A stretch of DNA of 64,000 bases. It comes from Pantoea eucrina. GTDB taxonomy: Bacteria; Pseudomonadota; Gammaproteobacteria; Enterobacterales; Enterobacteriaceae. The DNA lies in assembly GCF_001691555.1 (NCBI RefSeq), contig NZ_MAYN01000008.1, positions 1,072,617 through 1,136,616 of the forward strand, given 5' to 3'. A model generated the notes under the pieces. It had not been told where the DNA came from and searched no databases. It saw only the letters and a program-made list of their open reading frames with translations. Numbering within the stretch: position 1 is the stretch's first letter; the number at the start of each line of letters is the position of its first letter. Both the position numbers and the translations under genes were made by a program. Below, piece by piece: positions 1 to 64,000 of the stretch.

Positions 1-537
1 CGTAATGAAGAAGCTAAAAAACTGCTGGCAGAAGCAGGCTACACCGCAGATAAGCCGCTGACGTTTAATCTGCTGTACAACACCTCAGACCTGCACAAAA
101 AGCTGGCGATCGCGGCTTCTTCGATCTGGAAAAAGAATCTCGGCGTTAATATTAAGCTGGAGAATCAGGAGTGGAAAACCTTCCTCGATACCCGTCATCA
201 GGGCAACTACGACGTTTCACGTGCGGCCTGGTGTGCAGACTATAACGAACCGACTTCCTTCCTGAACACCATGCTGTCAGACAGCAGCAGTAATACCGCG
301 CACTATAAGAGCGCTGATTTTGACAAAGTGATCCATGACGCCGTCAAAGCTGCCGATGAAAAAGCACGCGTGGCTGATTACCAGCAGGCAGAGCAGATTC
401 TGGATAAAGACAGCGCCATTGTGCCGGTCTATTACTATGTTAACGCCCGTCTGGTTAAGCCTTATGTAGGCGGCTATACCGGTAACGATCCGCTGGATAA
501 AACGCTGGATAAGAACCTGTACATCATCAAGCACTAA
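1..537 (+). CDS. oppA: OppA, oligopeptide-binding protein (C-terminal part)
   Basis: The window opens inside this gene, in frame from base 1, and shows the last 178 codons, ending TAA followed by TAG. The product is the periplasmic peptide-binding subunit of the Opp ABC importer (SBP family 5). Seen here are the C-terminal lobe with the KLAIAASSIWKKNLG segment and the terminal NPLDKTLDKNLY-like end (here NDPLDKTLDKNLYIIKH). OppBCDF follow on the same strand, which settles the identification. The signal peptide and N-lobe lie outside the window. Confidence 0.95.
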   Translation, partial: RNEEAKKLLAEAGYTADKPLTFNLLYNTSDLHKKLAIAASSIWKKNLGVNIKLENQEWKTFLDTRHQGNYDVSRAAWCADYNEPTSFLNTMLSDSSSNTAHYKSADFDKVIHDAVKAADEKARVADYQQAEQILDKDSAIVPVYYYVNARLVKPYVGGYTGNDPLDKTLDKNLYIIKH

Positions 538-560
538 TAGCACACAGGCTATCGACAGTG

Positions 561-584
561 GCGGTGCTGCGGCGCCGCTTTTTT
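561..584 (+). terminator. oppA-oppB intergenic hairpin with U-run
   Basis: GCGGTGC / TGCG loop / GCGCCGC followed by six T. The stem is 7 bp with one G-T pair. It lies 24 bases after the oppA stop and before oppB, so I read it as a partial terminator that lets the abundant binding protein be made in excess of the membrane and ATPase subunits. Confidence 0.7.
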
Positions 585-618
585 GACTTTGTGAAGCAAC
601 AGCCTGGCAGGTATGGCA

Positions 619-1539
619 ATGTTAAAATTTATTCTGCGTCGGCTTCTGGAAGCGATTCCGACGCTCTTTATTCTGATCACCATTTCGTTCTTTATGATGC
701 GTTTAGCACCGGGTAGTCCGTTTACCGGTGAGCGCACGCTGTCACCTGAGGTGATGGCTAACATTGAAGCCAAATATCACCTCAACGATCCCATCGGCAA
801 ACAGTACCTCAGCTATCTGGTCCAGCTGGCGCACGGCGATTTCGGGCCCTCATTCAAATATAAGGACTATTCAGTTAACTATCTGGTAGGGCATGCCTTT
901 CCGGTCTCCGCGAAGCTGGGGCTGGCAGCCTTTTTCCTTGCAGTGATTCTGGGGGTAACCGCCGGCGTGATCGCGGCGCTAAAGCAGAACAGTTTGTGGG
1001 ACTATGCCGTCATGGGGGTGGCGATGACCGGCATTGTTATCCCGAGCTTTGTCGTGGCGCCGCTGCTGGTTCTGATCTTTGCCATTACGCTGCGCTGGCT
1101 ACCGGGCGGTGGCTGGAACGGCGGGCAGTGGAATTACATGCTGCTGCCGATGGTGGCGCTTTCGCTGGCTTATATCGCCAGTATCGCCCGTATCACGCGC
1201 GGTTCAATGATTGAAGTCATGCACTCAAACTTCATCCGTACGGCGCGGGCAAAAGGGTTGCCGCTGCGCCGTATCGTACTGCGTCATGCGCTGAAGCCTG
1301 CGCTATTGCCGGTGCTCTCCTATATGGGGCCAGCCTTTGTCGGCATCATCACCGGTTCAATGGTAATTGAGTCTATTTACGGCCTGCCCGGTATCGGTCA
1401 GCTGTTTGTTAACGGAGCGCTAAACCGCGACTACTCACTGGTGATGAGCCTGACGATTCTGGTTGGCGTGCTGACTATTCTGTTCAATGCGATCGTTGAT
1501 GTGCTCTACGCCGTTATTGATCCAAAGATTCGCTATTAA
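619..1539 (+). CDS. oppB: OppB, oligopeptide ABC transporter permease
   Basis: Inner-membrane permease that pairs with OppC to form the peptide channel. The sequence runs MLKFILRRLLEAIPTLF and carries the EAA-type loop (about residues 205-225, RTARAKGLPLRRIVLRHALKP) that contacts the ATPases. Another in-frame ATG lies at 613, but 619 gives the usual 306-residue protein and places AGG seven bases upstream. It reads as the second gene of the opp operon, 34 bases downstream of the terminator-like hairpin. Confidence 0.95.
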   Translation: MLKFILRRLLEAIPTLFILITISFFMMRLAPGSPFTGERTLSPEVMANIEAKYHLNDPIGKQYLSYLVQLAHGDFGPSFKYKDYSVNYLVGHAFPVSAKLGLAAFFLAVILGVTAGVIAALKQNSLWDYAVMGVAMTGIVIPSFVVAPLLVLIFAITLRWLPGGGWNGGQWNYMLLPMVALSLAYIASIARITRGSMIEVMHSNFIRTARAKGLPLRRIVLRHALKPALLPVLSYMGPAFVGIITGSMVIESIYGLPGIGQLFVNGALNRDYSLVMSLTILVGVLTILFNAIVDVLYAVIDPKIRY

Positions 1540-1554
1540 GGGTGGAGCACGCTC

Positions 1555-2463
1555 ATGATGTTAAGCAAAAAAAACAGTGACGTGGTGGATGCCTTCAGTG
1601 AAAAGCTGGAGGTGGAGGGGCGCAGTCTGTGGCAGGATGCACGCCGACGCTTTATTCACAACCGCGCGGCGCTGATCAGCCTGCTGGTATTGTTGCTGAT
1701 TGCCCTGTTTGTAGTGTTTGCACCGATGCTGGCGCAGTTTAACTATGATGATACCGACTGGGCAATGATGTCGTCGCCGCCGGATAGTGTCTCAGGTCAC
1801 TGGTTTGGTACCGACTCCTCCGGACGCGATCTGCTGGTGCGGGTGGCGATTGGCGGTCGTATTTCGCTGATGGTGGGTATCGCGTCCGCACTGATAGCGG
1901 TGCTGGTGGGCACGCTCTATGGCTCTCTGGCGGGCTATCTCGGCGGCAAGATCGACTCAGTGATGATGCGTATTCTGGAAATCCTCAACTCCTTTCCATT
2001 TATGTTTTTTGTGATCCTGCTGGTGACCTTTTTCGGCCGCAATATTCTGCTGATTTTCGTGGCTATCGGTATGGTCTCCTGGCTCGACATGGCGCGTATT
2101 GTGCGGGGTCAGACGCTGGGGCTAAAACGCAAAGAGTTTATCGAGGCGGCTCAGGTAGGGGGCGTCTCCACGGCCAGTATTGTGCTGCGCCACATTGTAC
2201 CCAACGTGCTGGGCGTGGTGGTGGTCTATGCCTCACTGCTGGTACCCAGCATGATTCTGTTTGAATCCTTCCTGAGTTTCCTGGGATTGGGTACGCAGGA
2301 GCCGCTCAGTAGCTGGGGCGCGCTGCTGAGTGACGGAGCAAACTCTATGGAAGTCTCTCCGTGGCTGCTGATGTTCCCGGCCGGCTTTCTGGTCGTCACG
2401 CTGTTCTGTTTTAATTTTATCGGCGATGGCCTGCGTGATGCCCTCGATCCGAAAGATCGCTAA
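1555..2463 (+). CDS. oppC: OppC, oligopeptide ABC transporter permease
   Basis: Second permease of the Opp importer, 302 residues, the usual length. An N-terminal cytoplasmic stretch (EKLEVEGRSLWQDARRRF) precedes the first membrane helix near residues 38-58. The coupling loop with EAAQVGGVSTASIVLRHIVPN is near residues 200-215. ATG codons at 1555 and 1558 are both possible; GGTGGAG lies 9 bases upstream of the first. It is cotranscribed with oppB (15-base gap) and oppD (11-base gap). Confidence 0.95.
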   Translation: MMLSKKNSDVVDAFSEKLEVEGRSLWQDARRRFIHNRAALISLLVLLLIALFVVFAPMLAQFNYDDTDWAMMSSPPDSVSGHWFGTDSSGRDLLVRVAIGGRISLMVGIASALIAVLVGTLYGSLAGYLGGKIDSVMMRILEILNSFPFMFFVILLVTFFGRNILLIFVAIGMVSWLDMARIVRGQTLGLKRKEFIEAAQVGGVSTASIVLRHIVPNVLGVVVVYASLLVPSMILFESFLSFLGLGTQEPLSSWGALLSDGANSMEVSPWLLMFPAGFLVVTLFCFNFIGDGLRDALDPKDR

Positions 2464-2474
2464 GGAGTTTCCCG

Positions 2475-3491
2475 ATGAGTTTTGAAACCACAACGCCAGC
2501 GCGTGCTGTGCCGGCGGGAAGCCCGGAACTGCTGCTGAATGTGCAGGATCTGCGCGTAACCTTCACAACGCATGACGGCGACGTTACCGCCGTAAACGAT
2601 CTCAACTTCTCTCTGCGTGCCGGGGAAACCCTTGGCATTGTAGGCGAGTCAGGCTCCGGCAAATCGCAGACGGCGTTTGCCCTGATGGGGCTGCTGGCAA
2701 AGAATGGCCGCATTGGCGGATCGGCACGGTTTAACGGACAGGAGATCCTGAATCTGCCCGAGGGCAAGCTGAATAAGCTGCGCGCGGAGCAGATTGCCAT
2801 GATCTTTCAGGACCCCATGACCTCTCTGAATCCCTATATGCGGGTAGGGGAGCAGCTGATGGAAGTTCTCCAGCTGCATAAGGGCATGAACAAGGCGCAG
2901 GCGTTTGAAGAGTCGGTACGTATGCTTGATGCGGTGAAGATGCCGGAAGCACGAAAGCGCATGAAGATGTATCCGCACGAATTTTCAGGCGGTATGCGCC
3001 AGCGTGTGATGATCGCCATGGCGCTGATGTGTCGTCCGAAGCTGCTGATTGCCGATGAGCCCACTACCGCGCTGGATGTGACGGTCCAGGCGCAGATCAT
3101 GACGCTGCTTAATGAACTGAAGCGCGAATTCAACACCGCTATCATTATGATCACGCACGATCTTGGCGTGGTGGCCGGGATCTGCGACAAAGTGCTGGTG
3201 ATGTATGCCGGACGGACCATGGAGTATGGCCGCGCCCGCGATGTGTTTTATCAGCCGGCACATCCATACTCTATCGGCCTGCTGAATGCGGTACCGCGGC
3301 TCGATGCAGAGGGCGAGTCACTGACGACCATTCCCGGTAATCCGCCTAACCTGCTGCGGTTGCCGCAGGGCTGTCCGTTCCAGCCACGCTGCGCCTGGGC
3401 AATGGAGGTATGCGCCGCGCCACCGCCGCTGGAGCCTTTTGCCGACGGACGCCTGCGTGCCTGCTTCAAACCGGTGGAGGAGCTGGTATGA
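2475..3491 (+). CDS. oppD: OppD, oligopeptide ABC transporter ATPase
   Basis: Cytoplasmic ATPase of the Opp importer, 338 residues. Walker A GESGSGKS near residue 56-63, signature FSGGMRQR near 173-180 and Walker B LLIADEPT near 193-200 are all present. The C-terminal oligopeptide/dipeptide transporter extension contains the CPFQPRC..C cysteine motif. In related proteins this tail binds an Fe-S cluster; here I only see the cysteines. AAGGAG precedes the ATG. Its end overlaps oppF by 4 bases. Confidence 0.96.
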   Translation: MSFETTTPARAVPAGSPELLLNVQDLRVTFTTHDGDVTAVNDLNFSLRAGETLGIVGESGSGKSQTAFALMGLLAKNGRIGGSARFNGQEILNLPEGKLNKLRAEQIAMIFQDPMTSLNPYMRVGEQLMEVLQLHKGMNKAQAFEESVRMLDAVKMPEARKRMKMYPHEFSGGMRQRVMIAMALMCRPKLLIADEPTTALDVTVQAQIMTLLNELKREFNTAIIMITHDLGVVAGICDKVLVMYAGRTMEYGRARDVFYQPAHPYSIGLLNAVPRLDAEGESLTTIPGNPPNLLRLPQGCPFQPRCAWAMEVCAAPPPLEPFADGRLRACFKPVEELV

Positions 3492-4492
3492 GCACCGTTG
3501 CGGAAGAGAAAAAAGTGCTGCTGGAGATAGCCGATCTCAAAGTGCATTTTGAAATTAAAGATGGCAAACAGTGGTTCTGGCAGCCGCCTAAAACGCTGAA
3601 AGCGGTAGATGGCGTCAGCCTGCGGCTGTATGAGGGCGAAACGCTGGGCGTAGTAGGCGAGTCAGGCTGCGGTAAATCGACGCTGGCGCGCGCTATTATC
3701 GGGCTGGTAAAAGCCACCGAAGGGCGCGTCGCCTGGCTGGGACGCGATCTGCTGGGGCAGAGTGCGGAAGAGTGGCGTCAGGCGCGCAGTGATATTCAGA
3801 TGATTTTCCAGGACCCGCTGGCGTCACTGAACCCGCGTATGACTATCGGCGATATCATTGCTGAACCGCTGCGCACCTATTATCCAAAGATGCCGCGTCA
3901 GGAAGTCAAAGATAAAGTCAAAGCGATGATGATGAAAGTCGGCCTGCTGCCGAATCTTATCAACCGCTATCCGCATGAGTTTTCAGGTGGCCAGTGTCAG
4001 CGTATCGGCATCGCGCGCGCACTGATCCTGGAGCCGAAGCTGATTATCTGTGATGAGCCGGTCTCGGCGCTGGATGTCTCTATCCAGGCGCAGGTGGTGA
4101 ATCTGCTGCAGAAACTGCAGCGCGAGATGGGGCTGTCGCTGATCTTCATTGCGCACGATCTGGCGGTGGTGAAACATATCTCCGATCGCGTGCTGGTGAT
4201 GTATCTGGGCCACGCCGTTGAGCTGGGCACCTATGATGCGGTGTACAACAATCCGCAGCATCCCTATACCCGGGCGCTGATGTCAGCGGTACCGATTCCC
4301 GATCCGGATCTGGAGAAAAATAAGCAGATCCAGCTACTGGACGGGGAGTTGCCTTCGCCGATCAATCCGCCTTCAGGCTGCGTGTTTCGTACCCGCTGTC
4401 CGATTGCCGGACCGGAATGTGCCAAAACCCGACCGCTGCTGGAGGGCAGTTTCCGCCATGCGGTATCCTGCCTGAAAGTGGATCCGCTTTGA
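3488..4492 (+). CDS. oppF: OppF, oligopeptide ABC transporter ATPase
   Basis: Second ATPase of the Opp complex, 334 residues. Walker A GESGCGKS, signature FSGGQCQR and Walker B LIICDEPV are visible, and the C-terminal CVFRTRCPIAGPEC motif matches OppF. I chose the ATG that forms ATGA with the oppD stop because GGAGGAGCTGGT lies just upstream. A longer in-frame extension to 3410 would overlap oppD by 82 bases and is not expected. It is the last gene of the operon, followed by a strong terminator. Confidence 0.96.
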   Translation: MSTVAEEKKVLLEIADLKVHFEIKDGKQWFWQPPKTLKAVDGVSLRLYEGETLGVVGESGCGKSTLARAIIGLVKATEGRVAWLGRDLLGQSAEEWRQARSDIQMIFQDPLASLNPRMTIGDIIAEPLRTYYPKMPRQEVKDKVKAMMMKVGLLPNLINRYPHEFSGGQCQRIGIARALILEPKLIICDEPVSALDVSIQAQVVNLLQKLQREMGLSLIFIAHDLAVVKHISDRVLVMYLGHAVELGTYDAVYNNPQHPYTRALMSAVPIPDPDLEKNKQIQLLDGELPSPINPPSGCVFRTRCPIAGPECAKTRPLLEGSFRHAVSCLKVDPL

Positions 4493-4519
4493 CACCCGTG
4501 AGCAGGCGGTAAACAGCAA

Positions 4520-4546
4520 AACGCCGGGCAAAAGCCCGGCGTTTTT
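4520..4546. terminator. Bidirectional terminator between oppF and yciU
   Basis: AACGCCGGGC / AAAA / GCCCGGCGTT, a perfect 10-bp stem with T-run on the plus side and A-run on the other side. It serves oppF and the convergent yciU. Confidence 0.9.
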
Positions 4547-4555
4547 ATGTCTGAC

Positions 4556-4885
4556 TTATTCGCGCCAGAGAATATGGCAGAGCTTATGATCTTTCTCACG
4601 GCACAGCAGCACGCGTGCAAATACATCCGTGACAGGCTCGCCGTCAGCTTCACCCAGACCAATCACAACTTCAGAGAAAAAGTCGGGGTTTAAATCAAAA
4701 TCAACGTGTTCCTGCCAGTCTTCAGAGGGATCAAACAGCTCTGCGCCGCCACGCTCTTCAAACTGCAGGTTAAACAGAATAATATCAGCCGGATCGAGGT
4801 TATCGCCTGCCAGCTCAAGAAAAATATCGTAGGCCTGCTCCAGCGTTTCATCATCGGTCAGGCGGTTGTCTAAATCCATGGTCAT
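4556..4885 (-). CDS. yciU: YciU, DUF440 family acidic protein
   Basis: 109-residue, strongly acidic cytoplasmic protein of the DUF440/YciU family (a DNA-mimic-like fold is known for the Haemophilus homologue HI1450). Seen directly: many Asp/Glu, [24 protein letters not shown] start and a C-terminal [10 protein letters not shown]. It lies just downstream of clsA on the same strand (35-base gap), the arrangement found in E. coli, and is probably cotranscribed. Biological role is unknown to me. Confidence 0.9.
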
Positions 4886-4920
4886 GTGCTTATCCTGCGG
4901 CGGTAATCTTTCCGCTCGTT

Positions 4921-6381
4921 TTACAGTAATGGACTAAAGAAGTAAAACAGTCGTTCAACGATGCGCTGCCACCAGGCACGTTTCGCCCAGCGCGCATTAT
5001 CCAGCAGGCGCGATCGCGCAATATAGTCATCCTGCACGGTAGCGAGATCGCTGCCAAAGCCGTCATCATCCACCACCAGGGTGATCTCAAAGTTGAGCCA
5101 GAGGCTGCGCATATCCAGGTTCACCGTGCCCACCAGGCTGAGCTGTCCATCAACCAGCACGCTTTTGGTATGCAGCAGGCCATCTTCAAACTGATAGATT
5201 TTGACGCCTGCTTCCAGCAGTTCCGTAAAGAACGCGCGGCTGGCCCAGCCAACCAGCAGCGAATCGTTGTGACGCGGCACGATAATGCTGACCTCAACGC
5301 CACGCAGCGCAGCCGTGCAGATAGCGTGCAGCAGATCGTCGCTGGGAACAAAATAGGGCGTGGTCATGATCAGCTGCTCACGCGCGGAATAGACCGCGGT
5401 CAGCAGCGCCTGGTGGATCATATCTTCGGGAAAACCCGGTCCGGAAGCGATAACCTGAATAGTGTGGCCGCTCTCCTGCTCAAACGGCATGATATTACCG
5501 TCCGGGGCCGGTGGCAGAATACGCTTGCCGGTCTCAATTTCCCAGTCGCAGGCGTAAACGATCCCCATTGTGGTAGCAACCGGGCCTTCCATACGCGCCA
5601 TCAGGTCGATCCACTGCCCGACACCGGCATCCTGTTTAAAGAATCGCGGATCGACAAGGTTCATGCTGCCGGTATAAGCAATGTAATTGTCGATGAGCAC
5701 GACTTTGCGATGCTGACGCAGATCCATACGCCGCAGAAAGACACGCAGCAGGCTGACCTGCAGCGCCTCAACGACATCGATCCCGGCGTTGCGCATCATA
5801 TTTGCCCACGGACTGCGGAAAAAAGCAACGCTGCCGGCTGAATCGAGCATCAGACGGCAGTGTACACCCCGGCGAGAGGCCGCCATCAGCGACTCCGCCA
5901 CATCGTCAGCCAGGCCGCCCGGCTGCCAGATGTAGAACACCATTTCGATATTATGCCGCGCCAGCTGAATATCACGGATCAGCGCCTGCATCACTTCATC
6001 GCTGCTGGTCAGCAGCTGCAGCTGATTGCCTTTTACGCCCGCGATCCCCTGACGATGACGGCAGAGGTCAAACAGCGAACGTGCAACGTCGCTGTGTTCT
6101 GTGGCAAAGATATGCCGGCACTGTCTCAGGTCGGTGAGCCATTTAGCCGTGGAGGGCCACATGGTACGGGCGCGCTCAGCCCGGCGCTTGCCAAGATGCA
6201 GCTCGCCAAACGAGAGATAGGCGATAATACCGACCAGCGGCAGGATATAGATGATAAGCAGCCAGGCCATTGCTGAGGTCACTGCGCGACGTTTCATCAG
6301 AATACGCAGCGTTACACCCGCAATCAGCAGCCAGTAGCCAAACAGCAGTAACCAACTGATCAGGGTATAAAAGGTGGTCAT
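4921..6381 (-). CDS. clsA: Cardiolipin synthase A
   Basis: Inner-membrane phospholipase-D-type enzyme that condenses two phosphatidylglycerols into cardiolipin. Two N-terminal membrane helices (residues about 5-25 and 37-57) precede two HKD domains: [18 protein letters not shown] near 220 and [18 protein letters not shown] near 400. The 486-residue length from ATG 6381 matches the E. coli protein; an upstream in-frame start at 6405 adds only eight residues and is less likely. It is followed by yciU on the same strand. Confidence 0.95.
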
Positions 6382-6544
6382 TGAGTGGACATCCTGTTCG
6401 CGCATTTATAGGCAAAGTTTACGTGTTGATGCGCTGCAGCGAAACCTTAATCTGTTGCGGGGGTTATCGATAAAGGTTTCGAATTGGCATTTCTGTGCAG
6501 ATCACTATAATGCGTGCCGAAATATGCCGGACTGAGAGAGTGTC

Positions 6545-6718
6545 ATGAGACGAAGCAGAAATGAAGTGGCCCGCTGGAGAATGTTGCGTCAGGTGCATCG
6601 CCGCCGTGCACGCTGGCTGGAGGGGCAGTCGCGTCGCTATAAGCGCATTCATGCTATTCGTCACCAGGTCGCGCAGCAGCAGCGTCGTTCAATTCTGTTT
6701 ATTACACAGAATCTGTAA
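6545..6718 (+). CDS. yciY: YciY, small arginine-rich protein
   Basis: 57-residue very basic protein (MRRSRNEVARWRMLRQ... RRSILFITQNL). The pattern RSRxEVxRWRMxRQ, RRxRWLEGQSRR and the C-terminal LLFxxxN-like end match what I recall of YciY, which occupies the same place next to cls in E. coli. ACTGAGAGAGTGTC upstream offers a GAGAG ribosome site. It is divergent from clsA. Function is not known. Confidence 0.82.
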   Translation: MRRSRNEVARWRMLRQVHRRRARWLEGQSRRYKRIHAIRHQVAQQQRRSILFITQNL

Positions 6719-6738
6719 AGCTGACGCGGCTACGTATA

Positions 6739-6906
6739 TTAATGGCCGCGCAGCACTAACGTGATGTTAACGAGCTGGGCCGCTGCTGCCAGTACTATCA
6801 GCATGACAATCTGCTGGCGCGCCTGAAGCCAGCCCTGCTGGCGCCAGATCCAGAGCGCGCGGCCGGTAAGCAGCAGCGCAACCAGCAGCAGCAGCAGTGA
6901 CAACAT
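6739..6906 (-). CDS. Small two-helix membrane protein downstream of yciI
   Basis: 55 codons, ATG at 6906, seven bases after the yciI stop (TAA 6913-6915) and on the same strand. The product begins with a run of leucines (about residues 2-13), continues with a basic RALWIWRQQGWLQARQQ segment and has a second hydrophobic helix near residues 34-51. It looks like a small inner-membrane protein translated with yciI. I do not recognise a family. No strong ribosome site is visible, so coupling with yciI is inferred. Confidence 0.5.
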   Translation of the reverse strand: MLSLLLLLVALLLTGRALWIWRQQGWLQARQQIVMLIVLAAAAQLVNITLVLRGH

Positions 6907-6912
6907 CACTGA

Positions 6913-7209
6913 TTAAAACACCCGCTTAAATGGCTTAACGGTGACTTTCTCGTAAACGCCGGCGGCGATATACGGATCGTCCTGAGCCCAGGATTGCGCC
7001 GCCTCCAGCGAATCAAACTCCGCGACAATGGCCGAGCCGCTAAAGCCGGCGGGGCCTGGGTCATTGCTGTCGACCACCGGTAGCGGCCCTGCAACAATCA
7101 GTCGTCCCTCATCCTGCAGCAGCTGCAGACGAGCAAGGTGCGCAGGGCGCACGCTGTTGCGTTTTTCCAGTGAATCTGCGGTATCTTCCGCGTAGATGAG
7201 GTAAAGCAC
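6913..7209 (-). CDS. yciI: YciI family protein
   Basis: 98-residue YciI/YCII-domain protein (ferredoxin-like fold). The conserved start [17 protein letters not shown] and the His/Asp region around residues 20-50 with [11 protein letters not shown] and [16 protein letters not shown] are visible. The family has a proposed His-Asp catalytic pair but no settled substrate. It lies divergently from tonB as in E. coli. Confidence 0.92.
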
Positions 7210-7353
7210 GTTGGGATACTCCCGTTAGACTGGCCGAAATTGCGAGACACGTTAAGGCATCCCCCGGCAGAGTGCAAACGAAACCTCAGGGCAATCGGCG
7301 CCAGCGCAAGCGGGGTTAAAAAAAACAGGGAAACAGGGCACTTTTACGCTGCT

Positions 7354-7383
7354 TATTGAAACTGATTGCTATTTGCATTTAAA
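7354..7383 (+). promoter_or_regulatory. Probable tonB promoter and Fur-type operator region
   Basis: TTGAAACTGATTGCTATTTG and the following CATTTAAAC resemble, from memory, the iron-regulated tonB promoter of E. coli. TTGAAA could serve as the -35 and the TTTAAA run as the -10. The Fur match is weak by eye. Confidence 0.4.
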
Positions 7384-7399
7384 CTCATCTTCTCACTCA

Positions 7400-8152
7400 A
7401 TGACCACAGCTGCTATGACGACATTGACTACGCCTTTTCCGGCCCGTACGCCTGTTTCACTGATCCTCTCCGTGGTGCTGCACGGGTCCGTTATTGCCGG
7501 CATCCTCTATGCCTCGTTGCATCAGTCACGTGAATTGCCTGCCGCGCCTCAGCCCATCGCCATCACCATGGTCGCACCTGAGGTGCAGCCGGAACCTGCG
7601 CCTGCTGTGGTAGCGCCGGCACCCCAGCCGGAGCCAGAACCCGAACCGCAGGCCGTGCCCGAGCCGCCAAAAGCGGAACCGGTGCCGATTGCAAAACCGG
7701 AGCCAAAGCCAAAACCCAGGCCGAAACCAAAACCAAAACCGAAAATAGAGAAAAAACCGGATCCGGCACCCCGTAAGCCGGCTCCTGACCGGGCCGATCC
7801 GTTTAAGCAGGAGCGCGCAGCGACTCAGCCCCGGCCCGCCACTGCACCAAAAGCGGCCACGGCCACGGCGCCGGTTAACGCTACCGGACCTAAAGCGCTC
7901 AGCATCAGCAAACCTGCTTATCCGGCGCGGGCGGCCGCGCTGCGTATTGAGGGCAACGTACGGGTAAAATTTGATGTCGACAGTGACGGCCGGGTCGGCA
8001 ACGTCACCATTCTTTCGGCACAGCCGCGCAATATGTTCGAGCGCAGCGTGAAAGATCAGGTTAAAAAGTGGCGTTATCAGCCAGGCCAGCCAGGCCAGGG
8101 CATTACCATGAATATTGTCTTTCGTATTAACGGCGGCGCGAAGATCGAGTAG
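7400..8152 (+). CDS. tonB: TonB energy-transducing protein
   Basis: Couples the ExbBD proton channel to outer-membrane receptors. Visible are an N-terminal signal anchor (SLILSVVLHGSVIAGILYASLHQ, containing the essential His after SVVL), a long Pro-Glu/Pro-Lys periplasmic linker (residues about 55-125) and the C-terminal TonB domain YPARAAALRIEGNVRVKF...WRYQPGQPG. The start is uncertain: ATG 7400 or 7415, with no clear ribosome site for either; 7415 gives a length closer to E. coli TonB. Expected to respond to iron through the promoter just upstream. Confidence 0.93.
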   Translation: MTTAAMTTLTTPFPARTPVSLILSVVLHGSVIAGILYASLHQSRELPAAPQPIAITMVAPEVQPEPAPAVVAPAPQPEPEPEPQAVPEPPKAEPVPIAKPEPKPKPRPKPKPKPKIEKKPDPAPRKPAPDRADPFKQERAATQPRPATAPKAATATAPVNATGPKALSISKPAYPARAAALRIEGNVRVKFDVDSDGRVGNVTILSAQPRNMFERSVKDQVKKWRYQPGQPGQGITMNIVFRINGGAKIE

Positions 8153-8160
8153 TACAGACA

Positions 8161-8192
8161 CCAGAGCGGCCGGGAAAGCCGCTCTGGTATTT
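8161..8192 (+). terminator. tonB terminator
   Basis: CCAGAGCGGC / CGGGAAA / GCCGCTCTGG, a 10-bp stem followed by TATTTAT. The U-run is poor but the stem is strong. It separates convergent tonB and yciA. Confidence 0.75.
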
Positions 8193-8197
8193 ATGGC

Positions 8198-8614
8198 TCA
8201 GTGACTGCGGTTGGCGCGATCTGCCGGCAGCGGACGCGACTTGCCGCTGCTGTCGACCGCCACGTAAACAAACACTGCTTCGGTGGCGCAGTAAGTCTGG
8301 CCTATCGGTTCTGATGAAACCTTTTTGATCCAGACCTCAACGTTGATGGTCATAGAACTGTTGCCGGTGCGCAGGCAGTGCGCATGGCAGCTGACCACAT
8401 CGCCTACCGCGACCGGCTTAAGAAAACTCATGCCGTCGACACGAACCGTGACGACGCGACCTTCAGCGATCTCTTTTGCCAGAATCGCACCGCCCATGTC
8501 CATCTGTGACATTAACCAGCCGCCGAAAATATCACCATTAGCATTGGTGTCAGCTGGCATAGCCAGCGTACGCAAAACCATCTCGCCGAGTGGCTGCTTA
8601 TGTTTATCGTTCAT
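8198..8614 (-). CDS. yciA: YciA acyl-CoA thioesterase
   Basis: 138-residue hotdog-fold thioesterase that hydrolyses acyl-CoA. The motifs LAMPADTNANGDIFGGWLMSQMDMGG (residues about 16-41, with the catalytic Asp of the NGDIFGGW motif) and the C-terminal FVYVAVDSSGKSRPLP match YciA. Slightly longer than the E. coli form at its C-terminus. Convergent with tonB. Confidence 0.95.
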   Translation of the reverse strand: MNDKHKQPLGEMVLRTLAMPADTNANGDIFGGWLMSQMDMGGAILAKEIAEGRVVTVRVDGMSFLKPVAVGDVVSCHAHCLRTGNSSMTINVEVWIKKVSSEPIGQTYCATEAVFVYVAVDSSGKSRPLPADRANRSH

Positions 8615-8634
8615 TGCTCAGTTCTTCTGCAGGT

Positions 8635-8658
8635 GAAAAAAAGCCCGGCTGACCGGGC
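8635..8658 (-). terminator. Terminator after yciB/yciC
   Basis: On the minus strand GCCCGG / TCAG / CCGGGC followed by a run of eight T. It ends the yciC-yciB transcript just before yciA. Confidence 0.9.
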
Positions 8659-8668
8659 AATGGAAAGA

Positions 8669-9208
8669 CTATTTTGATTCCTGCTGAGGCATCTGCCGCC
8701 AGATATAGAGCCCGCTCAGCAAGGTAAACAGCAGCGTCAGTCCTGTCAGGCCAAACACTTTAAAATTAACCCATACTGGCTGTGGTAACCAGAACGCAAC
8801 GTAGATGTTGGCAAGGCCGCACAGCAGAAAGAACAGCGCCCAGGCAATATTGAGCCGGCGCCAGACCGTAGCGGGCAGCTGCAGCTCTTTGCCCAGCATG
8901 GTCTGGATCAGGGGCTGCTGCATAAACCACTGGCTGTAAAGCAGCGCGAGCGCAAACAGCGAATAGATCACGGTGACCTTCCACTTGATGAACTCATCAT
9001 TATGAAACACCAGTGTCAGGGTACCGAACACGGCCACCAGCACAAAGGTAAACAGGGTCATCTTTTCCAGCTTGCGATAGAGCACCCAGCTCACTACCAG
9101 CGCCAGGCCGGTAGCCACTACCAGCGCGCCCGATGCAACGTAGATGTCGTAGAGTTTGTAAAAAACAAAGAAAACGACCAGGGGGAGAAAATCGAGTAAC
9201 TGCTTCAT
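8669..9208 (-). CDS. yciB: YciB/IspZ intracellular septation-associated membrane protein
   Basis: 179-residue inner-membrane protein with about five hydrophobic helices. The start [30 protein letters not shown] matches YciB/IspZ, which interacts with cell-elongation and division proteins. It lies 60 bases downstream of yciC on the same strand and ends before a strong terminator. Confidence 0.94.
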
Positions 9209-9267
9209 AGCGTTTCCAGTCCGGACAGTAGCCTACAGTTATGGCGCTCAGCGAAGCGCCGTAACCC

Positions 9268-10002
9268 TTAACGTAACAGCATATAGAGCCGATACAAATA
9301 AATAATCAAAACGGCAGAGACCAGATTACCCAGCGCGTTAAGCACCACGGAGGCAATATTGGCGGGCAGAACCGTCAGCGAAGAGAAAAAGAACATCAGA
9401 ACAATTTTTGCCAGCAGCCACAGCAGAATAGCGGGTGCAATCAGGCGGAGATTTTGCCACGCCAGACGCATGCTGGCGCGCATGGCACCCATCACGCCCA
9501 TTTTTTCACTGACCAGCATCACCGGCGCCAGCGACAGTAAAATAGCGAGCATGATGCCAGGAACCATCAGCACCATAAAGCCAAGCTGCACCAGCAGCGT
9601 GATCAGAAAGGTCTGCAACAGCAGTTTAGGCAGCAGCGGTGCAGCGGTGCCGATAGCACGCAGGGCACTGACGCGCTGACCACCGGAGACCAGCGGGATC
9701 AGGCAGAGCATTCCGCCGAGCAGCAGTGTGTTACCAATCAGGGCCGCCAGCGTACCCGCTGCCGAGGCGCGCAGCAGTATACGCTGCTGATCGGGCGACA
9801 TATTCTGTACCAGTTCAAACAGGGAGGAAGCGCTGCTGTCACTCTGGCTCAGCAGCGACAGCTGCTCCTCATCAGGCGTCAATGCATGCCCGATAATCAC
9901 GGTAATGAATGAGGTCAGCAGCGCCATCAGCACTATAGTGACCAGCTGATGGCGCAGAAAATTTCCTGTGTCACGGTATAACGAGCTTGCCGTGATAGAC
10001 AT
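9268..10002 (-). CDS. yciC: YciC (UPF0259) membrane protein
   Basis: 244-residue multi-spanning membrane protein. [28 protein letters not shown] matches the UPF0259/YciC family. ATG 10002 is preceded by AAGGAG; a GTG two codons earlier is less likely. Unusually, a strong intrinsic-terminator structure lies immediately upstream of its ribosome site, so its own promoter would have to lie beyond that structure. The prophage begins about 250 bases upstream and may have cut it off from its normal upstream sequence. Confidence 0.92.
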
Positions 10003-10014
10003 GTACACTCCTTG

Positions 10015-10039
10015 AAAAAAACCGGGTTAATTAACCCGG
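10015..10039 (-). terminator. Perfect-palindrome terminator upstream of yciC
   Basis: The 18-bp palindrome CCGGGTTAATTAACCCGG is followed on the minus strand by seven T, then the yciC ribosome site. It may be the terminator of the upstream minus-strand gene (now displaced beyond the prophage), or an attenuator of yciC. Confidence 0.75.
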
Positions 10040-10256
10040 CGATTGTACATGCTAAGCGGGCAGGCTGGCACCCGGAATACCATAACTTTCTGTCATGACA
10101 GGTAAAGATGACAGATTCACTTCCTTACAATTGCAGTCCATACCCAACTATTCCCCTTAAGGCCGCCAAAACAGGGATTTCCTGATTTTGTCGCTGTTAC
10201 ATTTAGCAATACTATTCCCGGTTGTTGCTGTTTTTTCCCTTCACTAGCTCCGCAAA

Positions 10257-10266
10257 CGTGTACATA
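10257..10266. repeat. Candidate attL core
   Basis: CGTGTACATA occurs here and again at 54036-54045, in direct orientation and at the two places where host-like genes stop. Ten bases is short and could be chance within the two 300-base boundary regions, so this is tentative. Confidence 0.4.
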
Positions 10267-10295
10267 CTGATGTACATAATCCATTTCGTGTACAT
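10259..10295 (+). repeat. Three TGTACAT repeats upstream of int
   Basis: TGTACAT at 10259, 10271 and 10289, directly before the int start, with further copies at 10044 and (as TGTACA) near 10001. At the right end TGTACAC-N4-GTGTACA forms an inverted pair (54026-54043). They may be integrase core/arm sites or sites for int autoregulation. Confidence 0.5.
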
Positions 10296-10300
10296 GCACA

Positions 10301-11539
10301 ATGCCTCTATCTGATACTGCACTCCGCGCCCTACTGGGCAAGGAATCTGAAAAAGTTCAGACGAAGTCTGACAGAGATGGGCTCTCTGCCCGCATATCCT
10401 GCAAGGGTAAAATATCCTTTCAATATCGCTATCGCTGGAACGGAAAGGGCGAACGCGTTGATATTGGGACGTACCCGGCAACGTCTCTGAAAGAAGCCCG
10501 CGAAGAGGTCCTGCGGCTCAGAGGTGAGCTGGAGCAGAACCGAAACCCACGCCTGGTTAAGCGGCTGGCACGTACGGATGCTTATACGTCGCTCACTGTA
10601 GAAGGCCTGATCCGTGAATGGTACGACAAATACGCCAGACTGAACAAAAAGGCTCACGTAGAGGTGATACGGGCGTTCGAGCTTCATATATTCCCTGAGC
10701 TCGGTGACATACCGAATGAGGACGCTACGATCCACATGTGGCTCAATGTCCTTGAGCCGCTGGCCCGTAAAAAACCATCTACCACTGACTCCCTGCTGAC
10801 CCATATTAAACAGGCTCACTTTTGGGCCGTGCGCCGCAACCTGGCAAAGCAGGCACCGCTGAGCGATTTGCGCCTGGCTGATTTGAACATCACAAAGGGA
10901 TCGCGTGACAGGGTGCTCAGCGATGACGAGATAGTTACCATTTTCCGGGCAATGGAAGCGAGCAGGATAGCACCGAAGTTTCAGCTGCTGGTTAAGCTCT
11001 GCCTGTTGTTCGGTTGCCGGGTTGGAGAACTGGCAAATGCAGAAAAGGCGCATTTTGACCTGGAAGCCAAACTCTGGTCCATTCCGCCTACGCATCATAA
11101 AAACGGCAGGCGAACTAAAAAACCTCTGGTGCGGCCGATCATCCCGGAAGCTGAAGAGATGCTGCGAGAGCTCTTTGAATTATCGCCACGCAGTAAGTTT
11201 GTTATGACGACAGGCAAGACAGACAAAGCGCAGGGACGTGCAACTCTCACGGATATTTCGCCAGGTCTGCAGAAAACAGCCCTGAGACATTTGGGCATTG
11301 AGATGAAGCACTGGACGATACATGATTTGCGCCGTACGGCCCGGACAAACTTCTCTGAACTGACTGAACCACATGTGGCAGAGCTGATGCTGGGTCACAA
11401 GTTACCCGGTGTGTGGCAGGTCTACGATAAGCACAGCTATATAGAAGAGCAGCGGCGCGCCTATGCGTTATGGTGGGCGCGCGTCACTGCATTAGTTTAT
11501 GGCGAGGGTAAGGTTTCGGTGCTGTCACTATCGTCCTGA
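10301..11539 (+). CDS. int: Tyrosine-recombinase integrase
   Basis: 412 residues. The N-terminal arm-binding DUF4102-like domain carries DGLSARISCKGKISFQYRYRWNGK and DIGTYPATSLKEAREE. It is followed by a SAM-like core and a catalytic domain with R at LLFGCRVGELANAEK, HxxR at HDLRRTARTNFSEL, H in LGHKLPGVWQVYDKHSY and the final Tyr in that segment. It reads into the prophage from its left edge and its 3' end overlaps the opposing xis-like gene by 43 bases. No good ribosome site precedes the ATG. Confidence 0.93.
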   Translation: MPLSDTALRALLGKESEKVQTKSDRDGLSARISCKGKISFQYRYRWNGKGERVDIGTYPATSLKEAREEVLRLRGELEQNRNPRLVKRLARTDAYTSLTVEGLIREWYDKYARLNKKAHVEVIRAFELHIFPELGDIPNEDATIHMWLNVLEPLARKKPSTTDSLLTHIKQAHFWAVRRNLAKQAPLSDLRLADLNITKGSRDRVLSDDEIVTIFRAMEASRIAPKFQLLVKLCLLFGCRVGELANAEKAHFDLEAKLWSIPPTHHKNGRRTKKPLVRPIIPEAEEMLRELFELSPRSKFVMTTGKTDKAQGRATLTDISPGLQKTALRHLGIEMKHWTIHDLRRTARTNFSELTEPHVAELMLGHKLPGVWQVYDKHSYIEEQRRAYALWWARVTALVYGEGKVSVLSLSS

Positions 11540-11742
11540 TAGTTCAGAATATCACACGTTCTGAACGTCAGGCGACCACGTCGCACAGGCTTCGGAAATG
11601 ACGGGTTATGCGGGAGCTGAGTGCGCCCGTTAATTGATACCCATTTGCGGATCGTCTGCGGAGCAACACGCAACATGAAAGCTGTCTCCGTGAGATTCAG
11701 GTAGGGCATCTGCAAAAGCGTCTTGATGTCGATATCATTCAT
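11497..11742 (-). CDS. xis: Excisionase-like (Xis/AlpA-type) HTH protein
   Basis: 81 residues from ATG 11742 (a start at 11805 is also open). The helix-turn-helix LNLTETAFMLRVAPQTIRKW, a basic wing with PKPVRRGRLTFRTCDIL, and the size fit the MerR-like excisionase family. It is the last gene of the leftward early operon and converges on int, unlike lambda where int and xis are read in the same direction. An RDF role is inferred from family and position. Confidence 0.7.
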   Translation of the reverse strand: MNDIDIKTLLQMPYLNLTETAFMLRVAPQTIRKWVSINGRTQLPHNPSFPKPVRRGRLTFRTCDILNYQDDSDSTETLPSP

Positions 11743-11841
11743 AGTTGCGCTCACAATAGTTTCTCTACACGTTACCTGCTGCATCAGGCTTTGATGCTGT
11801 GACATGTCACAGCTTCAATTTTGTCTCATGCCAGCCGCGGT

Positions 11842-12039
11842 TTACCCAGCAGGCAGATTCGCCCTTACATGGGCAATTCTGCACTCGCAGCTGCAGTAGC
11901 TGCATCCATCGCGAGAAGGTTCACCGCAGTCGCCGTTACGGCAAATGGGTGACCGGGGTTCCGGGCGCGGCCGTTTAGCCAGGGCGATTTCTGTATTTAG
12001 TATCTCAAGGTCTGAGGCATCATCTGCAATGTCGCACAT
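11842..12039 (-). CDS. TraR/DksA-like small zinc-finger protein
   Basis: 65 residues. An acidic N-terminal helix (DIADDASDLEILNTEIALAKRPRP) is followed by CRNGDCGEPSRDGCSYCSCECR, seven cysteines in a short span. Phage TraR/DksA-like proteins have this layout (helix, then C4 zinc finger with CGEP) and bind RNA polymerase; the extra cysteines and short length make the assignment tentative. GGAGAATCACT precedes the ATG. Confidence 0.6.
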   Translation of the reverse strand: MCDIADDASDLEILNTEIALAKRPRPEPRSPICRNGDCGEPSRDGCSYCSCECRIAHVRANLPAG

Positions 12040-12061
12040 AGTGATTCTCCAGATTTAGGCA

Positions 12062-12087
12062 ATAAAAAACCCCGCCGGGGCGAGGTT
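12062..12087 (-). terminator. Terminator within the pL operon
   Basis: Minus strand AACCTCGC / CCCG / GCGGGGTT followed by T-rich TTTTATT. It lies between the 12106 gene and the TraR-like gene, so N-modified polymerase would be needed to reach xis. Confidence 0.8.
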
Positions 12088-12105
12088 TGTTAGGTGATGA
12101 ATTTT

Positions 12106-12576
12106 CTATCTTCCCATTACGTAATTTGTGCAATCACGGGGTGACTTGGCGTTGAGTCTGCCATAGTCGTAGGCTCGCCTGAGCTTTGTTATAGCGTCAG
12201 AATTTCCAGAGTATTTTGATACTACGTCCAGATATTTTTTTGCGGACTCAAGATGATCTCCTGAAGCTGAACCTTCGCCACCAAAATTACAAGCGCTTGC
12301 CATATCGACAGCAATGTCAAAGCTGGATTTAGGCTTTGCATATCGCAATTTGTTTTCCTTAACATATTGGTCTGCTTTGTCCACGATTTCCTTTCTCCAG
12401 CATAGGCCTGAGCCCTTTGGAGCGGCTTCTTCCGTCTGAGCAAACCCATATTCATTCACTGAGAATTCGCAATCCAAATTATTTTTAGTGTCGTGGATTA
12501 CAAACGAGTACGCAAAAGAAACTGGCAGCAGCGTCAATGCTAAAATAAAAAATAAATCTGTATATTTACGTGACAT
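12106..12576 (-). CDS. Predicted secreted phage protein, unknown function
   Basis: 156 residues with a clear signal peptide (MSRKYTDLFFILALTLLPVSFAYSF) and a mature part of about 130 residues with four cysteines (in DCEF, GLCW, SACNF, RDCTN), suggesting a disulfide-bonded periplasmic protein. I recognise no family. It is more AT-rich than its neighbours and is followed by its own terminator, typical of a late-acquired moron. GGAGGAATCGCC precedes the ATG. Confidence 0.7.
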   Translation of the reverse strand: MSRKYTDLFFILALTLLPVSFAYSFVIHDTKNNLDCEFSVNEYGFAQTEEAAPKGSGLCWRKEIVDKADQYVKENKLRYAKPKSSFDIAVDMASACNFGGEGSASGDHLESAKKYLDVVSKYSGNSDAITKLRRAYDYGRLNAKSPRDCTNYVMGR

Positions 12577-12604
12577 GGCGATTCCTCCTGACTGGGGTAT
12601 ATCG

Positions 12605-12760
12605 CTACCGGCGAACCTCGGCGCATTCTAATTGCACCAATGGCCGGCGCTCATGCAGACGCGCCCTCATCTGTTCGCAGGCTTCAATGGTTGGATATAT
12701 TCGCTCCGACACCGGCGCGGGAAGGGCAGAGATTATTACGATCACGAAGCCGATGAGCAT
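12605..12760 (-). CDS. Small exported DUF1482-like phage protein
   Basis: 51 codons. A hydrophobic N-terminus (MLIGFVIVIISALPAPV) is followed by YPTIEACEQMRARLHERRP and a second cysteine. The YPTxEACxxxR pattern resembles small DUF1482-type phage proteins that I recall from pL operons. It begins 2 bases after the stop of the 12763 gene, so it is translationally coupled. Function unknown. Confidence 0.6.
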   Translation of the reverse strand: MLIGFVIVIISALPAPVSERIYPTIEACEQMRARLHERRPLVQLECAEVRR

Positions 12761-12762
12761 GG

Positions 12763-13011
12763 CTACACCTCTGGTTTCCGATACAGCGGCACGTCTACGG
12801 ATTCATCAAACGGCTCAGCCCACATATCGCCAATCTTCAGCTCGTTCTCAAATCTCAGCTGACCTTCGACGGTATATGCGGCGGGTTTGCTGAAGGCTTT
12901 GCGGTAAGCTTGCAGCTCCTTTGCCATATCAGCGATAGACACGCCATAAATCAGATCGGTGACGGTCGAAAGCTCTTCAAGCTCTTCATCAGTCGTTGCG
13001 CGATTAATCAT
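12763..13011 (-). CDS. Phage protein of unknown function (82 aa)
   Basis: 82 residues, acidic, soluble (MINRATTDEELEELSTVTDL). Its ATG overlaps the stop of the preceding reading frame as ATGA, and GGAGGTAGC lies just upstream. No family recognised. One of a tightly packed series of small leftward early genes. Confidence 0.65.
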   Translation of the reverse strand: MINRATTDEELEELSTVTDLIYGVSIADMAKELQAYRKAFSKPAAYTVEGQLRFENELKIGDMWAEPFDESVDVPLYRKPEV

Positions 13012-13169
13012 GCTACCTCCATTCCCTTTGTCAGTACGGATAGAGTAATGCGCTCTGTTAAAGCCTGCATCAATGTCCGCTCCACCTCATGCAGTTTCTC
13101 ACGCTTTCCCGGCTTCATTTTGAGGTACCGCAGCACCTGCGCCTGCAGTTACGGAGAGATGGCCGGCAT
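13008..13169 (-). pseudogene. Small early gene interrupted by an in-frame TAA
   Basis: Reading from ATG 13169 gives MPAISP, then TAA at 13149-13151, then LQAQVLRYLKMKPGKREKLH and on to a TGA that overlaps the next gene as ATGA. Both ends are coupled exactly as for an intact gene (TGA-GATG in front, ATGA behind), so I read the TAA as a CAA-to-TAA nonsense change in a 53-codon gene. Alternatively translation could restart at GTG or ATG inside. Confidence 0.6.
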
Positions 13170-13170
13170 C

Positions 13171-13251
13171 TCATATTGCATAAGCCACACCCGTCCAGAT
13201 GATTGTGCACGCTACCCACATAACCGCCCACATCTTGCCACGAGTGCTCAT
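13171..13251 (-). CDS. 26-residue single-helix membrane peptide
   Basis: ATG overlaps the stop of the upstream gene (ATGA). The product MSTRGKMWAVMWVACTIIWT plus six residues is one membrane helix behind a short basic head. Too short to assign, but its coupling on both sides (TGAGATG to the next frame) supports translation. Confidence 0.55.
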   Translation of the reverse strand: MSTRGKMWAVMWVACTIIWTGVAYAI

Positions 13252-13655
13252 GGTTTGACCTCCATGCAGACTTTCAGCGCATCGTAAAAGCAGCCCTTCA
13301 GGTTGTTGAATTGCCCGCCTGTCAGGGGTCCGTATTCGCCCAGACGATCGTGTAGCTTCCACGCGGCATCGTTAACCTGATTGGATCCGATATCCGGCAG
13401 AACTGGTTCTGACTTCAGCTCCGCCAGGCTGACGGCAGGCGCGGGGCGGGCATACACAATGCGCCCGATATTCCCGCGGGCCATTTCTTCGTGATAGACA
13501 TGCGGTTCAGCGTCGTACCAGTTGCCATCCTCGATGAGCTGATAGATTGGCTTCTGCTTCTCCAGCTCTGCCAGCTTAAATAATGCATCTCGGATTAGCG
13601 CCGCATCAGCATGCCCGAGAATCATTCCAGCTTTGATATCTTCAGAGTTGATCAT
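13248..13655 (-). CDS. Phage protein of unknown function (135 aa)
   Basis: 135 residues, soluble, with EDGNWYDAEPHVYHEEMARG and GPLTGGQFNNLKGCFYDAL. The start overlaps the NinX stop by 4 bases (ATGA), within the 23-bp junction repeat. I recall Ea-type proteins of enteric phages with similar EDGxWYxAE segments but cannot name a family. Confidence 0.7.
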   Translation of the reverse strand: MINSEDIKAGMILGHADAALIRDALFKLAELEKQKPIYQLIEDGNWYDAEPHVYHEEMARGNIGRIVYARPAPAVSLAELKSEPVLPDIGSNQVNDAAWKLHDRLGEYGPLTGGQFNNLKGCFYDALKVCMEVKP

Positions 13656-13674
13656 TTGCCACCTGCCAGTGATT
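13652..13674 (-). repeat. Gene-junction repeat, copy 1
   Basis: 23 bases identical to 13951-13973. On the minus strand it encodes the C-terminal SLAGGK, the stop, and the ATG of the next gene. Confidence 0.9.
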
Positions 13675-13954
13675 TAGGTATCTGAACTTCATCACCTAAC
13701 TTTTCTTTCACAAAAGCCCGGCACGCATCAGGTAGGTTGCTATGCTCTCCCGCGGGGATACGAAGCCGGGAAAAAAGCTTGGCGTTTTCTGTCGGGTTGA
13801 ACCTGTATGCTCGGTCCCAGTTTCCTCGAGTGAAAAATGTTTTTACCGATTTATATGGGGCGTCTGGGTTACCTGTAGATATCTGAACGTTCTCTCCTAA
13901 AGCCAGTCCTACGGCATAATTCAGGGTTTCACCTTGCATTTCTGAAGTTTTCAT
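13652..13954 (-). CDS. ninX: NinX-like (DUF2591) phage protein
   Basis: 100 residues. The start MKTSEMQGETLNYAVGLALG, with Leu-Asn-Tyr-Ala-Val after a KTSEL/M motif, matches the DUF2591/NinX family of lambdoid phages; no function is established. It ends with SLAGGK, the same six residues as the upstream gene. Start and stop overlap the neighbours as ATGA. Confidence 0.8.
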   Translation of the reverse strand: MKTSEMQGETLNYAVGLALGENVQISTGNPDAPYKSVKTFFTRGNWDRAYRFNPTENAKLFSRLRIPAGEHSNLPDACRAFVKEKLGDEVQIPKSLAGGK

Positions 13955-13973
13955 TTGCCACCTGCCAGTGATT
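13951..13973 (-). repeat. Gene-junction repeat, copy 2
   Basis: Second copy of the 23-base sequence at 13652-13674, again covering the end of one gene and the start of the next. Confidence 0.9.
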
Positions 13974-14259
13974 CATATTGGGAAGGGGTGGTGTCGGTTT
14001 CGGCGCGGAGCTGGGCGGCGCTATGTTTGGGTAACTGCTTGTTGGCTTCCAGCACCATTTTGCTACCATCATCTAGGCTCCATTCAACGCGGCCACCCTC
14101 GGACATAACTAACTGCCAAACCATCTGCGCAGCTTCATTGGTCACGTCACGGCCGCGGTCATTACCAACACGCTGGCGGACGCCATTGCCGAGGTCTTTC
14201 ATCTTCGCGAGTTGGATAGTTTTGCTAAATGGTGAAAAGCCAAGTTCTAATCGTGCCAT
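13951..14259 (-). CDS. Phage protein, DUF7446-like
   Basis: 102 residues from ATG 14259, chosen because AAGGGGAAAGAG lies in front; a longer start at 14304, coupled to the upstream stop, is possible. MARLELGFSPFSKTIQLAKM followed by RDVTNEAAQMVWQLVM resembles a small phage family that begins with a G-x-SP-x-T-x-x-I motif. It ends YESLAGGK, sharing its last six residues with the next gene. Confidence 0.65.
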   Translation of the reverse strand: MARLELGFSPFSKTIQLAKMKDLGNGVRQRVGNDRGRDVTNEAAQMVWQLVMSEGGRVEWSLDDGSKMVLEANKQLPKHSAAQLRAETDTTPSQYESLAGGK

Positions 14260-14300
14260 CTCTTTCCCCTTATGCAATGCCAGCCGGGTACAGGCCAGCA

Positions 14301-14621
14301 TCACTCCATCAGTATTGCGCCATACCGGCCGCGTCGGGTGTCTCTGAAGTCGCCCCAGACCTCTACAACAGGCCGGGTGACGATGATTTGTGGCAGAGGA
14401 GGGCGCTTAGCCATCTCCTCATGCTCTCTGCGTTTCAACTCATCCAGGTAAGCATCCTCTCTGCGCTGAGGTGTCAACAGCTGCGGATGGTCGTTACCAG
14501 CTTCCTGTGCTGCTAAGGCCGCCAAAACGCCATTCAGCACTTCCTGCTTGCGGCGCTTAATCTCTTCGTCAGCTCCGTTCAGGCGTGACGAATGCGCCGG
14601 ATATACCGGTGATGGGTTCAT
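14301..14621 (-). CDS. Phage protein of unknown function (106 aa)
   Basis: 106 residues, highly charged, with a helical middle (EEIKRRKQEVLNGVLAAL and DAYLDELKRREHEEMAKR). It starts with a Pro-rich segment. Lies between SSB and the DUF7446-like gene. No family recognised. Confidence 0.6.
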   Translation of the reverse strand: MNPSPVYPAHSSRLNGADEEIKRRKQEVLNGVLAALAAQEAGNDHPQLLTPQRREDAYLDELKRREHEEMAKRPPLPQIIVTRPVVEVWGDFRDTRRGRYGAILME

Positions 14622-14646
14622 GATGCGGCCTTATTGGTGGGTTAAA

Positions 14647-15039
14647 TTAGAAGGGGATATCGGTATCGTAATCAGGTGCGGTAGATTGACCACGCGGTTG
14701 CTGCTGACCGGATGGCGCTGGGTTTCCCTGCCGCGGCGGCAGGTCGATATCTCTCACCAGAATGGTAGGAATTGAGGCTTTGCTGCCGTCATTCTTATCC
14801 CACTCCTCAATCAGAAACTCACCGGTTACCGTTACCTTTGCGCCCTTAGTAACGGCCTGCGAAAGCTTTTCAGCCATGGCACCGAACATTTTGCACTGCA
14901 GCCAAGAGGTTTTTTCGTTGTCTCCGAACCCTGATTTAGCCGGCAGGGAGAAAGTGGCAATGTGCTTCCCATTAGGGGTGACGCGCACAACCGCGTCTTT
15001 ACCCACGTTGCCGGAGATTGTGATCACGTTAATTGGCAT
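14647..15039 (-). CDS. ssb: Phage single-stranded DNA-binding protein
   Basis: 130 residues, OB-fold. MPINVITISGNVGKDAVVRVTPNGKHIATFSLP starts the domain; the C-terminus is a Gln/Pro-rich linker ending in DYDTDIPF, the acidic tip that recruits partner proteins. The start overlaps the ERF stop (TAATG). It should work with the ERF annealing protein in phage recombination. Confidence 0.95.
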   Translation of the reverse strand: MPINVITISGNVGKDAVVRVTPNGKHIATFSLPAKSGFGDNEKTSWLQCKMFGAMAEKLSQAVTKGAKVTVTGEFLIEEWDKNDGSKASIPTILVRDIDLPPRQGNPAPSGQQQPRGQSTAPDYDTDIPF

Positions 15040-15662
15040 TATGCTGATGCTCCTTCAAGCTCTGATTTTCTTATGTCGTAGACTTCCTTCGCCTTAGCCT
15101 GCTCAGGCGTTCCTGCCAGCATCTGCCATGCTTTTGAGAATGCCTGTTTCAGCTCTTCCGGAGTGTTCTTCTGCAGCGCCGCCTCTGTGAAAGCTGCCAG
15201 AGTAGCGGCGGGCGTTGGTTTATTTTTCTGCTTCTGTTGTGGCTTCTGCTGCTGAGGTGCAGACGCTGATTGCTGCCGGTGCTCGTTCGTATCAGCATCC
15301 TTTGAGTCATCAATGCCAAACAGGCCATTCAGGCAGTATTTGCGGGCGTAAGAGCTGGTAGCACCGGTTATCTGGGCATCATCCATGCCTTTCTTCTCGC
15401 TCGCCTCACGGGCCATTGCAGAAGCACTGTGCGATGACTCGCCGTCCGTAATGGTTGCTGTCGCTTTCACGTAGTAGCGATCGCCAATCATTACAATTTC
15501 GTCACTAATGGACAGGAACAGGCCCTTAAGCAGCGGCTTAACCCCTTCGAGGATGTCTTCACAGCTGCGGTAGTGGTATTTACCGAAGTTGTTGTACTGG
15601 CCTTTTGGAGCATTCAGCGTGCTCTGTATCTCTGTCAGGCGGGCATAAAACTCCTTACTCAT
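15039..15662 (-). CDS. erf: ERF-family single-strand annealing recombinase
   Basis: 207 residues from ATG 15662, preceded by GGGAGGATGCC. The ERF domain includes FYARLTEIQSTLNAPKGQYNNFGKYHYRS, GDRYYVKATATITDG and ATSSYARKYCLNGLFGIDD. A Gln-rich linker (residues about 140-165) and a helical C-terminal tail follow. Such proteins anneal complementary strands and help circularise phage DNA. Gene order ERF then SSB is common in lambdoid pL operons. Confidence 0.92.
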   Translation of the reverse strand: MSKEFYARLTEIQSTLNAPKGQYNNFGKYHYRSCEDILEGVKPLLKGLFLSISDEIVMIGDRYYVKATATITDGESSHSASAMAREASEKKGMDDAQITGATSSYARKYCLNGLFGIDDSKDADTNEHRQQSASAPQQQKPQQKQKNKPTPAATLAAFTEAALQKNTPEELKQAFSKAWQMLAGTPEQAKAKEVYDIRKSELEGASA

Positions 15663-15807
15663 GGCATCCTCCCATTGCTTCAAACTGGCGCTCCGTGCGG
15701 AAATCAGCAATCGCTTCCTGCGCTGCCTGCTCATAGGTCATCGGGTCTGCCAGTTCGCCCAGCATGCCCTGCATAAAGTCGCCCCAAACGTCATCGTCAT
15801 GCTGCAT
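15655..15807 (-). CDS. Small acidic phage protein (50 aa) upstream of erf
   Basis: 50 codons from ATG 15807: MQHDDDVWGDFMQGMLGELA, then PMTYEQAAQEAIADFRTERQ and a short tail. It overlaps the end of the 15797 gene by 11 bases and its stop lies just inside the erf start, so it is coupled to both. GTGAAAGCAA in front gives a weak ribosome site. No family recognised. Confidence 0.6.
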   Translation of the reverse strand: MQHDDDVWGDFMQGMLGELADPMTYEQAAQEAIADFRTERQFEAMGGCHE

Positions 15808-15994
15808 TTGCTTTCACCTTTGCGTTCCAGTCAGTGTCCTGGCAATCGTGCCAGCCAAGAGAGATAGTGCTCGCCCATTCATAGGCCGACTTCATCCCGT
15901 CTTTGGTGTCAGGGAATGACTCTTCGTACAGCTTGTTCAGCCGCAGGCAGCCCTGCTGAACCAGCAAGGTTCCGTTTACCGGGATAATCGTCAT
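15797..15994 (-). CDS. Phage protein of unknown function (65 aa)
   Basis: 65 residues with LRLNKLYEESFPDTKDGMKS and SLGWHDCQDTDWNAKVKANA. The start overlaps the previous stop as ATGA. Unknown function. Confidence 0.6.
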   Translation of the reverse strand: MTIIPVNGTLLVQQGCLRLNKLYEESFPDTKDGMKSAYEWASTISLGWHDCQDTDWNAKVKANAA

Positions 15995-16128
15995 TGTTTA
16001 TGTCCTCTCTGGCTCATGGCGTTTAACAGGCTGCGGGCTGCAGCACGCATGCGGCGGGTGATACGTTCTAACTGTGATTCGGTGATAAAGGGGCAGCCCG
16101 ATGCCGCCCCAGCAATTGCGAGTTGCAT
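15991..16128 (-). CDS. Small basic phage protein (45 aa)
   Basis: 45 residues from ATG 16128, preceded by AAGGTATCCCC; a longer frame to 16176 would start inside the terminator. MQLAIAGAASGCPFITESQL followed by RITRRMRAAARSLLNAMSQR suggests one amphipathic basic helix. It is the first gene after the intrinsic terminator at 16157-16186. Confidence 0.55.
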   Translation of the reverse strand: MQLAIAGAASGCPFITESQLERITRRMRAAARSLLNAMSQRGHKQ

Positions 16129-16156
16129 GGGGATACCTTGTTGAAATTGGTTGGTG

Positions 16157-16186
16157 TCAAAAAGAAAGGGAGCCATTGCGGCTCCC
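16157..16186 (-). terminator. Terminator within the pL operon
   Basis: Minus strand GGGAGCC / GCAAT / GGCTCCC followed by TTTCTTTTTG. It lies between two early genes, so passage would need antitermination by N. Confidence 0.85.
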
Positions 16187-16238
16187 GTAAGGGTGAAACG
16201 TTCTGGTTATGGAAGCCCTCTAAGGCGGTGGTGCGTAG

Positions 16239-16274
16239 CACCGTAAAGCCGTCTAAGCAGACAGCTTTACGGTG
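16239..16274 (-). ncRNA. Long RNA hairpin abutting an early stop codon
   Basis: CACCGTAAAGC...GCTTTACGGTG, an 11-bp perfect stem continuing after one C-A mismatch into GTCT/AGAC with an AAGC loop. It begins directly at the stop of the 16275 gene and has no U-run. With the terminator 50 bases further on it could be an mRNA-stabilising or processing element. Confidence 0.6.
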
Positions 16275-16490
16275 TCACTCAGTGGTTTCCAGAGCGATAT
16301 ATCCTTCTTCTGGATATTCTGCAAAGCAGGCTCGCAGACCCTCGTAAATTATCTGGCCGTCATCCCCCTGTATTACTCCCTGATCAATAGATAGCTCTGT
16401 TTCGCCATCCACATAACAACCTTTTGGTGACTCGCAAGCTAATCCAGCGAATTGCGCCAATTCATAAATCTGTGCGATTGTTAAGTTCAT
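16275..16490 (-). CDS. Phage protein of unknown function (71 aa)
   Basis: 71 residues from ATG 16490, preceded by AGGAGAGAGG; a longer frame exists to 16586 but overlaps the upstream gene by 77 bases. MNLTIAQIYELAQFAGLACE and an acidic C-terminus (ACFAEYPEEGYIALETTE). No family recognised. Confidence 0.6.
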   Translation of the reverse strand: MNLTIAQIYELAQFAGLACESPKGCYVDGETELSIDQGVIQGDDGQIIYEGLRACFAEYPEEGYIALETTE

Positions 16491-16509
16491 CCTCTCTCTC
16501 CTGTAGTGG

Positions 16510-16851
16510 TTACTGGCCCAGCGCCTTTTTAATTGCATTACGTGCCATGACCACATCTTCTTTGTGCAGAGCGCAATTTCCGTCATCGTGATAGCTGAGT
16601 ATCAATTGAAGCACCTCAAGAAGCTCAGGTGCTGCGGCGATGAGATTAAAATCATGAATGGTTTTTTTATCCATAGCCCAAAACCCAAACACTTCGTCGT
16701 ATTCCGCCCCCTTGTTGCTATAAGCAATATTCCTTTCGTCATCACGGTGGCATCCTTGTGTGTCTTCTTGCCTCCCATCCTGATAAACAGCTACGCATCC
16801 GCCTCTGACATCATTAATCCATGGCCCCGGCGTACCCTTAAACTCACTCAT
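16510..16851 (-). CDS. TPGPW-type phage protein (113 aa)
   Basis: 113 residues. The start MSEFKGTPGPWINDVRGGCV and the C-terminal FNLIAAAPELLEVLQLILS are common in small enteric phage proteins, where the LIAAAPELL segment is recurrent. Function not known. GGAGGTTAGATG covers its ribosome site and the stop of the micro-gene in front. Confidence 0.7.
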   Translation of the reverse strand: MSEFKGTPGPWINDVRGGCVAVYQDGRQEDTQGCHRDDERNIAYSNKGAEYDEVFGFWAMDKKTIHDFNLIAAAPELLEVLQLILSYHDDGNCALHKEDVVMARNAIKKALGQ

Positions 16852-16932
16852 CTAACCTCCTGCTATAAACCCCAGCACCATCAGCACGATAAACACTAAC
16901 CAACCGCAGTAGTAATCAACGTCGCTCATCAT
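16852..16932 (-). CDS. 26-residue membrane peptide
   Basis: ATGATG start with GGAGGCACC directly in front, a strong ribosome site. MMSDVDYYCGWLVFIVLMVL and six more residues form one membrane helix. The stop TAG is one base before the ATG of the next gene. Confidence 0.6.
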   Translation of the reverse strand: MMSDVDYYCGWLVFIVLMVLGFIAGG

Positions 16933-16948
16933 GGTGCCTCCAGATATG

Positions 16949-16969
16949 AAAAAGGCCGCCTAAGCGACC
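16949..16969 (-). terminator. Terminator overlapping the end of an early gene
   Basis: Minus strand GGTCGC / TTAG / GCGGCC (one T-G pair) followed by TTTTT. The hairpin includes the last codons of the 16960 gene, just downstream of N, in the position of lambda tL1. Confidence 0.8.
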
Positions 16970-17148
16970 TGTCGAATTGTGTATCCGTAGCCCAGATAGG
17001 CGTTGCGGTCTTGCAGAATCGCAGCTGATGATCGAGCAGCGCTTTCGCCCCTGACCGTTTTAATCACGTAATCTTTTGAGTCCGGTCCGTTCTCAACCAC
17101 CTCAAATAATGGGATGCAGCTGTGATATTGTTCGCGCGACTCTTTCAT
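16960..17148 (-). CDS. Phage protein of unknown function (62 aa), second gene of pL
   Basis: 62 residues from ATG 17148 (GAGGTGAGT in front; a GTG start at 17154 overlaps the N stop). MKESREQYHSCIPLFEVVEN and DYVIKTVRGESAARSS. Coupled to N. Confidence 0.6.
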   Translation of the reverse strand: MKESREQYHSCIPLFEVVENGPDSKDYVIKTVRGESAARSSAAILQDRNAYLGYGYTIRQVA

Positions 17149-17150
17149 AC

Positions 17151-17468
17151 TCACCTCGCCGTTACGTTGTCTTTAGATTTGCGATAGCCAGCACTGAAGA
17201 TGGCTACCTGTGGTAAGCACATCGCTGAATCAACATCGGTGCCTATGTATTTCGCAGCGCCGGCCAGAATCTGTTTGTGATACTCAGTTTCGGTATCGAC
17301 TGCTTTAACTACCCGGTCAGTTACAGGCCGCTTGCACTGGAGTACAACGCGGCTTGGAGTGGGGCGGTGCATTACTTCTGCGTTTACGCTGACTTCACTC
17401 TGAAGGTGAGCTCGACGTTCGCGACGGCGGCCAGATGCTGAACCAGTGAATTGAGTTCTGCGTGTCAT
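17151..17468 (-). CDS. N: N-like transcription antitermination protein
   Basis: 105 residues, first gene of the leftward operon. The arginine-rich motif GRRRERRAHLQ (residues about 13-23) closely resembles lambda N RRRERRAEKQ, which binds boxB RNA, and ETEYHKQI near residue 60 matches lambda N AEYHKQI. The basic C-terminus (YRKSKDNVTAR) is also N-like. A boxA/boxB nut site lies in its own leader (17536-17580) and a matching one lies after cro. AGGAGG precedes the ATG. It should let polymerase read through the terminators at 16949, 16157 and 12062. Confidence 0.85.
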   Translation of the reverse strand: MTRRTQFTGSASGRRRERRAHLQSEVSVNAEVMHRPTPSRVVLQCKRPVTDRVVKAVDTETEYHKQILAGAAKYIGTDVDSAMCLPQVAIFSAGYRKSKDNVTAR

Positions 17469-17535
17469 AAATACCTCCTGAGTGAATTTTGGCGATGGTT
17501 CTTATCCATCCCAAAAGTCACGCTTTGGTACTAAC

Positions 17536-17580
17536 TGGCTTTTCAGCCACGTAGGCAAACCTCGCCATTGTTTAAGAGCT
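17536..17580 (-). promoter_or_regulatory. nutL site (boxA and boxB)
   Basis: Minus strand boxA AGCTCTTAAACA (17569-17580), 19 bases, then boxB hairpin TGGCT-GAAA-AGCCA (17536-17549). The GAAA loop is the GNRA-type loop bound by N proteins. The spacing and boxA match nutR at 20533-20576. Confidence 0.88.
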
Positions 17581-17621
17581 GCTATCCTTTTCTGTGCCTC
17601 TCAGCTTCCTGCTGATGGAAT

Positions 17622-17692
17622 TGAATATACACAATATGTGATTTTATAGTCAATCACAAATCGTGTATGATCTTGCATGTACACATTATGTG
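17622..17692 (-). promoter_or_regulatory. pL promoter with three OL repressor sites
   Basis: Three copies of an 11-bp CAC-N5-GTG element: CACAATATGTG (17630-17640), CACAAATCGTG (17655-17665), CACATTATGTG (17682-17692), centres 25 and 27 bp apart. On the minus strand TTGACT (17646-17651) and TATATT 18 bases on form the promoter, with the first site in the spacer and the second abutting the -35. Confidence 0.85.
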
Positions 17693-17727
17693 TCTGATTA
17701 TCATGTGATTTTATTTTCTGCAGATGT

Positions 17728-17752
17728 AAAAAAGCCCGCTCAGTGGCGGGCT
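17728..17752 (-). terminator. Terminator of the cI-hipA-like-DUF3037 transcript
   Basis: Minus strand AGCCCGC / CACTGA / GCGGGCT followed by six T. It lies between the DUF3037 gene and OL, so the immunity transcript stops before pL. Confidence 0.9.
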
Positions 17753-17817
17753 ATTGGCAGTGCAGGTATAAGAAACCCAGCGCGACAGCTAGGGTATATG
17801 CATTTAATTGAAAATAT

Positions 17818-18636
17818 TTAGTGGGTAGGCATGCTCTTACCAGCGGCATTAAGCATATGCTCAAAGTAACTCGACATGTCGCTGCTGGATAAAAGGTTAT
17901 ACATCTTGTCAGAGTAACCGTGGATCAAGTTCAACTGCTGCGTGTAGGTGCGCTCTTGAGATGCCTCTGCAGCATAAACAAGAAACGTGTTAACATCTTC
18001 TTGCCAGATAGTCTTGGCAGTGTTCATTGTTATTGCCTTCACCGCAGTATCTCCAAGCTTTTGCTTAAGGTTAGAGCTTCTGAAGTCGAGAGTTTCGGTT
18101 AAGTGATAGATTCCATTTTTTAGGAGAAGCTCGGCATAGAGGCCTTCAGCCTCAGACAAAGGGTAGCCCTGAACAACCTTATGATCATGAATCTCATTCA
18201 CGTTTTTCCCTAAAATCCCAAACCGCTCAAATTCATCCTTCAACTCTGTGATAATTCTTTTTTGAGTGACTGGAAGCCTTTTTCCTGATCTAATAGGAGA
18301 GATGTACATCTTATTGATTTTAATGATTTCATTATCATATTCTTCCTTCGAATTGGCTGTAAAAGTACCAATTGAAGATAATGTAATGCTCCCTTGAAAA
18401 AAGGCTACAGCTTGTTCCAATGTTAGGCACGAAAGCATTTTATCAAGCTGATCTTTAAGCTCTCCCAGCTGCTCCATTGAATAATCATTAGTCAGTGCTT
18501 TGATTTTGGTATGTGACTCAAGCACTCGGATATCAGCAACACCTTCTGATGATGTGACAGCAAATCCGACATTGATAGACTCTGCTCTGACAGGATTAGG
18601 TGTTATCCTGATCACACTGTATTTATAACATGTCAT
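17818..18636 (-). CDS. DUF3037 family protein, partner of the HipA-like kinase
   Basis: 272 residues. The start MTCYKYSVIRITPNPVRAES followed by NVGFAV matches the DUF3037 signature (YSVIR..P...R.E..NVG). The rest is helical and lacks membrane segments. ATG overlaps the stop of the HipA-like gene by 4 bases, so the two are translated together, and a terminator follows. I recall that DUF3037 genes are commonly adjacent to HipA-like kinase genes; the joint function is not established. It sits where lambda carries rexB. Confidence 0.82.
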   Translation of the reverse strand: MTCYKYSVIRITPNPVRAESINVGFAVTSSEGVADIRVLESHTKIKALTNDYSMEQLGELKDQLDKMLSCLTLEQAVAFFQGSITLSSIGTFTANSKEEYDNEIIKINKMYISPIRSGKRLPVTQKRIITELKDEFERFGILGKNVNEIHDHKVVQGYPLSEAEGLYAELLLKNGIYHLTETLDFRSSNLKQKLGDTAVKAITMNTAKTIWQEDVNTFLVYAAEASQERTYTQQLNLIHGYSDKMYNLLSSSDMSSYFEHMLNAAGKSMPTH

Positions 18637-19457
18637 TTTAACACCTCCTGTCTTACCGAGCTTAATCGCTCATTTTTGCCAGAACCTGCCCACCAAGTGG
18701 TAAGAGCCTCACGATGCAATGGGTTAATCCAACTACCCGGCATCTCTAGGAAAATTCTATCGATATCATCAACATTTATCTTGCTCATGTTATCGATTAT
18801 TTTCACTGCGGACTCACGGCATGTCGAATCAGTGTACGTCATAGCCTTGATAGAGTTCCAGTTATTAGTCGTGTTGTATCCTAAAGGCATGAGACTGCTT
18901 CCAACCTTGTTTGGCCAACCCATAACCATCGCCGCCAAGCTAAAATCGAAAGCTTGAACTGTAATGTCGCCATTTCGATTTTTCGTGTAAAGGTAATTAC
19001 CAAGGTGCCTATCAATGTTGTATACAAATTGGTCGAAAGCATAGATTGCCCATACTTGCTTTCTTAAGATAGAAGATGATGACATCAAAGCTGAGGCGAA
19101 GTTGATCGCGTCTTGTGGCTTAGACAATGCGGCAAGATCGTAGCGAGAACCAAAAAAATGCTGGTCAGTGGCTTTGTCATAAATCACACGACAAATAGGG
19201 GTCGGCAGACCACACATTTCACCCAATCGAGTACATAGCCATTCAGATGCTGGTATTTGCCGTGGGTTAGGAAGCCCCTTCAGGTCAGAGGTTTCACCAT
19301 CAAATACGCTTTTAACTGCATATTCTAAACCATCAGATGCAATGACAGTATTCTTCAGATGCGCTGTACCACCAAGTACAGGCCGCATAGACTCAACCTC
19401 AAGTGACAACAGAGGTTCTTGAATTGTCATATCATTGAGTTCACTCTCATCGCTCAT
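18633..19457 (-). CDS. HipA-like Ser/Thr kinase-fold protein
   Basis: 274 residues, of the short HipA-like family that pairs with DUF3037, not the 440-residue HipA toxin. Kinase elements visible: Gly-rich LGGTAHLKN (about 28-36), Lys49 in EYAVKSV, catalytic-loop NIDRHLGNYL (Asp149, Asn154) and metal-binding AFDFS (Asp171). All key residues appear intact, so it could be active. No HTH antitoxin HipB is next to it; its neighbours are DUF3037 downstream and cI 92 bases upstream. Lower GC than the late genes. Likely expressed in the lysogen. Confidence 0.82.
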   Translation of the reverse strand: MSDESELNDMTIQEPLLSLEVESMRPVLGGTAHLKNTVIASDGLEYAVKSVFDGETSDLKGLPNPRQIPASEWLCTRLGEMCGLPTPICRVIYDKATDQHFFGSRYDLAALSKPQDAINFASALMSSSSILRKQVWAIYAFDQFVYNIDRHLGNYLYTKNRNGDITVQAFDFSLAAMVMGWPNKVGSSLMPLGYNTTNNWNSIKAMTYTDSTCRESAVKIIDNMSKINVDDIDRIFLEMPGSWINPLHREALTTWWAGSGKNERLSSVRQEVLK

Positions 19458-19549
19458 GAACTACTCCTTGTGCCTGGCAAACTAATTACGCTCTGATCTA
19501 TCGCCAGATGCGTGCTGTGTGTATTTATTCGGCAAATGCCGCAAAATAT

Positions 19550-20197
19550 TTATTCAAACGTCTCTTCCGGCCACTGAGCCTTAACTACCTTACCGATAAT
19601 GCGGATGCTGTGATCGCAGTCGATAATCCTGTAAGCAGGGTTGAGTGGTACCAGATAGCTCACGCCACCGTCTAACTCGTACTTCTTGAAGGTTGCTTCT
19701 GAGTCAGCATTCGCAGAGGCAACGCAGAAATCGCCTGTCTCAACCGGTTCTGCTGGGTCAATCAGAATAAGCATTCCTTCCGGAAAGCTCGGACGCACAC
19801 CCTGTGGTGCAGTCATGGAGTGACCTTTTACCTCAAGCCAGAAAGCTTTCTCGCTGGCTTTACGGGTAGTGGCTACCCATGCCTTCGCATCACTTGCTGT
19901 ATAGCTGCTTACCTCAGAGAACGGGCCGGCCTGCACATGAGAGAACAGGGGGTAGTCATACTGTTTGAAGACAGCGTCAGCATCTTCTCCAAACATTATC
20001 TTTGCCGGCGAAACGCCTAATGCCGCTCCTAATATCACTGCATCATCTGCACTGACTTTTCTTGCACCCAGTTCATAATTCCCTAGGCGTGACGGCGCTG
20101 CCCAGCCACAAAGCTTGGCGAGCTGTACTTGGCTAAGTCCTTTAGCTTCACGTAGGGACTTAATCCTTTCCCCGATCACTTCATGCATAGTTTTCAT
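19550..20197 (-). CDS. cI: CI-like phage repressor with S24 autoprotease domain
   Basis: 215 residues. N-terminal HTH ([20 protein letters not shown], about 20-39), a linker, then the LexA/CI peptidase: Ala90-Gly91 in HVQAGPF as the likely cleavage site, Ser127 in GHSM and Lys171/172 in ATFKKYEL as the catalytic pair. RecA-stimulated self-cleavage in response to DNA damage is therefore expected. It is divergent from cro, with OR in between, and its first operator lies between its start and OR2. Confidence 0.93.
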
Positions 20198-20210
20198 CCA
20201 TCTAATCTAC

Positions 20211-20275
20211 CACGATACGTGATTACACTATGTACACGAATTGAGGTTGACTGTTAATCACATTTTGTGTGTAAT
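20211..20275. promoter_or_regulatory. OR region: three repressor sites, pR promoter
   Basis: CACGATACGTG (20211-20221), CACGAATTGAG (20235-20245, one mismatch) and CACATTTTGTG (20259-20269), centres exactly 24 bp apart. pR on the plus strand: TTGACT (20247-20252), 17 bp, TGTAAT (20270-20275), so the third site covers the pR spacer. pRM would read left; its -10 may be TAGATT (20204-20209). Confidence 0.85.
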
Positions 20276-20305
20276 GTTGTTGTGTACAACGCCAAGGAGT
20301 AAGCA

Positions 20306-20524
20306 ATGAATAACATTGCACAGCAGCGAAAGAAGATCGGAGTTTCGCAAGCTGTTCTGGCATCAGCCATCGGTTGGGGCCAGTCAAGAATAGCGAATTA
20401 TGAGTTAAACATTCGTACCCCAAGCCTAAATGATTGCCGCTCAATCGTTGAAGGCCTCAGAAAATTAGGATGTCGTTGCTCGCTTGATGATGTGTTCCCA
20501 CCCTCAAAAAGCAAAGCAGCTTAA
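20306..20524 (+). CDS. cro: Cro-like repressor
   Basis: 72 residues, HTH of the XRE/Cro type: IAQQRKKIGVSQAVLASAIGWGQSRIANYE. First gene rightward from pR, with AAGGAGTAAGC in front of the ATG. It is followed within 8 bases by the nutR boxA, the expected place. It should compete with CI for the CAC-N5-GTG sites and shut pRM. Confidence 0.88.
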   Translation: MNNIAQQRKKIGVSQAVLASAIGWGQSRIANYELNIRTPSLNDCRSIVEGLRKLGCRCSLDDVFPPSKSKAA

Positions 20525-20532
20525 GCACCACC

Positions 20533-20576
20533 CGCTCTTAAACAACGGACGCTCTGTCCCACGTCGCTGAAAAGCG
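20533..20576 (+). promoter_or_regulatory. nutR site (boxA and boxB)
   Basis: boxA CGCTCTTAAACA (20533-20544), 20 bases, then boxB CGCT-GAAA-AGCG (20565-20576). Same boxA core and GAAA loop as nutL, located between cro and cII as in lambda. Confidence 0.9.
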
Positions 20577-20648
20577 AAACCAAATCAAACTAACGATTCA
20601 TACGTGACAGCCATCCGGCCGTCGCGCAATTACATATTCAACAAGAGA

Positions 20649-20681
20649 ATTATCCAACATGAGTTCAGCAAACTACAGCAA
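20649..20681 (-). promoter_or_regulatory. pRE-type promoter with CII recognition repeat
   Basis: On the minus strand TTGC-TGTAGT-TTGC (20668-20681), exactly the TTGC-N6-TTGC sequence bound by CII, followed 13 bases later by GATAAT (20649-20654). It overlaps the first codons of cII and reads leftward over cro (antisense) to cI, as lambda pRE does. Confidence 0.85.
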
Positions 20682-20940
20682 ACCAACCGAGAACGAGATC
20701 AACAGAACGCAGACAGATCTCCTTCTCGCAGTTTCACAGATGACCGGGCGAGAGTTCGCTAAAGGTGTTGGTTGCCATGAGTCGAAGATTAGTCGTGCCG
20801 ACTGGCGCTTTATAGCTGCCGTCATTTGCACGGCAAGGATGGCATGGGAAGTAAGCCCGATGGGACGTTTAGTGCAGGAAACCATTGAGGCTATTAGCGG
20901 AAAAGAAAAAGCCCCAAACGCTGGAACGTTTGAGGCCTGA
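20659..20940 (+). CDS. cII: CII-like transcriptional activator
   Basis: 93 residues of the CII family: NRTQTDLLLAVSQMTGREFA followed by KGVGCHESKISRADWRFI, matching the CII HTH with GVDKSQISRWKRDW, and a C-terminal oligomerisation helix. It should activate pRE at its own 5' end to make repressor early in lysogeny. Located between nutR and the replication genes. Confidence 0.9.
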   Translation: MSSANYSKPTENEINRTQTDLLLAVSQMTGREFAKGVGCHESKISRADWRFIAAVICTARMAWEVSPMGRLVQETIEAISGKEKAPNAGTFEA

Positions 20941-20974
20941 TGCGAAATGACTGGATCAATTCACAGGAGTAATT

Positions 20975-21802
20975 ATGAGTAGTTTATCACTGTATTACAA
21001 GGGCAAAGAGAAGAACGGCACGGATACCACGGTGCGTAAAACGTTCCTGGTTCCGCTGTCAGAGCTGTATGTCGAGCCAGGCTATAACGTTCGTGATATC
21101 GATCAGCAGCACGTCGAGGAGTTTCGCGACGCATTTATTGCCGGCGAGTTTGTGCCGCCTCTCGCAGTGCAGGTGACAGGCGATCGGGTCAAAATCATCG
21201 ACGGTCATCACCGCTATCACGGTGCCCAGATGGCTACCCAAGCCGGTCACGAAATTGCCCGTCTTGAATGCAAAGACTTTACCGGTACCGAGGCCGATCG
21301 CATCGCATTCATGGTTACCAGCAGTCAGGGTAAACCGCTCACTGCGCTTGAACGTGCAGCAGCTTATCAGCGCCTGTCTAATCAGGGATGGTCAGTAAGC
21401 GAAATCGCCAGCAAGGTTAAGCGCTCTGTCGCTGATGTTGATCACCATCTCCAGCTGCTGACGTGTGGCGATGAGCTGATAGCTATGGTCAAAACCGGCG
21501 AGGTAGCAGCAACGACCGCTGTCGCGCTGGCACGTGAGCACGGTGCCAACGCTGCCGCTATTGCAACTGAGCAGATGGGTAAGGCTAAGGCCGCTGGTAA
21601 GAAAAAGCTTTCGCGCAGTGCAGCAATCCCGCTGTTCAGTGCTGCTAAAGCCCGTCGCTTGGCTGAACTGCTGGTAGGTGCAGAGATGTCCGGAGAAGCC
21701 GGTAATAAACATCTGGTGCTGGCAGAAGGAACGGCAGAGGAGGTAAGGCAGATTATTGCTGACTATCGCGCCGGAGCGCCCGGCAGGTGGGAGGAGTCAT
21801 GA
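20975..21802 (+). CDS. ParB/Srx-domain phage protein
   Basis: 275 residues. ParB-like N-terminal nuclease fold: VEPGYNVRDIDQQHVEEFRD, VKIIDGHHRYHGAQMA (GxHR-type motif) and SSQGKPLTALERAAAY, followed by an HTH at GWSVSEIASKVKRSVADVDH. No ParA is present, so it is not a partition pair. Located between cII and the O gene; overlaps the latter by 4 bases. In some lambdoid phages such genes occur in this place; a role in replication or regulation is inferred only. Confidence 0.85.
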   Translation: MSSLSLYYKGKEKNGTDTTVRKTFLVPLSELYVEPGYNVRDIDQQHVEEFRDAFIAGEFVPPLAVQVTGDRVKIIDGHHRYHGAQMATQAGHEIARLECKDFTGTEADRIAFMVTSSQGKPLTALERAAAYQRLSNQGWSVSEIASKVKRSVADVDHHLQLLTCGDELIAMVKTGEVAATTAVALAREHGANAAAIATEQMGKAKAAGKKKLSRSAAIPLFSAAKARRLAELLVGAEMSGEAGNKHLVLAEGTAEEVRQIIADYRAGAPGRWEES

Positions 21803-22719
21803 ACCTCGCATATGGAAACGTAACACCAATCAGGTCCGAACTACGGGCCGTGGAGCGTCGTGTGGCAGATCTGGAGGATGGTTACACGCGCATCGCCAAT
21901 GAACTGCTGGAGGCTGTCATGCTGGCCGGAATGACACAGCATCAGCTTCTTATTTTCATGGCCGTCATGCGCAAAACATACGGCTTCAACAAGAAGGTTG
22001 ACTGGGTTAGCAATGAGCAGCTATCTCAGCTTACAGGTATGTTGCCGCACAAATGCTCAGCCGCAAAAAGCTCTCTGGTAAAGCGAAATATCCTGACGCA
22101 GGAAGGGCGCTTAACAGGGATAAATAAAGAGCTGGGCCAGTGGATAAATGAGCCTTACCCGAAAAAGGTAAACTTACCCGAATCAGGTAAGAAAAAATTA
22201 CCCGAATCAGGTAACGGGTCTTACCCGAATCGGGTAACCACAAAAGACACTATTACAAAAGACAATAAAGACAGTAATTCTTCGTCAGAGAATTCTGTCG
22301 AATCCCCTGACTCACCTCCGGCAAATCTTCCTGCTCTTCGTCCTGAAGCAGCAGTCCAGACCCCGAAGGGTGACAAGTGGGGAACCGAAGACGACCTGAA
22401 GGCGGCGGAGTGGATTTTCAAACGGGTGCAGATCGTCTCACCCAATGCCCGCCAGCCTAACTGGCCCGCCTGGTCAAACGACATCAGACTGCTGCGCACG
22501 GCTCTGCAGGTAACGCACCACGATATTTGCGAGGTGTTTCTCTGGGCCAGCCGCGATCACTTCTGGCAGTCGAACGTGCTCAGCCCCGCGAAGCTGCGGG
22601 AAAAGTGGGACACCCTCAAAATCCAGATGAACCAGCCAAACCGTAACCGGCAGGCGCCAGCGGATCAGCAGCCTGCTGCCCACTGGAACAGCCAGGAAGC
22701 ATGGGAGAATTTCATATGA
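21799..22719 (+). CDS. O: Replication protein O-like initiator
   Basis: 306 residues from ATG 21799 (GGGAGGAGTC in front). The N-terminal origin-binding winged-helix domain resembles phage Rep_O: DGYTRIANELLEAVMLAGMT, LIFMAVMRKTYGFNKKVDWV. The middle (residues about 118-175) is low-complexity and its DNA contains the iterons. The C-terminal part (WPAWSNDIRLLRTALQVTHH) is the P-interacting region in O proteins. As in lambda, the origin lies within the initiator gene. Confidence 0.92.
   Translation: MNLAYGNVTPIRSELRAVERRVADLEDGYTRIANELLEAVMLAGMTQHQLLIFMAVMRKTYGFNKKVDWVSNEQLSQLTGMLPHKCSAAKSSLVKRNILTQEGRLTGINKELGQWINEPYPKKVNLPESGKKKLPESGNGSYPNRVTTKDTITKDNKDSNSSSENSVESPDSPPANLPALRPEAAVQTPKGDKWGTEDDLKAAEWIFKRVQIVSPNARQPNWPAWSNDIRLLRTALQVTHHDICEVFLWASRDHFWQSNVLSPAKLREKWDTLKIQMNQPNRNRQAPADQQPAAHWNSQEAWENFI
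22155..22237 (+). other. Replication origin iterons inside O
   Basis: Four 17-bp near-palindromes TTACCCGAAnnnGGTAA: 22155-22171, 22174-22190, 22198-22214, 22221-22237 (consensus TTACCCGAATCAGGTAA). They are followed by an A/T-rich, purine-pyrimidine-skewed stretch (22240-22290), as next to lambda ori. Confidence 0.9.
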
Positions 22720-23417
22720 GACATCTCGTAGCGGCAGTAAACAATCGCGACAGCAGCGCGCTGGCCCGCATGGCCGGTGATGCCCCGCAGCCGGCGGATC
22801 GTCGCCTGCATCAGGAAGTTGAAAAGCTGATGAATGAGTTTTTCGACGGACTGAAACAGGTGTTTCCCGCCTCAGTCAGCACCGCCTGGCGGACTCAGGC
22901 AGACGAAGCCGCCGCCAAACGACAGTGGATAGCCGCCTTTGCGGAGAACGGCGTGACCAGCAAACAGCAGCTTTCAGCAGGCATGCGCCAGGCGCGCGCC
23001 AGCGGATCACCGTTCCTGCCGTCTCCGGGCCAGTTCATCAGCTGGTGCAGGCAGGGCGCTTTTGCCGCTGCTGGCCTGCCGGACGAAGAGACGCTGTACG
23101 GCATGGTAATGACCTACTGCGCCAAACGCGGCGACTACGCATCCCCGGAGCAGTATCCGTGGAAGAGCAACGCCGATTACTGGATGGTCACCGGCCTGTA
23201 CAGCCTGATGCGCGCCAACAACCTGAGCGAGTCTGAGCTGCGCATCAGATGCCGCTCTGAGCTGCGCAAAATGTCCGAACGGATCGAGGCCGGCGAAGAA
23301 ATCCCGGAACCGCGTAAGCAGCTGCTGAAGCTTTCCATCCCATCCACCAGCGAAAAGGCGATGGAAGGTGTAGCCCTGCTGCGCGCCACGCTGAAAGCAA
23401 AACGGAGTGCATCATGA
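22716..23417 (+). CDS. P: Replication protein P-like helicase loader
   Basis: 233 residues from ATG 22716, overlapping the O stop (ATGA). MRHLVAAVNNRDSSALARMA, VFPASVSTAWRTQADEAAAK and PFLPSPGQFISWCRQG are typical of lambda P-type proteins, which bring host DnaB to the O-ori complex. Length and position agree. Confidence 0.92.
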   Translation: MRHLVAAVNNRDSSALARMAGDAPQPADRRLHQEVEKLMNEFFDGLKQVFPASVSTAWRTQADEAAAKRQWIAAFAENGVTSKQQLSAGMRQARASGSPFLPSPGQFISWCRQGAFAAAGLPDEETLYGMVMTYCAKRGDYASPEQYPWKSNADYWMVTGLYSLMRANNLSESELRIRCRSELRKMSERIEAGEEIPEPRKQLLKLSIPSTSEKAMEGVALLRATLKAKRSAS

Positions 23418-23659
23418 CTCAGGTTATCCAGCTGTACATCGAAACTCCGCTGTTGCGGCAGGCGCGCAACCTGACAGCGTCAATCATCAGCCTTACAAAA
23501 ACCGAAGGCCTCAGCGCCGATCAGCTTCGGTCTCAACTCCGGGCTATCGATTTGCTGGCGCGCGAGACGCACGACCTGATTGTTGATGCTGAGTTTGAAC
23601 AGGAAGACGTTCGGGAGAAGGCCGGTGGATATACCGAAAGAGGGCATACGCCTACATAA
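23414..23659 (+). CDS. Phage protein of unknown function (81 aa)
   Basis: 81 residues, helical: TQVIQLYIETPLLRQARNLT and LSADQLRSQLRAIDLLARET. Coupled to P (ATGA). Position is that of small nin-region genes. No family recognised. Confidence 0.65.
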   Translation: MTQVIQLYIETPLLRQARNLTASIISLTKTEGLSADQLRSQLRAIDLLARETHDLIVDAEFEQEDVREKAGGYTERGHTPT

Positions 23660-24080
23660 ATCAAACTTCAGGGCCATCGGGCAACAGCTTCAGCCACTGC
23701 TCGAATCCGGCGAATGCTACCGGCTTACCCTCAAGCCGTGGAAAGAAAAACGCAGCCTCTCACAGAACGCACTTAGTCACATGTGGTATGCCGAAATCAG
23801 CGCCTACCTGATTAAGTCAGGCCGCACCGATGCAACACCCGAATGGGTAAAGCGCAACCTCAAGCGCACGTATCTGGGCTGTGAAGCCATCACCTACACC
23901 GATTTCATCACGGGCGAAAAGTCCACGACCTACGAACCCCGGCACACGGCCAATCTTGATACCGGAGAGATGCATTTCTTCCTGAATCAGATCGAGAGCT
24001 GGTGCATGCAGTTTGGTCTGGTGCTTACGGTCCCGCATGACTCGGAATATCAGAAACTGAAGGATAAACAAAATGGGTAG
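23625..24080 (+). CDS. ninB: NinB-like recombination protein
   Basis: 151 residues from GTG 23625 (GGGAGAAGG in front; an ATG at 23580 would overlap the previous gene by 80 bases). KPWKEKRSLSQNALSHMWYA corresponds to the N-R-S-L-x-Q-N motif of NinB/Orf, and WCMQFGLVLTVP near the C-terminus also fits. Lambda Orf is a recombination mediator that loads single-strand annealing proteins; a role alongside ERF and SSB is likely. Confidence 0.78.
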   Translation: MDIPKEGIRLHKSNFRAIGQQLQPLLESGECYRLTLKPWKEKRSLSQNALSHMWYAEISAYLIKSGRTDATPEWVKRNLKRTYLGCEAITYTDFITGEKSTTYEPRHTANLDTGEMHFFLNQIESWCMQFGLVLTVPHDSEYQKLKDKQNG

Positions 24081-24309
24081 ACCAAACACCTGGACACAGC
24101 AGGAAATTGACTACATCGAGCGTGTGGCCGGAAAGGTCCCGCCGCAGGTTATGGCAGACGCGCTTAACAAACCGCTCAGCACGCTCAAAACCAAAGCCAC
24201 CGTTCTGGGGCTGGGATTAAACGTACCGAAACATATTCTTGAGAAGCACTGGCCGGAGTATCTGAAGAAAAAGGAGAGCAGCCATGCGGCAAACGTGGTT
24301 CACCCATGA
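24073..24309 (+). CDS. Small HTH-like phage protein
   Basis: 78 residues: MGRPNTWTQQEIDYIERVAG, ALNKPLSTLKTKATVLGLGL, a homeodomain/SANT-like or resolvase-like HTH layout, then a Lys-rich tail. Overlaps the NinB-like stop by 8 bases. Possible DNA-binding protein. Confidence 0.6.
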   Translation: MGRPNTWTQQEIDYIERVAGKVPPQVMADALNKPLSTLKTKATVLGLGLNVPKHILEKHWPEYLKKKESSHAANVVHP

Positions 24310-24484
24310 TCCTGTAGACACCGATACCGCGAACGAACTCCTTCACCGATTTGCCACCCGCAATATTCAGACCCAAAAGACGCTCGCTACCGATCCCCGC
24401 CTTTGGCTGGTCAGCGCGCTGCTGCCTGAAAGCAAACGAGAACCACGGAGAGATCACACTTATGAGCAGAGATGCTGGCAATAA
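24284..24484 (+). CDS. Phage protein of unknown function (66 aa)
   Basis: 66 residues beginning MRQTWFTHDPVDTDTANELL. It overlaps both neighbours by about 25 bases in other frames. GAGCAGCC precedes the ATG. No family recognised. Confidence 0.55.
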   Translation: MRQTWFTHDPVDTDTANELLHRFATRNIQTQKTLATDPRLWLVSALLPESKREPRRDHTYEQRCWQ

Positions 24485-24746
24485 GCGCTGCTGTCGCTGC
24501 CACACCATCCTCACCAGTGAGGACAAATACCATCACGGCATATCATGCTGGAAGTGCGAGGAGGACATGTTCTATGCAGAGAAATTCGACTACTTCCCCC
24601 TGATCTGCGCCTGGCGATATGCAGGCTATCAGGTGCGATGGCTGAAGTGCGTCACCGGGCACCTCATGAGTCTGCTAATGCGTAGCATGCTCCGATGTGT
24701 AGTTGCCTACCGATCCGGATTGAAGCATCACAGGAGGGGGCGATGA
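24462..24746 (+). CDS. Cysteine-rich nin-region protein
   Basis: 94 residues from ATG 24462. A zinc-ribbon-like N-terminus CCRCHTILTSEDKYHHGISC followed by WKC is seen, then a hydrophobic/basic C-terminus. Stop overlaps the NinG start (ATGA). GGAGAG lies ten bases in front of the ATG. Unknown function. Confidence 0.6.
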   Translation: MSRDAGNKRCCRCHTILTSEDKYHHGISCWKCEEDMFYAEKFDYFPLICAWRYAGYQVRWLKCVTGHLMSLLMRSMLRCVVAYRSGLKHHRRGR

Positions 24747-25348
24747 GAAAAATCAGGCGCCGCTGCAAAAATCCGGGCTGCCGTGAATGGTTCCACCCAG
24801 GTTTCCAGAATCAAACCTGGTGCAGCGCAGACTGCGGAACCGTGATAGCACTGGCGAAGGTGGAGAAAGACCGGCAGAAAGCGATACAGGAGGCAGAGCG
24901 ACGACGTAAAGCAGAGACCCAGCAGGAAAAGCGCCACACCAAAATCCGCAAGTTAGCAGTACAGCCCCTCAGTTACTTCCATAAGCAAGCCCAGACAGCT
25001 TTTAACGCATATATCCGCACACGCGACGCCGGGCGGCCGTGCATCAGCTGTGGCCGCGATACCGGCGCGAAAATGAATGCGGGCCATTACCGCACCGTTG
25101 GAGCCAGCAAAGAAACCCGTTACGACGAAACCAACTGCCACCTTCAGTGTGAGCATTGCAACTCATACCTGTCCGGGAACATTGGCGAGTACAAGCCACA
25201 GCTTATTGCCAAGATCGGCCAGGCTGCTTTCGAACGCCTGATGGGACCGCACGAACTGAAGAAATGGACGCGGGAAGAACTGCAGGAGCTGGCTGCGTAC
25301 TACCGGCAGAAAACCAGAGAGCTAATTAAGCAGAGGGAGGCAGCATGA
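24743..25348 (+). CDS. ninG: NinG (Rap) recombination nuclease
   Basis: 201 residues. N-terminal cysteine motif CKNPGCREWFHP...WCSADC, a coiled Lys/Glu stretch, then PCISCGRDTGAKMNAGHYRT and CHLQCEHCNSYLSGN, the HNH-like metal region of NinG. In lambda this is the Rap structure-specific endonuclease used in recombination. Coupled to genes on both sides by ATGA. Confidence 0.93.
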   Translation: MRKIRRRCKNPGCREWFHPGFQNQTWCSADCGTVIALAKVEKDRQKAIQEAERRRKAETQQEKRHTKIRKLAVQPLSYFHKQAQTAFNAYIRTRDAGRPCISCGRDTGAKMNAGHYRTVGASKETRYDETNCHLQCEHCNSYLSGNIGEYKPQLIAKIGQAAFERLMGPHELKKWTREELQELAAYYRQKTRELIKQREAA

Positions 25349-26112
25349 GCTTAGAAGCGACAGTAAAGTACCATTTTCCAAAGGGGCAGAACTTCAGCGG
25401 AACCGCGCCGCAGACGTCGCCTGACACGCTTACCGGCACCGACTATATCGCAGCCATGGGAATGACGCAGAGTCGTGCTCCACTGGGTTACAGCGCTTTC
25501 ATGGGAAAGGTGGGAGTAAGTGAGAACGACGCCGCACGCGCCGTATCCCTGTTGACTGAATATGCACTTCAAACCTGCGAGAAGGTTCCAGCCTTTCGCA
25601 AACTCGACGCTGATATTAAACCAGCCGTTATGCAAACACTCGCAACTTATGCCTATCTCGATTACTGCCGAAGCGCCGCCAGCGTGAAGCCGTGTGATTG
25701 CTGCCATGCCACCGGATTCATTGAGGCCGATGTGTTCTCAATGAAATCACCACTGTCCGGCGGTGAGACTAGGAACGTCAAAGAGACCGTGCGCGTGCTC
25801 TGCAAGCAGTGCAAAGGCAAAGGGGTCCTATCAACTGCATGCCGTGACTGCAATGGCCGTGGCCGTGCAGTGATGAAAGCTGAGACGGAAAAGCAGGGCG
25901 TGCCTGTTATGGGCGACTGCAAGCGCTGCTGTGGACGTGGGTATGAACGCATTCCGGCAGCGGAAGCCTATCGTGCTATCTCCGGAATTACGGAGAGCAT
26001 AAGCCTGGCAACGTGGCATCGAAGCGGTAAACCATTCTACGACCAATTGATCGGAAAGCTCGAAACAGAGGAGTCCTGGGCGAATGTCGCGCTGAACAAG
26101 GTAACTGCATAG
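25345..26112 (+). CDS. Q: Q-type late antitermination protein
   Basis: 255 residues. Zinc-finger cluster with CDCCHATGFIE, CKQCKGKGVLSTACRDCNGR and CKRCCGRGYERIP typical of the larger Q family (PF03589), and the C-terminal SISLATWHRSGKPFYDQLIG. It ends the early rightward operon and should allow late transcription. The late promoter is expected in the following 150 bases; I could not identify it with confidence. Confidence 0.9.
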   Translation: MSLEATVKYHFPKGQNFSGTAPQTSPDTLTGTDYIAAMGMTQSRAPLGYSAFMGKVGVSENDAARAVSLLTEYALQTCEKVPAFRKLDADIKPAVMQTLATYAYLDYCRSAASVKPCDCCHATGFIEADVFSMKSPLSGGETRNVKETVRVLCKQCKGKGVLSTACRDCNGRGRAVMKAETEKQGVPVMGDCKRCCGRGYERIPAAEAYRAISGITESISLATWHRSGKPFYDQLIGKLETEESWANVALNKVTA

Positions 26113-26255
26113 AATCAAATTAAATGGCTCATTATTTTATCGTGAGCTATTTACTTTTCAGGAAGCTGGGGATATGATTTCCAACAGTTGAAGTTGCGCG
26201 CTGTTGTTAAGTGCGCCTCAAAACGAAAGTTCCATCACTCTGTGATAATTAGAAA

Positions 26256-26288
26256 GCCCTCCGGACTCACCATCCGCGAGGGTTTTTT
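26256..26288 (+). terminator. Terminator after Q (tR'-like)
   Basis: CCCTC-CGGA / CTCACCA / TCCG-C-GAGGG with one bulge, then six T. It separates Q from hicA; late transcription must pass it, consistent with Q action. The 26113-26255 stretch holds no gene that I can see. Confidence 0.85.
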
Positions 26289-26349
26289 GCAATAGTGCCA
26301 TCAAAAAGTTTATTCAGACAAAAATCGCAGCCTCCAGTAAACAAAAATG

Positions 26350-26378
26350 TTGACATGGTAAGCATAAATGTTTACTAT
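26350..26378 (+). promoter_or_regulatory. hicAB promoter with inverted-repeat operator
   Basis: TTGACA (26350-26355), 17 bp, TACTAT (26373-26378). Between them GTAAGCAT-AA-ATGTTTAC (26358-26375), eight of nine bases paired, covering the spacer and -10. HicB antitoxins repress such promoters. Confidence 0.82.
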
Positions 26379-26407
26379 CATGTCATGTTCAACGGATAGG
26401 AGGATTA

Positions 26408-26584
26408 GTGAGGCAAAGCGAGTTCAGGCGGTGGCTTGAATCTCAGGGTGTGGAAGTTTCAAACGGTACAAACCATCTGAAACTGAAATACAACGGGAAG
26501 CGAAGTGTAATGCCAAGACATCCCGGCGCTGAGTTAAAAGAACCATTGCGAAAGGCCATACTCAAGCAGTTAGGCCTGAATTAA
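26408..26584 (+). CDS. hicA: HicA mRNA-interferase toxin
   Basis: 58 residues from GTG 26408, preceded by GGATAGGAGGATTA. RQSEFRRWLESQGVEVSNGT, NHLKLKYNGKRSVMPRHPG and LRKAILKQLGLN match E. coli HicA almost throughout, including the catalytic His in TNHLKL. HicA folds as a double-stranded-RNA-binding domain and cleaves mRNA. The toxin gene comes before the antitoxin gene, as in E. coli. Confidence 0.93.
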   Translation: MRQSEFRRWLESQGVEVSNGTNHLKLKYNGKRSVMPRHPGAELKEPLRKAILKQLGLN

Positions 26585-26631
26585 TAAACCAGCCCTTTGG
26601 GGCTGGTACTCGCAGGACTCACTACAAAAAT

Positions 26632-27333
26632 ATGCGATACCCGATAATGCTGGAACCGCACGACGGCGGATATGTGGTTTCTTTTCCGGATATACCGGAA
26701 GCCCTAACGCAGGGTGATACGCGAGAAGAAGCGCTGGCTATGGGGCTGGATGCACTGGTTACTTCATTTGAATTCTATTTTGAAGATAACAGGCCTGTTC
26801 CGGAGCCGGGCTTAATTTCCGGTGACTTTGTAGAGGTTCCGGCAAGTGTATCGGCGAAGGTGCTGCTGCTTAATGCTTTCCTTTCTTCTGGCTTGACTCA
26901 GGTTGAGCTGGCTACGCGCATGGGAGTTAAAAAGCAGGAAGTGACACGCATTTTCGATCTGCACCACTCAACGAAGATCGATACTATCCAGAAGGCATTA
27001 GCTGTTATGGGCGTATCATTATCAGTCAGGGCTGAGGGGCAGCTTGATGTGTACACACTTAAGAACGGGGAGTACACGTTGCCACGTAGGTTGTGTCAGG
27101 GGGCTAGAGTAAAATTTATTGCGTGCCCTGCATTAAAGCCTGCTGAAATTGCAGTATACAGTGCTGAAGTTGTGCATGATGAGAGGCAGGATTCTAGCTT
27201 TTTAGTGATTAGAGATCCGCAAAAGCTGGAATTAGAAAGTCCTGATATGGAACTGGTGAGTTCACTCTCGGTCAGTCTGACCACTGGACAATCGGCAATA
27301 CCTGTAAACTGTGTTCTGCCTGAATCTTACTAA
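26632..27333 (+). CDS. hicB: HicB antitoxin with a C-terminal extension
   Basis: 233 residues. Residues 1-135 are a standard HicB: degraded RNase-H-like domain (MRYPIMLEPHDGGYVVSFPD, EALTQGD) and HTH (GLTQVELATRMGVKKQEVTR, IFDLHHSTKIDT). The usual protein ends about here; this one continues for about 98 residues (from EGQLDVYTLKNGEYTLPRR on) with beta-rich, moderately charged sequence that I do not recognise. The start is ATG at 26632 with no strong ribosome site. The gene pair has its own promoter and lies between two terminators. Confidence 0.88.
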   Translation: MRYPIMLEPHDGGYVVSFPDIPEALTQGDTREEALAMGLDALVTSFEFYFEDNRPVPEPGLISGDFVEVPASVSAKVLLLNAFLSSGLTQVELATRMGVKKQEVTRIFDLHHSTKIDTIQKALAVMGVSLSVRAEGQLDVYTLKNGEYTLPRRLCQGARVKFIACPALKPAEIAVYSAEVVHDERQDSSFLVIRDPQKLELESPDMELVSSLSVSLTTGQSAIPVNCVLPESY

Positions 27334-27347
27334 AGATAATTAATTGC

Positions 27348-27373
27348 AAAGGCTCACTTCGGTGGGCCTTTTT
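27348..27373 (+). terminator. Terminator after hicB
   Basis: AAAGGCTCAC / TTCG / GTGGGCCTTT with a TTTTT end. Closes the hicAB cassette. The 27374-27559 stretch ahead of the holin contains only a 26-codon frame at 27450-27530 that I cannot support. Confidence 0.9.
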
Positions 27374-27559
27374 CATTTCAGCGCCCAAAGGATTTCCCTC
27401 ACCAATTTTCCTGTGACTTTCACGGGGCGCTTCTTTCTACCTACGGCAGATGAGTAATGCGGGAATGTTTCCGGGCGACACTGGAAATATTAACCGGGAG
27501 CGCTTTGTTCACAACCTCATCAAATCCTAAAAGCGACTCCCCATCTCTGGGGGTGGGAA

Positions 27560-27883
27560 ATGCAAAAGATGCCTTACAAATCTGATCCGGGCCTGATTGC
27601 AGCCATGATTGCACTAGGCATGACACTGCTCGGCGCTGTGGCTGCTTATGCCTACAAAGTATTAAGCGGGGAGGCGTTCAGCTGGCGGACCCTGTGTCTG
27701 CAGGTAATCGTCTCACTGTTCGCCGGGCTTCTGATGATGCTGATAGCAAACTATTGCAACTGGCCGCAGGAAGTGACCGGCGCAATCTGTGGCATGGCTG
27801 GCTGGTCCGGTTCATCCCTTATCAAAGCACTGGAAAAACGTTTTCTGCAGAAAGCTGCAGGCGATGCGGGAGCTGCTGAATGA
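27560..27883 (+). CDS. Holin
   Basis: 107 residues with three hydrophobic helices (about residues 10-34, 48-66 and 72-90) and a charged C-terminus ending in the basic EKRFLQKAAG. Size, helix count and position in front of the endolysin identify a holin of the phage_holin_3/lysis-S type. It forms the inner-membrane hole that releases the endolysin. ATG overlaps with the endolysin by 4 bases at the end. Confidence 0.85.
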   Translation: MQKMPYKSDPGLIAAMIALGMTLLGAVAAYAYKVLSGEAFSWRTLCLQVIVSLFAGLLMMLIANYCNWPQEVTGAICGMAGWSGSSLIKALEKRFLQKAAGDAGAAE

Positions 27884-28512
27884 TTACTCTCGACCAGTTC
27901 CGGCGCGCGACCGGCATCAGCCACGCTCTGGCCGACATGTGGTTCCCTCACGTCGCAGCAGCGATGCGGGAATTCGATATCGACACGCCAAAGCGGCAGG
28001 CACACTTTCTGGCGCAGGTAGGGCATGAGTCTGCCGGCTTCACTAAAACCGAAGAGGGGCTGAATTACAGCGAGAGCGCTCTGAACGCTATGTTCGGCAA
28101 GCGTATCACCCCCTCACAGGCGAAAGCCTACGGCAGAAACAGCGGTCACCCCGCTGACCAGTGCATGATAGCCAGCATCATTTACGCAAACCGCAACGGA
28201 AACGGCAGCATCGAATCCGGTGACGGCTACCGGTACCGCGGGCGCGGGCTGATTCAGATAACTGGGAAGAAAAACTACTCGGCCCTGAATGCACAGCTGA
28301 GCGCTGACCTTATTGCAGCGCCGGACCTGTTATCGGGCAGGACACTTGCAGCACGGTCAGCGGCAGCCTGGTGGAAGAATCACGGCCTGAATGAGCTGGC
28401 AGACGCGGGGAATGTCGATCGCATCACGCGGGTTATCAATGGTGGCCTGAACGGTATCGATGACCGCCGGCAGCGTACCGCCCGCGCACTGGAGGTGCTA
28501 TGCAGAACATGA
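27880..28512 (+). CDS. Glycoside hydrolase 19 endolysin
   Basis: 210 residues of the GH19 (chitinase/lysozyme) family: AHFLAQVGHESAGFTKTEEG with the catalytic Glu in GHES, the second acid in LNYSESAL, YRYRGRGLIQITGKKNYSAL, and AAAWWKNHGLNELAD. No signal peptide, so export depends on the holin. Start overlaps the holin stop (ATGA); stop overlaps the Rz start. Confidence 0.94.
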   Translation: MITLDQFRRATGISHALADMWFPHVAAAMREFDIDTPKRQAHFLAQVGHESAGFTKTEEGLNYSESALNAMFGKRITPSQAKAYGRNSGHPADQCMIASIIYANRNGNGSIESGDGYRYRGRGLIQITGKKNYSALNAQLSADLIAAPDLLSGRTLAARSAAAWWKNHGLNELADAGNVDRITRVINGGLNGIDDRRQRTARALEVLCRT

Positions 28513-28916
28513 ACGTTATCCGCATCCTGATCCCCGTCATCTTCGTGGTCATCATCATCGGCTTCATTGCAAAGCTCGGCTATGACAATCAAATCCTCAC
28601 GCAGAGGAACGAGCGTCTGCGCCTGCAGAACACTGAGCTGATGTCCAAAAATACCGACCTTGCCGGCACCATTAAAACGCTGGCGGCGCATGTTGGTGAG
28701 CAAAACGAAATCGTCCGCGCTGAGACAAAGCGCCGGGCAGCCGCAGAGATGAAGCAGCAGGGGCTACAGGATGAGGTTAAGCAGGTATTACGCGACAGCA
28801 CGTGCAGCGTTGTGCTTGTCCCTGATGATGTCACTGACAAGCTGCGCGACCAGGCAGATTCAGTACGAAGCGGTAAAGGAGCCGCAGCTGCCGATACCGG
28901 CAAGCCTGCTAAGTGA
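28500..28916 (+). CDS. Rz: Rz-like inner-membrane spanin
   Basis: 138 residues: a single N-terminal membrane helix (about residues 8-27) and a long coiled-coil periplasmic domain (RNERLRLQNTELMSKNTDLA), typical of an i-spanin. It bridges to the Rz1 lipoprotein to fuse inner and outer membranes at the last step of lysis. The Rz1 frame lies partly inside it. Confidence 0.88.
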   Translation: MQNMNVIRILIPVIFVVIIIGFIAKLGYDNQILTQRNERLRLQNTELMSKNTDLAGTIKTLAAHVGEQNEIVRAETKRRAAAEMKQQGLQDEVKQVLRDSTCSVVLVPDDVTDKLRDQADSVRSGKGAAAADTGKPAK

Positions 28917-29058
28917 ATGCCCGGTACCGGTTATCCCAAAGCCAATGACCTACGGTGACAGTATCCTGCTCAACTTCCGGCTGCTGAACTCATTGGATGA
29001 GTGCAATGGCAAACTGAGAGCTATCAGCAGGATTGAAGAAATCAGAGCCTCGCAATAG
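28771..29058 (+). CDS. Rz1: Rz1-like outer-membrane spanin lipoprotein
   Basis: 95 residues in the +1 frame, overlapping the last 146 bases of Rz. N-terminal signal with lipobox LTSC (Cys25) after MRLSRYYATARAALCLSLMM, then a Pro-containing mature part (VKEPQLPIPASLLSECPVPV). It is longer than lambda Rz1. Overlapping rather than fully embedded organisation. Confidence 0.88.
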   Translation: MRLSRYYATARAALCLSLMMSLTSCATRQIQYEAVKEPQLPIPASLLSECPVPVIPKPMTYGDSILLNFRLLNSLDECNGKLRAISRIEEIRASQ

Positions 29059-29071
29059 CGGGGCTTTTTTG
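29046..29071 (+). terminator. Terminator after the lysis cassette
   Basis: AGCCTCGC / AATA / GCGGGGCT (one T-G pair) followed by six T. It includes the last codons of Rz1. Confidence 0.85.
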
Positions 29072-29114
29072 TACCTGCAGTAAATCACGCGCCATGCCCG
29101 GCGCATCAAACCAC

Positions 29115-29183
29115 ACAGAGCCTTTCAGGAATCAGCTTCGGAGATAACCGTTATAAGCGGCGGCTTCTCTGTGGGCGGTTATC
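29115..29183 (+). ncRNA. Structured leader before the KilA-N gene
   Basis: Two nested inverted repeats: ACAGAG (29115) with CTCTGT (29167) and GATAACCG (29143) with CGGTTATC (29176). They cross each other, so alternative folds are possible. No coding frame is visible in 29072-29220. Could regulate the KilA-N gene. Confidence 0.4.
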
Positions 29184-29220
29184 TGGGCAACGAGGCTTAT
29201 TCGCTAAAAGGTAAAACGCA

Positions 29221-29766
29221 ATGACATATCCAACGGTGATCGTAAGTGGCGTATCTGTTCGTGTAGACAGTGAGGGCCGCTACTGCCTGAATGACCTACA
29301 CGCAGCAGCAGTTCTGAACGGCGAAGCTACTGAATCGCAGAAGCCCAGCAAGTTCATCCGCAGCGCCACAGTTCAGCGGTTCGTCAAGGCGCTGGATGCC
29401 AGAGGACAAAAAAGTCCTTTGGAATATAATCAATCACTTAAAGTGATTCGGGGCGGTGACTCTCAGAGTGTATGGGGAGTCGAGATGATTGCCGTTCGAT
29501 ATGCGGCATGGATCAAGCCTGAGTTCGAGATTGATGTTTACAACACATTCATCGAAAGCCGCACAAGGTCACTCGACATCCTCAACCAACTAAACCGGCT
29601 CGATCATCTCATTTGCGGTGAAACCAAAGACATCAGCCAGTGTGCCAGCAAGATGGGTAAGTGGGGAAAAGGCGGTAGAAAGGCGCTGCTGAACGATGCA
29701 CGCAAAAACCTGATTGACCAGCTCGATCCTGACATGGTGGCACTGATGGAAGGGAGCGCGGCTTAA
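29221..29766 (+). CDS. KilA-N domain protein
   Basis: 181 residues. The KilA-N domain covers the first 110: GVSVRVDSEGRYCLNDLHAA, KPSKFIRSATVQRFVKAL, WGVEMIAVRYAAWIKPEFEI. DNA binding is expected; such proteins in phages are often antirepressor-like or regulatory. A helical C-terminal part follows (DHLICGETKDISQCASKMGK). It opens the accessory gene block between lysis and terminase. Confidence 0.85.
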   Translation: MTYPTVIVSGVSVRVDSEGRYCLNDLHAAAVLNGEATESQKPSKFIRSATVQRFVKALDARGQKSPLEYNQSLKVIRGGDSQSVWGVEMIAVRYAAWIKPEFEIDVYNTFIESRTRSLDILNQLNRLDHLICGETKDISQCASKMGKWGKGGRKALLNDARKNLIDQLDPDMVALMEGSAA

Positions 29767-29818
29767 TTAACATGCCAGGAATAGCAGGTATGTAAGAGAG
29801 CCACTTTCACAACGGCTT

Positions 29819-29858
29819 TCATCACAAGGCGCTTTCTAACCAGAGCGCCTGATGATGA
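29819..29858. repeat. Hairpin repeat, copy 1
   Basis: TCATCACAAGGCGC...GCGCCTGATGATGA, 14-base arms with two mismatches. A second copy with the same arms lies at 30856-30893. The two bracket the 29986, 30386 and immunity genes. The remainder of 29767-29985 holds no gene I can support. Confidence 0.85.
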
Positions 29859-29985
29859 ATCTCTCCGACAAGGGATAACGGTTAGCCACGCTGTGAAGCG
29901 TCGCGAAGCTGTGAGAAAAATTTGCTTCACTCGGATTAATCCTGGCGGTAGTCTGGTTGCTCTAATTTTCGCTAGGACCAATTTA

Positions 29986-30345
29986 ATGAAGATTATAAAC
30001 ATTGATATGAATTTGAGCAGCTCAGAATTAGGTAGAGCCAAAAGATTTCTCATCTTAGACCGCGTGCCTACCGCGCGTTGGCAGGCCATATTTAATGAGC
30101 TTCATAAAAATTCAATGGATACCGCCAAGAGAGCGGTAACCACATCTGGCAAATACCTTGAGGTTGAGTGCTCAATGGATGAAATACAGCAACAAGTTGA
30201 TAGGTTAAAGGCGCTTTGCCAGCAAACTGATGTTCAACTCCAAGCAGAATTTGATGAGTCTCAAAGAAAAGAGCAAGAACGTGTAAATCAAATTGAAGAA
30301 AAGAGGAAAATTGCAAGGGAACAATATAGTAAATTGAAGTTTTGA
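29986..30345 (+). CDS. Coiled-coil phage protein of unknown function
   Basis: 119 residues from ATG 29986. The N-terminal half has KIINIDMNLSSSELGRAKRF and RVPTARWQAIFNELHKNSMD; the C-terminal half is a long charged coiled coil (EIQQQVDRLKALCQQTDVQL, then Glu/Lys/Gln to the end). AT-rich relative to neighbours. A strong terminator follows. No family recognised; lies inside the repeat-bounded cassette. Confidence 0.6.
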   Translation: MKIINIDMNLSSSELGRAKRFLILDRVPTARWQAIFNELHKNSMDTAKRAVTTSGKYLEVECSMDEIQQQVDRLKALCQQTDVQLQAEFDESQRKEQERVNQIEEKRKIAREQYSKLKF

Positions 30346-30353
30346 TAAGAAAT

Positions 30354-30373
30354 CCGCCTCCGGGCGGTTTTTT
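30354..30373 (+). terminator. Terminator in the accessory block
   Basis: CCGCC / TCCG / GGCGG followed by six T, 6 bases after the coiled-coil gene. Confidence 0.88.
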
Positions 30374-30385
30374 ATTGAAGCAAAT

Positions 30386-30571
30386 ATGCCAGACACCTCT
30401 CGCATTACCGTCACCATCAAATCCGGTGAAACTCATGAAGGGCTGATGAACAGATCGCAGCCAGAGATCGTTAACGGCTTCATCGGCATTGCCCGCGAGG
30501 ATGGTGGCTGGGTCTATCTGGCGCCTGATGACGTGCTCAAGATGGAGTACGAGCCAGAGCAAAAAGAGTAA
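30386..30571 (+). CDS. Phage protein of unknown function (61 aa)
   Basis: 61 residues, beta-rich: ITVTIKSGETHEGLMNRSQP, GFIGIAREDGGWVYLAPDDV. It could be a small Sm-like or SH3-like fold, which is only an impression. GAAG lies 7 bases before the ATG. Confidence 0.6.
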   Translation: MPDTSRITVTIKSGETHEGLMNRSQPEIVNGFIGIAREDGGWVYLAPDDVLKMEYEPEQKE

Positions 30572-30603
30572 GATGGCCTTCACCACAAAGGAGGAGGTTG
30601 CCG

Positions 30604-30855
30604 ATGAAGTTTAAGCCAAGATTTGAGGATTACACGGAAGCCGAGTTTACAGCGTTAGTAGCTGTAATTTTCAGTGCCGAGGGTGGCGAAGCATACCAGG
30701 ACGAACTGATTGAACATGTTTGCTCTCTGTCTGAGCATCCAGAAGGTTCAGACCTGATTTTCTATAATGATGACGATGACCTGACTCCAGAGAAGGTTGT
30801 GGCGACAATGAGAGAGTGGCGCAAAGGTCAGGGGCTGGCTGATTTCAAGGCGTAG
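30604..30855 (+). CDS. Colicin/pyocin DNase-type immunity protein
   Basis: 83 residues from ATG 30604 (GGAGG in front). FEDYTEAEFTALVAVIFSAE and SEHPEGSDLIFYNDDDDLTP, VVATMREWRKGQGLADFKA match the Im2/Im7/Im9 family along the whole length, including the helix III hot-spot D-L-I-[FY]-Y (Im9 Asp51, Tyr54, Tyr55; here Phe in place of Tyr54). Im proteins bind and block the cognate nuclease domain. No colicin or pyocin nuclease gene is in the window, so it is an orphan. Confidence 0.9.
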   Translation: MKFKPRFEDYTEAEFTALVAVIFSAEGGEAYQDELIEHVCSLSEHPEGSDLIFYNDDDDLTPEKVVATMREWRKGQGLADFKA

Positions 30856-30893
30856 TCATCACAAGGCGCATTTGCGAGTGCGCCTGATGATGA
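30856..30893. repeat. Hairpin repeat, copy 2
   Basis: TCATCACAAGGCGC...GCGCCTGATGATGA, identical arms to 29819-29858 with a different loop. It begins at the base after the immunity stop codon. Confidence 0.85.
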
Positions 30894-30994
30894 GTGATTA
30901 TGATCAAAAATCAGTAAGATAATTCTTATACCAATGATGTATGCAAGATATTATCTCTTTGCTGAATGTTCAGCTTGTCTTAAGGGATTACGAA

Positions 30995-31204
30995 ATGACC
31001 TCTTACTACGTGAATAAAAACCAACAAGCAAATGGCGATCATGAAGTCCATACCGATAGCTGCCGTTTTTTGCCATTACCCCAAAACAGAGTGTCACTTG
31101 GCAATTATGCAACTTGCGCACCTGCTGTGCAGGAGGCTAAAAGGCTTGGCTATTCAAGGGCCAACGGTTGCAGAACCTGCAGCTTTGCTTGCCATACGTC
31201 ATAA
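30995..31204 (+). CDS. Small cysteine/histidine protein of a widespread unknown family
   Basis: 69 residues from ATG 30995 (AAGGGATTACGAA in front). NQQANGDHEVHTDSCRFLPL, NRVSLGNYATCAPAVQEAKR and GCRTCSFACHTS form the pattern HEVH-x4-C-x2-LP...NR...LG...C..AV..AK...GC..C...CHT that I recall from many unrelated bacterial proteins of this size. The conserved Cys/His suggest metal binding. Function unknown. Confidence 0.65.
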   Translation: MTSYYVNKNQQANGDHEVHTDSCRFLPLPQNRVSLGNYATCAPAVQEAKRLGYSRANGCRTCSFACHTS

Positions 31205-31221
31205 AATAAATTGAACAAATG

Positions 31222-31246
31222 AAGGCTGCCATGGCGGCCTTTTTTA
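31222..31246 (+). terminator. Terminator before the terminase genes
   Basis: AAGGCTGC / CATG / GCGGCCTT (one T-G pair), then TTTT. It sits between the accessory block and terS. Confidence 0.8.
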
Positions 31247-31257
31247 TTGGAGTAAAT

Positions 31258-31824
31258 ATGGCAAAGCTCACTGACAAACAGGAGCTGTTTGCCCGTGAGT
31301 ACCTGAAAGACCTCAATGCCACACAGGCAGCTATCAGGGCGGGCTACAGCGAGAAGACCGCCAAAGAGGCTGGCTATGAAAACCTCACAAAACCTCACGT
31401 ACTGGAATTAGTTGCAGAGCTTAAGGCTCAGCGTGTAGAGCAAACCGGTATTGATGCGGCCTATGTGCTTCGTCGCTTGGTAGAAATTGACCAGATGGAT
31501 GTGCTCGACATCATGACTGATGACATGAGTATTAAGCCTGTCTCCGAGTGGCCCGCGTCATGGCGCCGTTACCTGAGCGGATTCGATCTGGCCGATATGT
31601 TCGAAGGCCGGGGAGAAGACCGTGAAATGGTTGGCATCTTGAAAAAAATTAAGTGGCCGGACAAGGTCAAAAACCTCGAACTGCTTGGCAAGCACGTCAC
31701 AGTCCAGGCATTCAAAGACAACGTTAAAAACGAACTGGTTGGCCCCAACGGTTTGCCACTGGCTGCGCCTACGTTCGTTGTTAGCTTCGGAGCGGATGAT
31801 GACGACAGCGGAGAAGAGACTTAG
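31258..31824 (+). CDS. terS: Terminase small subunit
   Basis: 188 residues from ATG 31258 (TTGGAGTAAAT in front). The DNA-recognition part [40 protein letters not shown] and the following [15 protein letters not shown] match the terS family PF03592. It recognises the packaging site and recruits TerL. Overlaps terL by 26 bases. Confidence 0.93.
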
Positions 31825-33016
31825 CTTCGCGCCCAAATTCAAACCTCTCTTTAAGGCAATTCGCTATAAGGTATTTCATGGTGGTCGAGGCGGTGCTAAA
31901 TCATGGGGTATCGCCCGCGCACTGGTCATCATGGCCGCATCAAAGCGCCTACGAATCCTGTGTACCCGCGAAGTGCAGAACTCGATCAAGGATTCAGTGC
32001 ACAAACTGCTGAAAGACCAGATTGAGATGCTCGGCCTTAACCCGTGGTTCCGCATCACCAACGAGACGATTACCAGCGCCTGCGGTAGCGAGTTCCTTTT
32101 CAAGGGACTGCGTTTCGACCCGCTGGGCATTAAGTCTACCGAGGGTGTCGATATCTGCTGGGTGGAAGAGGCTCAGTCTGTCTCTGCCGATTCGTGGGAC
32201 ATCCTGATCCCGACCATCCGGAAAGAAGGCTCGGAAATCTGGGTATCGTTCAACCCCGGCGAAGAGAAAGACCCGACCTATCAGCGCTTCGTGGTTAACC
32301 CGCCTGATGACAGCATCACGGTTGAGGTGAACTACTACGACAACCCGTATCTGCCCGAGACGCTCCGCAAAGAGATGGAGTACTGCAAGCGGGTAGATTA
32401 CGAGGCATACGAACACGTCTGGCTGGGCAAGCCTAAGTCGATATCTGAGGCGGTTATCTTCAGGCAGCGCTACAAAGTCGATGCATTCCCTGATGACCTG
32501 TGGCAGCAAGCCGATCGTCTGTTCTTTGGTGCTGACTTCGGTTTCGCAAATGACCCTAGCACCCTGATCCGCATGTTCATGCTCGGCACCCGGCTTTATA
32601 TCGAATATGAGGCCTACGGTGTCGGCGTCGAGTTGGATGAAATGGCGCAGTTTTACGACTCCATCCCCGAGGTTCGACGCTGGCCTATAAAGGCCGATAA
32701 CGCGCGCCCTGAGACAATCAGCCACATTGGCAGGCAGGGCTTCAGCATTGACGCGGCCGCCAAGTGGAAGGGCAGCGTGGAAGATGGCATTACCTACCTG
32801 AAAGGGTTTGAAGAAATCATCATCCATGAACGCTGCAAGCACACCGCCGACGAGTTCCGGCTCTACTCCTACAAAGTCGACAAGAAGACCAACGAAATTC
32901 TTCCGGTCATTGTCGATGCACATAACCACTGCATAGACGCCATACGCTACGGGCTGGACGGTTACATCACCAGCTCAGACAGCCTTGGCACTTGGGCGCA
33001 ACTTGGCAGAGGCTGA
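31799..33016 (+). CDS. terL: Terminase large subunit (PBSX-type)
   Basis: 405 residues from ATG 31799 (GGAG in front; 31796 possible). Walker A-like [16 protein letters not shown], Walker [11 protein letters not shown] followed by [12 protein letters not shown], and nuclease acids at [13 protein letters not shown] and [16 protein letters not shown]. This is the packaging motor: ATPase N-terminal half and headful/site nuclease C-terminal half. Confidence 0.95.
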
Positions 33017-33018
33017 AC

Positions 33019-34491
33019 ATGTCCGAAACACAAAACGTGTCGCAGCCTTTACCGACGCGTGACAGCTACGAAAACTTCATTGCCCGCATGGGCGTCAATG
33101 AGTCGAACCAATCCGGCGCGGGAACCTACCGCAATAACTGGACTTCGCGCAACAGGCTGCTGATTGAGCAGGCTTACCGGTCGTCCTGGCTGGTGGGCGC
33201 AGGTGTTGATGCTATCCCTGATGACATGACCCGCAAGGGCGTGACAATCACCTCAAAGCTCGAGGACGGGGTGAAAAAGCAGCTCGATAATGCATGGGAT
33301 GAGCTGGGTATATGGGAACATCTCAACGATACGCTGAAGTGGGCAAACCTCTACGGCGGAGCTGTGGGGGTCATCCTGATTGACGGCCAGAATTACTCAA
33401 CGCCACTGCGCATCGAGACCATCGCTAAGGGCGCTTTTAAAGGCATCATGGTCATGGACCGGTGGATGCTCAATGCTACGACAGAACGCCGCGTGACTGA
33501 GCTGGGACCAGACTTCGGCATGCCAGAGTTTTACCGCGTGGTGACATCAGCCACAGGCATCCCGCCGTGGCGCATTCATCACTCCAGGCTGATCCGCTTT
33601 GACGGCGTTCCGCTGCCATATCAGCAGCGTCTGACAGAAAATGACTGGGGCATGTCAATCATCGAAAGATGTTTTGATCGCCTGCTGGCTTTCGACAGCA
33701 CGACAACCGGCGTAGCTCAGCTCGTTTACAAAGCGCACCTGCGCACGTACAGCATTGAGAACCTTCGCGGCTTACTGGCAATGGGCAAAGACAACCCGGC
33801 ATTCAAAGGCCTGATGTCGCACATGGACATGATCCGCCAGTACCAGAGCAACGAAGGCATGACGATCATGGACGCCAAGGACAAATTCGAGGCGCACTCC
33901 TATTCGTATGCTGGTCTCAGCGATGTGCTGGCGCAGTTCGGGCAACAGGTATCAGGTGCTTTCGGCATCCCGCTGGTTCGCCTGTTCGGCCAGTCTCCTG
34001 CTGGCTTCTCTACCGGTGATACTGACCTCGCCAACTATTATGACAACGTGTCCACCAAGCAGGAGCGCAAGCTTCGCCGCCCAATCCGTAAACTGTTCGA
34101 AGTGCTGCACATGAGCCTGTTCGCTCAGCCGCTGCCTGATGACTTCGCATTTGAATTTAACGAACTGTGGCAGGTCTCTGACAAAGAGCGTGCAGAAATC
34201 GCTAACACGGTCGTCGATGCCACTACTAAAGCTGTGGATGCTGGCCTGATGACCGATAAGGCCGGGGCGCTGCATCTGCAGGAGACCTCACGTGTAACGG
34301 GCTTTGGCGGAACCATCAGCGACGAGGATATTGATAATGCCAGTGACCTCCCGCCGCCGAGCGAGAAAGACCTCGACAACGTCGAAACCACCGAATCTGA
34401 AGCGCGCCGAGAGGCAACTGAGAACACAGCTACGACAGATAGCGCAGGCGGTGGGCGCCATAGTCGAGGGTTCTTACGATGGTTCAAATGA
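33019..34491 (+). CDS. Portal protein (DUF1073)
   Basis: 490 residues from ATG 33019. Signatures: RNRLLIEQAYRSSWLVGAGV, IPDDMTRKGVTITS, FGIPLVRLFGQSPAGFSTGD and YYDNVSTKQERKLRRPIRKL, typical of DUF1073 portals. It forms the ring through which DNA enters the head. A charged C-terminal tail overlaps the MuF-like gene by 155 bases in another frame. Confidence 0.92.
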   Translation: MSETQNVSQPLPTRDSYENFIARMGVNESNQSGAGTYRNNWTSRNRLLIEQAYRSSWLVGAGVDAIPDDMTRKGVTITSKLEDGVKKQLDNAWDELGIWEHLNDTLKWANLYGGAVGVILIDGQNYSTPLRIETIAKGAFKGIMVMDRWMLNATTERRVTELGPDFGMPEFYRVVTSATGIPPWRIHHSRLIRFDGVPLPYQQRLTENDWGMSIIERCFDRLLAFDSTTTGVAQLVYKAHLRTYSIENLRGLLAMGKDNPAFKGLMSHMDMIRQYQSNEGMTIMDAKDKFEAHSYSYAGLSDVLAQFGQQVSGAFGIPLVRLFGQSPAGFSTGDTDLANYYDNVSTKQERKLRRPIRKLFEVLHMSLFAQPLPDDFAFEFNELWQVSDKERAEIANTVVDATTKAVDAGLMTDKAGALHLQETSRVTGFGGTISDEDIDNASDLPPPSEKDLDNVETTESEARREATENTATTDSAGGGRHSRGFLRWFK

Positions 34492-35089
34492 CAGCGTCAC
34501 CGATATCATGGACAGGCTGGAGCGTTATGCCGACCTGATAGAGCCATGGTCTGAAGCTGTATCGAAGCGTCTTATCAGCACGCTGGAGATCGCCGACGAT
34601 GCGATGTGGCGTGAGCGCTCCTATCAAATCTCTGCCGGCCTGCGCGATCTGATGGCAGCCAGCCAAGGGCAGGTCACACGCAGCATCATTGCCGAACAGG
34701 TGAAGCTGTTTAAATCACTGCCGTTGCAGGCTGCCGATCGCGTTTACGACATTCACAACCAGGCGATAGAGGCCGTGGTGTCCGGTAAGCGTTCCAGTAC
34801 GCTGAGGCAGGAGATCATGCGCACCGGCGAGGTTACTGAGGCACGGGCAAGAACGATTGCCCGCACTGAGGTTGGCCGGGCATCAACTGCAATCACCCAG
34901 GCGCGATCAACCGCCATCGGCTCTAGCGGCTATATCTGGCGTACTGCCGATGACAGCGACGTGCGCCACTCCCACAAGCAGATGGAAGGCAGGTATGTCG
35001 ACTGGTCAAACCCGCCCACGCTGGACGGAATGACCGGACATGCAGGACAGTTCCCTAACTGCCGGTGCTATTGTGAGGTCGTTTTTTAA
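34337..35089 (+). CDS. MuF-like head morphogenesis protein
   Basis: 250 residues from ATG 34337. The C-terminal phage Mu F domain is clear: ARTIARTEVGRASTAITQAR, WRTADDSDVRHSHKQMEGRY, GQFPNCRCYCEVVF. It overlaps the portal by 155 bases and its end overlaps the opposing membrane gene by 35 bases. Minor head protein, probably near the portal. Start uncertain; an earlier frame to 34304 exists. Confidence 0.88.
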   Translation: MPVTSRRRARKTSTTSKPPNLKRAERQLRTQLRQIAQAVGAIVEGSYDGSNDSVTDIMDRLERYADLIEPWSEAVSKRLISTLEIADDAMWRERSYQISAGLRDLMAASQGQVTRSIIAEQVKLFKSLPLQAADRVYDIHNQAIEAVVSGKRSSTLRQEIMRTGEVTEARARTIARTEVGRASTAITQARSTAIGSSGYIWRTADDSDVRHSHKQMEGRYVDWSNPPTLDGMTGHAGQFPNCRCYCEVVF

Positions 35090-35477
35090 GTTTCCGACTC
35101 TTTACTGGTATCGCGAAGCAAAGAACCAGCTGGAAGACAAAAAATACTCCAACAACCCCCAAGAAATAAACTGCATGCGCCCATTCTGCGTCAAAATACT
35201 TGATTAGCAGACTTAAAAGCACATCGGCAATGTTTGTAGCAATTGGGGCAACTGCCGTGCCCAAAGTTACCAACTTAGAGTTTCGCGTTGTCTTAAACCG
35301 GCCCATTCGGTCCCAAATAACTGTGGCAAGCACGAAAATTGCGTAAATGCCATTTATGGTTAACAACCCACCATCCTGCTGATTAGCCTTGAGTATCATA
35401 AAACCCAAAACATAGGCCAGTGATGATACAAATGCTACTGCCACAGCCGGACATGTATAGCCCTTAGGTAATTTCAT
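35055..35477 (-). CDS. Four-helix membrane protein inserted backwards in the head genes
   Basis: 140 residues with four predicted membrane helices (about residues 10-30, 37-57, 70-90, 100-122) and a basic C-terminus (SRKLKKRPHNS). AGGAAGGAACCAT precedes the ATG. It is the only minus-strand gene in the head cluster, AT-richer than its neighbours, and its position between MuF and the protease is otherwise empty in such clusters. Lysogenic expression and a superinfection-exclusion type role are inferred, not shown. Confidence 0.78.
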   Translation of the reverse strand: MKLPKGYTCPAVAVAFVSSLAYVLGFMILKANQQDGGLLTINGIYAIFVLATVIWDRMGRFKTTRNSKLVTLGTAVAPIATNIADVLLSLLIKYFDAEWAHAVYFLGVVGVFFVFQLVLCFAIPVKSRKLKKRPHNSTGS

Positions 35478-35534
35478 ATGGTTCCTTCCTAATTATTTTC
35501 AGTGAATGGTTAATAAACCTTATAGAGAAGACGT

Positions 35535-36770
35535 ATGCAATATTTCTTCACCACCCGCCTCGGAAACACTCGTTTTGAGATGGCCGATGGCTCACTGCTG
35601 TGCAAAGACGTCCCGATCGCCCGCACCGGTGCACAGGTTTACGACGAAAGCGAATTGCCTGGCATTGTCGGTGACGATGATGGCGAGATTGTCGTCACTC
35701 GCGACGCTGACGAAGTGTTCCGCCCCGAAACGCTCGCCTCCTTCGAAGGCATGGCTTTCACGCTGGGCCACCCGAAAGACATGGTCAATCCGGGCAACTG
35801 GAAAGACTACGCACACGGGCATATTCAGAACGTTCGCCGCGGCACCGGCGACCAGTCAGATCTGATGCTGGGCGACATTCACATCAAAACCGCCGAAGCC
35901 ATCCAGCAGGTAATGAACGGCCTCGAGCAGATTTCTATGGGCTACGACGCCGACTACGAGCAGAAAGGCCCGGGTCAGGCACGACAGCACTCAATTATCG
36001 GTAACCACTGTGCGGGCGTGCCAAATGGCCGTGCAGGTATTCGCTGTTCAATTGGAGATAGCATATCAATGGCAAATAAAACACAGGGCTGGCTTACCCA
36101 GCTGAAACGGGCAATTAAAACCAAGGACTCCGCCACCATGGAAGACTTGGTTGATAACGCTCCCGCAGAACTGATTGAGCCGGAACTGGATTTGCTACGC
36201 GCGCTCAATATCACAATCAACCCGGCGCAACCACTGCCACCTGAAAAGCCGCTCGGCGGCCTGACTACCGATGACGGCGAAGGCGGTGCGCAGACTAACA
36301 GTGAGCTAGAGGCGAAAGTTGACGCACTGACGTTGCTGGTTCAGCAGCTGATTAACCCGGCCTCGACTGGAACCGTCGACAGCGATGATCCGGAAGAGAA
36401 AGAAGAGAAGACCCGCGCAACGACCGATGCTGCTTATCATCAGGGTGTGGTGGCGCGTGCTGAGCTGATTCTGCCGGGCGTCAAGCTGCCGGAGGGCGGC
36501 AAGCTGGCGGCGTTCAAGCGCTCAACAATGGATGCGGCATTCAAAACGCCAGACGGTCAGGCGCTGCTGTCTCCGCTGGTGGGCGTGTCTCCTGACTTCG
36601 CAAAAATGCCCAAAGCAACGCTAGATGCGGTGTTTGTGTCTGCCAGCGAAATCGCTAAAGCGCGCAACAACGTGCCGGCACCTAATGGCCGCTCAAACTT
36701 CTACGACGCATCTAACAAAAACTCTCCGGCTGCCCTGAATAAGGCATTCGCCGCCCACTGGAATAAATAA
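35535..36770 (+). CDS. DUF2213 prohead protease with scaffold-like tail
   Basis: 411 residues. N-terminal DUF2213 (QYFFTTRLGNTRFEMADGSL, LASFEGMAFTLGHPKDMVNP, QHSIIGNHCAGVPNGRAGIR) followed by an acidic, helical C-terminal half (residues about 200-300) of scaffold type. The H and S/N pattern fits a head maturation protease. It precedes the capsid genes as usual. Confidence 0.9.
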   Translation: MQYFFTTRLGNTRFEMADGSLLCKDVPIARTGAQVYDESELPGIVGDDDGEIVVTRDADEVFRPETLASFEGMAFTLGHPKDMVNPGNWKDYAHGHIQNVRRGTGDQSDLMLGDIHIKTAEAIQQVMNGLEQISMGYDADYEQKGPGQARQHSIIGNHCAGVPNGRAGIRCSIGDSISMANKTQGWLTQLKRAIKTKDSATMEDLVDNAPAELIEPELDLLRALNITINPAQPLPPEKPLGGLTTDDGEGGAQTNSELEAKVDALTLLVQQLINPASTGTVDSDDPEEKEEKTRATTDAAYHQGVVARAELILPGVKLPEGGKLAAFKRSTMDAAFKTPDGQALLSPLVGVSPDFAKMPKATLDAVFVSASEIAKARNNVPAPNGRSNFYDASNKNSPAALNKAFAAHWNK

Positions 36771-36780
36771 GGGATAACCA

Positions 36781-37275
36781 ATGCCTTCAATACTGTACCG
36801 GATGCCAGTAGGCATCGCCGGGGCTATCTCACGCCCTCAGGATTTGACCACCGAGCCGGTGATTCTGAATTCGGCAAACACTTTCAGCGCTTATGGTCTT
36901 GCTGGTAAAGACAGCGCTGATGGCAAATTCATCCCACTGGCGGCGGATGATGCAGCCACAGTGATTACCGGCCTGTACGTGCGCCCGTACCCAACCACCT
37001 CAACGCCTGACATGGTACGTCAGGTCGGTGCTGGCAAGAATTTCACGGGTGATGTGATGAAGCGCGGCTATATGACCGTGAATATCGGCGGCACTGCAGT
37101 GAACCTGACCAAAGGCGCGCCGGTTTATGTGCGTAACGCTAACCCGACCGACGCGAGCCCGCTGGGTGCAATTCTGGGCGCGGAAGTTACCGACGAAACC
37201 GTCGAACTGCCTAACGCTACTTTCACTGGCGCAGGCGATGCCGATGGCAACGCTGAAATCGCTTACAACATTTAA
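36781..37275 (+). CDS. Structural cement / head decoration protein
   Basis: 164 residues. Beta-rich: NSANTFSAYGLAGKDSADGK, VITGLYVRPYPTTSTPD, GYMTVNIGGTAVNLTKGAPV, resembling the gp24-type cement proteins placed just before DUF2184 capsids. It should bind the capsid surface. GGGATAACC precedes the ATG. Confidence 0.82.
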   Translation: MPSILYRMPVGIAGAISRPQDLTTEPVILNSANTFSAYGLAGKDSADGKFIPLAADDAATVITGLYVRPYPTTSTPDMVRQVGAGKNFTGDVMKRGYMTVNIGGTAVNLTKGAPVYVRNANPTDASPLGAILGAEVTDETVELPNATFTGAGDADGNAEIAYNI

Positions 37276-37289
37276 GGAAAACGCTGCAT

Positions 37290-38228
37290 ATGTTTACTTT
37301 TGACCAAGCCACCGTTGACGGTACTGGCGCTTTCCTGGTTGGCGAGCTTGAGCGCCTCGATCAGGAACTGAACATGCCGCTGGTCGGTTACACGTGGTCG
37401 CGCGATATTCAGCTGCGCGAAGACGTGTCTATCGCTGACGACATCAGCTCTTTCACCAACTCGACCTTTGCTGCGCCGGGCACGCCGAATCCAAACGGTA
37501 AAAACTGGATCGGCAAAGACTCTACTGCCATCGCAGGCCCGAGCGTCGATATCGCAAAAACCGGCTTTCCGCTGTCCCTGTGGGGCATGGAGCTGGGCTG
37601 GACTGTTGTTGAACTGGCCGCCGCCGCTAAAGTCGGCCGTCCGATTGACACCCAGAAATACGATGCAATGCAGCTGAAATGGAACATGGACACCGACGAG
37701 CAGGTTTATCGAGGTGACAGTCAGCTGGGTGTGAAAGGTCTGTTTAACTACGCCGGCGCGTCTGTCACCAACGCAGTGAAAACGTGGGCCAACTCGACTA
37801 ATGCCGAGATTCTGGATTCCATCAACACGCTGCTGACCAATGCATGGAAAGCTTCGGGTTATACGCTGGTACCGCGTGACCTGCGCCTGCCGCCTAAAGC
37901 GTTCGCGCTGCTGGCGCAGCGTATCGTATCTGACGCCGGTAACCAGTCTCTGCTGACCTACCTGCAGAACAACACCATCGCATTCCATCAGAACGGCGTG
38001 CCACTGAGCATCTATGCCGTTAAATGGCTGGAAGGTGCAGGCGTTGGCGGTACCGATCGCATGGTTGCTTATACCAACGACAAAAAGTATGTGCGCTTCC
38101 CGATGGTTCCGCTGCTGAGCGTGCCGGTGCAGTACCGCGGTATTTACCAGCTGACCACTTACTACGGCAAGCTGGGTGCAGTTGAGTCACCATACCCGGA
38201 AACCATGGCGTATCTGGACGGCATCTAA
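37290..38228 (+). CDS. Major capsid protein (DUF2184)
   Basis: 312 residues. MFTFDQATVDGTGAFLVGEL, MELGWTVVELAAAAKVGRPI and the C-terminal YRGIYQLTTYYGKLGAVESP belong to the DUF2184 capsid family. The most GC-rich and codon-biased gene nearby, as expected for an abundant protein. Located after cement and protease. Confidence 0.93.
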   Translation: MFTFDQATVDGTGAFLVGELERLDQELNMPLVGYTWSRDIQLREDVSIADDISSFTNSTFAAPGTPNPNGKNWIGKDSTAIAGPSVDIAKTGFPLSLWGMELGWTVVELAAAAKVGRPIDTQKYDAMQLKWNMDTDEQVYRGDSQLGVKGLFNYAGASVTNAVKTWANSTNAEILDSINTLLTNAWKASGYTLVPRDLRLPPKAFALLAQRIVSDAGNQSLLTYLQNNTIAFHQNGVPLSIYAVKWLEGAGVGGTDRMVAYTNDKKYVRFPMVPLLSVPVQYRGIYQLTTYYGKLGAVESPYPETMAYLDGI

Positions 38229-38265
38229 CCAATCCGGCCCCGCAAGGGGCCAACAGGAGCAGCAA

Positions 38266-38646
38266 ATGGCTAAGAAGACGATTCGCGTCCATACCCCGTT
38301 CGATTTCCAGTTCGAAGACGGCACCAGTCAGCACTTTGAAGCAGGCGAGCATACCGTTGATGACAAGGTGGCCGATCACTGGTTTGTTACCGCACACTCT
38401 GATGTAACCGGCAAGGCAAAGTCCAGTGCCGACACGAAAGAGCTTCAGTCGCAGATCGACAGCCTGACGGTGCAGCTGGATGCTAAAGAAAAGGCATATG
38501 GTGAACTGCAGCAGTCAGTTGCTGATAAAGACCAGGCAATTGCTGATCTGACCGCGCAGCTTGCGGCATTACAGGTGCCTGTCAATGAACCACCGCCGGA
38601 AGGTGATGCTGATGGCAAGAAACAAAAACCTGCCGGCGGTAAGTGA
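38266..38646 (+). CDS. STY1053-like phage-associated protein
   Basis: 126 residues from ATG 38266 (AGGAGCAGCAA in front). KTIRVHTPFDFQFEDGTSQH, FEAGEHTVDDKVADHWFVTA resemble the small STY1053-type proteins next to capsid genes. A coiled coil (KELQSQIDSLTVQLDAKEKA) and Pro/Lys tail follow. Role not known. Confidence 0.75.
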   Translation: MAKKTIRVHTPFDFQFEDGTSQHFEAGEHTVDDKVADHWFVTAHSDVTGKAKSSADTKELQSQIDSLTVQLDAKEKAYGELQQSVADKDQAIADLTAQLAALQVPVNEPPPEGDADGKKQKPAGGK

Positions 38647-39016
38647 TTTTCGGCGCGACTTCCCTCAGTTCGATGACACCACCAAATACCCCGATGCAGT
38701 AATCCAGTTCCGCCTCAACCTTGCAGACACAATGATCGACGGCTCAGCCATGGGGGATATGTTCCCTTATCTGGCCGAGCTGTTTGTCGCGCATTACATG
38801 GTGCTGCATGGTGCTGACTCAGCTGCTGGTGCACTGGGTGGTGCTGGTGGCTCTACCAGCGGCGTGGTTGCTTCCAAGTCCGTCGACAAAGTCAGCGTGA
38901 GCTATGACAACAGCTCAACGCTTAATGCTGACGCGGGCTTCTGGAATTTCTCGCGCTACGGTGCGGAGTTCTGGCAAATGCTGATGCTCTTTGGTTACGG
39001 GGGGATTCAGCTGTGA
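38612..39016 (+). CDS. DUF4054 head-tail connector
   Basis: 134 residues from ATG 38612. SDFRRDFPQFDDTTKYPDAV and the C-terminal FSRYGAEFWQMLMLFGYGGI fit DUF4054, a head-completion/neck protein family. Overlaps the preceding gene by 35 bases. Confidence 0.85.
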   Translation: MARNKNLPAVSDFRRDFPQFDDTTKYPDAVIQFRLNLADTMIDGSAMGDMFPYLAELFVAHYMVLHGADSAAGALGGAGGSTSGVVASKSVDKVSVSYDNSSTLNADAGFWNFSRYGAEFWQMLMLFGYGGIQL

Positions 39017-39507
39017 GGTCAGGTCTGAATATTCGGGCTGATAATGCGCAGAGCATTCTGGATGCTCTTAAAGCCCTGACAAACAGGGATGTGCTGGTGG
39101 GCATACCTGAATCGAAAGATGCACGTGATGAGGGTGAGTTCGGAAATGCGGGCATCGGGTACATCAACGAGAGCGGATCGCCGGCGCAAAACATTCCGCC
39201 GCGCCCGCATCTCAAGCCCGGCGTGAAGTCGGTCGAGCAGGATTTCGTGCCTCACCTGAAGGCGGCCGCGCAGAAGGCGCTGGAAGGTAATGCGGAAGGG
39301 GCGATGACGTCCCTCGACCGCGCCGGAACGATAGCGGCTAACGGGGTGAAGCGCTACATCACCATTACCGGATTTACACCCCTGGCAGATACCACTATCA
39401 CCAGCCGTCTCCGCCGGGGGCGCACCGGCAACAAGCCACTTATCGACACCGGCGAGTACCGCCGTTCAATCACGCACGTTGCGAGGGATAAAGATGCCGA
39501 CACTTGA
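39013..39507 (+). CDS. Head-tail joining (HK97 gp10-like) protein
   Basis: 164 residues. DVLVGIPESKDARDEGEFGN, AGIGYINESGSPAQNIPPRP and PLADTTITSRLRRGRTGNKP, LIDTGEYRRSITHVAR have the classic layout of small neck proteins with the IPPRPFLxP motif. ATGA overlap upstream. Confidence 0.85.
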   Translation: MRSGLNIRADNAQSILDALKALTNRDVLVGIPESKDARDEGEFGNAGIGYINESGSPAQNIPPRPHLKPGVKSVEQDFVPHLKAAAQKALEGNAEGAMTSLDRAGTIAANGVKRYITITGFTPLADTTITSRLRRGRTGNKPLIDTGEYRRSITHVARDKDADT

Positions 39508-39877
39508 TGTAACGGATGTTCTGCTGTCGCCTGAATTTCTCGATACGACGCTCGTGGTAACACGCAATGAGCAGACAGTCGATGAGGATGGCTTTCCCAA
39601 AAACATCACCACAGAAACGCCGTTCGGCGGTGTGGTGACGGTTGACCACTCACTGGAAGCCCGGCGCATGCAGGCCGGGCAGGTGATTAATGGCGCAATC
39701 CTGATAGTCACCACCTACCGGCTGAGCAGCGGCAACACCGGCATTGATGCCGACATCGTGACATATCGAGGCCGCGACTATCGCGTGACATTCGTCGATC
39801 CTTACACAGCCTATGGTGCCGGCTTTGTGCAGGCGCACTGTGAGCTACAGCCGTTTGATGGAGGCCCGCGTGAGTAA
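39494..39877 (+). CDS. Neck/tail-completion protein
   Basis: 127 residues from ATG 39494. Beta-rich: TTLVVTRNEQTVDEDGFPKN, GAILIVTTYRLSSGNTGIDA, RGRDYRVTFVDPYTAYGAGF. Between neck protein and tail terminator-like gene in a standard myovirus order. Family name uncertain. Confidence 0.75.
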   Translation: MPTLDVTDVLLSPEFLDTTLVVTRNEQTVDEDGFPKNITTETPFGGVVTVDHSLEARRMQAGQVINGAILIVTTYRLSSGNTGIDADIVTYRGRDYRVTFVDPYTAYGAGFVQAHCELQPFDGGPRE

Positions 39878-40415
39878 CAGCAGCACATCGGCGGGGTATC
39901 TGACGCCCGTCAGCGCGCCGCAGTCCTACGATGAAACGCTGGAGCGCGAACTCAGCCAGTGGGTGCGGGCATTGTCTGGACTGCCTGCCAAGATGGTGCG
40001 CCCGCGCTGGACAGAGAAGCAGGCAGCAATTCCAGCGGCGGACGTGAACTGGTGCGGATTCGGCATTATCGGCTTCACAGTTGACGATGGCCCCGCATTC
40101 GTACGGCAGACCGATGACAGTAATCAGCTGTGGCGGCATGAGGTGATCGAAACGCTTGCCTCGTTTTACGGCCCGCAAAGCCAGTCCATCGCGACGCTGC
40201 TCCGTGACGGGCTGACGGTTGAGCAGAACAATGAAGCCCTGAAAACAAACGCGCTGTCTCTCGCTGATTACAGTGAACTGACCGCCTTCCCTGAGCTCAT
40301 CAATAACCAGTGGGTGCGCCGGTACGACATTACCGTGCGCCTGCGCCGCAAAGTTATCCGCGATTACGGCATCAAATCTCTGGTCAGCGCGCCAGTATCA
40401 TTCTTTGGAGATTAA
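39870..40415 (+). CDS. Tail terminator-like protein
   Basis: 181 residues from GTG 39870, chosen because GGAGG lies five bases in front and GTGAGTAA couples it to the previous stop. TLERELSQWVRALSGLPAKM, VRPRWTEKQAAIPAADVNW and WRHEVIETLASFYGPQSQSI resemble LIC12616-type tail completion proteins. It directly precedes the sheath. Confidence 0.78.
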   Translation: MSNSSTSAGYLTPVSAPQSYDETLERELSQWVRALSGLPAKMVRPRWTEKQAAIPAADVNWCGFGIIGFTVDDGPAFVRQTDDSNQLWRHEVIETLASFYGPQSQSIATLLRDGLTVEQNNEALKTNALSLADYSELTAFPELINNQWVRRYDITVRLRRKVIRDYGIKSLVSAPVSFFGD

Positions 40416-40418
40416 TCT

Positions 40419-41564
40419 ATGGCACAGGGCTTACCTGTATCCAACGTTGTAAACGTTGATGTGATCATGTCGCCCACTGCGGCGACGGGTCGTAATTTTG
40501 GCTCGCTGCTCATACTCGGCACCTCTACGGTTATCCCTGTGTCAGAGCGCATCCGTCAGTATACCGGATCGGAAGATATTGGCGCCGATTTTGGTGAGGA
40601 CAGCCCGGAGTATGCTGCCGCGCTGGTGTATTTTTCACAGTCACCACAGCCGAAGCAGGTTTATGTAGGGCGCTGGGCAAAGACTCTGGCTGCTGCAGAG
40701 ACAGGTGCTGAAGAAACGCTGGCGCAGGCCATCAGCGCTGTTCTGCAATTCACTAACTGGTATGGTCTGGGCATTGCCGACAATGAAGACCTCACCCCGG
40801 CAGAAATTACCGCTACCGCCGCGGCTATTCAGGCGTCAAGCCTCAGCCGCGTGTTTGCCGTAACGTCCGACGACTCCGGTATTATCGACTCAGCCTCAAC
40901 TACTGACATTGCCTCAACGCTAAAAGCCGCGGGCTATGGCCGTACCTTTGTTCAGTATTCGGCGAAGAGCAAGTATGCGGCGCTGTCCGCGTTTGGTCGT
41001 GCATTCACGGTCAACTTTACCGGCAACAACACCACGCTCACTCTGAAGTTTAAAACTGAGCCAGGCATAACGTATGAAACCCTGACCAGCTCGCAGGCTG
41101 CCGCGGTCGATGCGAAAAATGCCAACGTCTACGTGTACTACGCGAACGACACAGCAATCCTGCAGCAGGGTGTGATGTCAAACGGCGAATTCTTCGATGA
41201 GCGCCATGGCCTGGACTGGCTGCAGAACTACGTGCAGACCAATCTCTTCAATCTGCTTTACACCTCTACCACCAAAATTCCGCAGACAGAGGCCGGTATC
41301 ACGCGCCTGTTGTCAAACGTAGAGCAGTCGCTTGACCAGGCTGTTTCCAATGGGCTGGTTGCGGCAGGTGTGTGGAATGGCGGCGATATCGGGCAAATCA
41401 CGGCGGGCGACACGCTGACGAAGGGCTATTACGTCTATGCGCAGCCGCTGTCCTCTCAGGCGCAGGCCGACCGTGAGGCGCGCAAAGCACCGCTTATCCA
41501 GGCGGCAATCAAACTGGCCGGCGCGGTTCACTACGCCGACGTTCAGATCAACGTTGTTCGCTAA
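40419..41564 (+). CDS. Contractile tail sheath protein (DUF3383)
   Basis: 381 residues. [40 protein letters not shown], and the C-terminal [40 protein letters not shown] belong to the DUF3383 sheath family. This gene shows that the particle is a myovirus although its early genes are lambdoid. Confidence 0.93.
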
Positions 41565-41574
41565 GGGGGCATAA

Positions 41575-42015
41575 ATGGCGACTTATAGCTTTATGGACGT
41601 TGTCGCGTCCCTTAGCGGGCCGACAGGATCAATTGACCTTGGGTATGGTTCTGCCAACTCCGAGGAAGGTATCACCGTCACCATGACGGAATCCAAAAAC
41701 ACCATGACCATCGGCGCTGACGGTGAAGTGATGCACAGCCTGCACGCGGGCAAGAGCGGCACTATGACCGTCACATTGCTGAAAACATCCCCGGTCAACA
41801 AAAAGCTGTCTCTGATGTACAACGCACAGAGCCAGTCTTCTGCGCTGTGGGGCAACAACGTAATCGTGCTGCGCAACCATGCTTCAGGCGACATCACAAC
41901 CGCCCGCGCCGTGGCGTTCCAGAAACAGCCAGACCACAACGATGCAAAGGTTGGCAACACCAAATCGTGGGTATTCGACTGCGGTAAAATCGACCAGGTT
42001 CTCGGGGAGTTTTAA
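41575..42015 (+). CDS. Tail tube protein (DUF3277)
   Basis: 146 residues. SFMDVVASLSGPTGSIDLGY, GKSGTMTVTLLKTSPVNKKL and VFDCGKIDQVLGEF match the DUF3277 tube family. It polymerises inside the sheath. Directly after the sheath gene. Confidence 0.93.
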   Translation: MATYSFMDVVASLSGPTGSIDLGYGSANSEEGITVTMTESKNTMTIGADGEVMHSLHAGKSGTMTVTLLKTSPVNKKLSLMYNAQSQSSALWGNNVIVLRNHASGDITTARAVAFQKQPDHNDAKVGNTKSWVFDCGKIDQVLGEF

Positions 42016-42018
42016 CGG

Positions 42019-42465
42019 ATGGAATTTGAAATAAAAGGGGTGCAGTACCGCACCAAACAACTGAGCGTGTTTGATCAGCTTAAAGTCACCCGTAAGTTAC
42101 TGCCGGTTCTCGCCGGCATCATGCCTGACATGCAGAGCATCAAAGATGCCCTGCCGAAAGAGGGTGGCGATGCAGACCCGCAGGCAGTTTATGGCGTGCT
42201 CGAAAAGGCGCTGCCGAAGATTGCAGAAAAACTGGCTGACATGACGGAGGAAGACACCAACGCGATCATCTTCCCGTGCCTGTCCGTGGTTTCACGCAAT
42301 CACGGCAAAGGATGGGCTGCAGTTATGCAGTCGGGCGAACTGATGTTTGATGACATCGACCTGATGAGCATGCTGCAGATGGTTGGCCGCGTGGTAGGTG
42401 ACAGCCTAGGAAATTTTTTGCCCGCAGCCCCCGCCAGCGAGATGCAGCCCCCGCCAGCGGGTTAA
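42019..42465 (+). CDS. Tail assembly chaperone, zero-frame product
   Basis: 148 residues: MEFEIKGVQYRTKQLSVFDQ, LKVTRKLLPVLAGIM, MLQMVGRVVGDSLGNFLPAA. Lies between tube and tape measure, where tail chaperones are found. Near its 3' end it carries an AAATTTTTTG slippery run, and the -1 frame is open to a second reading frame. As in lambda G/GT, it should be made alone and as a longer frameshift fusion. Confidence 0.85.
   Translation: MEFEIKGVQYRTKQLSVFDQLKVTRKLLPVLAGIMPDMQSIKDALPKEGGDADPQAVYGVLEKALPKIAEKLADMTEEDTNAIIFPCLSVVSRNHGKGWAAVMQSGELMFDDIDLMSMLQMVGRVVGDSLGNFLPAAPASEMQPPPAG
42411..42420 (+). promoter_or_regulatory. -1 ribosomal frameshift site
   Basis: In the zero frame the bases read GGA AAT TTT TTG, giving two overlapping X-XXY-YYZ heptamers, A-AAT-TTT (42411-42417) and T-TTT-TTG (42414-42420). 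The -1 frame is open from here to TGA at 42648. Confidence 0.85.
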
Positions 42466-42650
42466 CACTCGACACCCTTCCAGACGGCGAAGATTATCTG
42501 ATGCGCCCGGTTGATGCCGGGTATATCAGCTATGCGGCGCTCAAAGACGGGTCGATTGACCTCGCGGACATTGCCAGAATGAACGACTGGCTGGACCTCA
42601 AAGCGGATAACAATGCCCGCATACGTCGCTGGGAGCAGGACAACCAATGA
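42417..42650 (+). CDS. Tail assembly chaperone, -1 frameshift extension
   Basis: Seventy-seven codons read only after the -1 shift: a Pro/Arg/Ala linker, then LTLDTLPDGEDYLMRPVDAG, YISYAALKDGSIDLADIARM, NDWLDLKADNNARIRRWEQD. No start codon or ribosome site of its own is suitable, and it has a conserved-looking domain, so I regard it as the T-part of a G-T pair. Its stop overlaps the tape-measure start as ATGA. Confidence 0.8.
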   Translation, partial: FARSPRQRDAAPASGLTLDTLPDGEDYLMRPVDAGYISYAALKDGSIDLADIARMNDWLDLKADNNARIRRWEQDNQ

Positions 42651-44572
42651 ACGCTGAAACGATCAAAGACTTCCTTGTTTCTCTTGGCTTCCAGATTGAT
42701 GAGGCGGGGGCGCGCAAGTTCGATGCGGTTGTGGCCGGCACGACATTGAAGGTGGTAAAGCTTGGCGCAGCGGTTGAGGCGTCAGCGCTTTCTGTCGTGG
42801 CGTACACTGCTAAAATTGCCAGCGCGCTGGATAACCTTTACTGGATGTCACAGCGTACCGGTGCAACAGTCGCAGGTATCCAGCAGATTGGCTATGCCGT
42901 TTCTCAGATGGGCGGCACGGTTGATGGTGCGCGCGCATCGCTCGAGAGTCTGGCGCGCTTCGTACGCAACAGTCCCGGCGCGGAAGGGTTTTTGAATCGC
43001 CTTGGCGTGCAGACCCGCGACGCTAAGGGAAATATGCTGGATATGGCGTCTGTATTTACGGGCGTTGGTCAGCGTCTCAGCAGTATGCCGTACTATCGCG
43101 CCAACCAGTATGCGCAGATGCTTGGCATTGATGAAAACACGCTGATGGCGATGCGGCGAGGGATAGGGCAGTTCAGCGCTCAGTATTCGCAGATGGCGAA
43201 AGCTATTGGATATAACGCGGATCAGGCTGCAGTAAGCTCTAACAAGTTCATCACCTCACTAAGTTCTTTCGGCCAGATGGCTGGAATGGCGCGAGATAAG
43301 ATAGGCTCTAATCTGGCTGAGGGCCTGTCTGGCTCTATTGATAACCTGCGTAAACAGGTGGTTGATAATTTCCCCAAAATAGAAGGCGTGATCACCAGCA
43401 GCGTAAAGGGGATTCTCTGGCTGGCTGAAGTAATCGGGCGCATAGTTTACCGGCTGATTCAGGCCGGTGCTGACATCATGGATTGGTGGTCATCGCTGGA
43501 TAAATCCACGCAGCGTCTGATTGAGATATTCGGCGCGCTGGTAATCGCCTGGCGCATTTTGAACGGCGCATTCCTTATGTCGCCTATTGGCATAATCACC
43601 GCCCTTAGCGTTGCCATTCTCGCGCTTTACGACGACTACAAAACGTGGAAAGAAGGTGGCAAGTCCCTCATCGACTGGAAGAAGTGGGAGCCGGAAATCA
43701 CCAATGCCATTAAGGCAATTGATGACCTGAAAAACCGCGTAATGTCTTTGCTGGGTATCGACCCGAAAACATGGTCAGCCAAATGGGACCTGAGCAACCT
43801 GACGGAGAACCTTGGCGGCCTGGCAAAAATGCTGGATGGTATTGCAAGGCTTCTGAATGCGATTAAGGACGGGCGCTGGAAGGATGCCTACTCGATTGGT
43901 CGCGAGATAATGCAGCAGAAGGGTAGTTCCGATGCTATGCCTCAGGTATCCGGCAGTGCCAATGGCGTGGCTGACTGGATTAAAGGCAAAACGGGGTTCG
44001 ACCCGCGCAGCATTGGGCAATATTTCACAGGCGACGATGCTGGTGGCGATCTGAAGCGCGGAGAGCGGAACAATAATCCTGGTAACCTGAATTACGTGGG
44101 TCAGGCGGGTGCGTCGCTCGAAAGGCCGGGCGGACGATTTGCGAAGTTTGAGACAGCTTACGATGGTCTCAGAGCAATGGCTCGCCAGCTAACCCTGTAT
44201 GCTCAGCGCGGCATCAACACGGTTCAGGGAATCATTTCAACGTGGGCTCCTTCATCCGAAAACAATACCGGCGCATATGTGAATGCCATAGCATCAAAGC
44301 TTGGTGTAAACCCGAATGCTGCATTAAACCTCCAAAACCCTCAGGTGCTTTCACAGCTGATGGATGGAATTATCCGCCATGAGAACGGCAGGAATATCTA
44401 TCCATCCGAGCTGGTTAATCGCGCTGCCGGTGGTGCTCCCGTTATCCATCAGGAAACCAACATTCACATGCATGGGGTTTCCGACCCGGGGCAGGCTGGC
44501 AAAGCGGTCGCCGAACAGCAGATATCTGTTAACTCACGATTCAGTCAGACAATGGCAACAGGGCCACGCTAA
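42647..44572 (+). CDS. Tape measure protein with C-terminal lytic-enzyme-like domain
   Basis: 641 residues. N-terminal coil and hydrophobic stretches (EVIGRIVYRLIQAGADIMDW, LVIAWRILNGAFLMSPIGII near residues 265-330) and a C-terminal domain with ERNNNPGNLNYVGQAG, ARQLTLYAQRGINTVQGIIS and VNPNAALNLQNPQVLSQLMD, a lysozyme-like layout known from phage structural proteins. It should set tail length; being short, the tail is probably under 100 nm. Confidence 0.88.
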   Translation: MNAETIKDFLVSLGFQIDEAGARKFDAVVAGTTLKVVKLGAAVEASALSVVAYTAKIASALDNLYWMSQRTGATVAGIQQIGYAVSQMGGTVDGARASLESLARFVRNSPGAEGFLNRLGVQTRDAKGNMLDMASVFTGVGQRLSSMPYYRANQYAQMLGIDENTLMAMRRGIGQFSAQYSQMAKAIGYNADQAAVSSNKFITSLSSFGQMAGMARDKIGSNLAEGLSGSIDNLRKQVVDNFPKIEGVITSSVKGILWLAEVIGRIVYRLIQAGADIMDWWSSLDKSTQRLIEIFGALVIAWRILNGAFLMSPIGIITALSVAILALYDDYKTWKEGGKSLIDWKKWEPEITNAIKAIDDLKNRVMSLLGIDPKTWSAKWDLSNLTENLGGLAKMLDGIARLLNAIKDGRWKDAYSIGREIMQQKGSSDAMPQVSGSANGVADWIKGKTGFDPRSIGQYFTGDDAGGDLKRGERNNNPGNLNYVGQAGASLERPGGRFAKFETAYDGLRAMARQLTLYAQRGINTVQGIISTWAPSSENNTGAYVNAIASKLGVNPNAALNLQNPQVLSQLMDGIIRHENGRNIYPSELVNRAAGGAPVIHQETNIHMHGVSDPGQAGKAVAEQQISVNSRFSQTMATGPR

Positions 44573-45147
44573 TGGATATTCTTTCAACGTTGTTTTCGCT
44601 GCAGAGCCGAAAGATTGGCCTGATTGTGCCGGATGTGGTGATTTCGGAAAAGCACAGTGACACGCTGGAAATTACCGAGCATCCGGTAGAAGACAAAGCG
44701 CCGGTGGCTGACCATGCCTTCCGCCGGCCATCCGAAGTCGTGATGGAGGTAGGTTTTGCTGGCGGCGGCTCGCTGCTGGATTTGCTCGATACATCAGCAA
44801 TTGGTCTGAGCCTTGGCCTCAGTCCGAAAGAGACGTATCAGGAGCTGATTGACCTGCAGCGCAGCCGCGTTCCTTTCAGCGTAACTACCGGCAAGCGTCT
44901 TTATAGCAATATGCTGATCCGCGTGCTGGATGTGACTACTGATAAAACAACCGAGAACGTTTTGGCGGCTACCCTGACATTGAGAGAGGTGCTGATTACT
45001 TCGACTCAGAGCGTTACGGTGGCTGACAAGACAGACATGTCTCAGGGCGTAAGCACGTCAGAGGTACAGAACTCTGGTGTTAAATCAACAATTCCCGGTG
45101 ATGATGCCTCATTCCTGCAAAAAGTTGCCTGGTGGTGGAGCTTATGA
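44572..45147 (+). CDS. Baseplate/tail protein (DUF6046-like)
   Basis: 191 residues: VIPDV-like start KIGLIVPDVVISEKHSDTLE, then EHPVEDKAPVADHAFRRPSE and SRVPFSVTTGKRLYSNMLIR. This H-P-V-E-x-G/K and DHA layout is common in distal tail (Dit/baseplate) proteins. Start overlaps the tape-measure stop (TAATG). Confidence 0.8.
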   Translation: MDILSTLFSLQSRKIGLIVPDVVISEKHSDTLEITEHPVEDKAPVADHAFRRPSEVVMEVGFAGGGSLLDLLDTSAIGLSLGLSPKETYQELIDLQRSRVPFSVTTGKRLYSNMLIRVLDVTTDKTTENVLAATLTLREVLITSTQSVTVADKTDMSQGVSTSEVQNSGVKSTIPGDDASFLQKVAWWWSL

Positions 45148-45449
45148 ATATTGCTGAAATTCCGCTTACTCCCGATAACCAGCAATTCAATACCGCCATT
45201 AACGGCGTCAATTATTTAATTCAGACGCTGTGGCGCGATGATGCCGGCTGGATTATCGATCTGCAGGACAGTAGCGGGGCGGACATCGTTACCGGCATTC
45301 CTCTGGTGACTGGCGCAAACCTGCTGGCGCAGTTCTCATACCTTAATCTGGGCTTTGGCCTGGCTGTAGTGTGTGACGACCCGGCGCAGGATTACCCGAC
45401 TAAAATCGATTTGGGCATCAACAGCCACCTGCTGGTGGTAACGGAGTAA
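45144..45449 (+). CDS. Baseplate plug-like protein
   Basis: 101 residues from ATG 45144. EIPLTPDNQQFNTAINGVNY, AGWIIDLQDSSGADIVTGIP and TGANLLAQFSYLNLGFGL fit the small baseplate plug proteins (as in cyanophage Pam3 gp18) that follow the Dit-like protein. Overlap ATGA with the preceding gene. Confidence 0.8.
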   Translation: MNIAEIPLTPDNQQFNTAINGVNYLIQTLWRDDAGWIIDLQDSSGADIVTGIPLVTGANLLAQFSYLNLGFGLAVVCDDPAQDYPTKIDLGINSHLLVVTE

Positions 45450-45451
45450 GC

Positions 45452-46453
45452 ATGTCACAGAACTGGATGCGCCATTTCGAGCTGCAGATACTGTCCGAGA
45501 AGGGCGACGGCATCAGCCTGAGCGACTTCAAGGTGGTGTTTAACATCACCTGGACAGATACCCGCTGGCCGCGCGTGGCGATGGTGCGGATTTACAACCT
45601 GTCTAAAGATACTGCATCACGCATTTTGGGGCAGGAGTTCGCGAAGATTAAAATCATCGCGGGTTATGATGGCATGGGATACTCAACAGATCAGAACTTC
45701 GGGGAGATATTTAGCGGTGACATTCGGTTTACTGTCACCGGGCGTGACAATCCGACCGATACTTGGGTGCTGATTCAGGCGGTAGACGGTCATCAGGCGT
45801 TTATGAACGCCAGTGTTACCAAAACTCTTGCAGCCGGTTACACGGTGGCGGATGTGCATTCTGCTGCTATGGAGAGCTTCAACCCGTACGGCGTGACGCA
45901 GGGCATTACCGGCGATATGCCCACAACTGTCTACCCGCGAGGGCGTGTTATTTACCAGTCGTCCCGCGACGTAATGGATAACGTGGCCGCGCAGTGCGGC
46001 GCAACGTGGCAGTTGGTCGCCGGTCAGGCGCAAATGGTGCCTACCGATAAGTATGTGCAGAACGCTATTGTTCTGAACAGCGATACCGGGCTGATTGGCA
46101 TGCCGCAGCAGACGATGGGCGGCGGGGTAAATGTGCGCTGCCTCATCAACCCTAATATTCAGCTTAAGGGTCTGGTACAGATAGACCAGGCGTCAGTGTA
46201 TCGCGCCAGCCTGTCAGCGGATGAGGTTAAAACACTGCCGGGCAGAGCCAGCGAAAGTAACACCAATGGCAATCTGACGGTGAATGGAACGCTGCAACAG
46301 CCCGCAAGTATTGCTGCGGACGGCGTGTATATCGTATCGGCTATAGATTATACTGGCGATACCAGAGGTCAGCCGTGGTACATGGATTTGATGTGCATCG
46401 CTCGCGGTTCTGCTGATCTTCAAACAAATTCATCGTTGAATAGGACATATTGA
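45452..46453 (+). CDS. Baseplate hub protein
   Basis: 333 residues. MRHFELQILSEKGDGISLSD, FKVVFNITWTDTRWPRVAMV and KIIAGYDGMGYSTDQNFGEI, PRGRVIYQSSRDVMDNVAAQ resemble gpD/gp27-type hub proteins in small myoviruses. It connects tube and spike. Followed by two accessory genes before the spike. Confidence 0.82.
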   Translation: MSQNWMRHFELQILSEKGDGISLSDFKVVFNITWTDTRWPRVAMVRIYNLSKDTASRILGQEFAKIKIIAGYDGMGYSTDQNFGEIFSGDIRFTVTGRDNPTDTWVLIQAVDGHQAFMNASVTKTLAAGYTVADVHSAAMESFNPYGVTQGITGDMPTTVYPRGRVIYQSSRDVMDNVAAQCGATWQLVAGQAQMVPTDKYVQNAIVLNSDTGLIGMPQQTMGGGVNVRCLINPNIQLKGLVQIDQASVYRASLSADEVKTLPGRASESNTNGNLTVNGTLQQPASIAADGVYIVSAIDYTGDTRGQPWYMDLMCIARGSADLQTNSSLNRTY

Positions 46454-46794
46454 TGATACGCGTAGTAATCGCGCTTATTTTAACCTTACCTGGCTCGGTT
46501 TTTGCCGACTCACAATGTGGGCCATTTAAATTAGGAACAAGTGATGCCAATGACGGTTGGGCGCGCATTAATGGAGTCAAACCAGAAAGCCAAAAGTTCA
46601 CTTTCTTGAAAGCAGATGGCGATTACGAAAATGTCAAAATGCAGTGGATGGTACAGCGTAGCGATGCCCCCGGCTGGTTTGGCATGGACTATGTGAAGCG
46701 CAATGGAAGGGCCATTCTTAACGTTGAGGCAGTTCGCAGCAACATGGATCAGCCCCGAGTGTTTGGTTCGTTCGATTGCAAACGGGTAAAGTGA
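46453..46794 (+). CDS. Predicted secreted protein inserted in the baseplate genes
   Basis: 113 residues from ATG 46453, overlapping the hub stop. Signal peptide MIRVVIALILTLPGSVFADS with a likely cut after Ala-Asp, then a mature domain with two cysteines (QCGPF near 22 and FDCKRVK at the end) that could pair. No structural family recognised; an exported protein here is odd and suggests a moron expressed from within the late genes. Confidence 0.7.
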   Translation: MIRVVIALILTLPGSVFADSQCGPFKLGTSDANDGWARINGVKPESQKFTFLKADGDYENVKMQWMVQRSDAPGWFGMDYVKRNGRAILNVEAVRSNMDQPRVFGSFDCKRVK

Positions 46795-46801
46795 TATAAA
46801 A

Positions 46802-47170
46802 TCAGGTTTCGCCGTTATCACCATCGTCATTAAGCACGATTTTTTTATATTCCTGCATAAGCTTTTTAACCTCATCATCACTTAGGTTGGAAGCTTCTAT
46901 GCTTTTGGTTCCATCGCTTATCTTCAAAGTCTTAGAACTTCGCGTTTTAATCCAAGAGCTAATAATATTCCCTATGGCATGAAATGCAGCGCCCGACGAG
47001 GCGATAGCTATCGTAACGGAAAGCAAGGTTGATCCAGCATCTATGGCATCACAAGTAAAAACTTTACGGCTCACCCTGTATTCACTTTCATCAATTTCGT
47101 CCTGAATGGCAGGCAATATTTGCTTACTCACCTCCGGAGACATCTCGATGGTTATATCAAATTTGGGCAT
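46802..47170 (-). CDS. Reversed membrane-associated protein in the baseplate genes, EACC1-like
   Basis: 122 residues. N-terminal acidic stretch, a hydrophobic segment (LLSVTIAIASSGAAFHAIGN, about 49-68), then SSWIKTRSSKTLKISDGTKS and IEASNLSDDEVKKLM. The W-x-K/R-x-R-x-S/R then D-G-T-K/S-I-E/x order after a hydrophobic helix reminds me of the EACC1 (effector-associated constant component) family of conflict systems, but this is by eye. Only minus-strand gene in the tail cluster. Confidence 0.6.
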   Translation of the reverse strand: MPKFDITIEMSPEVSKQILPAIQDEIDESEYRVSRKVFTCDAIDAGSTLLSVTIAIASSGAAFHAIGNIISSWIKTRSSKTLKISDGTKSIEASNLSDDEVKKLMQEYKKIVLNDDGDNGET

Positions 47171-47198
47171 TGTGGCACCTGAACCTTATAAAGATAAA

Positions 47199-47312
47199 TT
47201 GAGGCTTGCCGGGCGACTGCTGATCAGTGTTTTGCTGCTCATGCTTAATAGCAATGTCACTATGGTCTACGGTCGCGTGGAAGTTAAAGTTAATACTGAC
47301 TGTGATAACTAA
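47199..47312 (+). CDS. Possible small membrane protein (37 aa)
   Basis: From TTG 47199: a basic start (RLAGRLL), a hydrophobic stretch (ISVLLLMLNSNVTMV) and a short polar tail ending in VNTDCDN. A longer frame from ATG 47148 or 47106 overlaps the start of the minus-strand gene. Weak ribosome site. Might be a small exported peptide; low confidence. Confidence 0.3.
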   Translation: MRLAGRLLISVLLLMLNSNVTMVYGRVEVKVNTDCDN

Positions 47313-47355
47313 TAACACGATCATTAGAACTTAAATATCCTGACATTTGATCAGT

Positions 47356-47377
47356 AACCCGCTTCGGCGGGTTTTTT
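47356..47377 (+). terminator. Terminator before the spike gene
   Basis: AACCCGC / TTCG / GCGGGTT followed by TTTTA. It closes the inserted accessory segment between hub and spike, and late transcription must pass it. Confidence 0.88.
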
Positions 47378-47393
47378 ATTGCCTGGAGAAAAT

Positions 47394-48146
47394 ATGTCAG
47401 TATCACCTCAGTCACTGGCCGGTGGCGAACAGCAGGCCATGAAGGTGCTGTCTGATTCCATCTTCTCGATGTTGCGCGTCTCTCTGCCCGGCATCATCGA
47501 ATCTTTTGACCCCATCGCATGCACCTGCACCGTTCAGCCAGCACTTAAAGGCCAGACTGCCGATGAACTGGGCAACATAAAATCGGCACCACTTCCTCTG
47601 CTGGTGGACGTGCCAGTAATCTTCCCGCGCGGGGGCGGCTGCACTATTACCTTTCCTGTGAAAGCAGGTGACGAGTGCCTGGTGGTTTTCTCCGATCGCT
47701 GCATCGATTTCTGGTGGCAGAGTGGGGGTGTGCAGGAACCCGTCGACCCGCGCCAACATGATTTATCCGATGCTTTTGCCATCGTTGGACCACAGTCACA
47801 GGCGAACGTGATTGAGAATATCAGCACGACAACGATGCAGATGCGAACTGATGACGGGGTCGCATATATTGAGTTAGATCCAAACAGCCATGCAATTAAC
47901 CTTGTGGCTCCGGGCGGCGTGAACGTCACTACACCGCTGGCAAAATTCAGTCAGGCGGTAACCATCTCCGGCCTGCTGACTTGGGCGGGCGGCATGGTGG
48001 GAGGCATTACAGCCGGAACAGCCGCCAAAATTACCGGCGCAATCCAGTTTTTCGGATCGCTCACGTCCAACGGCAAAGACATCAGCGACCAGCACACGCA
48101 CAGCGGCGTGCAAGCTGGAAGCGGCAACTCTGGCAAGGTGAACTGA
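47394..48146 (+). CDS. Membrane-puncturing spike (Gp138-like)
   Basis: 250 residues from ATG 47394 (TGGAGAAAAT in front). N-terminal OB-like domain (LPGIIESFDPIACTCTVQPA, FPRGGGCTITFPVKAGDECL) and repetitive beta C-terminal half ending HTHSGVQAGSGNSG, typical of Gp138/gpV spikes with HxH metal-binding tips. It pierces the outer membrane when the tail contracts. Confidence 0.92.
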   Translation: MSVSPQSLAGGEQQAMKVLSDSIFSMLRVSLPGIIESFDPIACTCTVQPALKGQTADELGNIKSAPLPLLVDVPVIFPRGGGCTITFPVKAGDECLVVFSDRCIDFWWQSGGVQEPVDPRQHDLSDAFAIVGPQSQANVIENISTTTMQMRTDDGVAYIELDPNSHAINLVAPGGVNVTTPLAKFSQAVTISGLLTWAGGMVGGITAGTAAKITGAIQFFGSLTSNGKDISDQHTHSGVQAGSGNSGKVN

Positions 48147-48499
48147 TGCGATACAGACGCGAAGACCATGATGGCGATTACACCTTCGGGCAGGGTGATG
48201 ATACCTGGCTGATTAACTCACCTGAAGCTGTGGCGCAGGCAGTTAAAACACGATTCCTGCTCTGGTACGGTCAGTGGTTCCTCAATACTACTGAGGGCAC
48301 GCCGTGGATTCAGTCGGTGCTCGGCAAGCAGAAACCGGAAACCTATAATCTCGCTATACGCCAGCGCATTCTTAATACGCAAGGCGTTAACTCCATCATG
48401 TCATTCGATACCAGCTTCAACACTTCATCACGCCGGGTAGTATTTACGGCAAAAATCGACACCATTTACGGAATGACGACTGTCACAAGCGAGGCATAA
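48146..48499 (+). CDS. Baseplate wedge protein (gpW/gp25-like)
   Basis: 117 residues from ATG 48146 (TGATG overlap). FLLWYGQWFLNTTEGTPWIQ, ILNTQGVNSIMSFDT fit the small wedge protein that links spike and J-like protein. Next to gpJ-like gene as expected. Confidence 0.86.
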   Translation: MRYRREDHDGDYTFGQGDDTWLINSPEAVAQAVKTRFLLWYGQWFLNTTEGTPWIQSVLGKQKPETYNLAIRQRILNTQGVNSIMSFDTSFNTSSRRVVFTAKIDTIYGMTTVTSEA

Positions 48500-49698
48500 T
48501 GGCTCTTGATCTCGACACGCTGGGGCTCTCCGCTACGGTGACCGCCTCAGGGATTAGTGCGCCTGATTACCAGACGATACTCACATCCATCACCAGTTAT
48601 TTTCAGCAGATATACGGCACCGATGCCTACCTCGACCCGGACAGTAAAGATGGTCAGATGGTGGCGCTGGTGGCGCTGGCCGTTCACGACGCCAACAACA
48701 CTGCAATTCAGGTGTACAACTCATTCTCACCATCAACCGCCATGGCTGATGCCCTGACGCGCAATGTGAAGATAAACGGCATCATGCGCAAAGCGGCGAC
48801 CAATTCAACGGTTGACGTGACGCTGACCGGTACCGCGGGAACCACGATCACCAATGGTTCAGTTAAAGATGCCAACGGCATTATCTGGAACCTGCCAGCA
48901 AGTGTCACGATTGAGGCTGGTGGAATGGTAATTGCTACAGCTACCTGTGCCAGTACAGGTGCGGTGGCGGCGGTAATCGGATCAGTAAACCAAATCAATA
49001 CGCCGACGCGCGGATGGACATCAGTCACTAACGCAAATGCGGCATCTGTCGGCACGGCTGTGGAAAGCGATTCTGCTTTGCGTATCCGGCAGGGGCAAAG
49101 CGTAGCTCTGCCATCTCTGACGCCGTTTGATGCGGTTGACGGCGCGCTGGCTAACGTAGAAGGCGTGACGCGGCATAAGCTTTATGAAAATGATACAGGC
49201 TCTGTAGATGCCAATGGCCTGCCGGCGCACTCGCTATCTGCAATTGTGGATGGCGGTGACGCAACGATCATTGCGCAGACAATCCGTGGTAAGAAGGGGC
49301 AGGGGGTCGCCACTTACGGCACGACGTCAGTGACTGTGCCGGATAAGTACGATAACCCACACGTCATCAGCTTTTATCGCTCAACGGACGTTCCGATCTA
49401 TGTTGCCTTATCGTTGAAGGTGTTTACCGGGTACACCACACAGATTGGCGAGCAGATTAAGAAGGCTATAGCCGACTACATCAACAGCCTTCTGATTGGT
49501 GATGATGTGCTTCTGAGTCGCGTTTACTCGCCGGCTAACCTTGGCGTAGTCAGTGGCGGGAATGCCCGTTATTACGACATTACCTCGCTACTCATTGGTA
49601 AAAGCGCCGGAGCTGTATCGGCGGCCAATGTCACCATTGCCTTCAACGAATCCGCGTCATGCAGCACGACTAACATCGCTCTCACGGTGACATCATGA
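48499..49698 (+). CDS. Baseplate J-like protein
   Basis: 399 residues. TASGISAPDYQTILTSITSY, FQQIYGTDAYLDPDSKDGQM, VEGVTRHKLYENDTG and the C-terminal GDDVLLSRVYSPANLGVVSG belong to the baseplate J-like (gp47) family, the main wedge component. TAATG start overlap and ATGA end overlap. Confidence 0.93.
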   Translation: MALDLDTLGLSATVTASGISAPDYQTILTSITSYFQQIYGTDAYLDPDSKDGQMVALVALAVHDANNTAIQVYNSFSPSTAMADALTRNVKINGIMRKAATNSTVDVTLTGTAGTTITNGSVKDANGIIWNLPASVTIEAGGMVIATATCASTGAVAAVIGSVNQINTPTRGWTSVTNANAASVGTAVESDSALRIRQGQSVALPSLTPFDAVDGALANVEGVTRHKLYENDTGSVDANGLPAHSLSAIVDGGDATIIAQTIRGKKGQGVATYGTTSVTVPDKYDNPHVISFYRSTDVPIYVALSLKVFTGYTTQIGEQIKKAIADYINSLLIGDDVLLSRVYSPANLGVVSGGNARYYDITSLLIGKSAGAVSAANVTIAFNESASCSTTNIALTVTS

Positions 49699-50375
49699 GT
49701 AAGTACACCGACCTGATTACGAATTACCACGCAGGTAAACCGAAATTTGTCGCGCATGTTGACCTCTCCACCCGCCCGATCACCGATGCTTCAGCATCCC
49801 TGCGAAGCCTAATTTCTGCATTCGATATCGACAGTGCAGTAGGTGTGCAGCTGGACGTGCTGGGCGAATGGATTGGCCGGACGCGAACCGTCAGCCAGCC
49901 TATCGCTGGCGTCTATTTCTCATTTGATACCGATGGGCTTGGGTGGGATCAGGGTGTGTGGCAAGGGCCATATGATCCGGACGCAGGATACACCAGCCTG
50001 AGTGACGACACGTACCGCATCGTCCTGAAAGCGAAGATAGCGATCAATAGCTGGAACGGTCAAAACGACACGCTACCGCCGATTCTGGAAGCAGCTCTGG
50101 AAGGCTCTGGTCTGAAAATGCAGATCGTCGACAATCAGGACATGACCATCTCGGTATGGGTATTCCCTGAGAACGATATTTCAGATGTATCTCTCGAACT
50201 CATAGCTGCAATAAAGCAAGGGTATCTGACTGTTAAAGCAGCCGGAGTATGGGCAGGTGATATACAAACCCCCTCAATTGAAACCCCATCAGTCGGAAAG
50301 CGGTTTTTTGGCTTCGACATGGATAATGAATACATTGCCGGATTTGATGACGGCGCATGGGAGAAAGCTCTTTAA
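49695..50375 (+). CDS. DUF2612 baseplate/tail protein
   Basis: 226 residues. YHAGKPKFVAHVDLSTRPIT, AVGVQLDVLGEWIGRTRTVS and SDDTYRIVLKAKIAINSWNG are DUF2612 (gpI-like) features. It lies between the J-like protein and the tail fibre and probably anchors fibres. Confidence 0.9.
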   Translation: MSKYTDLITNYHAGKPKFVAHVDLSTRPITDASASLRSLISAFDIDSAVGVQLDVLGEWIGRTRTVSQPIAGVYFSFDTDGLGWDQGVWQGPYDPDAGYTSLSDDTYRIVLKAKIAINSWNGQNDTLPPILEAALEGSGLKMQIVDNQDMTISVWVFPENDISDVSLELIAAIKQGYLTVKAAGVWAGDIQTPSIETPSVGKRFFGFDMDNEYIAGFDDGAWEKAL

Positions 50376-51022
50376 TGGCAACTAACAATTTCAAACCATT
50401 CGCAACCGGTGCTGGTGCGAACGTAACATCACAGGCTGACTATGAAGCGCTTAGCGCTTTGCTTACCGGCTTTCAGGCTGGCAAGGCTTCCTCAGCCCAG
50501 ATTAATAAAGCCTTGCGTCAGGGCAGTACTATGGCAGCGATGCTGGGACAATTTATTAGTTCTGCTGGCATGGATGCTATCGATAACGGAAACGCAGCAG
50601 TATTGTTGAACAATTTTTTATCAGCACTTACAACTAACCTTTCTCTTGGTAATGCTTCAAAACGTAATGTTGGTTCAGGAGTCAACCAAGTTCCCGATAT
50701 GGGGTACTTTTCTAACCTACTTTCCGATAATGGATATCAAAAGTTACCCGGTGGTTTAATTGTTCAGTGGGGGCAGTCTGGGCAAAGTGCAAGCCAGACA
50801 GGGTTAGCCAGTGGCACTTTCCCCATTCAATTTCCGAATGGCTGTTTCTTAGTCACGCTAACCGAACAAACCACACCTTCAGGATCTACCCCACATGCAG
50901 GCGTTAACTGTTGGGGGCTTGGTTCACTTAATAACTCCGGATTTATAGCAATTTGTGCGGCTCGCCTGAGTAATGCAGCTGCCGTTGCAGAAGCGGTTCG
51001 ATATTTAGCTATAGGATTCTAA
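50375..51022 (+). CDS. Tail fibre protein
   Basis: 215 residues from ATG 50375 (TAATG). N-terminal FKPFATGAGANVTSQADYEA, LLTGFQAGKASSAQINKALR is the usual fibre attachment domain; the C-terminal LPGGLIVQWGQSGQS...FPIQFPNGCFLVTLTEQT is the fibre-tip domain of short enteric phage fibres. Short for a fibre, but followed by its assembly gene. Confidence 0.9.
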   Translation: MATNNFKPFATGAGANVTSQADYEALSALLTGFQAGKASSAQINKALRQGSTMAAMLGQFISSAGMDAIDNGNAAVLLNNFLSALTTNLSLGNASKRNVGSGVNQVPDMGYFSNLLSDNGYQKLPGGLIVQWGQSGQSASQTGLASGTFPIQFPNGCFLVTLTEQTTPSGSTPHAGVNCWGLGSLNNSGFIAICAARLSNAAAVAEAVRYLAIGF

Positions 51023-51026
51023 AATC

Positions 51027-51446
51027 ATGGCCTTTTTCTACTCTCCAAATTCCAATATGTTTTTTGATGGCAGCATGGTTGATGCATACAAATCAGCCGG
51101 CTCATGGCCTGCAGATGCAAAAAAAGTTAGTGATGATGTTTTTAGGGAGTACACAGGAACTCCTCCATCCGGAAAGGTCAGAGTAAGTAATGGTAAGGGT
51201 CCGGAGTGGGCCGACATTCCGCCACCGACAAAAGAGGAGATGGTTGCATTAGCTGAAAATGAAAAGGCTAAGCTTATTTCCTACGCATCTGAAAAAATCC
51301 TTCCTTTACAAGATGCTATAGATTTGGACATGGCTAACGAATCGGAGGTTGAGCAACTTTCCGCATGGAAAAGATACAGAGTGCTAATCAACCGTGTTGA
51401 TGTTATTAATGCCCCGGAAATAAAATGGCCGGAGCAACCTAAATAG
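51027..51446 (+). CDS. tfa: Tail fibre assembly chaperone
   Basis: 139 residues of the Caudo_TAP family: FYSPNSNMFFDGSMVDAYKS, SDDVFREYTGTPPSGKVRVS and the C-terminal WKRYRVLINRVDVINAPEIK, WPEQP. Helps fold the adjacent fibre tip. GC is lower than in upstream genes. Confidence 0.92.
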   Translation: MAFFYSPNSNMFFDGSMVDAYKSAGSWPADAKKVSDDVFREYTGTPPSGKVRVSNGKGPEWADIPPPTKEEMVALAENEKAKLISYASEKILPLQDAIDLDMANESEVEQLSAWKRYRVLINRVDVINAPEIKWPEQPK

Positions 51447-51450
51447 CTTA

Positions 51451-51475
51451 AGCCCCTTTTGGGGCTCATCTTTTT
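51451..51475 (+). terminator. Terminator after the tail fibre genes
   Basis: AGCCCC / TTTT / GGGGCT then CATCTTTTT. It separates tfa from the convergent acyltransferase. Confidence 0.82.
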
Positions 51476-52605
51476 ACAAGGCGTTTCCCGAGCTTTATGA
51501 AAGGAATCTCAATAAAGTGGTATGCCAAGCACGATACTCCGCATATCAAAATCCATGATAATGTTGATAGTAAGTAATATTTTGAAATGTCACTCGTCAA
51601 GCTGAAATGATTGGCAAGTTTGTTCATGACAAACCAAAAGGTCGAATGAAGAAGGTAAATGCTAAAGCTGGCATCTCCAAGCCTTATAAATCCTTTCCAC
51701 TCAAGCACCCCGGCAAGCTTTCCTCCGCAGCATATAGAGTAAAAAAACAAGCCATACATGACAGTGATGCTTAATGTGATAGGGTTTTCTTTGTAACCAA
51801 AAGCAAAGCAAGCTGCAAACAGAGGGAGTGACAGCCATGAAAATATTTTTTCATGGCTATTAATTTTATCCTGCAATGTTGTCATCTTCTTGCAAAGAGC
51901 GCCGATAGCAAATGTAGCGATATAAAGGGCTGTGCGATATTCGTATTTACTTAATGCGTAGTAGCATATAAATATAATTGATAGCAAAAGAACTATAGTA
52001 TTCTTTCTGAAGTTGAGGAAGTAGATGAATGGGAGCGAGAAATATAAAGCCCATTCCCACACCAAGGACCAAGTTACGCCACCACTCAAAAGAAATGATT
52101 TCTTATATCCGAATAAGTCAGGCCTGATGTTCATTATTCCACCATCAAACCAGTATAATATGTTATCTGAAAAGAAAAACTTGCCTGTGTGCAATTGAAG
52201 CAGAGCGGCAATAACCACGCATAGTAGCGACGAAACTGTTGCCATTGGGACTATTCGAAAAAATCGGTTCACATAGAGCTTAATCCAGTCTGTTTCTTTT
52301 TCGCATACTGAGATGAATAGATATCCGGAGATCATAAAAAATATCATAACCGCAAACTTTCCAGAGAAGTACTCAATAAAGAATCCTTCAATATTCCAGT
52401 TTCCAAGTACAACCTGGTTGTGACTAAAAACGAAGTGGTGCATGGCTACAAGAGCTGCCAGCACATAGCGCAAGCCATCCATCCGTTTAATGCGATATGC
52501 TGACACATCCTTATCCATAAAAGAAAATATGCGGGAGCTGAAAATCACCCCTGCTAGCATGATGGAAAAAAAAGCCCATGCAGTGTGATGCCATGTCGTA
52601 AGCAT
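51466..52605 (-). CDS. Acyltransferase 3 family O-acetylase
   Basis: 379 residues with about ten membrane helices. RMDGLRYVLAALVAMHHFVF (the R-x-D-G-L-R and catalytic-His motif near residues 40-60), GKFAVMIFFMISGYLFISVC, VTWSLVWEWALYFSLPFIYF and FSIYLLHSTFWFVMNKLANH are family hallmarks. Such genes next to phage tail fibres modify O-antigen or other surface sugars (serotype conversion). Strongly AT-rich. GAGGACATC precedes the ATG. Confidence 0.93.
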   Translation of the reverse strand: MLTTWHHTAWAFFSIMLAGVIFSSRIFSFMDKDVSAYRIKRMDGLRYVLAALVAMHHFVFSHNQVVLGNWNIEGFFIEYFSGKFAVMIFFMISGYLFISVCEKETDWIKLYVNRFFRIVPMATVSSLLCVVIAALLQLHTGKFFFSDNILYWFDGGIMNIRPDLFGYKKSFLLSGGVTWSLVWEWALYFSLPFIYFLNFRKNTIVLLLSIIFICYYALSKYEYRTALYIATFAIGALCKKMTTLQDKINSHEKIFSWLSLPLFAACFAFGYKENPITLSITVMYGLFFYSICCGGKLAGVLEWKGFIRLGDASFSIYLLHSTFWFVMNKLANHFSLTSDISKYYLLSTLSWILICGVSCLAYHFIEIPFIKLGKRLVKR

Positions 52606-52633
52606 GATGTCCTCTATGCGTGACTATCCCTGT

Positions 52634-52715
52634 CTCAGGGCTTTGGTATTAAAGTGGTACGGATCGTACACATAGTTAAGATAATGGCAAGAATCCGTTA
52701 AGAGAAAGCCCTGAG
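52634..52715. repeat. Long-range inverted repeat after the acyltransferase start
   Basis: CTCAGGGCTTT (52634-52644) and AAAGCCCTGAG (52705-52715), perfect 11-base arms 60 bases apart. No gene seen in 52606-52786. It may mark an inserted segment or form a leader structure for the acyltransferase. Confidence 0.5.
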
Positions 52716-52786
52716 GCTAGCCATTGGCTTGCACTTCATTAGCTTAAAAACCATACTGCGTGCAATTTTTACAGGTAGGGCAAGAT

Positions 52787-52963
52787 ATGGTTTCTTTCAT
52801 TGTGATGGCTACACGATTTGCAGGACTGGCTTCAGCCATAGTGCTGCTTATGGTTGCTGCAGGAAGCATAAAGTATGATGGCAGTACAGTTCTGGTCAGC
52901 TGCATAGGTGTGGGTTTGTGGGCATGGTGTGAATATGACGAGCGCAAAGCGAAAGGAAAATAA
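52787..52963 (+). CDS. Small membrane protein (58 aa)
   Basis: From ATG 52787 (AGGGCAAGAT in front; a GTG at 52760 is possible). Two hydrophobic segments (FIVMATRFAGLASAIVLLMV and TVLVSCIGVGLWAW) and a charged tail YDERKAKGK. Read rightward from just inside the right end. No family recognised. Confidence 0.55.
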   Translation: MVSFIVMATRFAGLASAIVLLMVAAGSIKYDGSTVLVSCIGVGLWAWCEYDERKAKGK

Positions 52964-52969
52964 GCTCAT

Positions 52970-52991
52970 AAAAAAGCCCCGGCGTCGGGGC
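52970..52991 (-). terminator. Leftward terminator near the right end
   Basis: Minus strand GCCCCG / ACGC / CGGGGC then six T. No minus-strand gene of the prophage lies upstream of it, so it may shield the acyltransferase region from leftward transcription entering from the ykgJ side. Confidence 0.7.
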
Positions 52992-53142
52992 AATCCTGTA
53001 CCGCGCCTATCTGAGCAGGCTACGGGGTGGGAGCCTAAACAGTAACCATTCACGCCTGGCGGGGCAAATAAATATCCATACCAGCCAACAGGTTCGCAAA
53101 AGATACGCCTTGCGCATCTTGATCAGATCCACCGATCGATAC

Positions 53143-53162
53143 TACTGTATCTATATACAGTT
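53143..53162 (+). promoter_or_regulatory. LexA box (SOS operator)
   Basis: TACTGTATCTATATACAGTT: CTG-N10-CAG with an A/T centre, differing at only two positions from the 20-base LexA consensus TACTGTATATATATACAGTA. It lies 22 bases before the ATG of the 53185 gene. Confidence 0.92.
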
Positions 53163-53184
53163 ATTATCAGAGGAGGATTTGACC

Positions 53185-53424
53185 ATGCCACGCGAGTACC
53201 AGATAAAAGAAGCATTCATCAGTTCCATCAAGCGCGAGCCATCAGGCCGCAGCACCGTTACCACTGCTGACTTCGTAGAGGAGCTGGAACGAGTCAACTG
53301 GCACTTTACGCTCAAGGCAGCTAACGACTGGATACGGAGCCACACGACTACCTTCCGCGACGCCTCAACGCAGGAGGGCGAGAATATGACGTGGTTCCGG
53401 TTCAACCCTAACGGTGGCCTCTGA
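53185..53424 (+). CDS. SOS-controlled phage protein of unknown function
   Basis: 79 residues from ATG 53185 (GAGGAGGATTTGACC in front). EYQIKEAFISSIKREPSGRS, TVTTADFVEELERVNWHFTL, KAANDWIRSHTTTF. Directly behind the LexA box and coupled (TGATG) to the UmuD-like gene. Its size and control resemble small SOS-induced antirepressors of other enteric prophages, which is an inference. Confidence 0.75.
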   Translation: MPREYQIKEAFISSIKREPSGRSTVTTADFVEELERVNWHFTLKAANDWIRSHTTTFRDASTQEGENMTWFRFNPNGGL

Positions 53425-53747
53425 TGGGATTCCCTTCACCGGCGCAGGACTACATACAGCCGCGGCTCAGCCTTAACTCAGTATTCATCCCCAACCCGGC
53501 CACAACGTTCCGCGTGGATATCCCGGACGGCTTCCTGCTGGTTGACTCAGCTGCGAAGGTAAAATCCGGCAACAGGATTGCGTATCAGTGGAACGGCTCT
53601 TCAGGGTTGGGGAAGATGTACCGCAATAGCCTGGTGACGGAAGAGGGCGAAGTAATAGAAGGTGAGCCGCTGAACGATGTCATCGTGCTTGGGAAGGTGA
53701 CGTGCGAGGTGCGGCACGTTTACGACGATGGCAGACCAACAATTTAA
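53424..53747 (+). CDS. UmuD-like (S24-fold) protein lacking the catalytic serine
   Basis: 107 residues. GFPSPAQDYIQPRLSLNSVF followed by DGFLLVDSAAKVKSGNRIAY aligns with UmuD GFPSPAADYVEQRIDLNQLL and [20 protein letters not shown]. In between, the GDSM segment that holds the nucleophile Ser is missing (a gap of about eight residues), and the cleavage-site region before CGFPSP is absent. So it is a truncated, probably inactive S24 domain. No umuC follows. LexA-controlled with the gene before it. Confidence 0.78.
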   Translation: MGFPSPAQDYIQPRLSLNSVFIPNPATTFRVDIPDGFLLVDSAAKVKSGNRIAYQWNGSSGLGKMYRNSLVTEEGEVIEGEPLNDVIVLGKVTCEVRHVYDDGRPTI

Positions 53748-53772
53748 AAGCTGAGCCTTTAAGCGCTCTTTA

Positions 53773-53809
53773 GCTGGCGCAGAATTAAAAAAGTAATTCT
53801 GCTGCCAGC
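53773..53809. repeat. Hairpin near attR (1)
   Basis: GCTGGC-GCAGAATTA / loop / TAATTCTGC-T-GCCAGC, 15 base pairs with one bulge, 25 bases after the UmuD-like stop; may act as a terminator although no long U-run follows. Confidence 0.6.
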
Positions 53810-53960
53810 CGGCATTTACAAAATCACATAAACCACTCGTCAGCCGATTCCCATGTTTCCTGAAGAACCTCAGATACCCGCTCACGATCGGCATCTTTAT
53901 CCCGCACCCGTAACACTGATAGCCATTATTGCTCGCTTAATTTTTATCATGCTGAGCGGC

Positions 53961-53989
53961 ATCCAGCTGGAAACCAATTCCAGCTGGAT
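53961..53989. repeat. Hairpin near attR (2)
   Basis: ATCCAGCTGGAA / ACCAA / TTCCAGCTGGAT, perfect 12-bp arms, 47 bases inside the candidate attR. Possibly an arm-type or host-factor site, or a transcription barrier. The rest of 53748-54035 shows no supported gene. Confidence 0.6.
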
Positions 53990-54035
53990 GAAAGGCATAG
54001 AAAATTTATGGAATGAAAATTAGTTTGTACACACG

Positions 54036-54045
54036 CGTGTACATA
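54036..54045. repeat. Candidate attR core
   Basis: CGTGTACATA, same as 10257-10266. It forms the right half of TGTACAC-ACGC-GTGTACA, an inverted pair of the kind recognised by tyrosine recombinases. 20 bases beyond the ykgJ stop. Confidence 0.4.
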
Positions 54046-54064
54046 GTATTTTTATAGTAAGATT

Positions 54065-54466
54065 CTACACCCCTGAATCAGCATGAATAAAGGGATTTTC
54101 AGCTATTGCAGCCATGTCAGGTAAAGAAGGGTGAAACAGGGCTGGTAATCCATGACGGGCGCGGGCACGGTCGCAGGCCTCATTCACTACGCCATCCTCT
54201 CCTGACATCGCAAATTCACGGCAGGGAGAGGGGCGCTGCTCATAGATACCGCAGGAGACGCAGCTGCCAGGCTCGCCCTGCAGCGCAACGCAGCGCGGCG
54301 TGCGATCGTTTGTGCCGCGCATATTGCGCATCAGCAGGCTCAGTGGCTCAGTGAGATCGACTGGCACTACGCCACCGGCATCATCGGCTTCAGCCCAGTA
54401 AAAGGAAACACGGAAATAGGCGCAGCAGGCGCCACAGGTCATACAAGGGTTGGTTATATCGCTCAT
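54065..54466 (-). CDS. YkgJ family cysteine-cluster protein
   Basis: 133 residues from ATG 54466. Cysteine clusters [11 protein letters not shown] near the N-terminus and [17 protein letters not shown] in the middle define the YkgJ/CxxCxxCC family, likely metal-binding (zinc or iron chelating). Divergent from ompW. I regard it as a host gene whose downstream terminator may be the palindrome now found beside yciC, on the other side of the prophage. Confidence 0.88.
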
Positions 54467-54578
54467 CTGATCGCCCGCCACTCCTGAGGCATCGAACCAA
54501 AATCACTCGGGATCAACAAAGTAATCACGTCGCGAAACTTCAGCAACCTGTTTTTTATCTTTTTTCGCGCCGGCAAAT

Positions 54579-54592
54579 TTGATCTGTATCAA
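54579..54592 (+). promoter_or_regulatory. FNR box upstream of ompW
   Basis: TTGATCTGTATCAA, a perfect TTGAT-N4-ATCAA. It lies 107 bases before the ompW start. FNR control of ompW is known in E. coli; same wiring is expected. Confidence 0.85.
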
Positions 54593-54698
54593 TTCATTGT
54601 TAACTAAGCATTTATTCTGCCAGCCAGTTAATGAAATCTGCGCTGAAAACCGTTACATCTGTGCCGCGAAAAAATTTAATTCAGGCAAAGGAGTGATG

Positions 54699-55331
54699 AT
54701 GAAACTGGCAACATGCGCGCTGTTCCTGGCAATGGCTGTGCCACAGCTGGCACTTGCTCATCAGGCGGGTGACTTTTTTATGCGCGCCGGTACGGCGACG
54801 GTCCGTCCGACTGAGGGATCTGATAATGTGCTGAACATGGGTGAGTTCAGCGTTGATAATGATACGCAGCTGGGGCTGACACTGACCTGGATGGCGACAG
54901 ACCATATCGGGATTGAGCTGCTGGCGGCCACGCCGTTTCGCCATAAAGTGGGCCTCGGTCCGACCGGTAACCTGGCCACGGTACGTCAGTTGCCGCCGAC
55001 GCTGATGGCGCAATACTACTTCCTCGACAGCAACAGTGCGGTGCGCCCTTATGCCGGTGTCGGTATCAACTACACCACTTTCTTTGATGCAAAGCTGAAT
55101 CAGACCGCCAGAGATGCGCAGCTCAGCGATCTGAGCGTGAAAGACTCCTGGGGCATTGCCGGCCAGGTGGGGCTGGATTATCAGATTAACCGTGACTGGA
55201 TGCTGAACGCGTCGCTGTGGTATATGGACATTGATACGGAAGTGAAATTCAGACATCAGGGCGTACAGCAGAACATTAATACGCGTATCGATCCGTTTGT
55301 CTTTTTCTTTGGGGCGGGCTATCGCTTCTGA
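54699..55331 (+). CDS. ompW: OmpW, eight-stranded outer-membrane protein
   Basis: 210 residues with signal peptide MKLATCALFLAMAVPQLALA, mature start HQAGDFFMRAGTATVRPTEG, and C-terminal aromatic YRF typical of beta-barrels. The hydrophobic-channel barrel takes up small hydrophobic molecules and serves as a phage/colicin receptor in relatives. ATG 54699 is chosen over 54696 for better spacing to AAAGGAG. Likely anaerobically regulated through the FNR box. Confidence 0.94.
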   Translation: MKLATCALFLAMAVPQLALAHQAGDFFMRAGTATVRPTEGSDNVLNMGEFSVDNDTQLGLTLTWMATDHIGIELLAATPFRHKVGLGPTGNLATVRQLPPTLMAQYYFLDSNSAVRPYAGVGINYTTFFDAKLNQTARDAQLSDLSVKDSWGIAGQVGLDYQINRDWMLNASLWYMDIDTEVKFRHQGVQQNINTRIDPFVFFFGAGYRF

Positions 55332-55337
55332 AGCAGG

Positions 55338-55364
55338 AAAAGGGCGACCTGCGGGCCGCCCTTT
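55338..55364. terminator. Bidirectional terminator between ompW and the BON lipoprotein
   Basis: AAAGGGCG / ACCTGCGGGC / CGCCCTTT, an 8-bp stem that can be extended inside. Convergent genes on both sides. Confidence 0.82.
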
Positions 55365-55369
55365 CGGTA

Positions 55370-55684
55370 TTACTTGATCTGCATGTTGTTAACAACAGAC
55401 TTCACGCCTGCCACGCCGCGCGTAACGGATACGGCACGGTTAGCCATCTGTGGTGAGCTGACAAACCCGCTCAGCTGAACCTTACCTTTAAATGTCTCAA
55501 CGTTGATTTCAGTGGATTTCAGCGCCTCATCATTCAGCAGCTGTGCTTTAACTTTAGTGGTAACGACGGTGTCATCGATATAGCCACCGGTGCCTTCTTT
55601 AGTTGGCGTTGGCGCACAGGCGCTCAGTGTCAGTGCCACAAATGCAGCCATAAAAATTCCCGCAACGACCTTGAACAATTTCAT
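55370..55684 (-). CDS. BON-domain lipoprotein
   Basis: 104 residues. Signal peptide with lipobox LSAC (Cys23) then a short linker and one BON domain: DDTVVTTKVKAQLLNDEALK, VETFKGKVQLSGFVSSPQMA, ARGVAGVKSV-like end RGVAGVKSVVNNMQIK. Periplasm-facing envelope lipoprotein related to OsmY/DolP-type proteins. It occupies the place where E. coli has yciG-yciF-yciE. Confidence 0.9.
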   Translation of the reverse strand: MKLFKVVAGIFMAAFVALTLSACAPTPTKEGTGGYIDDTVVTTKVKAQLLNDEALKSTEINVETFKGKVQLSGFVSSPQMANRAVSVTRGVAGVKSVVNNMQIK

Positions 55685-55828
55685 TTGGTTATCTCCCTGT
55701 CATAGATGGATTCACACCGTAACGCAACGGCGCATGTAAGTGTGGGTCGGCCCTGAATAATCGGCAACCCGCCGGCAGAGAAAAAGTGAAAAAAGTCGGC
55801 GCTCTGCGTGAAAGAACGAGGGGGGAAG

Positions 55829-55869
55829 AAAAAGAGTAAAGGATGCGGCTCCGTCAGGAAGACGGAGCC
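55829..55869 (-). terminator. Terminator of the trp operon
   Basis: Minus strand GGCTCCGTC / TTCCT / GACGGAGCC, a 9-bp stem, followed within a dozen bases by a U/C-rich run. Confidence 0.75.
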
Positions 55870-55876
55870 AGAACGT

Positions 55877-56683
55877 TTAGCGGGTAGCCGCTTTCAGCCC
55901 GCTGACAAAGGCTTTCAGCTCACGCAGCAGCGTTGCCGGATCGCGCTGATTTTTCTCAATAATACGTACAATAGCGGAACCGGAGATTGCCCCCGCTGCG
56001 CCTGCTGCAATGGCTTCACGCACCTGGTCCGGCTCAGAGATGCCGAATCCCTGCAGCGCAGGCGGCGCCTGAAACTCACGCAGTTTATCAATCAGGTGAT
56101 GCAGCGGCTGACTGGCGCGATTTTCAGCACCGGTTACCCCCGCGCGCGACAGCAGGTACGTGTAACCGCGGCCATGCTGAGCCAGTTCACGCAGCAGGTC
56201 ATCGCTGGCATTAGGCGGGCAGATAAAAATCGGCGCGATGTTGTGACGCAGTGCAGCCTGGCGGAAGGGGGCAGACTCTTCAATCGGCACATCAGCGACC
56301 AGCACCGAGTCGACGCCCGCGGCGGCACACTGCGCATAAAATGTATCAATGCCGCGGCTGAATACCAGGTTAGCGTACATCAGCAAACCAATGGGCAGAT
56401 CGGGGTATTTTTGCCGCACCACCTGCAGCATCTCAAAGCACTGCGCAACCGTTGTGCCGGCTGCAAACGCCCGCAGCGTGGCGCTCTGAATGGTCGGGCC
56501 ATCTGCCAGCGGATCGGAAAAGGGGATCCCCAGCTCAAGCGCATCAGCGCCGCCTTCAACCAGCGTATCGATAATCTGCAGTGACAGCTCAGGCGTAGGA
56601 TCGCCCAGCGTAACAAAAGGCACAAAGGCGCCTTCCTGACGCGCTGACAGGCGTGAAAACAGCTGATTATAACGCTCCATCAT
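55877..56683 (-). CDS. trpA: Tryptophan synthase alpha chain
   Basis: 268 residues, TIM barrel. [40 protein letters not shown] with catalytic Asp/Glu (E49 in VTLGDP... ELGIPFSDP), and [20 protein letters not shown] are all present. Cleaves indole-glycerol phosphate to indole. Start overlaps the trpB stop as ATGA. Confidence 0.97.
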
Positions 56684-57873
56684 ATCTCTCCCTTCGCTTT
56701 AAGCAGGTCATGAACCGTGAAAATATCTTTATCACCGCGACCGGAAAGGTTGACGACCAGCAGCTGCTCTTTTTCCGGATTTTCACGCATCATTTTCAGC
56801 GCATGCGCCAGCGCGTGAGACGATTCCAGTGCCGGAATAATACCTTCTGCCCGGCACAGCGCTTTGAATGCATCGAGCGCCTCGTCATCCGTAATAGAGA
56901 CATACTCAGCGCGCCCGATGCTGTTGAGATGTGCATGCTGCGGACCCACGGACGGAAAATCGAGGCCGGCCGAAATTGAATAAGACTCTTCAATCTGGCC
57001 CTCTTCGGTCTGCATCATCGGCGCCTTCATACCGAAGTAGATGCCCACGCGGCCATGCTTCAGCGGCGCGCCGTGCTCACCGCTTTCGATGCCGTGACCA
57101 GCGGGCTCAATGCCAATCAGGCCCACGCTGCTCTCTTCAATGAAATCGGCAAACATGCCGATCGCGTTGGAACCACCGCCTACGCACGCCAGCACGGCAT
57201 CGGGCAGACGGCCTTCCGCTTCGAGGATCTGCGCTTTGGTCTCTTCGCCGATCATACGCTGGAATTCGCGCACGATGGTCGGGAAGGGGTGCGGACCGGC
57301 GGCGGTTCCCAGCATATAGTGTGCGGTTTCATAGCTGCCTGACCAGTCGCGCAGCGCCTCATTACAGGCGTCTTTCAGCGTAGCTGAGCCGCTATGGACC
57401 GGGATCACTTCCGCGCCCATCAGTCGCATACGGAAAACGTTGGGTGACTGACGCTCAACGTCTTTCGCGCCCATATAGATGCGGCACTTCATGCCGAGCA
57501 GTGCGCAGGCGAGCGCGGAGGCGACACCATGCTGGCCGGCGCCGGTTTCCGCAATGATCTCATTTTTTCCCATTCGCTTTGCCAGCAGCGCCTGACCGAG
57601 TACCTGATTAGTTTTGTGCGCGCCGCCATGCAGCAGATCTTCGCGCTTCAGGTAGAGGCGGGTCTTCGTTCCCTGAGTCAGATTGCGGCACAGGGTCAGC
57701 GCCGTCGGACGACCGGCGTAATTTTTCAGCAGATCGGTAAACTCCTGCTGAAATTCAGGATCGCGCTGCGCCTCAACAAAAGCAGCTTCCAGCTGGCGCA
57801 GGGCCGGCATCAGGATTTGCGGAACGTACTGGCCGCCAAATTCACCAAAATAGGGATTCAATAACGTCGACAT
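56680..57873 (-). CDS. trpB: Tryptophan synthase beta chain
   Basis: 397 residues from ATG 57873. PLP enzyme: [20 protein letters not shown] with the PLP-binding Lys in [18 protein letters not shown] for phosphate binding and [17 protein letters not shown] at the start. Joins indole and serine to give tryptophan. A hairpin lies between it and trpC. Confidence 0.97.
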
Positions 57874-57890
57874 AATTGATCTTTCCTCAA

Positions 57891-57910
57891 CGGCCCGCCA
57901 GGGCGGGCCG
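57891..57910 (-). repeat. trpC-trpB intercistronic hairpin
   Basis: CGGCCCGC / CAGG (+ strand) / GCGGGCCG, perfect 8-bp arms, no U-run. Probably affects mRNA stability or relative expression. Confidence 0.7.
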
Positions 57911-57916
57911 GCAACA

Positions 57917-59284
57917 TTAGTAAGCGCGTAATGTGGTAAATACCGCGGCGATTTTGCCGGCATCTTTAATGCCAGGAGCGGATTCCACGCCGGAGTTGAA
58001 ATCAAGACCGGCACAGCCAAGCTGCGCAGCCGTCACGCAGTTATCGGCGGCGAGGCCGCCTGCCAGCAGTACATTGTCCAGCGACTCCCCCTGCAGCAGC
58101 GACCAGTCAAACTGCTGCCCGCTGCCGCCCTGACCATTGTCAAACACATAGCGATCAACGTGTGGCCAGTCGCGCGCGGGCAGGCGCTCTTTGACGCTCA
58201 GCGCTTTCCAGATTTGCGTCTGTGGCGGCAGTGCCTGACGCAGTCTGGCAACGTAGTCGCGATTTTCATCGCCATGCAGCTGTACGGCTGCCAGATTCAG
58301 TTCCACCGCCAGCGTGACAACGTCACCAGCAGGCGCATTACGAAATACGCCCACATAGCGCAACGGCGCAGCGGCCATCACGCGGTGTGCCTGGGCGCTG
58401 TCGATTTTGCGCGGTGAGCCTTCAGCAAAAATCAACCCGCCATACAGCGCACCCGCTTCACTGGCCGCACGGGCCGCTTCCGGCTGCGTCAGGCCGCACA
58501 CTTTATTATCACCCAGCAGCACGCGGCGTACCGCAGCTGCCAGGTCAGCCTCTTCCATCAGCGCCGAGCCGATAAGAAAACCGTTAGCAAAGCGGCTCAG
58601 CTCACGCACCTGTGCATAATTATGAATACCGGATTCGCTGATGACGGTAACACCGTGGCTCAGGCGCGGTGCCAGCTCGCGGGTACGGTTGAGATCGATA
58701 GAGAGATCGCGCAGGTCGCGGTTGTTAATCCCTACCACCTGTGCGTTCAGGGCAATCGCCCGCTCCAGCTCCGCTTCATTACTGACTTCAGTCAGAATGC
58801 CCATACTGAGGCTGTGAGCCACCGCGGCGAGCTGCCGGTACTGCTCATCATCCAGCACGGAGAGCATCAGCAGGATAGCGTCCGCCTGGTAGTGACGGGC
58901 CAGATAGATCTGATAGGGGTCGATGATAAAATCTTTGCACAGCACTGGCTGAGTAACCGCCGCGCTGACAATGGGCAGAAAGGCAAAGTCACCCTGAAAA
59001 TATTTTTCATCCGTCAGAACCGAAATGGCAGAGGCGTGGTGACGATAGACGGCGGCGATAGCGGCAGGATCGAAATCCGCCCGGATCACCCCTTTTGACG
59101 GCGACGCTTTTTTGCACTCAAGGATAAAAACGGTGCGGGTGCCACGCAGGGCATCATAAAAAGAGCGCGTTGCCGGCTGCAGTGCCGGGTGGAATGTCTC
59201 CAGCGGCTGCTGCTGCTGGCGTTCTGCTATCCAGAGCGCCTTATCCTGCACAATTTTTTCTAATACGGTGCCTTTAATACTCAT
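57917..59284 (-). CDS. trpC: Bifunctional indole-glycerol-phosphate synthase / phosphoribosylanthranilate isomerase
   Basis: 455 residues from ATG 59284. N-terminal IGPS domain ([52 protein letters not shown]) fused to C-terminal PRAI ([54 protein letters not shown]). This trpC-trpF fusion is the enterobacterial form. Start one base after the trpD stop. Confidence 0.97.
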
Positions 59285-59285
59285 C

Positions 59286-60284
59286 TCATCCTCTCGCTGC
59301 CAGTGCAACCACGCGCTCATAAGCCTGCCCGCTGCGAATCGCGGCGATAGCCCGCTCCGCGTTGTCGCGCAGGTCTTCATGACCAAACACTTTCAGCAGC
59401 ATCGCCACGTTGACGGCGACCGCCTGCTCATGCGCGGGCTCTCCTTTACCCTGAAGTAAACGGGTCAGAATGTCACGGTTTTCTTCCGGCGTGCCGCCCG
59501 CCAGCGCCTCTTTGTCATGAATGCCAAAACCAAAGTCATCCGGCGTCAGCTGATAGCAGGTAATTTCTCCGTCACGCAGCTCTGCCACCTGTGTAGCGCT
59601 GTGCAGCGCGACCTCATCCATACCGCCGCCATGGACCACGGCGGCCCGCTGATAGCCGAGCACTTTCAGCGTTTGCGCGATGGGCAGCACCAGTTCCGGG
59701 CTGTATACCCCAATCACCGCCAGCGGCGGCCGCGCCGGGTTAATCAGCGGGCCGAGCACGTTGAACAGCGTGCGTGATTTCAGCTGCTGACGCACCGGCA
59801 TCGCGTGACGGAAGCCGGTATGATACTGCGGTGCAAACAGGAAGCAGACATTAAGGTCATCCAGCGCCTGACGCGCCTGCTGCGCCGGCATATCCAGATT
59901 GATACCAAACGCGGCCAGCAGATCGGAGGAGCCAGATTTACTGGAGACGCTGCGGTTCCCATGCTTGGCAACTTTAAGACCGCAGGTCGCGGCAACAAAC
60001 GCGCTGGCGGTTGATATATTAATGCTATTACTGCCGTCGCCACCGGTGCCGACAATATCAGCAAACGCATAGTCAGGGCGCGGAAACGGTTTAGCATCAG
60101 CCAGCAGCGCCGACGCGGCACCGGCTATCTCCTGTGGCTGCTCGCCGCGCACTTTCATGGCAATCAGCGCCGCGGCGAGCTGAGTGGGCTCCAGCTGACC
60201 GGTAATTATGGCGCTGAACAGCTGGTGGCTCTCCGCCTGACTCAGCGTTTGCGCCTGATACAGTTTTTCCAGAATAGTTTGCAT
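59286..60284 (-). CDS. trpD: Anthranilate phosphoribosyltransferase
   Basis: 332 residues from ATG 60284, preceded by [51 protein letters not shown] and [20 protein letters not shown] are the PRPP- and anthranilate-binding motifs. It is a free-standing gene, not fused to the glutaminase as in E. coli; a 13-base gap separates it from trpG. Confidence 0.96.
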
Positions 60285-60297
60285 CTTTATCTCCCTG

Positions 60298-60879
60298 TTA
60301 CTGCGCCAGCGCCCAGGCCAGCGTCTGTTCAAGCAGCCGGGCGCCCTGGGTAGTGAGGATCGATTCAGGATGGAACTGAAAGCCGCAGACGCGATCGGCA
60401 TCATGCCGCACGGCCATGACCATGCCGTTGTAGCTGGCATTAACCGTCAGCTCAGCGGGTGTATTACTCCCCACCAGCGAGTGATAGCGTGCCACCGGCA
60501 GCGGATTACTCAGGCCGCTGAACATTGCGCAACCGTCATGCTCAACCGCAGACGCTTTACCATGCAGAATTTCACCCGCCTGGCCTACGTGGCCACCGTA
60601 CGCTTCGACGATAGCCTGATGACCCAGGCAGATACCGATAATCGGCAGCTGGCCGCGCAGCGCCTGCAACAGGGCAGGCATGCAGCCCGCATCAGCAGGG
60701 GCGCCAGGGCCTGGCGACAGCATCAGTACCGGATTTTCCATCTGCTGCAGCCGCGCAATCAGCGTTTCTGCCGGCACGTTGTTGCGGTAGATCACCACGT
60801 TGTGACCAAAACTGCGCAGCTGATCCACCAGGTTATAGGTAAACGAGTCGATATTATCGAGCAGCAGGATATCAGCCAT
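60298..60879 (-). CDS. trpG: Anthranilate synthase component II (glutamine amidotransferase)
   Basis: 193 residues. Catalytic Cys in [17 protein letters not shown], His and Glu in [10 protein letters not shown]. Supplies ammonia to TrpE. Start overlaps the trpE stop (TGATG). Separation of trpG from trpD is a useful taxonomic mark against Escherichia. Confidence 0.96.
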
Positions 60880-62441
60880 CAGAACATCTCCTTGCAGTGG
60901 TGCGCAGTTGCGATAGCGCGCAGGACGGCGCGTGCTTTATTGCGGCTCTCATCCGCTTCAGCCTGCGGGATGGAATCCAGCACCACGCCGGCACCCGCCT
61001 GCACGGTAGCAATACCTTCTTCAACCCAGGCGGAACGGATCACGATGCAGGTATCGAGATCGCCGGTCGCGGTGAAGTAGCCCACGGCCCCGCCGTAGCT
61101 GCCGCGCCGCGTGCCCTCTTTTTCAGCAATCAGCTGCATGGCGCGTACTTTGGGTGCGCCGCTCAGCGTGCCCATATTCATACAGGCGCGGTAGGCATGC
61201 AGGACATCCAGATCGTCACGCAGCGTGCCCACCACGCGGGAGACCAGATGCATGACAAAAGAGTAGCGGTCAACTTTGGTCAGATCGGCAACATAACGGC
61301 TACCTGGCTTACAGATACGGGCGAGATCGTTACGCGCCAGATCCACCAGCATCAGATGTTCGGCCAGCTCTTTGTGATCGGTGCGCATCTCCAGCTCAAT
61401 ACGGCTATCGAGATCGCGATCCAGCGAGCCGTCGGCATGGCGGCCGCGCGGACGGGTGCCGGCAATCGGGTAGATCTCAATCTGGCGCGACTGTGCGTCA
61501 TACTTCAGCGAACTTTCTGGTGAGGCACCGAACAGGGCAAAATCCCGATCCTGCATAAAGAACATATAGGGGCTGGGATTGCTGTTCTTCAGCGTCTCAT
61601 AAGCCGCGAGCGGTGACGGGCAGGGCAGTGAGAAGCGGCGCGACGGCACGACCTGGAAAATTTCGCCAATGCGGATAGCCTGCTGCAGCGAGGCCACCAC
61701 GTCACAGTAAGCGTCATCGCTCTGGCTGGTACTGAGCGTCATCTGTTCAACGCGCTGCACCGGCAGGGCGGGCGCTGGCTGTGTCATCTGCCCGTGCAGC
61801 TGCTCAATACGACTCTGCAGACGCTGAAACTCACTGGTTGAAGGCGCAAACAGGCTCGCCTGCAGGCGGGCTGACCTCTGCTGATGATCAATAATCAGCA
61901 GCGTTTCAGCCAGATAGAAGCAGTAATCGGGGCAGCGCTGCTCATTACGCAGCGCCGGCAGGTCTTCAAAGCCGGCGACCAGGTCGTAAGCAAACAGCCC
62001 GCCCAGCAGCATCGCTTCACGTTCATCAGCAGGTGTGTTGACCAGTTGCGGAATCAGACGCAGCGCATCAAACACTGAAAAGGCTTTCAGCCGCGAGTCT
62101 TCATCCTGTACATCATTCGCGGTGGCAAAATGCAGCTCACGTCCATCCGGACGAACCTCAATGTTTACGCTCTCAGGCAGAGCGGCATCCAGCAGCGGCA
62201 GCAGGGCGCGGCCATTTTCAGAGAGCGCCTGCAGGGTCACGGTATGGCCCAGGGCGCTGATGCGAAGTGCGCTGTCAACAATCAGCAGGCTTTTCAGATT
62301 TTTTTTGCTGTCAATGTCCGCAGACTCCAGTAGCAGAGTCGCCGGGCGTGCGCCGCACAGTTGATGAAACACCGCGGCCGGATCTTCGCGATAAGGTGCG
62401 TTTCCGGTAATCAACTTCAATGTAGGTTTCGCATTTGCCAT
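60879..62441 (-). CDS. trpE: Anthranilate synthase component I
   Basis: 520 residues. [20 protein letters not shown] near the N-terminus contains the Trp feedback-binding LLES motif; C-terminal [40 protein letters not shown] and [20 protein letters not shown] are chorismate-binding motifs. Converts chorismate to anthranilate; feedback inhibited by Trp. First structural gene after trpL. Confidence 0.97.
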
Positions 62442-62464
62442 GATAATTTCTCTGAAATTCGCTC

Positions 62465-62491
62465 AAAAAAAAGCCCGCATGGTGGCGGGCT
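62465..62491 (-). terminator. trp attenuator
   Basis: Minus strand AGCCCGC / CACCAT / GCGGGCT followed by eight T. It is the 3:4 terminator hairpin. The competing antiterminator pairs GGTGGCG in trpL (62529-62535 on plus as CGCCACC) with CGCCACC at 62481-62487. Confidence 0.93.
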
Positions 62492-62509
62492 CAGGTATCT
62501 GCACAGCGA

Positions 62510-62590
62510 TCAGGCTTGTGCACAATAACGCCACCCGTTACAGGAAGACGTACGCCAGCTGTCTGTTAACCGCACTATTGCCTGACTCAT
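62510..62590 (-). CDS. trpL: trp operon leader peptide
   Basis: 26 codons from ATG 62590: MSQAIVRLTDSWRTSSCNGW then RYCAQA. Aligning with E. coli AIFVLKGWWRTS shows that the first of the two adjacent Trp is Ser here (SWRTS). The usual stop after RTS is read through (TGT instead of TGA), and a second Trp appears at residue 20. The ribosome site is weak (CAGGTATCTGTC). Control Trp codons are therefore eight codons apart. Confidence 0.85.
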   Translation of the reverse strand: MSQAIVRLTDSWRTSSCNGWRYCAQA

Positions 62591-62618
62591 GACAGATACC
62601 TGTTGTGTGTGAACTTGT

Positions 62619-62652
62619 GTACTAGTTAACTGGTTCGGGCGAAAAATGTCAA
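62619..62652 (-). promoter_or_regulatory. trp promoter and TrpR operator
   Basis: Minus strand TTGACA (62647-62652), 17 bp, TTAACT (62624-62629). The operator GAACCAGTTAACTAGTAC (62619-62636) differs at one base from the E. coli GAACTAGTTAACTAGTAC. The same 130-base gap must contain the rnm promoter. Confidence 0.93.
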
Positions 62653-62721
62653 TACCCTTTCTCAGTTAACAACAAAATCGCTATCATGCCCGCTGATTTT
62701 TAGTCGTACTCCGGAGTTACC

Positions 62722-63597
62722 TTGTCTGATATCAGCCGTTTCCCTCTTTACGATCTCCACAGTCATACCCGCGCCTCCGATGGATTGCTGACGCCAGCAG
62801 CCCTGGTCCAGCGCGCGGCTGAGAAGCAAATTGGCGTGCTGGCCATTACCGATCACGATACGGTCGCAGGCGTTGCTGAGGCGCAGGCGTTTGCACAGGA
62901 GCAGAAACTGCCGATAAAAGTGCTGGCCGGGCTGGAAGCGTCCACCCTGTGGGAAAATCACGAGATTCATATCGTGGGCCTGAACATCGATTGCGATCAC
63001 CCGGCACTGCAGGGCTTTCTGATAGAGCAGCATCAGTGCCGTTACGCGCGTGCGCTGCAGATTGCTGAACGGCTGGAGCGGGCGCGGATCCCCGACGCAC
63101 TGGCAGGCGCACAGCGGCTGGCACAGGGGGGCGTCATCACGCGCGGTCACTTCGCCCGTTATCTGATTGAACAGGGTAAAGCTGAGAATATGGCGCAGGT
63201 ATTCAAACACTATCTGGCGCGTGGCAAAACCGGCTACGTGCCGCCACAATGGTGTACAATTGAACAAGCTATTGAAGCCATTCATCATTCCGGCGGCGTA
63301 GCGGTGCTGGCGCATCCGGGTCGCTACGGCCTGTCGGCAAAATGGCTGAAGCGGCTGATTGCCTTTTTCGCACAAGCGGGGGGCGACGCCATTGAGGTGG
63401 CACAGTGTCAGCAGCCGCCGAACGAGCGCACCCAGCTGGCAGGCTATGCGCGCGATAATCAACTGGCTGCATCACAGGGTTCCGATTTTCACCAACCCTG
63501 TCCCTGGATCGAGCTGGGGCGTAAACTCTGGCTGCCGGGTGGCGTTGAACCAGTGTGGGAGCGCTTTCCTGCTCTGGCCCCTGCTTTAACTGCCTGA
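62722..63597 (+). CDS. rnm: RNase AM / 5'-3' exonuclease, PHP family (YciV, TrpH)
   Basis: 291 residues from TTG 62722 (CGGAGTTACC in front; the E. coli gene also has a non-ATG start as I recall). PHP metal motifs: YDLHSHTRASDG, ITDHDTVAG, GLEAS, VAVLAHPGRYG, QGSDFHQP. Known to mature the 5' ends of rRNA and degrade 3',5'-pAp. Divergent from the trp operon. Confidence 0.94.
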   Translation: MSDISRFPLYDLHSHTRASDGLLTPAALVQRAAEKQIGVLAITDHDTVAGVAEAQAFAQEQKLPIKVLAGLEASTLWENHEIHIVGLNIDCDHPALQGFLIEQHQCRYARALQIAERLERARIPDALAGAQRLAQGGVITRGHFARYLIEQGKAENMAQVFKHYLARGKTGYVPPQWCTIEQAIEAIHHSGGVAVLAHPGRYGLSAKWLKRLIAFFAQAGGDAIEVAQCQQPPNERTQLAGYARDNQLAASQGSDFHQPCPWIELGRKLWLPGGVEPVWERFPALAPALTA

Positions 63598-63618
63598 GAC
63601 AGATGACAAGAGGTTTTT

Positions 63619-64000
63619 ATGAGTCAACGTTTTCACATTCATCCTGATAACCCGCAGCCGCGCCTGATCAATCAGGCGGTGGATTATCTCAATAAAGGCA
63701 GCGTCATTGTCTATCCCACCGACTCCGGCTATGCGCTGGGGTGCCGGCTGGAAGAGAAAAACGCGATGGAACGTATCTGCCGGATCCGGCAACTGGATGG
63801 CAATCACAACTTTACGCTGATGTGTCGCGACCTCTCAGAGCTTTCGGTTTACTCTCAGGTCGACAACACAGCTTTTCGTATTCTGAAAAACAACACGCCG
63901 GGTAATTACACTTTTATTCTCAAAGCGACAAAAGAAGTGCCGCGGCGCCTGATGAATGACAAACGGAAAACCATCGGGCTGCGCGTGCCGTCTAATCCGG
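63619..64000 (+). CDS. yciO: YciO, Sua5/YrdC-family protein (N-terminal part)
   Basis: First 127 codons; the gene runs off the window. MSQRFHIHPDNPQPRLINQA, VIVYPTDSGYALGCRLEEKN, NFTLMCRDLSELSVYSQVDN, GNYTFILKATKEVPRRLMND belong to the YciO branch of the YrdC domain (RNA/ATP-binding fold related to threonylcarbamoyl-AMP synthase). It is 21 bases downstream of rnm and likely cotranscribed. Confidence 0.95.
   Translation, partial: MSQRFHIHPDNPQPRLINQAVDYLNKGSVIVYPTDSGYALGCRLEEKNAMERICRIRQLDGNHNFTLMCRDLSELSVYSQVDNTAFRILKNNTPGNYTFILKATKEVPRRLMNDKRKTIGLRVPSNP

Follow-up and report, generated by a model that had tools for sequence, protein, structure and literature searches.

Two coupled genes were found on the minus strand of the window (the whole stretch of DNA analyzed here, 64,000 nucleotides), inside an immunity region. 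The first gene (18633..19457, minus strand) is an open reading frame of 274 amino acids and encodes a HipA-like kinase, the probable toxin of a HipAD-type pair. The second gene (17818..18636, minus strand) encodes a DUF3037 protein of 272 amino acids, which is probably a HipD-like antitoxin. The genes share the four bases ATGA at 18633..18636 on the minus strand, which bears out the coupling proposed in the first-pass annotation. A Shine-Dalgarno-like sequence, AGGAGGT, lies immediately 5' of the DUF3037 start. In Pfam searches, the kinase matched PF20613 (HipA_2) with 29.3 bits against a cut-off of 27, and PF07804 (HipA_C) with 29.3 bits, under the family cut-off of 30.5. The partner matched PF11236 (DUF3037) with 30.9 bits (cut-off 22.6), residues 6-68 alone being aligned.

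The cI repressor gene (19550..20197, minus strand; HTH and Peptidase_S24 domains in Pfam) is located 5' of the pair in the same direction, with a gap of 92 bases to the kinase gene. A hairpin scan revealed two terminator-like hairpins on the minus strand 3' of the DUF3037 stop, one at 17776..17793 and one, followed by a T run, at 17733..17752. The same scan detected no terminator-like hairpin on the minus strand from cI to the end of the DUF3037 gene. It returned 12 sites in 6 kb where 5.6 were expected, so that a single hairpin is weak evidence. Beyond the hairpins, an OL-like region (17629..17666) with two operator-like palindromes (17629-17642 and 17653-17666) was found in a pattern scan. 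Among the genes identified, the next one on the minus strand past this region encodes the antitermination protein N (17151..17468; PF25694, 88 bits). An OR-like operator palindrome was located at 20257..20270, between cI and cro. The operator-like pattern, which was composed after inspecting the very sites it matches, occurs three times in 64 kb where 0.47 matches were expected, always within the two control regions, and three of 100-odd shuffled sequences also attained three matches. At the start of cII (20659..20940, plus strand; PF05269) a CII-site-like TTGCN6TTGC motif is found (20668..20681, minus strand), positioned as for pRE. This motif occurs six times in the window against 6.1 expected, and only its position favors the site at cII. 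In mEpX1, a putative CII site is annotated likewise at the start of cII.

The pair was said to occupy the rex position, and this is where we found it, after cI and ahead of the terminator-like hairpin, the OL-like operators and N. In phage lambda, rexAB lie downstream of cI, before the terminator and OL/N. The slot is common to both, and in the window a kinase toxin-antitoxin pair replaces the Rex proteins; no sequence relation to these is claimed. Because of this position, and since no terminator-like site intervenes, expression of the pair together with cI in the lysogen is plausible.

The kinase residues pointed out earlier (Lys49, Asp149, Asn154 and Asp171) are present in the window kinase. 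Together with Glu72 they are invariant in all 24 aligned kinases, and the window kinase is intact. The AF2 model of the kinase had a pLDDT of 86.8 and a pTM of 0.87. Its top fold match was CtkA (Z 15.3, rmsd 3.9, 227 aligned), followed by type II phosphatidylinositol 4-kinases (Z up to 14.8) and CotH. HipA itself (3tpb) was matched with Z 11.8 (rmsd 4.2, 214 aligned) and HipT with Z 11.5 (212 aligned). A sequence search against solved structures gave four weak rows for the kinase, again with CtkA as the best (E 0.006). In a viral structure library 20 rows were obtained at E up to 0.001, many of them labelled as kinases or large phage proteins.

Conservation of the pair was assessed against its counterpart on a Rahnella plasmid. 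Synonymous sites were saturated in both genes (pS 0.83), and pN was 0.105 for the kinase gene and 0.107 for the DUF3037 gene. Judged by these values, both genes are under purifying selection, and the combination of saturated pS and low pN indicates that the pair is more than a chance arrangement. A chance match to DUF3037 was also considered; it is ruled out by the purifying selection together with the profile match to HipD-type proteins described below (E 1.1e-7). The window pair is a real, intact and conserved module.

Pairs of this kind have been published. In PMC12548924, a HipA-DUF3037 module within Retron-Sda1 is described as a stand-alone toxin-antitoxin defence against Bas51, with the RT and ncRNA being dispensable. 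Deletion of HipA abolishes the Bas51 defence and deletion of DUF3037 is toxic, and the PADLOC name of the module is given as PDC-M66 (PMC12548924). According to PMC13092281, the DefensePredictor system DS-6 was renamed HipAD, a DS-6A kinase mutant was without defence, and binding of DS-6A to DS-6B is predicted by AlphaFold3. Phage PhiR5_1 (PV340545.1) carries, in this order, cI, 'HipA toxin', 'HipD antitoxin', and then Kil, Gam, Bet and exonuclease. That these genes are the published HipAD is taken from the gene names in the record. Locus L111, already part of our profiles, encodes the same two proteins (100% identity).

The window pair resembles HipAD in that a HipA-family kinase lacking HipB is followed by an overlapping DUF3037 gene, and it shares with hipA-hipD of PhiR5_1 a lambdoid location bounded by cI on one side and the left early genes on the other. 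In sequence the two are far apart, since the window kinase is 25% and the DUF3037 protein 23% identical to their PhiR5_1 counterparts, and the kinases measure 274 and 249 amino acids. At the level of profiles the relationship was detected. The kinase profile matched the profile including PhiR5_1 HipA with E 1.2e-13. In hhalign, the DUF3037 protein matched the HipD-type profile with E 1.1e-7 (probability 94%, columns 4-139), and the N-domains alone gave 7e-8. Of the features of HipAD, a complete catalytic kinase, an overlapping DUF3037 gene downstream and an N-domain homologous to that of HipD were found in the window. The first-pass annotation had considered the pair a candidate for an undescribed system. 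This has to be withdrawn, as HipAD, DS-6 and PDC-M66 are published and PhiR5_1 has such a pair in the equivalent slot. The kind is already described; the novelty lies in the branch, which is divergent and whose antitoxin has a C-domain of its own. No paper or experiment in the openly licensed literature searched was traceable to the window branch. One further pair, L120:598-2277, consists of a kinase and a DUF3037 protein and matches both branches (E 1e-5 or better, two-sequence search); it is possibly an intermediate between the window and HipAD branches.

Other known systems were compared as well. The PDC-M66 module of Retron-Sda1 has the same two domains, but the PADLOC models match the window only weakly (PDC-M66B, E 0.00035 over residues 1-68; PDC-M66A, E 0.015). 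On ten members including the window, and at E up to 1, the B model matched nine (best 6.8e-9) and the A model all ten (best 1e-4). In contrast to Retron-Sda1, reading of the open reading frames showed no retron genes next to the window pair. The PDC-M03A models performed slightly better on the window kinase than PDC-M66A, with a best E of 0.0015. HipBA shares the HipA kinase fold; however, the window kinase is short (274 amino acids) and no HipA N-terminal family was matched in Pfam. A HipB-type HTH antitoxin is absent: no HTH family was found in the DUF3037 partner with Pfam, and cI is the sole HTH gene beside the kinase. The earlier statement that there is no HipB antitoxin is therefore literally true, but it does not mean that an antitoxin is missing, as the published sources give this role to the DUF3037 protein itself. 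Of the three roles suggested for DUF3037, namely partner, substrate or regulator of the kinase, partner and regulator are the ones supported.

The DUF3037 protein has two domains, an N-domain of about residues 1-125 (DUF3037) and a C-domain of about residues 126-272 with a predicted PD-(D/E)XK-like fold. Its model had a pLDDT of 90.6 and a pTM of 0.56, and the relative placement of the domains is uncertain accordingly. The fold-search matches concern the C-domain, and the N-domain was barely probed by that search. With residues 118-268, the best matches were the PD-(D/E)XK nucleases BsoBI (1dc1_B; Z 9.7, rmsd 3.9, 132 aligned) and PspGI (3bm3_B; Z 9.7, rmsd 3.6, 127 aligned). Lower rows contained Can2, Cdn1, Card1 and XPF, interspersed with GTPases and response regulators. 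With Foldseek alone, the DUF3037 model had no match at E up to 0.001, and the best row was an endonuclease at 0.0043. The sequence search against solved structures returned two rows at E 0.3, which were taken as chance. Six rows at E up to 0.001 from the viral structure library were mostly without names and have no bearing on function. In an alignment of 29 sequences, position 169 is D in 17 and E in 12, while E181, H152, K173, H178 and D184 are each found in 29/29. Placement of the nuclease motif on these residues, including the adjacency of 169 and 181, follows the predicted hairpin geometry. At position 183, where the lysine of the PD-(D/E)XK motif usually stands, all 29 sequences carry L, I or V. 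Hence the predicted model has the PD-(D/E)XK core fold but not the lysine of the (D/E)xK motif. Because the canonical lysine is absent, the C-domain is most likely a binding domain for nucleic acid or a trigger, and not a cutting enzyme.

Between the C-domains of the window branch and the HipD branch no relation was detectable (E 0.059, probability 0.9%), and the C-domain of the window branch would thus be either a different domain or a very diverged one. In PMC13092281 the C-terminal domain of DS-6B is called DUF1829. We did not find this Pfam family in ten members of the window branch, nor in eight of the HipD branch, and the label was thus not reproduced. DUF1829 exceeded the cut-off in 3/299 genomes of the window's phylum and in 0/149 from its family. 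The C-domain of the window branch did not match a weak DUF1829 profile built from two of the phylum proteins either (E 0.36).

Association of the two genes was tested by profile scans of viral contigs, which yielded 48 loci via DUF3037 and, separately, 32 via the kinase, many contigs being common to both. An adjacent partner in the same order was present at 46/48 loci found by DUF3037 and at 32/32 found by the kinase. This settles the objection that homologues might never be paired. A scan of genome contigs with the DUF3037 profile gave three loci, all of them paired and all behind an HTH gene. Among 392 genomes of the window's family, PF11236 matched in 19, and 13 of these were over the cut-off (window included). 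In all 13, a gene matching PF20613 adjoins, which in two cases is below the PF20613 cut-off. The six matches below the PF11236 cut-off (L122-L127) were dropped, as by reading they resemble H-NS family proteins. In the reverse search, PF20613 was found in 18/392 genomes, comprising the 13 DUF3037 genomes and five without DUF3037 beside the kinase.

Two of these five have another partner of 292 amino acids, overlapped by a HipA_2 kinase gene (L138:1303-3001 and L144:1411-3025). The other three are HipA_2-like kinases with no recognizable partner in the stretch read (L137:1423-2307, L139:1321-2205 and L141:1135-1884). The 292-amino-acid protein gave E 0.066 and 0.27 with two DUF3037 profiles, neither being significant. 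It has an N-terminal motif of similar appearance, ASGERxTxAVAALG, and it is possibly a third type of partner. PDC-M03 and the L138/L144 pairs share with the window the HipA_2 kinase and the overlapping partner downstream, but the L138/L144 partner is not significantly DUF3037. That L138 and L144 are PDC-M03 is a guess.

The exceptions to pairing were inspected individually. At L060, an apparent insertion sequence stands where the kinase would be, and the start of DUF3037 is gone too. L092 has lost the central part of its kinase and has an intact DUF3037 gene. These are the two unpaired viral loci. In addition, one of the 13 kinases in family genomes (L117/L135) contains a TAG within the reading frame, with DUF3037 kept. 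A kinase without its DUF3037 partner was not found among the 32 and 13 kinases of both branches whose neighbors were inspected. If DUF3037 is an antitoxin, loss of the toxin should leave it behind, and its own loss beside a surviving kinase is not expected; L060, L092 and L117/L135 fit this prediction. Three such cases are few, however, and toxins are also often lost by chance.

To characterize the slot, the nearest substantial same-strand gene 5' of each of the 48 viral loci was analyzed. A set of 36 proteins, namely 34 such upstream genes, the window cI and that of L107, was searched with Pfam at E up to 0.01. HTH_3 was found in 31 and Peptidase_S24 in 23. The five without HTH_3 are L101, L103 and L106, which have S24, L078, which is a SRAP gene, and L094, which has neither. 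Fifteen upstream genes were scanned singly (14 from the set of 36, plus L097), and eleven loci were judged by first 50 residues identical or nearly so to those of a scanned gene (L059, L067, L068, L084, L085, L087-L089, L093, L096 and L100). At L061 and L072 no upstream gene of that kind was present; L072 and L094 are near a contig end. In total, an HTH and/or S24 repressor was located upstream in 44/48 viral loci, with an intervening small gene in L090, L092 and L106 and an intervening insertion in L060. Four E. coli-related loci were inspected, namely a window-branch pair, a HipAD pair, a partial HipAD match and phage PhiR5_1, and all four lie behind a repressor. The Rahnella plasmid copy has no repressor beside the pair.

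Between L069 on one side and L062 and L063 on the other, the kinases share 97% identity and the repressors 28%. As near-identical kinases stand behind unlike repressors, the pair is not bound to any single switch. Conversely, mEpX1 has a repressor with 90% identity to the window cI and holds two other genes in the slot. On these comparisons, the slot is exchanged as a module. The mEpX1 genes (L145:1872-3280) encode a protein of 159 amino acids, nucleotidyltransferase-like by reading, and one of 310 amino acids.

The window branch has members in prophage-like loci (E. coli, Rosenbergiella, Raoultella and Citrobacter) and in plasmid records (Rahnella, Klebsiella and, at 30% identity, Komagataeibacter). 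The closest named relative is a pair on the 616-kb Rahnella plasmid pRAHAQ01 (L181:3180-4822), with 82% identity in DUF3037. Of 5426 E. coli genomes, 24 contained DNA similar to the L012 pair, which belongs to the window branch. The HipAD pair matched in 288/5426, of which 283 had a cover of 80% or more. The remaining five matches are partial with 60-80% identity, and the one inspected was a HipA kinase and DUF3037 pair behind a repressor. Among 60 genomes of the window's genus, including its own, a relative of the DUF3037 protein was found in the window's genome alone. In a tblastn search (E 1e-5) of 50,697 phage records, from which records near the window were possibly excluded, neither window protein nor the L012 DUF3037 protein had a match. 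The HipD type gave three matches in the same search.

We interpret the pair as rex-slot cargo that is expressed in the lysogen and forms a toxin-antitoxin defence module of the HipAD type, and give this reading a probability of about 0.82. The gene order, the coupling, the kinase motifs, the pairing, the homology to HipAD, the repressor-side placement and the purifying selection were observed here. Toxicity, neutralization and defence would carry over from the published relatives. The lysogen-expressed defence module that had been proposed before is also the best reading now. By analogy, the kinase and DUF3037 genes would be transcribed along with cI from pRM/pRE, and the DUF3037 protein would bind the kinase and hold it inactive. 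Infection by another phage would lift this inhibition. The freed kinase may then phosphorylate a host factor required for growth, leading to an abortive end of the infection. In E. coli, the target of HipA is glutamyl-tRNA synthetase.

An elaboration of this scheme, which we consider doubtful, is that C-domains are exchanged among the antitoxins of HipAD-like modules. The nuclease-fold domain acquired here would then be a replaceable sensor of phage or replicating DNA and DUF3037 the part that binds the kinase, which would be released upon sensing. A still less likely reading turns the roles around, so that the DUF3037 protein is the effector and its PD-(D/E)XK nuclease C-domain is toggled by phosphorylation through the kinase. 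The matches of the C-domain model to BsoBI and PspGI (Z 9.7 each) fit such an effector, as do the conserved acidic residues E/D169 and E181, neighbors by the inferred hairpin, and the strict conservation of H152, K173, H178 and D184. Yet the place of the lysine, 183, is hydrophobic in 29/29 sequences, and the C-domain of HipD has no sequence relation to that of the window. Furthermore, in the published relative toxicity follows removal of DUF3037 and defence ends when the kinase is removed, which is the opposite of what would be expected of a DUF3037 effector (PMC12548924).

Equally improbable, in our estimate, is that the pair serves the prophage, by lysogen maintenance, addiction or induction control, and that phage resistance is a by-product. 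Toxin-antitoxin pairs can stabilize the element that carries them, and the position is of the lysogen type. However, the L069, L062 and L063 kinases with their unlike repressors argue against coupling to a single switch, and cloned relatives do defend (PMC12548924 and PMC13092281). Very improbable is a reading of the window pair as a remnant that has decayed or lost its function. Broken copies exist elsewhere (L060, L092 and L117), but nothing in the window points to decay: the frames are intact, the motifs are complete, and pN is about 0.105 with saturated synonymous sites. The HipAD-type defence module thus remains the preferred reading. HipAD would then comprise a second branch besides the one published, with one repressor-side slot serving both. 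A common kinase and N-domain combined with unlike C-domains also suggests how the antitoxin may be divided between holding the kinase and, possibly, sensing infection.

Two other features of the surrounding prophage were observed. A gene whose product carries a ParB HTH domain (20975-21802; PF17762) lies between cII and the prophage replication gene O, and genes for an ERF-family recombinase and an SSB protein (PF04404 and PF00436) are located at 14647-15734 on the minus strand.
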